Assembly (NCBI GenBank): GCA_016782355.1
Contig: JADHYP010000006.1
Coordinates: 1 to 18,366, forward strand
Length of the DNA: 18,366 nucleotides
Direction of reading: 5' to 3'
From: Candidatus Syntropharchaeum sp.
Lineage (GTDB): Archaea > Halobacteriota > Syntropharchaeia > Alkanophagales > Methanospirareceae
The notes below the pieces were generated by a model, which saw only the letters and a program-made list of their open reading frames with translations, made no database searches and had not been told where the DNA came from. Below are positions 1 through 18,366 of this stretch, piece after piece (position 1 is the stretch's first letter; every line of letters begins with the position of its first letter). The position numbers and the translations under genes were made by a program.

Positions 1-1856
1 CCTACGAATATGCGAGAATACCGTTAAAGCAAGGACTAAATCTGATTTCAGGTCCAAACGGCGCGGGCAAGTCATCCATCCTATTAGCGATTTCAGTTGC
101 TCTGGGTCAGATATATACAGAAAGGAGCAAGAGGCTGAGAGATTTGATAAGGCGAGGTAACGAAATCGCACGGATTACTTTGGTATTTGATAACGAAGAA
201 ACGAACGGAAGCAGACCAATCGGTTTTTCAGACGCCGATACTTTCATGCTGTCGAGATATCTGAAGAACGATGGGAACTACTGGTGGGAAGCGGATTATA
301 AGCAGATAAGCTACGAAGAAGTCATAAGGCTGTTCAAAGGATTTGGGCTCGACCCGAATAATATGCTGATAATCATGCATCAAAACACAATGGAGCAATT
401 CTGCTTGACGTCACCGCAGGAGAAGCTAAAGCTTTTAGAAGCGGCTGTTGGCTTCGGTTCATATCGAGAAAAGGTGATAGACGCGAGGAACCGGCTCGAA
501 TCTATCATAAGCGAAGATGAATCTATTTCCGAATTGCTTGGAAGAGCGGAAGAAAGCCTTGGTTACTGGAAAGAGATGCATGAGAAGTATTTACTGAGAG
601 AGGAGTTGGATGAGCGAAGGGGATGGTTGAAACGCGAGGCGATATGGGCACGGTTCATAAAACAGGAAGCGGCGTTGAATATACTCGAAGAACGGCTTAA
701 CGCAAAGGAACATGCAGTTGAATCAAATCAGGCTGAGACTGCGGACACGAATGAAAAGATAAAAGAATGGCGTGGAAAACTTGACTCGTGGAAAATCAAC
801 TCTAAGGAATCCTTTTACGAACTTTTGCACCTTGAGAAGGAAGAGACGAAATTTGCGGTTTTAGCTGAGCTTCTACGAGAGAACGAACGGATTTTCGGCG
901 AACCTGTAAAGAATGAAGAGGTGGAGAGAATAAGGGAAAGGCTAAAAGAAGCGGATAAAAGGGGAGGAGAATTAGAAGAGGAAATAAGCAAGGTGCAAAG
1001 CAAACTCGGAGCTATTGAAAGGAGCCTGGAATCGAACATGGACGCTTATATAAGCTACCGTGTAAAGGAAGAAGTCCTGAGGTTTAAGAGCGACATGCTC
1101 GAAACAGATATAAGAACGATTAATGCGGAGATGGAGAAAGCGAATGAAAAGTTGGCGGATTTACTACCCATGAAGAAAAAAGCGGGTGCGCGAATAGAGA
1201 CAGAAAGAAAACAGAGCGAAATAGAGAATGAAATAGGGTTGGTAAATGCGAGAGTCGAAGCGTTGGGCGAGATACCGGAAGAGACGGAGGAAATTTACTC
1301 GAATTATTCAAAGTTGTTTGATGAATTGAAAGAGAAATCGGAGATAGTAGTGGCGAATAAACGAGAAGGGCTGAAGGAACTCGATGCGAGGAAGAAAGTC
1401 TGGCGGAAGACGATAACCGACCTTTTGGATTCTATCAACGGTTCTTTTCAGCAAATTCTGTCCGGCATAGGCGCTACCGGGTTAGCACGGCTGGTTAATG
1501 TCGAAGAGGGCGATATAGAAAATGCGGGTTTAGAACTTTTTGTGGGGTTCAGAGGCTCTCCGCCCGTTCTGTTTGATTACTATACGCAAAGTGGGGGAGA
1601 GAAGACGGCTTCGATAATGGCTTTCCTTCTGTCAATCCAGCAACTGCTTCGGTCTCCTTTCAGAGCAGTGGATGAGTTCGATATACACATGGACCCGAGG
1701 AATCGAGAAGAGGTATATAAGATGATGCTTTCGTCGATGAAAAATTCTGAATGTTTGCTGATTACTCCAGGTCAGATAACCGTGACCGACCCAAGCGTTC
1801 ATATAATAGTGGTGCAGAAGGCATATGGGAAATCTGGTGTGCGGGCGGTTAAATGA
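1..1856 (+). CDS. SMC5/6-like SMC-family ATPase, compact (5' end outside window)
   Basis: The reading frame is open from nt 3, so the start lies upstream; 617 residues are visible and probably about 15-20 are missing. Walker A (GPNGAGKSS) is at nt 51-77. A coiled-coil region rich in E/K/R follows, with a helix break around FGEPVKN (near nt 890-920) that could be the apex. The C-terminal half-head carries QSGGEKTAS (about 1587-1613), PFRAVDEFD (Walker B) and MDPRNRE (D-loop), then LLITP near the end. QSGGE, PFR.VDE, MDPRNE and LLITP are SMC5-like; DEFD is SMC6-like. Canonical SMC and Rad50 have about 900-1,200 residues with a hinge or CxxC zinc hook; neither is seen here. By family it should be an ATP-driven DNA-binding clamp or loop-extruding protein, presumably dimeric. 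The SMC-family call is firm; the SMC5/6 affinity is inferred from motifs. It converges on the - strand operon. Confidence 0.85.
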   Translation, partial: YEYARIPLKQGLNLISGPNGAGKSSILLAISVALGQIYTERSKRLRDLIRRGNEIARITLVFDNEETNGSRPIGFSDADTFMLSRYLKNDGNYWWEADYKQISYEEVIRLFKGFGLDPNNMLIIMHQNTMEQFCLTSPQEKLKLLEAAVGFGSYREKVIDARNRLESIISEDESISELLGRAEESLGYWKEMHEKYLLREELDERRGWLKREAIWARFIKQEAALNILEERLNAKEHAVESNQAETADTNEKIKEWRGKLDSWKINSKESFYELLHLEKEETKFAVLAELLRENERIFGEPVKNEEVERIRERLKEADKRGGELEEEISKVQSKLGAIERSLESNMDAYISYRVKEEVLRFKSDMLETDIRTINAEMEKANEKLADLLPMKKKAGARIETERKQSEIENEIGLVNARVEALGEIPEETEEIYSNYSKLFDELKEKSEIVVANKREGLKELDARKKVWRKTITDLLDSINGSFQQILSGIGATGLARLVNVEEGDIENAGLELFVGFRGSPPVLFDYYTQSGGEKTASIMAFLLSIQQLLRSPFRAVDEFDIHMDPRNREEVYKMMLSSMKNSECLLITPGQITVTDPSVHIIVVQKAYGKSGVRAVK

Positions 1857-1956
1857 AATTTTGTTCAATTCCCATATTTAGCGGACAAAACATTGTATAC
1901 TATTCAATGAAAACCTCGTAGCCTGTGGAGAAGCGTATATTTCTTTGGATTGGATT

Positions 1957-1971
1957 GGATTCATTGAATCC
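1957..1971. other. Small hairpin in the convergent intergenic gap
   Basis: A 6-bp perfect inverted repeat (GGATTC/GAATCC) with a 3-nt loop sits in the 134-bp gap between the converging SMC-like gene and the last gene of the - strand operon. Three TTGGA-type repeats (about 1946-1960) lie just before it. It could mark the ends of both transcripts, but there is no flanking T-run, so a terminator role is only a guess. Confidence 0.2.
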
Positions 1972-1990
1972 TTATGATAAAGATTTTGGG

Positions 1991-2680
1991 TTAAGTAGCC
2001 CATTTAATTATTAACACATATACCGCTGCTATAACCATCAGAGACGCACCTATTCCAATAACAAACATCCTCATAGGTATCATCGCAGTTAGCTCTGACA
2101 TTGTCCCCCGTAGGAGCATTGAACCTGCTAAAACGGCTGTTGCACTCAGCAGAGCTAAAAGGATGAGTGTGAAACTGAAAGCGTTGCTCTTAAGATGACA
2201 TTCATTGATTTCATCTTCTGACCCGCCTCTTCCAAGTAGGTCTGATTTGTTTTCCTTGAGCTGGTTTAAATAAAAGAAGGAAAAATGCCCGATGGTGATC
2301 GCTCCGGCAATTATCAAAATTTCTCGCAATCTTAGAGATGTCTCTATCGGTATCCCTATTAATTCAAGCCAGCTATAGGAAGAAAAGGACAGGATTGCAG
2401 GTACGCAAAGCAGGATTAAGAAAGTGGTGAATCGCTTGCTCCCTCTGATTGATGCATATAATCCCCAAAGAATGAGGATTAAGAGCATCAAAGGGGTTAT
2501 TTGAATTGCAACGGTAAGATGGATTAGTGTGGCTAAAGCTTGGAATATTTGTATAACCAAAGTCTGGAAATAATGATAAAAAGACGATTTAGAGAAAGCG
2601 AATACGGCGATCCCACTCAGGAAAGTGCCGAGGATTACTTGAACGATACTCGTTACAGGCGATTTTAACTTTAGCTTCAT
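1991..2680 (-). CDS. Polytopic membrane protein of unknown function, last gene of MoxR/DUF58 operon
   Basis: 229 residues with about six hydrophobic segments: near residues 10-30, 38-57, 62-77, 83-100, a weaker one at 120-137, then 168-190 and 200-226. A charged hydrophilic loop (about 140-165, with GRGGSEDE) separates the two halves. I do not recognise a family. Its start overlaps the DUF58 stop by 4 nt (ATGA), so translation is probably coupled. Small membrane proteins often close MoxR-DUF58 clusters, which suggests a role in the same membrane-associated assembly; that is inference. Confidence 0.75.
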   Translation of the reverse strand: MKLKLKSPVTSIVQVILGTFLSGIAVFAFSKSSFYHYFQTLVIQIFQALATLIHLTVAIQITPLMLLILILWGLYASIRGSKRFTTFLILLCVPAILSFSSYSWLELIGIPIETSLRLREILIIAGAITIGHFSFFYLNQLKENKSDLLGRGGSEDEINECHLKSNAFSFTLILLALLSATAVLAGSMLLRGTMSELTAMIPMRMFVIGIGASLMVIAAVYVLIIKWAT

Positions 2681-4002
2681 CGCCTTTCACCCTGCCTGAT
2701 TAGAACAGTCGTAAATTTATCTTTTTGTGGGTCCCATTCCACTACCGTAGCCCCCATTCTACGTAACTTACTTGTTATCGGAGAATGTTTTATCTTTTGA
2801 AGCGAAATCGCGTATTCTTTATATTCCGAAGGCGGTGTGGGATTTAGATAGTGCGAAAGGACATTAACGACCATTATTGGGACTCTTTTTCGCCTTCTGC
2901 CACCACTCATAGCGCTGAGTTTTTTTATACCCTCAATTAGCGATTCTGAAGATTCCGATCGTATCTCTGTTATTACAATTGAAAGCGGGTTGTATCGCAG
3001 AATATGTGCTCTACACTTCCTGACGGCGTTATCTAACCCCTCGTTTCTGTCGTAACTCTTAAGGTCCACCAATTCTTTAGACAGCTTGAGGTATTGCTTT
3101 TTTCCCGTATCAGGATAGAAAAGTTTCTCTCCATCGTTGTATAAGTACATCCCCACTCGATACCCTCGGTCAGTGAAATACCGAGTGACCGCATCCGCGG
3201 ATTTCAAAGCGTACTCAAATACGTTATCGATTGATGTTCCGATCTCGAGCGAAGAAGCAGCATCCAAAAATATCCAAATCGTCTTCTTCCCTTCATATTC
3301 ATATTCATTTACAAGTGGCGTTGCAAAACCTCCCCTTCCTACCCTTCTAGCGGTTGCTTTCCAGTTGATTTTACTTAATGGGTCTCCATATTGGTAATTA
3401 CGTATCTCTTTGAAGTCGGTGGTGCTAACCCCAATTTTTGACATGTCTGCTCTCGGAAAGAGAGAGGATGCTATGTCCTTTTTACCCCGGATTTTTCTCA
3501 GTTCCATAGTCCTTGGTCTTACGGTCAATCCCACTTCTGTATCGCAAGTGCCGGAAATTTCTTTTTTCAATCCTAAAACATGTCTTGATCCCCATTTAAC
3601 GTTTGATAGTGTGTAAGAACCTCGCTTCACACATTTGACTTTGTATGAAAGCATCAGCTCTTTTTCACCTAAACCCTTCCACAACATTCTGAAGTTATTT
3701 CCATCCACGAGTTCGAAAGTGGATGGCAGTTCATCAATGAGCGTTACAATTCCAATTCCATCCATTATTCTAACCTTTATATTTACCTCCAATTCATCAT
3801 CAGTCCAGACCGATTTATTTAAATCTCCTCGCTCGATTTCTACTTCTCTCGGCTGATCTATCAGCAGTCCAAACAACAATAAGAATAGAGGAATAAGCCC
3901 CATGTATATGAAAACCATATTTCCAAATAACAAACCTATCAGGAAGAGAGATGCAAACCATCCGATAAAGCTCGTTGAAAGCGGTGTCAGGTATTTTCTC
4001 AT
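2677..4002 (-). CDS. DUF58 domain protein (MoxR partner)
   Basis: 441 residues. Two closely spaced N-terminal membrane segments (about 10-27 and 29-48) are followed by a beta-rich region (50-165). The DUF58 signature, TDFKEIRNYQYGDP..KINWKATAR, spans residues about 195-219. It leads into a vWA-like fold beginning IWIFLDAASS (242-251), where the MIDAS motif DxSxS is degenerate (D-A-A-S-S). DUF58 proteins are almost always encoded next to MoxR ATPases and are thought to be their membrane-bound clients or adaptors. Here the start lies 3 nt after the MoxR stop and the 3' end overlaps the next gene by 4 nt. The family call is secure; the precise role is not known. Confidence 0.92.
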   Translation of the reverse strand: MRKYLTPLSTSFIGWFASLFLIGLLFGNMVFIYMGLIPLFLLLFGLLIDQPREVEIERGDLNKSVWTDDELEVNIKVRIMDGIGIVTLIDELPSTFELVDGNNFRMLWKGLGEKELMLSYKVKCVKRGSYTLSNVKWGSRHVLGLKKEISGTCDTEVGLTVRPRTMELRKIRGKKDIASSLFPRADMSKIGVSTTDFKEIRNYQYGDPLSKINWKATARRVGRGGFATPLVNEYEYEGKKTIWIFLDAASSLEIGTSIDNVFEYALKSADAVTRYFTDRGYRVGMYLYNDGEKLFYPDTGKKQYLKLSKELVDLKSYDRNEGLDNAVRKCRAHILRYNPLSIVITEIRSESSESLIEGIKKLSAMSGGRRRKRVPIMVVNVLSHYLNPTPPSEYKEYAISLQKIKHSPITSKLRRMGATVVEWDPQKDKFTTVLIRQGERR

Positions 4003-4005
4003 AAC

Positions 4006-4977
4006 TCACCTTGGTTTGAAATCTTTCGGCACAGGGATAGCTTGAATTACTTCTTCTATCACGTCTCCAGCTTTTAATCCTTCCAATGTGTACTCCATGT
4101 CCAAGATTATTCGGTGAGAGAGCGCATCTTTTATAAATAACTTCACATCATCGGGTGTGACGAAATCCCTGCCATTTATAAGTGCTATCGCTCTCGAAAC
4201 CTTGAGCAAAGCTATACCGCCTCTGGGGCTGGATCCAATCTCCACTTGGGGCTTCTCCCTCGTTACCCTCACTATCTTGCTTATGTAATCTAAGATGCAA
4301 TCATCCACGTATATCTGAGTTTCTACCAGTTTCTGAAGCTCTCTGAATCCTTCACGAGTTATTGCAGGTTTAAGTTCTGCAGTGGGGTCATCTTGCTTCC
4401 AACTTATCCTGCGGCTCAGGATTTTGTTCTCTTCCCCTATTGACGCTGGATAACCAGTGGAAAGCTTAAGTAAGAACCTGTCCAACTGGGCTTCAGGCAG
4501 GGGATAGGTGCCTTCCTGTTCTATGGGATTCTGAGTGGCTATTACGATAAAAGGATTGCCCAAACTATGAGTTTCACCTTCAATAGTGACCTGTTTCTCT
4601 TCCATCGCTTCGAGCAATGCGGATTGAGTTTTTGGAGGTGCCCTATTTATTTCATCTGCGAGAATTATGTCGGCGAAAATCGGACCCTTCTCAAGTTCGA
4701 ATAAATCTTTTTCTCGCCATACTTTCGCCCCTACAATATCAGCAGGTAAAAGGTCTGGTGTGAACTGAATCCTGCTGTATTCACAGCCGATTGCTCGTGC
4801 GAATGCTTTTGCTAAAAGCGTCTTCCCCAATCCCGGGTAATCCTCAAAAAGAACATGTCCATTGGCAGCACCAGCAGCCAGCAATTTCTTCAGCAGAAGT
4901 CGGTCTCCAACGTAAATATTACCGACGGCTTCGATAATTTCTTCACACACATCTTTCGCTTTTTCTATTTCGTGCAT
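4006..4977 (-). CDS. MoxR-family AAA+ ATPase
   Basis: 323 residues, normal length for MoxR. Visible motifs: Walker A DYPGLGKT (46-53), Walker B ILADE (105-109) followed by INRAPPKTQSALLEAM, sensor 1 at ATQNP (147-151, N150), EAQLDRF with a candidate arginine finger (R167), and sensor 2 SSPRGG (249-254, R252). MoxR ATPases are chaperone-like remodellers that assemble or activate vWA-containing partners, often insert metal cofactors, and act in envelope or stress processes. The DUF58 gene starts 3 nt downstream and a membrane-protein gene ends 25 nt upstream, so this is the energy source of the operon-encoded assembly. The specific substrate cannot be read from sequence. Confidence 0.95.
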   Translation of the reverse strand: MHEIEKAKDVCEEIIEAVGNIYVGDRLLLKKLLAAGAANGHVLFEDYPGLGKTLLAKAFARAIGCEYSRIQFTPDLLPADIVGAKVWREKDLFELEKGPIFADIILADEINRAPPKTQSALLEAMEEKQVTIEGETHSLGNPFIVIATQNPIEQEGTYPLPEAQLDRFLLKLSTGYPASIGEENKILSRRISWKQDDPTAELKPAITREGFRELQKLVETQIYVDDCILDYISKIVRVTREKPQVEIGSSPRGGIALLKVSRAIALINGRDFVTPDDVKLFIKDALSHRIILDMEYTLEGLKAGDVIEEVIQAIPVPKDFKPR

Positions 4978-5002
4978 TTTACTCTACAACCTATTATTCT
5001 GA

Positions 5003-5962
5003 TTATGATTTGGGTTTAATAATTTCCATTAGTTCTGCCAGTAGCATCTCACGATTTTTCCTGTTTCTTTGGCTCACTCTATTCTTTACCCACTCGAAAG
5101 ATGGAGAAGGCACAGGTTCGTCTTGATAGTTAATCAGAGGACTCAACTGCTGGGATATTGATTGCTGAGAATAACTACCATTTTCCTGTAACACACCCAC
5201 TAAATAAACAACAAGTTCTTCCTTTATGCCATCCTCAACAAATAGCCACTGCACCCTCTCAGCATATTCAAGGTCTTCATCAATTTTATTTTCAATCTTT
5301 TGCGTATGTTTCTCCCAATCGGAATAGGTCAGTGGTGCCGAGAGGTTTCTGTTAATGCTCCCTCGGACACTGCTAAAACTTCCCCAAACCATCATAACCA
5401 CAATTATCCAGTCTAAAAGTTGGAGGTGTTGCCAATTAATTAGAATTTGTGGACGGAAGAAACCAAAATAGATGACGATAAAGCATGCTATCAGCATGAA
5501 AGACAACTGGGAGTTCACGAGCCATTTGAATATGCCTGAAACGATTAGAGATTTGGACTTTTCACCGAACACTGCTAAAGTTACAAGGGCCGCAAGGGCA
5601 AATCCTGCAAAGATGGCAAGACCCAGTGTGTTTATAAATAGCGCTAATTTTGATGGAACCTCGTGTATGGATATTAGATACTGAAATCCTTTCCAGAGTG
5701 CATAGCCCGTCATCATAATTCCAGTAGAGATAAATATCGGCTGTGCTTTTTCCTTCTGCTCTGCGTGGCTAAGTGCGGTTCCGGCAGAATGGATAGACAG
5801 CCCGGAGAAAAATATAATTATCGGCAACACCCCTGCGGAAGTCAGGGGGTAGTAATTCTGTAGAGACGTTACGAAATTCAAAATTAACAATATACCGATA
5901 CAGAGCGCTGGATATGGAGATACTTCTTTAGCTACCTCTCTAATGAGTTCTTTACGACTCAT
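5003..5962 (-). CDS. Polytopic membrane protein with cytoplasmic acidic tail, MoxR-operon associated
   Basis: 319 residues. About six membrane segments lie in the first 200 residues (near 16-32, 42-58, 75-95, 103-131, 150-170, 182-200). A soluble, charged tail of about 115 residues follows, with a serine/glutamine-rich stretch (NGSYSQQSISQQLSP) and a basic end (RVSQRNRKNRE). I do not recognise a named family. The start overlaps the transglutaminase stop by 4 nt (ATGA), and MoxR starts 25 nt after its stop, so all three are co-translated. The tail could be the docking site for MoxR or DUF58; that is inference only. Confidence 0.75.
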   Translation of the reverse strand: MSRKELIREVAKEVSPYPALCIGILLILNFVTSLQNYYPLTSAGVLPIIIFFSGLSIHSAGTALSHAEQKEKAQPIFISTGIMMTGYALWKGFQYLISIHEVPSKLALFINTLGLAIFAGFALAALVTLAVFGEKSKSLIVSGIFKWLVNSQLSFMLIACFIVIYFGFFRPQILINWQHLQLLDWIIVVMMVWGSFSSVRGSINRNLSAPLTYSDWEKHTQKIENKIDEDLEYAERVQWLFVEDGIKEELVVYLVGVLQENGSYSQQSISQQLSPLINYQDEPVPSPSFEWVKNRVSQRNRKNREMLLAELMEIIKPKS

Positions 5963-8577
5963 GCTCTCCCCTCCAATTCATTTCGTGCAATTACCATTCT
6001 CTCGTAGTCTTTCCTTCCAATCTCGTGCATGCTATAGCAAGCTATTTCAAAGCATCCTATAAATTCGTCCACTGTCCCTTCAAATTCAAGAAATTTTGTG
6101 ACCAGCATTTCATACACTTCTCTTGGCGTGGTTTCCTCCTGCACAGCGAAATTACTTTTTTTCAATAACTCGAGGAACGATTTATATAGCTTTGTGATTT
6201 CTTCACGATAATTAACGATCCTGATGCGGGTGGTTCCACTCAACTTTTCAAATCCATCCGAGAAATTTGCATTTATGCTGTATTCACCTTTTTCATTGAC
6301 CGTGTGTATAAAGTGACATTGCCTATTCTCATCAGGGTCTGACACATAAGCAAGTGTTCTATCTATGTAAACTTCCATTTTTCCTTTCGATGATGAGGTT
6401 CCTTCATCAGGTATGGCACATGATATTTGAAGTTCCTCTCCAACACCCCATACGTTGGGGAAATTCTCTTTAATTTGTGGGAAAACGATACGTATTTTAT
6501 CTTCTTCTGCTTGTTCCACTTTCACAACGCCCTTCGTAGATTTTTCAGCCTCCGCTTCACCTTTATCTGGTTTTCTCCATTTATATTTATAGATTACGAT
6601 GGAGAGCACTGATAGTAAACTCAGGGTCAGGAGGATTAAACCGAACCACAGAAAGCCTCCGCTCGGATTTATATTTATGGGGTTGCTAACTGAGGATGGC
6701 AAATAAAAGCCGGACCCTCCAAAATGCAGGTTCACGTGTTTTTTAGCATTTTTGATGTCTTCCGGAATTGAGATGTTAAAAGATGTTTTTCCTTCTTCAT
6801 TGGTTTGGTTCGTGATTTCAGACGTTATTCCCGGAATGAATAGTGTTATTAGCTTCCCTTCAAGAGGGTTCCTAAGGTCATCTCTAAGGACTGCTCCTAT
6901 AGTAATCGTATCCCCCGGTTTTACGGTATCTGGAACAGAAGCATTCAGTTCCGTATGGGCTTTCACCCCCACCTCTTGCGATTTCGTGGTCTCAAATTCA
7001 GGCAGAACATATTTAAGTTTTAAGGGTCCCAGTTCTTGTGTTTGGTTGACACGATAAGTATAGCGGAATGCTCCGTTTTCATCGGTAGTAATATTAACCA
7101 CTTGTTCTCCGACTTGGATATTTAATGGCTCGTTGGTCAGCGGGCTGTCATCAAGTTGCGCTTTTCCGCAGAGGTCAACGTCCTCTCCCCTTATGAAGGT
7201 GTTATTGGTTTCGATGTCCAGTAAAACAAGCGTAATCACGATGTTTGCTTCTTTGCTTGATTCCAAAAAGTATGCGGTTCCTTTGAACACCGCTTTGACT
7301 GAATAATTTCCTTTCTTCGGAAAAGCATGCTCGGTAGAAAAGACACCGATTTTGTTCGTAGTTGTACGTGCTACCTCTTTACCTTCTACGAAAACCCTTA
7401 TTTCCTCACCAGATACGGGATTACCCGTGTCTTCAACCAATTTTCCCCGGATTTTTACAGTTTCCCCCGGCTTAGCTATTTCAGGCACAAAAAGGTAAAT
7501 CTCAGTGTGGGTGATAACTTTAACTGGTGGGTCACTCCATGACTCTCCATACTTATTATTCCCAATAGCGTGTGCTATCACGTGATAATCCCCCACTTCC
7601 ACCTCTGGCGATACCGAGCATTTTATCTCGAAATATCCTTCATCTGTTTCATCTTGTCCGCACAGCATTCCACCTTTTTCCTTGTTCTCGTTCAGGAATA
7701 CATCTATTGGCATCCCGTCAACTTTCTCACCGCTCTCTGTAAGAACCGTGCCTTCAACTATGAGATCATGACCCTTTGCAATCACCACATCACTCATGGA
7801 TGTTATTTCCGTACCAGTTGGGATTAGCGCCTTTTCTTCTCCTTCTCCACCTACTTCTCCTCCTGTTGCGTCAATGGTTATCCACCCTACTTCAAGCCCT
7901 ACCTCAGCCCAGCAATGAGCTTGGTCTGCAAAAACTGTTTGTGTCCCGGAAGTGCTTTTAATCAAGTATCCGCTTACTACTCTTGACGGTATTCCTACCG
8001 CTCTGGCAAGGACGACAAAGGCGGAGTTAAAATTTGCGCACACGCCTCTCTTCTCCTCAAAAAGGAACCAGTCATTGGGTTCCCAACCTTCAGGAGCCCT
8101 TGTGTAATTTAAATTGTACTCATAATTGGTTTTGAGGCAACTTTCAATTGCTTTCGCTTTTCTGTAAGGGCTTTCGTAGTTCTCGGTAAGCTCTCGAGCT
8201 AATTGCTTGGTTCTATCAGTGATTTGAGTGGGTAACTGTAGATATTTCTCGGTATCAATCGCCTCTGAGCTTTCAAGCGTAGATTCTTTGAAATGATAAT
8301 GGGTAGTAGTGAAGGAATAGGGAGAAGAAAATGATTTTGATGAGTAAAAGATGTTCTGTTCTGGGTAGCAGTCCAACGAATCAAGCAAAGAGACTTTATC
8401 GGTGTAGAGTGAAATGGGTATGAAACCGGGCGGAAATTTAGCTATGGGTTTTATTTCGATTTCGTCTTTGAGCTTTGATTGATAATTTTTCACTTTGTGC
8501 CCGATGGTTTCACCTTTGTATATGTGGCGTGGTTCTTCGCCAAGCTCCCACATTTCTCCATCATACGTCACACCCAC
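5959..8577 (-). CDS. Transglutaminase-like protein with Ig-like repeats, single TM and DUF4129-like tail
   Basis: 872 residues from the GTG at 8577. The transglutaminase-like core has a complete candidate triad: Cys180 (RGVCANFNSAF, then GIPSRVVSGY), His221 (QAHCWAEV) and Asp236 (ITIDATGG). About four beta-sandwich or carboxypeptidase-regulatory-like domains (265-640) follow, then one membrane span (641-663), a further beta domain (690-790) and a C-terminal DUF4129-like helical region (790-872). The topology should be catalytic part outside, tail inside. The GTG is probably not the real start: the frame stays open to 8907 with family-like sequence (ATNTHYLKAVV directly before GVTYDGEMW, a CPTC pair, an acidic SDSD linker) but contains no ATG, GTG or TTG. 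No signal peptide is present in this frame. See the junction at 8568-8907. Confidence 0.9.
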   Translation of the reverse strand: MGVTYDGEMWELGEEPRHIYKGETIGHKVKNYQSKLKDEIEIKPIAKFPPGFIPISLYTDKVSLLDSLDCYPEQNIFYSSKSFSSPYSFTTTHYHFKESTLESSEAIDTEKYLQLPTQITDRTKQLARELTENYESPYRKAKAIESCLKTNYEYNLNYTRAPEGWEPNDWFLFEEKRGVCANFNSAFVVLARAVGIPSRVVSGYLIKSTSGTQTVFADQAHCWAEVGLEVGWITIDATGGEVGGEGEEKALIPTGTEITSMSDVVIAKGHDLIVEGTVLTESGEKVDGMPIDVFLNENKEKGGMLCGQDETDEGYFEIKCSVSPEVEVGDYHVIAHAIGNNKYGESWSDPPVKVITHTEIYLFVPEIAKPGETVKIRGKLVEDTGNPVSGEEIRVFVEGKEVARTTTNKIGVFSTEHAFPKKGNYSVKAVFKGTAYFLESSKEANIVITLVLLDIETNNTFIRGEDVDLCGKAQLDDSPLTNEPLNIQVGEQVVNITTDENGAFRYTYRVNQTQELGPLKLKYVLPEFETTKSQEVGVKAHTELNASVPDTVKPGDTITIGAVLRDDLRNPLEGKLITLFIPGITSEITNQTNEEGKTSFNISIPEDIKNAKKHVNLHFGGSGFYLPSSVSNPININPSGGFLWFGLILLTLSLLSVLSIVIYKYKWRKPDKGEAEAEKSTKGVVKVEQAEEDKIRIVFPQIKENFPNVWGVGEELQISCAIPDEGTSSSKGKMEVYIDRTLAYVSDPDENRQCHFIHTVNEKGEYSINANFSDGFEKLSGTTRIRIVNYREEITKLYKSFLELLKKSNFAVQEETTPREVYEMLVTKFLEFEGTVDEFIGCFEIACYSMHEIGRKDYERMVIARNELEGRA

Positions 8578-8907
8578 AACAGCTTTAAGGTAGTGGGTAT
8601 TAGTTGCCCCAACCGTATAAAAAAGGGGGATATGAGGTGGTTTCCCCCCTTCGGGTGAGATTTTGTTCGAACACGTAGGGCAAGCTCCAGCATCTTTGCC
8701 CTCTCCTTCAGGCTCTCCAACACCCTCGCCCTTAGACTCTCCATTGCCATCAGGAACTTTTTGATTTTTCTGTGTTCCATTTTCAGACTCACAAGTTCCA
8801 GACCCATCACTGTCAGATTTTCCACTGTCGGAGTCAGAAGGAAAGTATGAAAAATCACTAATAACACTGGAAAGATTTCCGCATATTCGGTATGTCCACC
8901 TGTTCCT
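8568..8907 (-). pseudogene. Frame-break junction between the exported EYAN/FN3 protein and the transglutaminase
   Basis: Two - strand frames overlap here. The upstream protein reads sensibly to about GGHTEYAEI (near 8875) and then becomes atypical, hydrophobic and basic. From about the same point the transglutaminase frame reads SSVISDFSYFPSDSDSGK, then a Gly/Glu linker, CPTC and family-like sequence. A -1 step (or equivalent indel) would join them into one protein of roughly 1,250 residues that gains a signal peptide. No start codon exists in the transglutaminase frame between 8907 and 8577. I found no convincing slippery heptamer. Sequencing error, a real indel or a deletion-fusion are all possible. 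Confidence 0.65.
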
Positions 8908-9728
8908 TTACAGGGATAGGTGTAAAGTTTGGTTGCAATAATCGTATGATTGGGTTTGATTGTGCCTGTATGGTTTCCCATGATGCTTGGGTACGGATTG
9001 GATGGTTGTCCTGTGTCGAAGATTTTCAACTCTCCGGAAGTAGTAAAGCTATACTCCGAACTCTCTGCCGAATTTTCGCTTTGATCTGTGCTGTTTACAA
9101 CAAAGTAATAACAAGTGCCTGCCGACAATCCTGTTAGTTCAACGAGGTGATTCTTTACAAATAGTGAATCCTCCTCGCTTTCGGTATAAACTCCGGATTC
9201 TTTACCATATTTCACCAAACTATTAGAAAACTCATCCGTATCCCATTTTATCGTTGCAGAATTGTCTGTTATGTCTGTTACGGTTATGTTTGTGATTATT
9301 GGCGGTGTGGTGTCGTTCATGAGTTCTTTTGGGAAGATCAACTTTTCATAATAGTTAGAGTTTGCGTATTCAATTATTATTTTCGGTGGCACCGCTTTTG
9401 TGAGATTGGCAAGGTCGGTTGGAATATCTTTTAAATCATTGCGGTAAATCGAGTTCGCATATTCTACCAATATCCTCGGTGTTACGCTACATGTCACATT
9501 AACTAAGCCCGCTGAAAGATTTAAGTTGTTGCGATAGATGGTGTTTGCGTATTCTGTAAGTATTCTTGCTGTTACATTGCTTGTAATATTTGTCAGGTCT
9601 GGCGAATATGCGGTAGTGGTATTCCAAATGGTGTCCGCATCTTCGATGATGATCTCTGATGCGCTGACTGCTCCTATTTGCAGGCATAATGCCAATGCCA
9701 CAACCAGTATAAGAAGATGTATATTCAT
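8568..9728 (-). CDS. Exported EYAN-repeat / fibronectin type III protein (3' part probably out of frame)
   Basis: The frame gives 386 residues, of which about the first 285 look real. A signal peptide (1-23, LLILVVALALCLQIGAVSA) leads. Four ~30-residue repeats follow, centred on EDADTIWN (29), EYANTIYRN (59), EYANSIYRN (89) and EYANSNYYE (120). A fibronectin-III-like domain (about 142-230, from TTPPIITNITVTDI) comes next, then an archaeal surface-protein module (KIFDTG..SNPYPSI, IKPNHTI, LYTYPCKGTGGHTEY). That module stops abruptly at HTEYAEI. There are many NxT/S sequons, consistent with a glycosylated cell-surface protein. A good RBS (AGGAGAG) precedes the ATG, and the protease gene ends 14 nt upstream. 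Residues after about 285 are probably translated in the transglutaminase frame instead. Confidence 0.7.
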   Translation of the reverse strand: MNIHLLILVVALALCLQIGAVSASEIIIEDADTIWNTTTAYSPDLTNITSNVTARILTEYANTIYRNNLNLSAGLVNVTCSVTPRILVEYANSIYRNDLKDIPTDLANLTKAVPPKIIIEYANSNYYEKLIFPKELMNDTTPPIITNITVTDITDNSATIKWDTDEFSNSLVKYGKESGVYTESEEDSLFVKNHLVELTGLSAGTCYYFVVNSTDQSENSAESSEYSFTTSGELKIFDTGQPSNPYPSIMGNHTGTIKPNHTIIATKLYTYPCKGTGGHTEYAEIFPVLLVIFHTFLLTPTVENLTVMGLELVSLKMEHRKIKKFLMAMESLRARVLESLKERAKMLELALRVRTKSHPKGGNHLISPFFIRLGQLIPTTLKLLWV

Positions 9729-9742
9729 TTTTATCTCTCCTT

Positions 9743-10096
9743 TTATACTCTAAGCACAAAACCCCTTGTAGGCTCAAGTTTTTCCGTTTCTGGATTCACT
9801 TTTAGACCCAAAGTTTCCAAAGTTTCCACTCCTAATAATGGCTCTTCACAGTCCATAATTAGAACGGTGGTTGGTGCTTCCCTTTCTTTTATTTTAACAT
9901 GCACGACTCCCACTTCTGCCTCCATCTCCATTCCATTTGCGAGTTTTACCTTTTCCTTCCTTAACTTTGGAATATCAAGTCTTTCTGCTAAATCTTTTGG
10001 GATTACCGTGAATGTGGCACCTGTATCAGCCAGCATCTTCACTTCCTCTCCTTTTTTCTTACCTTCTATATAGGCATTTACGAATGTGTGTCCCAT
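9743..10096 (-). CDS. Retropepsin-like (clan AA) aspartic protease
   Basis: 117 residues, a single retropepsin-type lobe. The catalytic motif LADTGA is at 22-27 (D24), followed by the hydrophobic FTVIPKDLAERL. The flap region includes VKLANGMEMEAEVG (50-63) and the closing motif is PLLGVETLETLG (86-97). One-lobe enzymes of this kind work as homodimers, each subunit giving one Asp. There is no signal peptide, so it is probably cytoplasmic. The RBS (GGTGA) precedes the ATG by 6 nt and the gene lies 8 nt after the preceding stop, so it is co-transcribed. Its presence with a second protease-fold protein and MoxR suggests processing or quality control of envelope proteins (inference). Confidence 0.85.
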   Translation of the reverse strand: MGHTFVNAYIEGKKKGEEVKMLADTGATFTVIPKDLAERLDIPKLRKEKVKLANGMEMEAEVGVVHVKIKEREAPTTVLIMDCEEPLLGVETLETLGLKVNPETEKLEPTRGFVLRV

Positions 10097-10104
10097 TTTT
10101 TCAC

Positions 10105-11010
10105 CTATGCTTCTTGATATATGAGGACAATTGCATCGAATGTCCCTCTAGTATTCCTACCAGTAATTTTTATGGTGTGGAATACAGCAAGCGAAAGCTG
10201 CGTAGGTGAAAGCAGGCCATAATTCGTTTCTTCTCCTATAAAAGGATGCTGATATATACAACTAATCTTTTTTTCATCGATATACATATCAGATTCAATC
10301 CAATTTCCTTCACTTTCTCTACAGTAATGCGAAAATGAACGCTCATAGAATACGAAATCGCTCGGCAGCTTTAACTTGAAGGTATCCGTTCCCGGACTCC
10401 ACAGCGCATCCGCAACAACCATCAGTTTATCCGCATTCGCATATTTGAAGTCATAGTATTTTATGTTTCTCATTGGAACACCAGCGGCATTGCAAACCAC
10501 GCTCATACCGTCTTCAAGTTTCGTGCCCGTTATCTTTTCGTCCGTGCCGTAATCTGCCCAGTCGAGTATCTTTGCCGCAGGCTCTTCATTCAGATAATAT
10601 GTTACAATCCAACCGTCTTTGTGGACATATGCGTGAACATCCTCAGTCTCTGGATAATCTGGAAGTGCAACCGAGCCAATAATGTATTCGTCTGTTTCGT
10701 ATTCTATCGTTCTGAATACGGTTTTTGCTTTTTCAAGGTCTATTGTCTCTTCAACATCTGTGTAAGCAGAAATACCAGCTTCTTCTTCGAGGAAAGTTGT
10801 GCCTGCTCGCGGGGCAACACTGCCGCCACCTTCAGCCGCGCCTGCAACTCCGATAAAGGGCGGTGCCACAAGCGAGATAACGCCTTTTCCTCCGCCTTCC
10901 CCCATCCCTTTCTCCACATCCTGCGAGTTATACAATACTGCTGTGCAGCTTACGACCATCACCAAGGCGGTTAAAACCGCCAATACCTTCAAACTAAAAT
11001 TCTTCCCCAT
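10105..11010 (-). CDS. Exported (possibly lipid-anchored) protein of unknown function, first gene of operon
   Basis: 301 residues. The N-terminal signal (basic MGKNFSLK, hydrophobic core to residue 20) ends in VVSC, a possible lipobox with Cys22. A Gly-rich low-complexity stretch (about 34-67) follows, then a globular part rich in Tyr and Asp/Glu, e.g. VHAYVHKDGWIVTYYLN, AAKILDWADYG and VFRTIEYETDEYIIGSVALP. I recognise this as the type of extracellular protein found in many copies in ANME/methanogen-related archaea, without known function. The start is preceded by a G-rich RBS (AGGGGGAT) and the promoter lies 66-81 nt upstream of the ATG. Confidence 0.8.
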   Translation of the reverse strand: MGKNFSLKVLAVLTALVMVVSCTAVLYNSQDVEKGMGEGGGKGVISLVAPPFIGVAGAAEGGGSVAPRAGTTFLEEEAGISAYTDVEETIDLEKAKTVFRTIEYETDEYIIGSVALPDYPETEDVHAYVHKDGWIVTYYLNEEPAAKILDWADYGTDEKITGTKLEDGMSVVCNAAGVPMRNIKYYDFKYANADKLMVVADALWSPGTDTFKLKLPSDFVFYERSFSHYCRESEGNWIESDMYIDEKKISCIYQHPFIGEETNYGLLSPTQLSLAVFHTIKITGRNTRGTFDAIVLIYQEA

Positions 11011-11075
11011 TTTTTATCCCCCTTTTTTCTTTAATTTAAGATACCACTTATAGTTTTAGAAATATGAAATAACCC

Positions 11076-11091
11076 TTTATAAATTTTTCGG
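11076..11091 (-). promoter_or_regulatory. BRE/TATA promoter of the - strand operon
   Basis: On the - strand, CCGAAAAA (BRE-like, 11084-11091) is followed directly by TTTATAAA (11076-11083), very close to the archaeal consensus. A TATA box here places the transcript start near 11050, leaving a leader of about 40 nt that carries an RBS before the ATG at 11010. Genes down to 1991 are spaced by 25 nt or less or overlap, so this is probably the only promoter for the whole set. Confidence 0.7.
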
Positions 11092-11198
11092 TTATAGATA
11101 TCTATTGAATAAACTGAAGTATTTTATTTTGGCGATAAAATGATACAAAAGCAGATGGAGAGAATTAAAGGGACATGAGTGGGTGAAGGTGGTGGAAA

Positions 11199-11933
11199 AT
11201 GAAGAAAATAATAACGCTTAAAGAACATATAATCAATTATGCAAAGAATAACAGTTATTTCAACATAAATGACTTGAGAAAGTATTTTACTGATAGAAGA
11301 ATTGACTACAAAAATGACACACTGAAAAAATATCTCTATCTTCTGAAAAGAGAAAACGCTATCTATGGCGCAGGCAGAGGCTGGTATTCCACAATAAAAC
11401 ATGATTTTGTATTGGATACAAAGCCCGTAGAAGAAATTAGAGCGTTAATAAAAGACAAGTTCCCACTCCTTGATTTCTCTTGCTGGAGCACGGAACAGAT
11501 AAAAGGTTTCTTTCACCACCTGCCAAGTCAATTTGTCACTTTCGTTTATACCGATAAAGATTTTCTACAAGCCGTAAAAGATTTTCTGGCGGATGAAGGC
11601 TACAATACATATCTAAATCCCCGCAAAAGTGAAACGGAAAAATATGTAGAACTAAAAAACCGAACTGTTATATTAAGACCTTTTATTTCTCCTCGTGAGC
11701 CTAAAAATCAGCGTTTTGCAAAAATAGAGAAGATACTTGTGGATTTGTTTATGGAGACGAAAAGGGTCAATCTCATGGATATGAGCGAATACCAGAAAAT
11801 TTTTTCCAATATAATCCATAATTACCGCATAAATATAGCGGTAATGCTCGACTATGCAGAAAGGAGAAAAATAAAAGAAAAGATGCAGGCTATGTGCATG
11901 AATACAAAATCCACCAATATGACATTTTTGTAA
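11199..11933 (+). CDS. AbiEi-like antitoxin / transcriptional regulator of type IV toxin-antitoxin pair
   Basis: 244 residues. An N-terminal winged-helix region (1-65) begins KKIITLKEHIINYAKNN, has NDLRKYF and ends with the wing IYGAGRGWYS. An alpha/beta region follows (FVTFVYTDKDFLQAV, TVILRPFISPRE). This matches the plan of AbiEi or DUF6577-type antitoxins, which bind their own promoter and neutralise the nucleotidyltransferase toxin without stable contact. A strong RBS (GGTGGTGG) precedes the ATG. The toxin gene starts 31 nt downstream. The exact subfamily is uncertain; the toxin-adjacent position supports the call. It and the toxin gene look more AT-rich than the operon to the left, suggesting transfer. 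Confidence 0.7.
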   Translation: MKKIITLKEHIINYAKNNSYFNINDLRKYFTDRRIDYKNDTLKKYLYLLKRENAIYGAGRGWYSTIKHDFVLDTKPVEEIRALIKDKFPLLDFSCWSTEQIKGFFHHLPSQFVTFVYTDKDFLQAVKDFLADEGYNTYLNPRKSETEKYVELKNRTVILRPFISPREPKNQRFAKIEKILVDLFMETKRVNLMDMSEYQKIFSNIIHNYRINIAVMLDYAERRKIKEKMQAMCMNTKSTNMTFL

Positions 11934-11964
11934 AATGTAGCAATAGTGGAATGAGGCGGGGGAA

Positions 11965-13050
11965 ATGATTGACAGAACATGTTTTGAAAGAGAATGGATA
12001 ACAAATAAACATAGAGAAACAAACGCAGACCCAATATTGATAGAAAAAGCAATATATGCCTTTGAATTGCTTGGGAATTTGGTTGAAAACGGCATCAATC
12101 TGATTTTTAAAGGTGGCACAGGTTTGATGCTGCTCATTCCTGAATTGAAAAGACTTTCCATTGACCTCGACATAATAACTGAGGATGAAGATATAACATT
12201 GTATGATACATTCGACAAAATAATACAGGAAGGATTATTTAAAAAATGGGAAGAAGATAAAAGACCAACGGAGCATAAGATTCCAAAGAGTCATTTTAAA
12301 TTCTACTACATATCTTCAATAGAAAATAGAGTGGCTTATGTCCTGCTTGATATTGTAAAAATGCCTTCTCCCTTTTCCGAAACAATTGAAAAGCCAATTA
12401 TTCTACCGTTGTTTGAAGTTGAAAAAGAAGTGAAAGTACCAATCCCTACTGTAAATAGCTTTACCGGAGACAAATTGGGTGCTTTTGCTCCTACGACTAT
12501 TGGGATTCTTTATGGTAAAGGAAAATCAATGGAAATATTAAAACAATTATTTGACCTTGGAATTCTATTTGAACACATAACTGACCTGAAGGAAATCAGT
12601 CAGTTGTATAAAAAAATTGCTGAAATTGAAGCTTCTTATCGTAATATTAGTTTGCCCCCAGATGAATTTTTGGGTGATTCAATAAGGACTTCTTTTCTCA
12701 TCTCTCAATTAGACTTTCGTGGAAGTATCGAGAACGAACATACAAGAGAACTAAGAGACGGGATTAGAAGGATTAGAAGTCACATAATTGGAGGCAGATA
12801 CTCTTTTTCAAATGCTAAAGAGGATGCTTCAAAAGTTGCCTGTCTTGCTTTTTTAATTAAGGATGGTCGTTTGGATATGGATATAGGAGGGCTAAAGCAA
12901 AATAGAGGAGATGTAGAGAGAATAAAGGATATTTCCCTTCCTAACGATTTCAGTATTCTAAATAAGCTAAAGGCAATTTCTCCGGAGAGTTTTTATTTAT
13001 GGGCGATAGCTACCGGAGTAATACAGGAAGGGGAAAATGAGCAAAGCTAG
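11965..13050 (+). CDS. AbiEii/AbiGii-family nucleotidyltransferase toxin
   Basis: 361 residues. NTase motif I is FKGGTGLMLLI (48-58), with catalytic DLD at 67-69 in RLSIDLD. A third carboxylate is probably D129 (YVLLDIVK). The AbiEii-specific GDKLGAFAP (168-176, K170) is also present. The C-terminal half is helical. Members of this family transfer nucleotides to RNA (tRNA in known cases) and act in abortive infection or as type IV toxins. All key residues are present, so it is probably active. A G-rich RBS lies just before the ATG at 11965. It overlaps the following MNT gene by 14 nt. Confidence 0.85.
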   Translation: MIDRTCFEREWITNKHRETNADPILIEKAIYAFELLGNLVENGINLIFKGGTGLMLLIPELKRLSIDLDIITEDEDITLYDTFDKIIQEGLFKKWEEDKRPTEHKIPKSHFKFYYISSIENRVAYVLLDIVKMPSPFSETIEKPIILPLFEVEKEVKVPIPTVNSFTGDKLGAFAPTTIGILYGKGKSMEILKQLFDLGILFEHITDLKEISQLYKKIAEIEASYRNISLPPDEFLGDSIRTSFLISQLDFRGSIENEHTRELRDGIRRIRSHIIGGRYSFSNAKEDASKVACLAFLIKDGRLDMDIGGLKQNRGDVERIKDISLPNDFSILNKLKAISPESFYLWAIATGVIQEGENEQS

Positions 13051-13234
13051 ATTTAATGAAATTAAGGAGAAAATACGCCCGGTAACGAAGAGATACGGCG
13101 TTAAAAAAGGGGCTTTATTTGGCTCGTTGGTAAGAGGAGAAATGAGGAAGGATAGCGACATAGACATACTGGTAGAAATTGAAAGCGATATTAGTTTGTT
13201 AGACTTTGTTGGGCTCAAAATAGAGATTGAATAA
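13037..13234 (+). pseudogene. MNT-type nucleotidyltransferase, C-terminally truncated
   Basis: 65 residues. The N-terminal half of a MNT domain is intact: ALFGSLVRGE (26-35, G29-S30) and SDIDILVEI (40-48, D41 and D43). Full MNT antitoxins are about 95-100 residues and carry a third Asp in a VDLV-type strand. Here the frame stops after GLKIEIE, and no other frame downstream restores the missing part. No HEPN toxin gene follows. The ATG overlaps the end of the AbiEii gene by 14 nt, so it is translated from the same mRNA. Best read as a decayed MNT gene; a minimal regulatory protein is a less likely alternative. Confidence 0.65.
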
Positions 13235-13307
13235 AAGAACATGAAGGATGGGAATAATGAAAATTTGATTGGTAAAGCTGGCACTATCTAAAAATCCAGT
13301 GATTTAT

Positions 13308-13402
13308 CACCGCGGAGAGCGCAGAGTACGCAGAGTTTTAATACTGTTCAACAATTGTTGGGGCTTTCTGATGCCTTTGCGTTCTCCGTGTGCTCTGTGG
13401 TG
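13308..13402. repeat. 95-bp imperfect inverted-repeat element (REP/MITE-like)
   Basis: The left arm (13308-13335, CACCGCGGAGAGCGCAGAG-type) and right arm (13375-13402, CTTTGCGTTCTCCGTG-type) are inverted copies with about 20 of 28 positions pairing. A perfect 12-bp palindrome, CAACAATTGTTG (13349-13360), sits almost exactly in the centre. CGCAGAG-rich hairpins of this type are scattered in many prokaryotic genomes. It lies in the 233-bp gap between the truncated MNT gene and the end of the - strand HhH-GPD-like gene. No coding capacity is seen. Confidence 0.6.
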
Positions 13403-13467
13403 AAATTTAAGGATTTGGCAATTTCACTAGAAAATTTGACTGTGCCTTTCTATGGGATGCTACAAAC

Positions 13468-14181
13468 TCACAATCCTTCCCATTCCCCCTTACCCTTATC
13501 GGTATCCGATTCCCTCAGCCATATCGCCCAGCAGATCAATATCTGCGAATATCCTATCTCCTTCGATAATCGCTCCATTTCCTCGATAAACCGCAAATCA
13601 TCATTCGCATGAACACCAAGCTCGCGTTCCACCACGCGTTTTATTATCTTATCCGGCATGCTCGTGTCCACACCTGCTTGCATTCGCAAATACTGGAACG
13701 TAATCAATCCGACACCGTGGACCTTTCCTATTTCATCCTTCTCCCATTCCTTATGGTTTGCGTGCTCAGCCCAATACCGCAACGCATCGAAATCCGTACC
13801 AAAATCCTTGGTTTCTTTTAGGTTATCTAAAACACGACTTATGCCTATCGCAGCGTGCCAAACACGTCTGTTGTTCATTATCCCCCTCAATCTCGCATCT
13901 TCCGCGGAAAGCTTTGAAAACGCATTAAACGAACGTATCTCCCCTGTTTCTACAAAATCGCTGTAAAAACGCTTAACCCGCGGCACCACGATTTGGAAGT
14001 ATTTTAACCCAATCGAATCCAGTGCCGCATCCACAACAATCAGTACCGCATTCCCACCCCACCGCTTACCGTTTAAACATCGCAGCTCGCTTTCTTTTGC
14101 TGTCGTAAGAACCTCTTCAAATCTATCCTCAAAAATCTTCTTTGTCTTCTTACGTTTAAATATTAATAACTTTTTGTTCAT
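13468..14181 (-). CDS. HhH-GPD-like protein, possible DNA glycosylase relative
   Basis: 237 residues from the ATG at 14181 (a GTG at 14190 would add three). A helix-hairpin-helix-like motif, KVHGVGLITFQYLRM (about 153-167), is followed by GVDTSMPDKIIKR (about 170-182). That is the arrangement of HhH-GPD glycosylases, where a conserved Asp after the hairpin is catalytic; D172 or D177 is the candidate. No Fe-S cysteine cluster is present. The N-terminal region is basic (KRKKTKK). It starts 1 nt after the stop of a 35-codon ORF, suggesting coupling. The fold call is inference from motif pattern; substrate unknown. Confidence 0.6.
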   Translation of the reverse strand: MNKKLLIFKRKKTKKIFEDRFEEVLTTAKESELRCLNGKRWGGNAVLIVVDAALDSIGLKYFQIVVPRVKRFYSDFVETGEIRSFNAFSKLSAEDARLRGIMNNRRVWHAAIGISRVLDNLKETKDFGTDFDALRYWAEHANHKEWEKDEIGKVHGVGLITFQYLRMQAGVDTSMPDKIIKRVVERELGVHANDDLRFIEEMERLSKEIGYSQILICWAIWLRESDTDKGKGEWEGL

Positions 14182-14182
14182 T

Positions 14183-14290
14183 TCAGACACTCTCTTTACC
14201 TACAAGAGTGTCCCTCTTCTGCATGAAACTCAACCCCTCTGCTATGTGATTGAGGATTTCTTTCGAAATAGTAAAATTTGGACGGTACAT
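14183..14290 (-). CDS. Small 35-residue ORF resembling the N-terminus of a Fic protein
   Basis: The ATG at 14290 is preceded by AAGGAG at 8-nt spacing, a good RBS. The first 18 residues, MYRPNFTISKEILNHIAE, look like the opening of Fic (AMPylation) family proteins, after which the sequence diverges and stops at TGA (14183-14185). It ends 1 nt before the ATG of the HhH-GPD-like gene, so it could be a leader ORF coupling translation. It is probably a remnant of a Fic gene whose 3' part was replaced. The Fic resemblance is short and uncertain. Confidence 0.4.
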   Translation of the reverse strand: MYRPNFTISKEILNHIAEGLSFMQKRDTLVGKESV

Positions 14291-14502
14291 TTTAGATACT
14301 CCTTGCTTTTTTAAGTCTTGACGCTATCCAGCTAAATCCGGAGATGCAATCGAACACCGGTGGAGGTTGGGTGTGGGGCATTTATCTGTCTCCTGCGTAT
14401 TTTTCGAGAATAGCATAAATATTAAACGTAGCGATATAAAAAGTCTTCGTACAAAAAGAATTTTCGCTTGAAAAATCATGTTCTAAAAGTGAAAATCTAA
14501 AT
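14291..14502. other. Intergenic region without recognisable gene
   Basis: This stretch lies between the small - strand ORF and the repeat before the kleisin gene. It contains promoters for at least one direction: a T/A-rich TTAAAAAAG-like motif lies on the - strand near 14310. No ORF of substance, tRNA or clear structural RNA is visible. Confidence 0.3.
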
Positions 14503-14522
14503 TGTGCTGTGCTGTGCTGTGC
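14503..14522. repeat. TGTGC x4 pentanucleotide repeat next to the kleisin promoter
   Basis: Four perfect head-to-tail copies of TGTGC end about five bases upstream of the TATA box of the kleisin gene, where the BRE would sit. Such a repeat can gain or lose units by slippage, changing the sequence or spacing next to the promoter. Confidence 0.75.
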
Positions 14523-14526
14523 ATAA

Positions 14527-14537
14527 CTTATATAAAA
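14527..14537 (+). promoter_or_regulatory. TATA box of a probably leaderless kleisin-KITE transcript
   Basis: CTTATATAAAA is centred about 27 nt upstream of the ATG at 14559, which places the transcript start at or beside the start codon. No Shine-Dalgarno sequence lies between. This is the usual layout of leaderless archaeal mRNAs. Confidence 0.65.
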
Positions 14538-14558
14538 CCAAATTTTAATTTCCAATAA

Positions 14559-15368
14559 ATGAAACAAATGAAACCAGACGAGCTATTCCGGCTGATAAAC
14601 TTTTGCGAAACCATACAAAAGGAAGGGACCGACCCATTTGATTTGGACGTCAAAAAGTTTCTGGAAACGCTGAAGAATCATCTAAAAAAGTGGAAGCGGT
14701 TAGACGACCTGCTTTTAGACGCAGAAGCGATGTCCGAGCTAACGAAGATAATCGAATTGCAGGGTAAATGGATAAGAGACCGCTCCTCCTCGTTTTACAT
14801 AGACCCCGTTTTAATGGAACTCAAACTAAAAATGCTGGAGCCAGCTCAGTTAGCAGACGCATTCTTTAAATCCTGGCATCCCATTATATCAATGGATAGA
14901 ATCACTGCAAAGAGGTTGAAAGAGGGACTGGATTACTGGAACGCGCTAATACCCTTCAGTGAGCGGAAGGAAGAATTTCCGCTACCGTCAACGTCTGAAA
15001 CGTTTCCGTTCGACCTCGAGGATTTAATTGATTTGAACATCTTATCCCGGACTGAGTTCGAGGATTCAATAAAAGCAGTTTTGAACGACCTTGAGCAACG
15101 GGGCAGAATCGAATATCACGATTTTATTTATGACGATGAATACGAGAGCAGTGTTGAAAAGGCGTATCTGACGAGTTATTTAGTAAGCGAAGGAAAAGCT
15201 GAACTCGATATAAACCCATTAGAGGAAGAAGTCTTTATTTCTCCGTGCAATGCAAAAGCAAACACTGGGGATGTAAGGTCTATCCCGATTTCGTTAAGCT
15301 ACGAGGATTGGTTAAGATGGAAGAGGAAACAGAAGAAGAATCAAGGACAAAAGCAGAACGGAAGGTGA
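14559..15368 (+). CDS. Kleisin (ScpA-like) subunit of an SMC complex
   Basis: 269 residues, near the ScpA length. The N-terminal region follows the ScpA plan: LFRLINFCETIQKEGTDPFD then LDVKKFLETL (9-38; compare 'DPWDI..IT..YL' in ScpA), then DLLLDAEAMSELTKIIELQG (50-69; compare the 'DLELA.EFL..AA.LL' helix that contacts the SMC neck). A Pro/Ser/Asp/Glu-rich middle part (136-160) should be the linker that binds KITE proteins. The C-terminal winged-helix-like part (161-228) should bind the SMC cap. It overlaps the KITE gene by 52 nt, which supports a complex. Kleisins bridge the two SMC heads. Sequence similarity is pattern-level, so Nse4-like rather than ScpA-like affinity is possible. Confidence 0.7.
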   Translation: MKQMKPDELFRLINFCETIQKEGTDPFDLDVKKFLETLKNHLKKWKRLDDLLLDAEAMSELTKIIELQGKWIRDRSSSFYIDPVLMELKLKMLEPAQLADAFFKSWHPIISMDRITAKRLKEGLDYWNALIPFSERKEEFPLPSTSETFPFDLEDLIDLNILSRTEFEDSIKAVLNDLEQRGRIEYHDFIYDDEYESSVEKAYLTSYLVSEGKAELDINPLEEEVFISPCNAKANTGDVRSIPISLSYEDWLRWKRKQKKNQGQKQNGR

Positions 15369-15859
15369 AAAGGGCAGCCCAGTTAATGTTCTTCAGGAGG
15401 CATAGAATCCCCGGAGTTAAAGGCTGGGAGCTTAAAAAGGCATTGGGAGAGAATTATATGGAAGTAATCGCGGTTTTAAATTCCACTCTCGATAAACTTG
15501 GCATGGAAGTAAAACGGATAAACGAAGAAGGAGGTGGAGAAGAAAAAGCAGAGCGCGACAGATTTATGATCGTGCTTAAGAACCACCTGGTTGAGAAAGC
15601 TTCGGGAGAAAGAATAGACCAGGTCGCCATGCTGTCTGCTACTTTAGCCTATATCATCTCGAAGCAAGGCAAAGCACCGAGAAAAGCGGTAGAGTCGTTT
15701 TTAAGCGATAAATTCCCCAAACGTAGAGTTTTCTTCGCTCTGGACAGGTATATCAAGCAGGGATATCTGGGTGAGGATGACAAGGTGTTGTATATCGGAT
15801 GGAGGACACGAGCGGAGGTGGATAGGAAATCGCTATTGGATTTGATTCTGGCTTCGTGA
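15317..15859 (+). CDS. KITE protein, ScpB / Nse3(MAGE)-like, partner of the kleisin
   Basis: 180 residues from the ATG at 15317, chosen because a GAGG RBS lies 10 nt before it; the frame is open further upstream inside the kleisin gene. Two winged-helix units are visible. WH1 covers about 18-90, with GWELKKALGENYMEVIAVLN and FMIVLKNHLVE. WH2 covers about 98-163, with DQVAMLSATLAYIISKQGKA (compare the ScpB helix 'LETLAIIAYKQP') and FALDRYIKQGYL. The end, YIGWRTRAEVDRKSLLDLIL, resembles the MAGE/Nse3 terminus (W.PRA..E.....VLE). KITE dimers bind the kleisin linker and DNA in SMC complexes. The N-terminus is acidic (MEEETEEE). The KITE class is well supported; MAGE versus ScpB affinity is inference. 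Confidence 0.7.
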   Translation: MEEETEEESRTKAERKVKRAAQLMFFRRHRIPGVKGWELKKALGENYMEVIAVLNSTLDKLGMEVKRINEEGGGEEKAERDRFMIVLKNHLVEKASGERIDQVAMLSATLAYIISKQGKAPRKAVESFLSDKFPKRRVFFALDRYIKQGYLGEDDKVLYIGWRTRAEVDRKSLLDLILAS

Positions 15860-15961
15860 AATATCTTTGAATCGAATTAAAAAGAGGAAGGGATAGCTTT
15901 TGAAATTTGCAATTTACCTGCTCCTATACTCCTCAGGCAATAGCTCTTCTGAACCTGTAAG

Positions 15962-15972
15962 TTTTTTCTTTT
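15962..15972 (+). terminator. T-rich tract after the KITE gene
   Basis: TTTTTTCTTTT lies about 100 nt past the KITE stop. Archaeal RNA polymerase terminates at T-rich tracts without a required hairpin, so this may end the kleisin-KITE transcript. No experiment or second signal supports it. Confidence 0.35.
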
Positions 15973-16046
15973 GAGAGTGTCAAACGGATTAAAAGTATCT
16001 AAAGTGGCATTCTGGCAGGGCCGCCAATTGGTAACATCTTTATCAC

Positions 16047-16085
16047 CTAACAATATTGTTAGCCAACATATATGTTATATATAAG
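16047..16085. promoter_or_regulatory. Two palindromes next to a TATA-like sequence (candidate operator)
   Basis: A perfect 16-bp palindrome, CTAACAATATTGTTAG (16047-16062), is followed two bases later by a perfect 12-bp palindrome, AACATATATGTT (16065-16076), and then by ATATATAAG (16077-16085). This is the layout of a repressor operator at a promoter. It lies about 85 bp before the KITE-gene relic and 230 bp before the NTPase gene. It may be the old promoter of the lost KITE gene, or belong to the NTPase operon. Confidence 0.4.
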
Positions 16086-16169
16086 ATTTGTTGGGATAGC
16101 ACTTTAAAAATGTTTCACAATAGGCAATAGATGGAATTTTCCTGGTTTGTGAAAAGGTAGTTCGTTTTG

Positions 16170-16230
16170 ATTGAAAAAGCTTCTGGTGAAAGAATAGACG
16201 ATGTCGCAATGCTGTCTGCTTGTAATATGA
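16170..16230 (+). pseudogene. Relic of a second, diverged KITE gene
   Basis: Nt 16171-16220 match 15591-15640 of the KITE gene at 44 of 50 bases. In the matching frame it reads IEKASGERIDDVAMLSAC against VEKASGERIDQVAMLSAT. Among the aligned codons, GAG/GAA, TCG/TCT, GGA/GGT and GCC/GCA differ silently and only CAG/GAT changes the residue within the core. The frame is closed by TAG at 16158-16160 and by TGA soon after AACNMKSF-like sequence. The flanks do not align well, so only a fragment survives. Confidence 0.7.
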
Positions 16231-16316
16231 AATCTTTTTGAAGCAATAAACTTAATGTGCAAAAGTATAATAAGTATAAGAAATATAAGCATAGAACATA
16301 TTTAGGAACCTTTAAG

Positions 16317-17525
16317 ATGAAAGCAAAAGCCCTTCCGGAAGTTTATGATATATTTGATCCACAAGAGCCGCTTACTGGAGAGAAGCTCAGGGAATACTAC
16401 GTGAATAGAGAAAGCCCTGTGAAAAGACTTTCAGGAATTTTGAAAACAACCAAAAAACCTTTAAAGTATCTCTTCGTAGGCAGTAGAGGAAATGGTAAGA
16501 GCACAGAGCTTAATAAACTTTCTGAACTCGTCAAAGAAGAGCTCTTCATTGTACCATTCTCAATAAAAGACAGGCTTAATCTCTTCGATGTTGAATATGC
16601 TGATATTCTACTTGTAATTGGTGCTGAAATTTATGATAAAGTATCTGAGCAGATAGAGCTAAGCAAGGAGTTAGATGAATATCTCAATTCTTGGTCTGAA
16701 ACCGTTGTGGAAAGGGTAGACGAGAAACAAAAAGGGATAGGACTTGGAGCGGGATTCACTGCAATCGTAAATCTCTCAGGCAAGATCAAGACCCAGGTAA
16801 CGACCAGAGAGATTACAAGAGATATTATAAAACCAAGAATGAGCGATTTGATAGATGCGATAAATAAAATAATAGTGGATGCCGAGGAAAAACTTGGTAA
16901 ACAGCTTCTTATCATAATTGATGACCTCGATAAAGTGAACCTTGAAAAGGCTGAGGAGCTGTTTTACATGCATGGTGCTGAATTGACACAGCCGATTTGC
17001 AAGGTAATCTACACGATACCACAACCATTGCTATTCTCTAATAAAATAAGACAGATAGTTTTACAGTATTTTGATGGTCACGAAGTGCTTGGGAATATAA
17101 AAGTGCACGATAAGAACAGCAATCTTAATTCTGAGAGCTGTGAAGTTATGAAGGACGTGGCGCTGAGAAGAATGAGTGAGGATTTAATAACTGAGGAAGC
17201 TTTGGTCACAGCGATAGAATTCTCTGGTGGTATCCTAACCGAGTTTATGAGAATTATAAAGGACGCTGCAAACATTGCAAATACCGAGGGGAGGGAGAGA
17301 ATAGAGAATGAAGACGTTGAGCATGCTATTACCGAAATCAGAAATGACTATATTAGAATTCTTTCTAAAGAAGACCTCGAAATACTAAAAGGTGTGAGTA
17401 AAACAAAAGAGAAGACAGATGGAGAGAGTTTTCAAGATTTACTCTTCAGTCTCGCAATCCTTGAATACTCAAATGGAGAGATCTGGTATGATATACACCC
17501 AACAATTAAAAGAGTTATTGAATGA
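16317..17525 (+). CDS. P-loop NTPase (AAA/STAND-like), first gene of a two-gene module
   Basis: 402 residues from the ATG at 16317, which fits a protein-like start (MKAKALPEVYDIFDPQEPLT); a GTG at 16257 would add 20 atypical lysine/tyrosine-rich residues. Walker A GSRGNGKS is at 55-62 and Walker B LLIIIDDLD at 197-205. The FYMHGAELTQPICKVIYTIPQPL stretch holds the sensor-like strand. A helical C-terminal part (about 260-400) includes TEEALVTAIEFSGGILTEFMR, the winged-helix-like lid of STAND/AAA ATPases. It overlaps the TPR gene by 38 nt. No effector domain is fused. STAND-type NTPases sense ligands and are common in defence; that role here is inference from context. Confidence 0.75.
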   Translation: MKAKALPEVYDIFDPQEPLTGEKLREYYVNRESPVKRLSGILKTTKKPLKYLFVGSRGNGKSTELNKLSELVKEELFIVPFSIKDRLNLFDVEYADILLVIGAEIYDKVSEQIELSKELDEYLNSWSETVVERVDEKQKGIGLGAGFTAIVNLSGKIKTQVTTREITRDIIKPRMSDLIDAINKIIVDAEEKLGKQLLIIIDDLDKVNLEKAEELFYMHGAELTQPICKVIYTIPQPLLFSNKIRQIVLQYFDGHEVLGNIKVHDKNSNLNSESCEVMKDVALRRMSEDLITEEALVTAIEFSGGILTEFMRIIKDAANIANTEGRERIENEDVEHAITEIRNDYIRILSKEDLEILKGVSKTKEKTDGESFQDLLFSLAILEYSNGEIWYDIHPTIKRVIE

Positions 17526-18366
17526 GTTGAAGTTAGCAGAGGGAAAGAATTGTCTGCTCTTTGTTATCTTAGATAAATCTCAAAACGATCTGATAGAGAT
17601 TATAGAACCAAGGGGTTTTAAGGTAAACAGGATATATTTGGAGAAGGAGGTAAATCTGCTGGAACTGTTGATAAAGTGGGAAGAAACCCCTGAGAACACT
17701 GTTTACCTCGCTCACGGACTCTCAAATCAATTCCTTTGGGTTTTGGGTTATTTAAACTTGCATCGTGACCTCTTTTACGATATAAAAAGACCGGTTATCA
17801 TTTCAGGTAGTGAATACGAAATAGGGGAGATAGCGAGGTATGCACCTGACCTTTGGAGATTCAGGAGCAGAACATACGACCTTACAGAAAAGAAGATAAG
17901 AGAAAAAGAAGAGAGGTTTACCATGAGCTTAGCAGAGCTTGAACCCATGTATTATATTTTACCTATTTTTGAGGATGAAGATGAAGAGAAGCTAAAAGAG
18001 AGAATAAAGGTAGATGAGTATTTGCTTGGAACCGTGAGAGATGATTATAAGAAGGCGGAATTATACATGAGTCTTGCGATTTCATATTTGAAATTGGATG
18101 ATTTTGAGAGGGGAAAGAGATCTTTTGAGAAATCCACAGAGATTAAGGAGAAACTAAGCGACAAAAAAGGAATTTCGATTAATTACAAAAGAGTTGCTGA
18201 TATTTTTCTTTGGAAAGGTCATTTAGAAGAAGCAGTGAGGTTTTACAGTTCGGTGTTGGAGTTGAATCCAAATTTGGCTGAGGCTTACTCCCGTCGTGGC
18301 GCTGCTTACGATGAATTAAACCAACATGAAAGGGCGATCGAGGATTATAACAAGGCAATAGCGATA
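17488..18366 (+). CDS. TPR-repeat protein with N-terminal APDLWRFRS-type domain (3' end outside window)
   Basis: 293 residues visible with no stop before the window edge. The ATG at 17488 has GGAGAG 7 nt upstream and lies inside the end of the NTPase gene. An N-terminal domain of about 135 residues (HGLSNQFLWVLGYLNLHRDL, then KRPVIISGSEYEIGEIARYA and PDLWRFRS) is of the kind usually found with STAND-type NTPases and TPR arrays. An acidic linker follows (EDEDEEKLKERI). From residue about 183, TPR units begin (DYKKAELYMSLAISYLKLDD, VADIFLWKGHLEEAVRFYSS, AEAYSRRGAAYDELNQHERA). TPRs usually bind a partner or ligand. Expected continuation: more TPRs, perhaps an effector domain. Confidence 0.8.
   Translation, partial: MIYTQQLKELLNELKLAEGKNCLLFVILDKSQNDLIEIIEPRGFKVNRIYLEKEVNLLELLIKWEETPENTVYLAHGLSNQFLWVLGYLNLHRDLFYDIKRPVIISGSEYEIGEIARYAPDLWRFRSRTYDLTEKKIREKEERFTMSLAELEPMYYILPIFEDEDEEKLKERIKVDEYLLGTVRDDYKKAELYMSLAISYLKLDDFERGKRSFEKSTEIKEKLSDKKGISINYKRVADIFLWKGHLEEAVRFYSSVLELNPNLAEAYSRRGAAYDELNQHERAIEDYNKAIAI

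What the first reader, a model, noticed from the sequence alone, without database searches (positions are those of the whole stretch)
14559..15859. Kleisin-KITE pair that may complete an archaeal SMC5/6-like complex
The two overlapping genes have ScpA-like and ScpB/MAGE-like patterns, and the KITE ends in a W-x-x-R-x-x-E motif typical of Nse3/MAGE. With the SMC5/6-like ATPase at the left edge, SMC, kleisin and KITE candidates all lie within 18 kb. The eukaryotic SMC5/6 complex uniquely uses MAGE-type KITE subunits, so a prokaryotic set would be notable. A Wadjet-like defence use is a possible alternative because the neighbours are defence genes, but no JetD nuclease is seen.
Basis: partly seen in the sequence, partly recalled or inferred. 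Interest (0 to 1): 0.75.

Follow-up and report, generated by a model that had tools for sequence, protein, structure and literature searches.

The report
Archaeal relative of Smc5/6 machine
This archaeal DNA encodes three likely partner proteins resembling the core of Smc5/6, a genome-guarding machine of eukaryotes, but with a much shorter motor protein that lacks the usual hinge; it may show what the ancestor of that machine looked like.

Summary
The two overlapping genes at 14559-15859 are a kleisin and a KITE; with the truncated SMC gene at 3-1856 they belong to one conserved archaeal gene trio. The three are contiguous in all 16 Bathyarchaeota/Nitrososphaeria-type loci of one scan (SMC fragmentary in 3) and in 29 of 30 loci of a second; in the window's family (51 draft genomes) kleisin and compact SMC co-occur (31 both, 14 neither, 6 mixed), though mostly apart. 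The kleisin matches Nse4 by sequence, not ScpA. The KITE's predicted fold is closest to Nse3/MAGE. The ATPase profile ranks yeast Smc5/Smc6 and human Smc6 first among solved SMCs; a tree joins it to SMC5/6 (bootstrap 99), but an AU test does not exclude alternatives. It has no detectable hinge and no zinc hook. None of the 51 genomes shows a hinge-type SMC or ScpA, so this may be their only SMC-kleisin complex. An Lhr-type helicase lies near the trio in 10 of 16 and 11 of 30 Thermoproteota loci, pointing to genome maintenance. Wadjet-type defence is poorly supported. Assembly and function are untested.

The parts
3..1856 (+). Compact hinge-less SMC ATPase, 617 codons held; its N-terminus lies beyond the contig edge (how many residues are missing is not known)
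   Evidence: SMC_N 1.7e-28; complete relatives mostly 617-645 aa counted from MSYEYARI, with open frames running further upstream; profile best matches yeast Smc5/Smc6 and human Smc6; no hinge, no zinc hook detected
14559..15368 (+). Nse4-like kleisin, 269 aa
   Evidence: Nse4_C 1.1e-4; 27 of 31 family members match Nse4_C at E<=1, best 5.7e-6; AF2 model best matches yeast Nse4
15048..15245 (+). C-terminal winged helix of the kleisin (residues about 164-229), expected to cap an SMC head
15317..15859 (+). Nse3/MAGE-like KITE, 180 aa (tandem winged helix); overlaps the kleisin gene by 52 nt
16164..16223 (+). Remnant of a second KITE copy
   Evidence: KITE profile match E 1.5e-4, positions 93-112 of 183, in a 26-codon frame

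Best explanation
The window encodes the three core subunits of an archaeal SMC-kleisin-KITE complex that is related to the eukaryotic Smc5/6 core but has a short, hinge-less SMC. Proposed working: two identical compact SMC heads join on ATP; the Nse4-like kleisin ties one head to the neck of the other; a dimer of the single Nse3-like KITE sits on the kleisin's middle and helps hold DNA against the heads. With arms that I estimate at 120-145 residues (about 20 nm) and no hinge, it would work as an ATP-driven DNA clamp rather than as a long-armed loop-extruding ring, probably in genome maintenance, in many Thermoproteota together with the neighbouring Lhr helicase. In the window's family, which seems to have lost Smc-ScpA, it is probably the only SMC-kleisin complex left. 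Shown here: gene identity, conserved linkage, family relationships (favoured, not proven, for the ATPase), no detectable hinge or hook, no other SMC-kleisin genes detected in the draft genomes of the family. Inferred: assembly, stoichiometry, clamp action, role in maintenance.
For: Contiguous smc-kleisin-KITE on one strand, mostly overlapping or touching, in 16 of 16 Thermoproteota-type loci (SMC fragmentary in L104, L105, L116) and in 29 of 30 loci (the 30th ends at a contig end; L136 is L107 again); also in two genomes of the window's family, G026 and G052 (seen again as L073 and L074). Co-occurrence in 51 family genomes: 31 both, 14 neither, 4 kleisin only, 2 SMC only, Fisher p 2e-7, relatedness ignored. 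Kleisin profile against PDB: the only matches at E<=10 are Nse4 and EID3 (2.2e-4 to 6.8e-4); 32 of 93 homologues carry precomputed Nse4_C. KITE: best solved folds MAGE/Nse1/Nse3; 3 of 30 members match Pfam MAGE at E<=1, best 3.6e-4. SMC profile: 9 Smc5/Smc6 entries rank first, the tenth (human Smc5) one place behind a prokaryotic Smc; C-terminal half: Smc5 5e-21 against 8e-13 for the best prokaryotic Smc; tree joins compact SMC with SMC5/6, UFBoot 99. No ScpA and no hinge match in 51 of 51 family genomes, against 6 of 7 and 5 of 7 with one in the other families of the class. Lhr helicase within 5.6 kb in 10 of 16 loci and within 1.5 kb in 11 of 30. KITE not found in phage or plasmid records or viral contigs.
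Against: AU test favours the SMC5/6 placement (p 0.90) but does not reject compact+canonical (0.14) or two other alternatives (0.057, 0.056). With the window's single sequence a prokaryotic Smc ties with Smc5 (1e-21 and 1.1e-21); an N-terminal half ties Smc6 with Smc2 (9.7e-16, 1.6e-15); yeast Smc6 scores low with a C-terminal half (5e-6); NCBIfam's best models are canonical SMC, far below their cut-offs. AF2 models are modest (kleisin pLDDT 66, KITE 76), Foldseek TM-scores are low, and unrelated winged-helix proteins (SelB, cullins) rank between MAGE and JetB. The window's own KITE has no Pfam match and the KITE profile finds no MAGE in the PDB by sequence. One SMC and one KITE gene only, not the Smc5+Smc6 and Nse1+Nse3 pairs. 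14 of 51 family genomes show neither kleisin nor compact SMC (one of them, G036, has a KITE fragment), among them G007 in 5 contigs at 92% completeness, so the complex looks dispensable there. In the 32 other loci Lhr is near in only 2 (L101; a fragment in L074), and none of the ten window proteins scanned is Lhr. No structure or experiment shows that the three proteins bind.
Confidence: 0.75

Rival explanations
1. A condensin replacement: the trio is a general chromosome-organising complex that took over from Smc-ScpA in ANME-1, with no special tie to repair or to Smc5/6 function.
For: None of the 51 family genomes shows ScpA or a hinge-type SMC; 82 of 156 Thermoproteota genomes with the KITE show no hinge-type SMC; KITE not found in mobile-element collections.
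Against: 74 of 156 Thermoproteota genomes with the KITE also have a hinge-type SMC, so there it does not simply replace it; short hinge-less arms look poorly suited to long-range loop extrusion (inference); the Lhr neighbourhood points to repair; 14 of 51 family genomes show neither kleisin nor compact SMC.
Confidence: 0.3
2. A Wadjet-like plasmid/phage defence complex, as its AbiE and other neighbours in this window suggest.
For: AbiEi/AbiEii genes lie between SMC and kleisin; Mad3, LmuB and, weakly, JetC models match the SMC (4e-24, 6e-21, 2e-6); among 88 neighbours of 12 loci, 11 from ANME-type records and L101, PADLOC finds MkoA, MkoC, DpdJ and other defence models (25 of 62 families shown); SMC5/6 acts in antiviral immunity in humans (PMC10586767, passages).
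Against: Kleisin and KITE match no PADLOC model at E<=1; no JetD among the seven window proteins scanned; the listed families in the flanks of ten Thermoproteota-type loci are largely metabolic or Lhr (25 of 55 families shown); 156 of 398 genomes have it, one match each in 154, with conserved gene order; KITE absent from plasmid, phage and viral collections.
Confidence: 0.08
3. Kinship with Nse4 and Nse3 is only that of all kleisins and KITEs: an independent SMC-kleisin-KITE branch whose resemblance to Smc5/6 is convergent or merely ancestral.
Against: Three separate subunits each have their best match in the same eukaryotic complex; no kleisin member matches ScpA among the 16 Pfam families found.
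Confidence: 0.15

Closest known systems
Eukaryotic Smc5/6 core (Smc5, Smc6, Nse4, Nse3, Nse1)
   Same: Kleisin C-terminal domain matches Nse4; KITE fold closest to Nse3/MAGE; SMC heads closest to Smc5 and Smc6 by profile and tree
   Different: One SMC gene instead of two, one KITE instead of two, no detectable hinge, about half the distance between head motifs, genes in one operon in Thermoproteota-type loci; Nse2, Nse5, Nse6 not looked for
[quoted passage not shown] described in PMC9389158, passages and first part of the text seen)
   Same: Archaeal SMC ATPases branching with SMC5/6; the compact ATPase may be among the 21 such sequences used in PMC9389158
   Different: The 2021 paper is not held and accession lists were not seen; the word kleisin has 0 occurrences in PMC9389158
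Smc-ScpA(B) condensin
   Same: SMC + kleisin + tandem winged-helix protein
   Different: No ScpA model match, no hinge; archaeal Smc-ScpA was reported generally to work without a KITE (PMC7055376, passages), whereas this set has one
Wadjet JetABCD / MukBEF
   Same: Operon of kleisin, KITE and SMC; KITE fold also matches JetB and MukE, more weakly
   Different: No JetD seen in the window, no PADLOC match for kleisin or KITE
Hinge-less SMC variants of marine Actinobacteria (PMC12153180, passages)
   Same: SMC head with coiled coil, neither hinge nor CxxC hook
   Different: That clade is actinobacterial; the word kleisin has 0 occurrences in the paper

Membership tests
SMC-kleisin-KITE complexes (in general) | SMC ATPase with Walker A in the N-terminal and signature/Walker B in the C-terminal part | tested here: met
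   Walker A, SGGE and DEFD residues invariant in the 22 rows of A5 bar one position; SMC_N in 22 of 22
SMC-kleisin-KITE complexes (in general) | Kleisin with C-terminal winged helix | tested here: met
   Nse4_C matches; winged helix in the model
SMC-kleisin-KITE complexes (in general) | Kleisin N-terminal helical domain binding the SMC neck | tested here: inconclusive
   Helices 7-22, 31-42, 48-76 predicted, block pLDDT 74-86 over 11-70; binding not testable
SMC-kleisin-KITE complexes (in general) | Tandem winged-helix KITE | tested here: met
   secondary structure; Foldseek matches to Nse3/MAGE, JetB, MukE, ScpB, VIA matches to Nse3/MAGE and ScpB
SMC-kleisin-KITE complexes (in general) | Hinge-dimerised long-armed SMC | tested here: not met
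   No SMC_hinge for the window's SMC nor among the 25 of 37 families listed for 22 compact SMCs, while 2 of 2 canonical controls have it at about 1e-32; 0 hinge matches in 51 family genomes
SMC-kleisin-KITE complexes (in general) | Subunits assemble physically | not testable with these tools
   No complex prediction offered
Eukaryotic Smc5/6 | ATPase in the SMC5/6 branch | tested here: inconclusive
   UFBoot 99 for compact+SMC5/6, best profile matches Smc5/Smc6, but AU does not reject rivals
Eukaryotic Smc5/6 | Nse4 kleisin | tested here: met
   Sequence level for the C-terminal domain only: PDB 2.2e-4, Pfam best 5.7e-6
Eukaryotic Smc5/6 | Two different KITEs, Nse1 and Nse3 | tested here: not met
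   One full-length match of the KITE profile in each of 34 of 58 class genomes; the window genome's second match is a 20-residue remnant. A KITE too distant for this profile would be missed
Eukaryotic Smc5/6 | Smc5-Smc6 heterodimer | tested here: not met
   One compact SMC gene per genome in the 33 family genomes with a match, apart from fragments
Eukaryotic Smc5/6 | Nse2, Nse5, Nse6 | not tested
   None searched
Wadjet | JetD nuclease in the operon | tested here: inconclusive
   No JetD match among the seven window proteins scanned, but the DNA upstream of the SMC is not held, and neighbour lists of relatives show only the first 25 of 48 and 62 families
Wadjet | JetA/JetB-type kleisin and KITE | tested here: not met
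   No PADLOC model at E<=1 for either protein
Smc-ScpA(B) | ScpA-family kleisin | tested here: not met
   PF02616 not matched by the kleisin nor anywhere in the genome held (61% complete)
ASRP/coalescin and Rad50 | CxxC zinc hook | tested here: not met
   0 of 44 compact SMC copies, some the same gene fetched twice; ASRP model 39.4 bits against a cut-off of 300

The most novel reading that the evidence does not exclude
This is a surviving prokaryotic form of the Smc5/6 core: a homodimeric, hinge-less SMC with an Nse4-type kleisin and an Nse3/MAGE-type KITE, from before SMC5/SMC6 and Nse1/Nse3 split by duplication, working as an ATP-driven DNA clamp with Lhr helicase, and in ANME-1 archaea standing in for the lost condensin as the only SMC-kleisin complex of the cell.
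Probability: 0.4. Interest if true: 0.92.

Novelty: new variant of a known kind. Interest (0 to 1): 0.8.

Why it matters
Smc5/6 is the eukaryotic SMC complex with KITE subunits, and its prokaryotic roots are open. A compact archaeal set with Nse4- and Nse3-like partners would make that origin directly testable, would suggest that an SMC-kleisin-KITE machine can do without a hinge, which bears on how much of SMC function needs a closed long-armed ring, and qualifies the published view that archaeal SMC complexes generally lack a KITE. ANME-1, with no Smc-ScpA detected, would be a natural test of what it can do alone.

Tried and rejected
Rejected: (a) ScpA/ScpB identity (no match). (b) Wadjet, as poorly supported. 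(c) Mobile-element origin of the KITE: no match in 50,697 phage and 72,556 plasmid records; 53 pattern matches in viral contigs, none confirmed. Kleisin and SMC were not searched there. (e) Mutual exclusion of the KITE and hinge-type SMC in Thermoproteota: 74 both, 82 KITE only, 94 hinge only, 148 neither, Fisher p 0.10, so none seen. Led nowhere: KITE profile against PDB sequences (only chance-level matches); NCBIfam for both proteins; literature on an archaeal Nse4/Nse3 or on Lhr with SMC (none seen in the listings; the library holds open-licence PMC papers only and no bioRxiv preprints, so absence there is weak). An orphan compact SMC in G054 has no kleisin or KITE beside it in the 7 kb listed and was not followed.

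Full report
What is there. The window is contig C84 of a 1.0-Mb draft genome, 105 contigs, 61% complete. ORF 14559-15368 (269 aa) overlaps an ORF ending at 15859, whose homologues start at ATG 15317 (180 aa). The contig opens inside an SMC-type ATPase gene (3-1856). The missing 5' end belongs to the contig, not to the gene: relatives have open frames running further upstream.

Identity of the ATPase. A profile of 22 compact SMCs (A5) ranks yeast Smc5 (5.1e-41), human Smc6 (1.1e-39) and yeast Smc6 (5.3e-39) first, then a prokaryotic Smc (1.7e-35), human Smc5 (7.4e-35), further prokaryotic Smc (2.9e-33 and weaker) and SMC1-4 (5.6e-29 and weaker). Lengths of the deposited constructs differ, so bits are not strictly comparable. 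Single sequences are less clear: the window's own SMC scores a prokaryotic Smc and Smc5 alike (1e-21), the N-terminal half of L107's scores Smc6 and Smc2 alike, the C-terminal half of L119's prefers Smc5 clearly (5e-21 against 8e-13), with human Smc6 at 7e-16 and yeast Smc6 low at 5e-6. A tree of joined N and C heads (315 columns, LG+G4+F, 12 canonical archaeal SMCs, yeast Smc2, 4 Rad50) gives compact SMC (99) sister to SMC5+SMC6 (90), joint support 99; with C heads alone compact groups with SMC5 (78), then SMC6 (92). The AU test prefers compact+SMC5/6 (p 0.90), but compact+canonical (0.14) and two others (0.057, 0.056) are not rejected at 5%. I call the placement favoured, not proven. It agrees with the published 'SMC5/6-related' archaeal SMCs (PMC9389158, passages and first part of the text).

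No hinge, no hook. From P-loop to signature motif the compact SMCs span 500-532 residues (median 513, n=44 copies, some the same gene fetched twice), canonical archaeal ones 1004-1058 (median 1045, n=9). SMC_hinge is not found for the window's SMC and is not among the 25 listed families (of 37) for 22 compact SMCs, while both canonical controls have it. No CxxC in 44 of 44 copies. Hinge-less variants are reported from marine Actinobacteria (PMC12153180, passages); I found no archaeal one in the searches listed below.

The three genes belong together. One scan of GTDB contigs gave 48 loci: KITE behind kleisin in 48 of 48; the compact SMC in front in all 16 loci from Bathyarchaeota, Nitrososphaeria/Thaumarchaeota, Methylarchaceae and unnamed archaea (L104-L119; SMC fragmentary in L104, L105 and L116) and in 4 of the 32 others (L072 a fragment, L073, L074, L101). 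With start codons picked by script the joints mostly overlap by 1-62 nt or touch; the larger gaps are 416 nt (L072) and 38 nt (L115). In 30 loci fetched out of 156 genomes with a match, kleisin adjoins in 30 and SMC in 29; the other reaches a contig end; one of the 30, L136, is L107 again. In the window's family the SMC has mostly moved away; yet over 51 genomes 31 have both kleisin and compact SMC, 4 kleisin only, 2 SMC only, 14 neither (Fisher p 2e-7, relatedness ignored; SMC fragments counted as present in G016, G023, G028 and G032, and a kleisin fragment in G028). The contiguous family cases G026, G052 and G023 appear to be the same loci as L073, L074 and L072.

Who has it. Of 392 genomes drawn from the window's phylum 35 have the KITE, all in the window's family; of 398 drawn from the phylum of the Bathyarchaeota locus L107 (taken to be Thermoproteota), 156. 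In the 58 class genomes ScpA is found in 0 of 51 family members and 6 of 7 others, SMC_hinge in 0 of 51 and 5 of 7. These are drafts, but the family seems to have lost Smc-ScpA and kept the compact complex. Transfer from a Thermoproteota donor is plausible, and in the tree the family nests among them, but with support 43-55 only. 14 of the 51 show neither kleisin nor compact SMC (G036 has a KITE fragment), including G007 (5 contigs, 92% complete), where a Pfam SMC_N search shows one long SMC-like protein, of Rad50 length (935 aa), besides short frames.

Neighbourhood and function. Among 86 of 90 neighbour proteins of ten Thermoproteota-type operons (25 of 55 families shown) the families with most members are those of an Lhr-type helicase (DEAD, DEAD_assoc, WH_Lhr in 6; identified singly in L101 and L117); the rest occur one to three times and look metabolic or otherwise housekeeping. 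The helicase gene faces the operon. It lies within 5.6 kb in 10 of 16 loci, 3 bp away in L101, and within 1.5 kb in 11 of 30 loci. A rough binomial expectation makes chance negligible, but the loci are related, so the figures are only a guide. In the other 31 loci only L074 has an Lhr piece near. That Lhr acts in DNA repair is recalled, not from a call. Yeast Smc5/6 subunits form a clamp around DNA (PMC9191643, start of abstract in listings only). I therefore favour an ATP-driven clamp for genome maintenance, and mark this as inference.

Defence. Kleisin and KITE match no PADLOC model; the AbiEi/AbiEii pair lies between the SMC and the pair in the window. Against my reading, PADLOC models such as MkoA, MkoC and DpdJ match 2-3 each of 88 (of 103) neighbours of 12 loci from ANME-type records and L101, so in this family the pair does at times sit beside defence-type genes; helicase models of PADLOC also match the Lhr genes. 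The KITE was not found in phage, plasmid or viral collections.

Against known knowledge. Jeon et al. (PMC7055376, passages) conclude that archaeal Smc complexes generally lack a KITE. The present set would be a different SMC complex that has one. In the listings I saw no report of archaeal Nse4- or Nse3-like partners; passages of PMC10586767 and PMC9764264 name none either. The library excludes preprints and most subscription papers, and the 2021 paper that defined the SMC5/6-related SMCs is not held, so prior description cannot be ruled out.

Noticed in passing
window 16164-16223 (+): A 26-codon remnant of a second KITE copy lies 0.3 kb behind the intact gene, a sign of duplication or rearrangement at this locus.
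   Followed up: partly
window 11199-13050 (+): AbiEi/AbiEii type IV toxin-antitoxin-like pair (PADLOC 1.3e-48 and 1e-104) between SMC and kleisin.
   Followed up: no
window 2677-8577 (-): Cluster with a DUF58 protein and a large transglutaminase-core protein with Ig-like repeats; the gene at 4006-4977 looks like a MoxR ATPase (recalled, not scanned).
   Followed up: no
51 genomes of the window's family: No ScpA and no hinge-type SMC detected in any of them; at least G007 (5 contigs, 92% complete) also shows no part of the compact trio, so some ANME-1 may have no SMC-kleisin complex at all.
   Followed up: partly
L105, L109, L110, L111, L114-L119, L101 and 11 of L136-L165: Lhr-type helicase gene facing the operon near the KITE gene; L117 has an Lhr-type gene on both sides.
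   Followed up: partly
neighbours of the kleisin-KITE pair in ANME-type loci (A7): PADLOC models MkoA and MkoC (2 proteins each), DpdJ (3) and others match neighbours; which loci was not resolved.
   Followed up: no
L125 2897-4819 (-), genome G054: Orphan compact SMC (about 45% identical) without kleisin or KITE beside it, in a genome that also has canonical Smc-ScpA; the GC-rich contig might be a contaminant.
   Followed up: no
G136 and G400: Two KITE matches each, unlike the usual one per genome; might be gene pairs or split genes.
   Followed up: no
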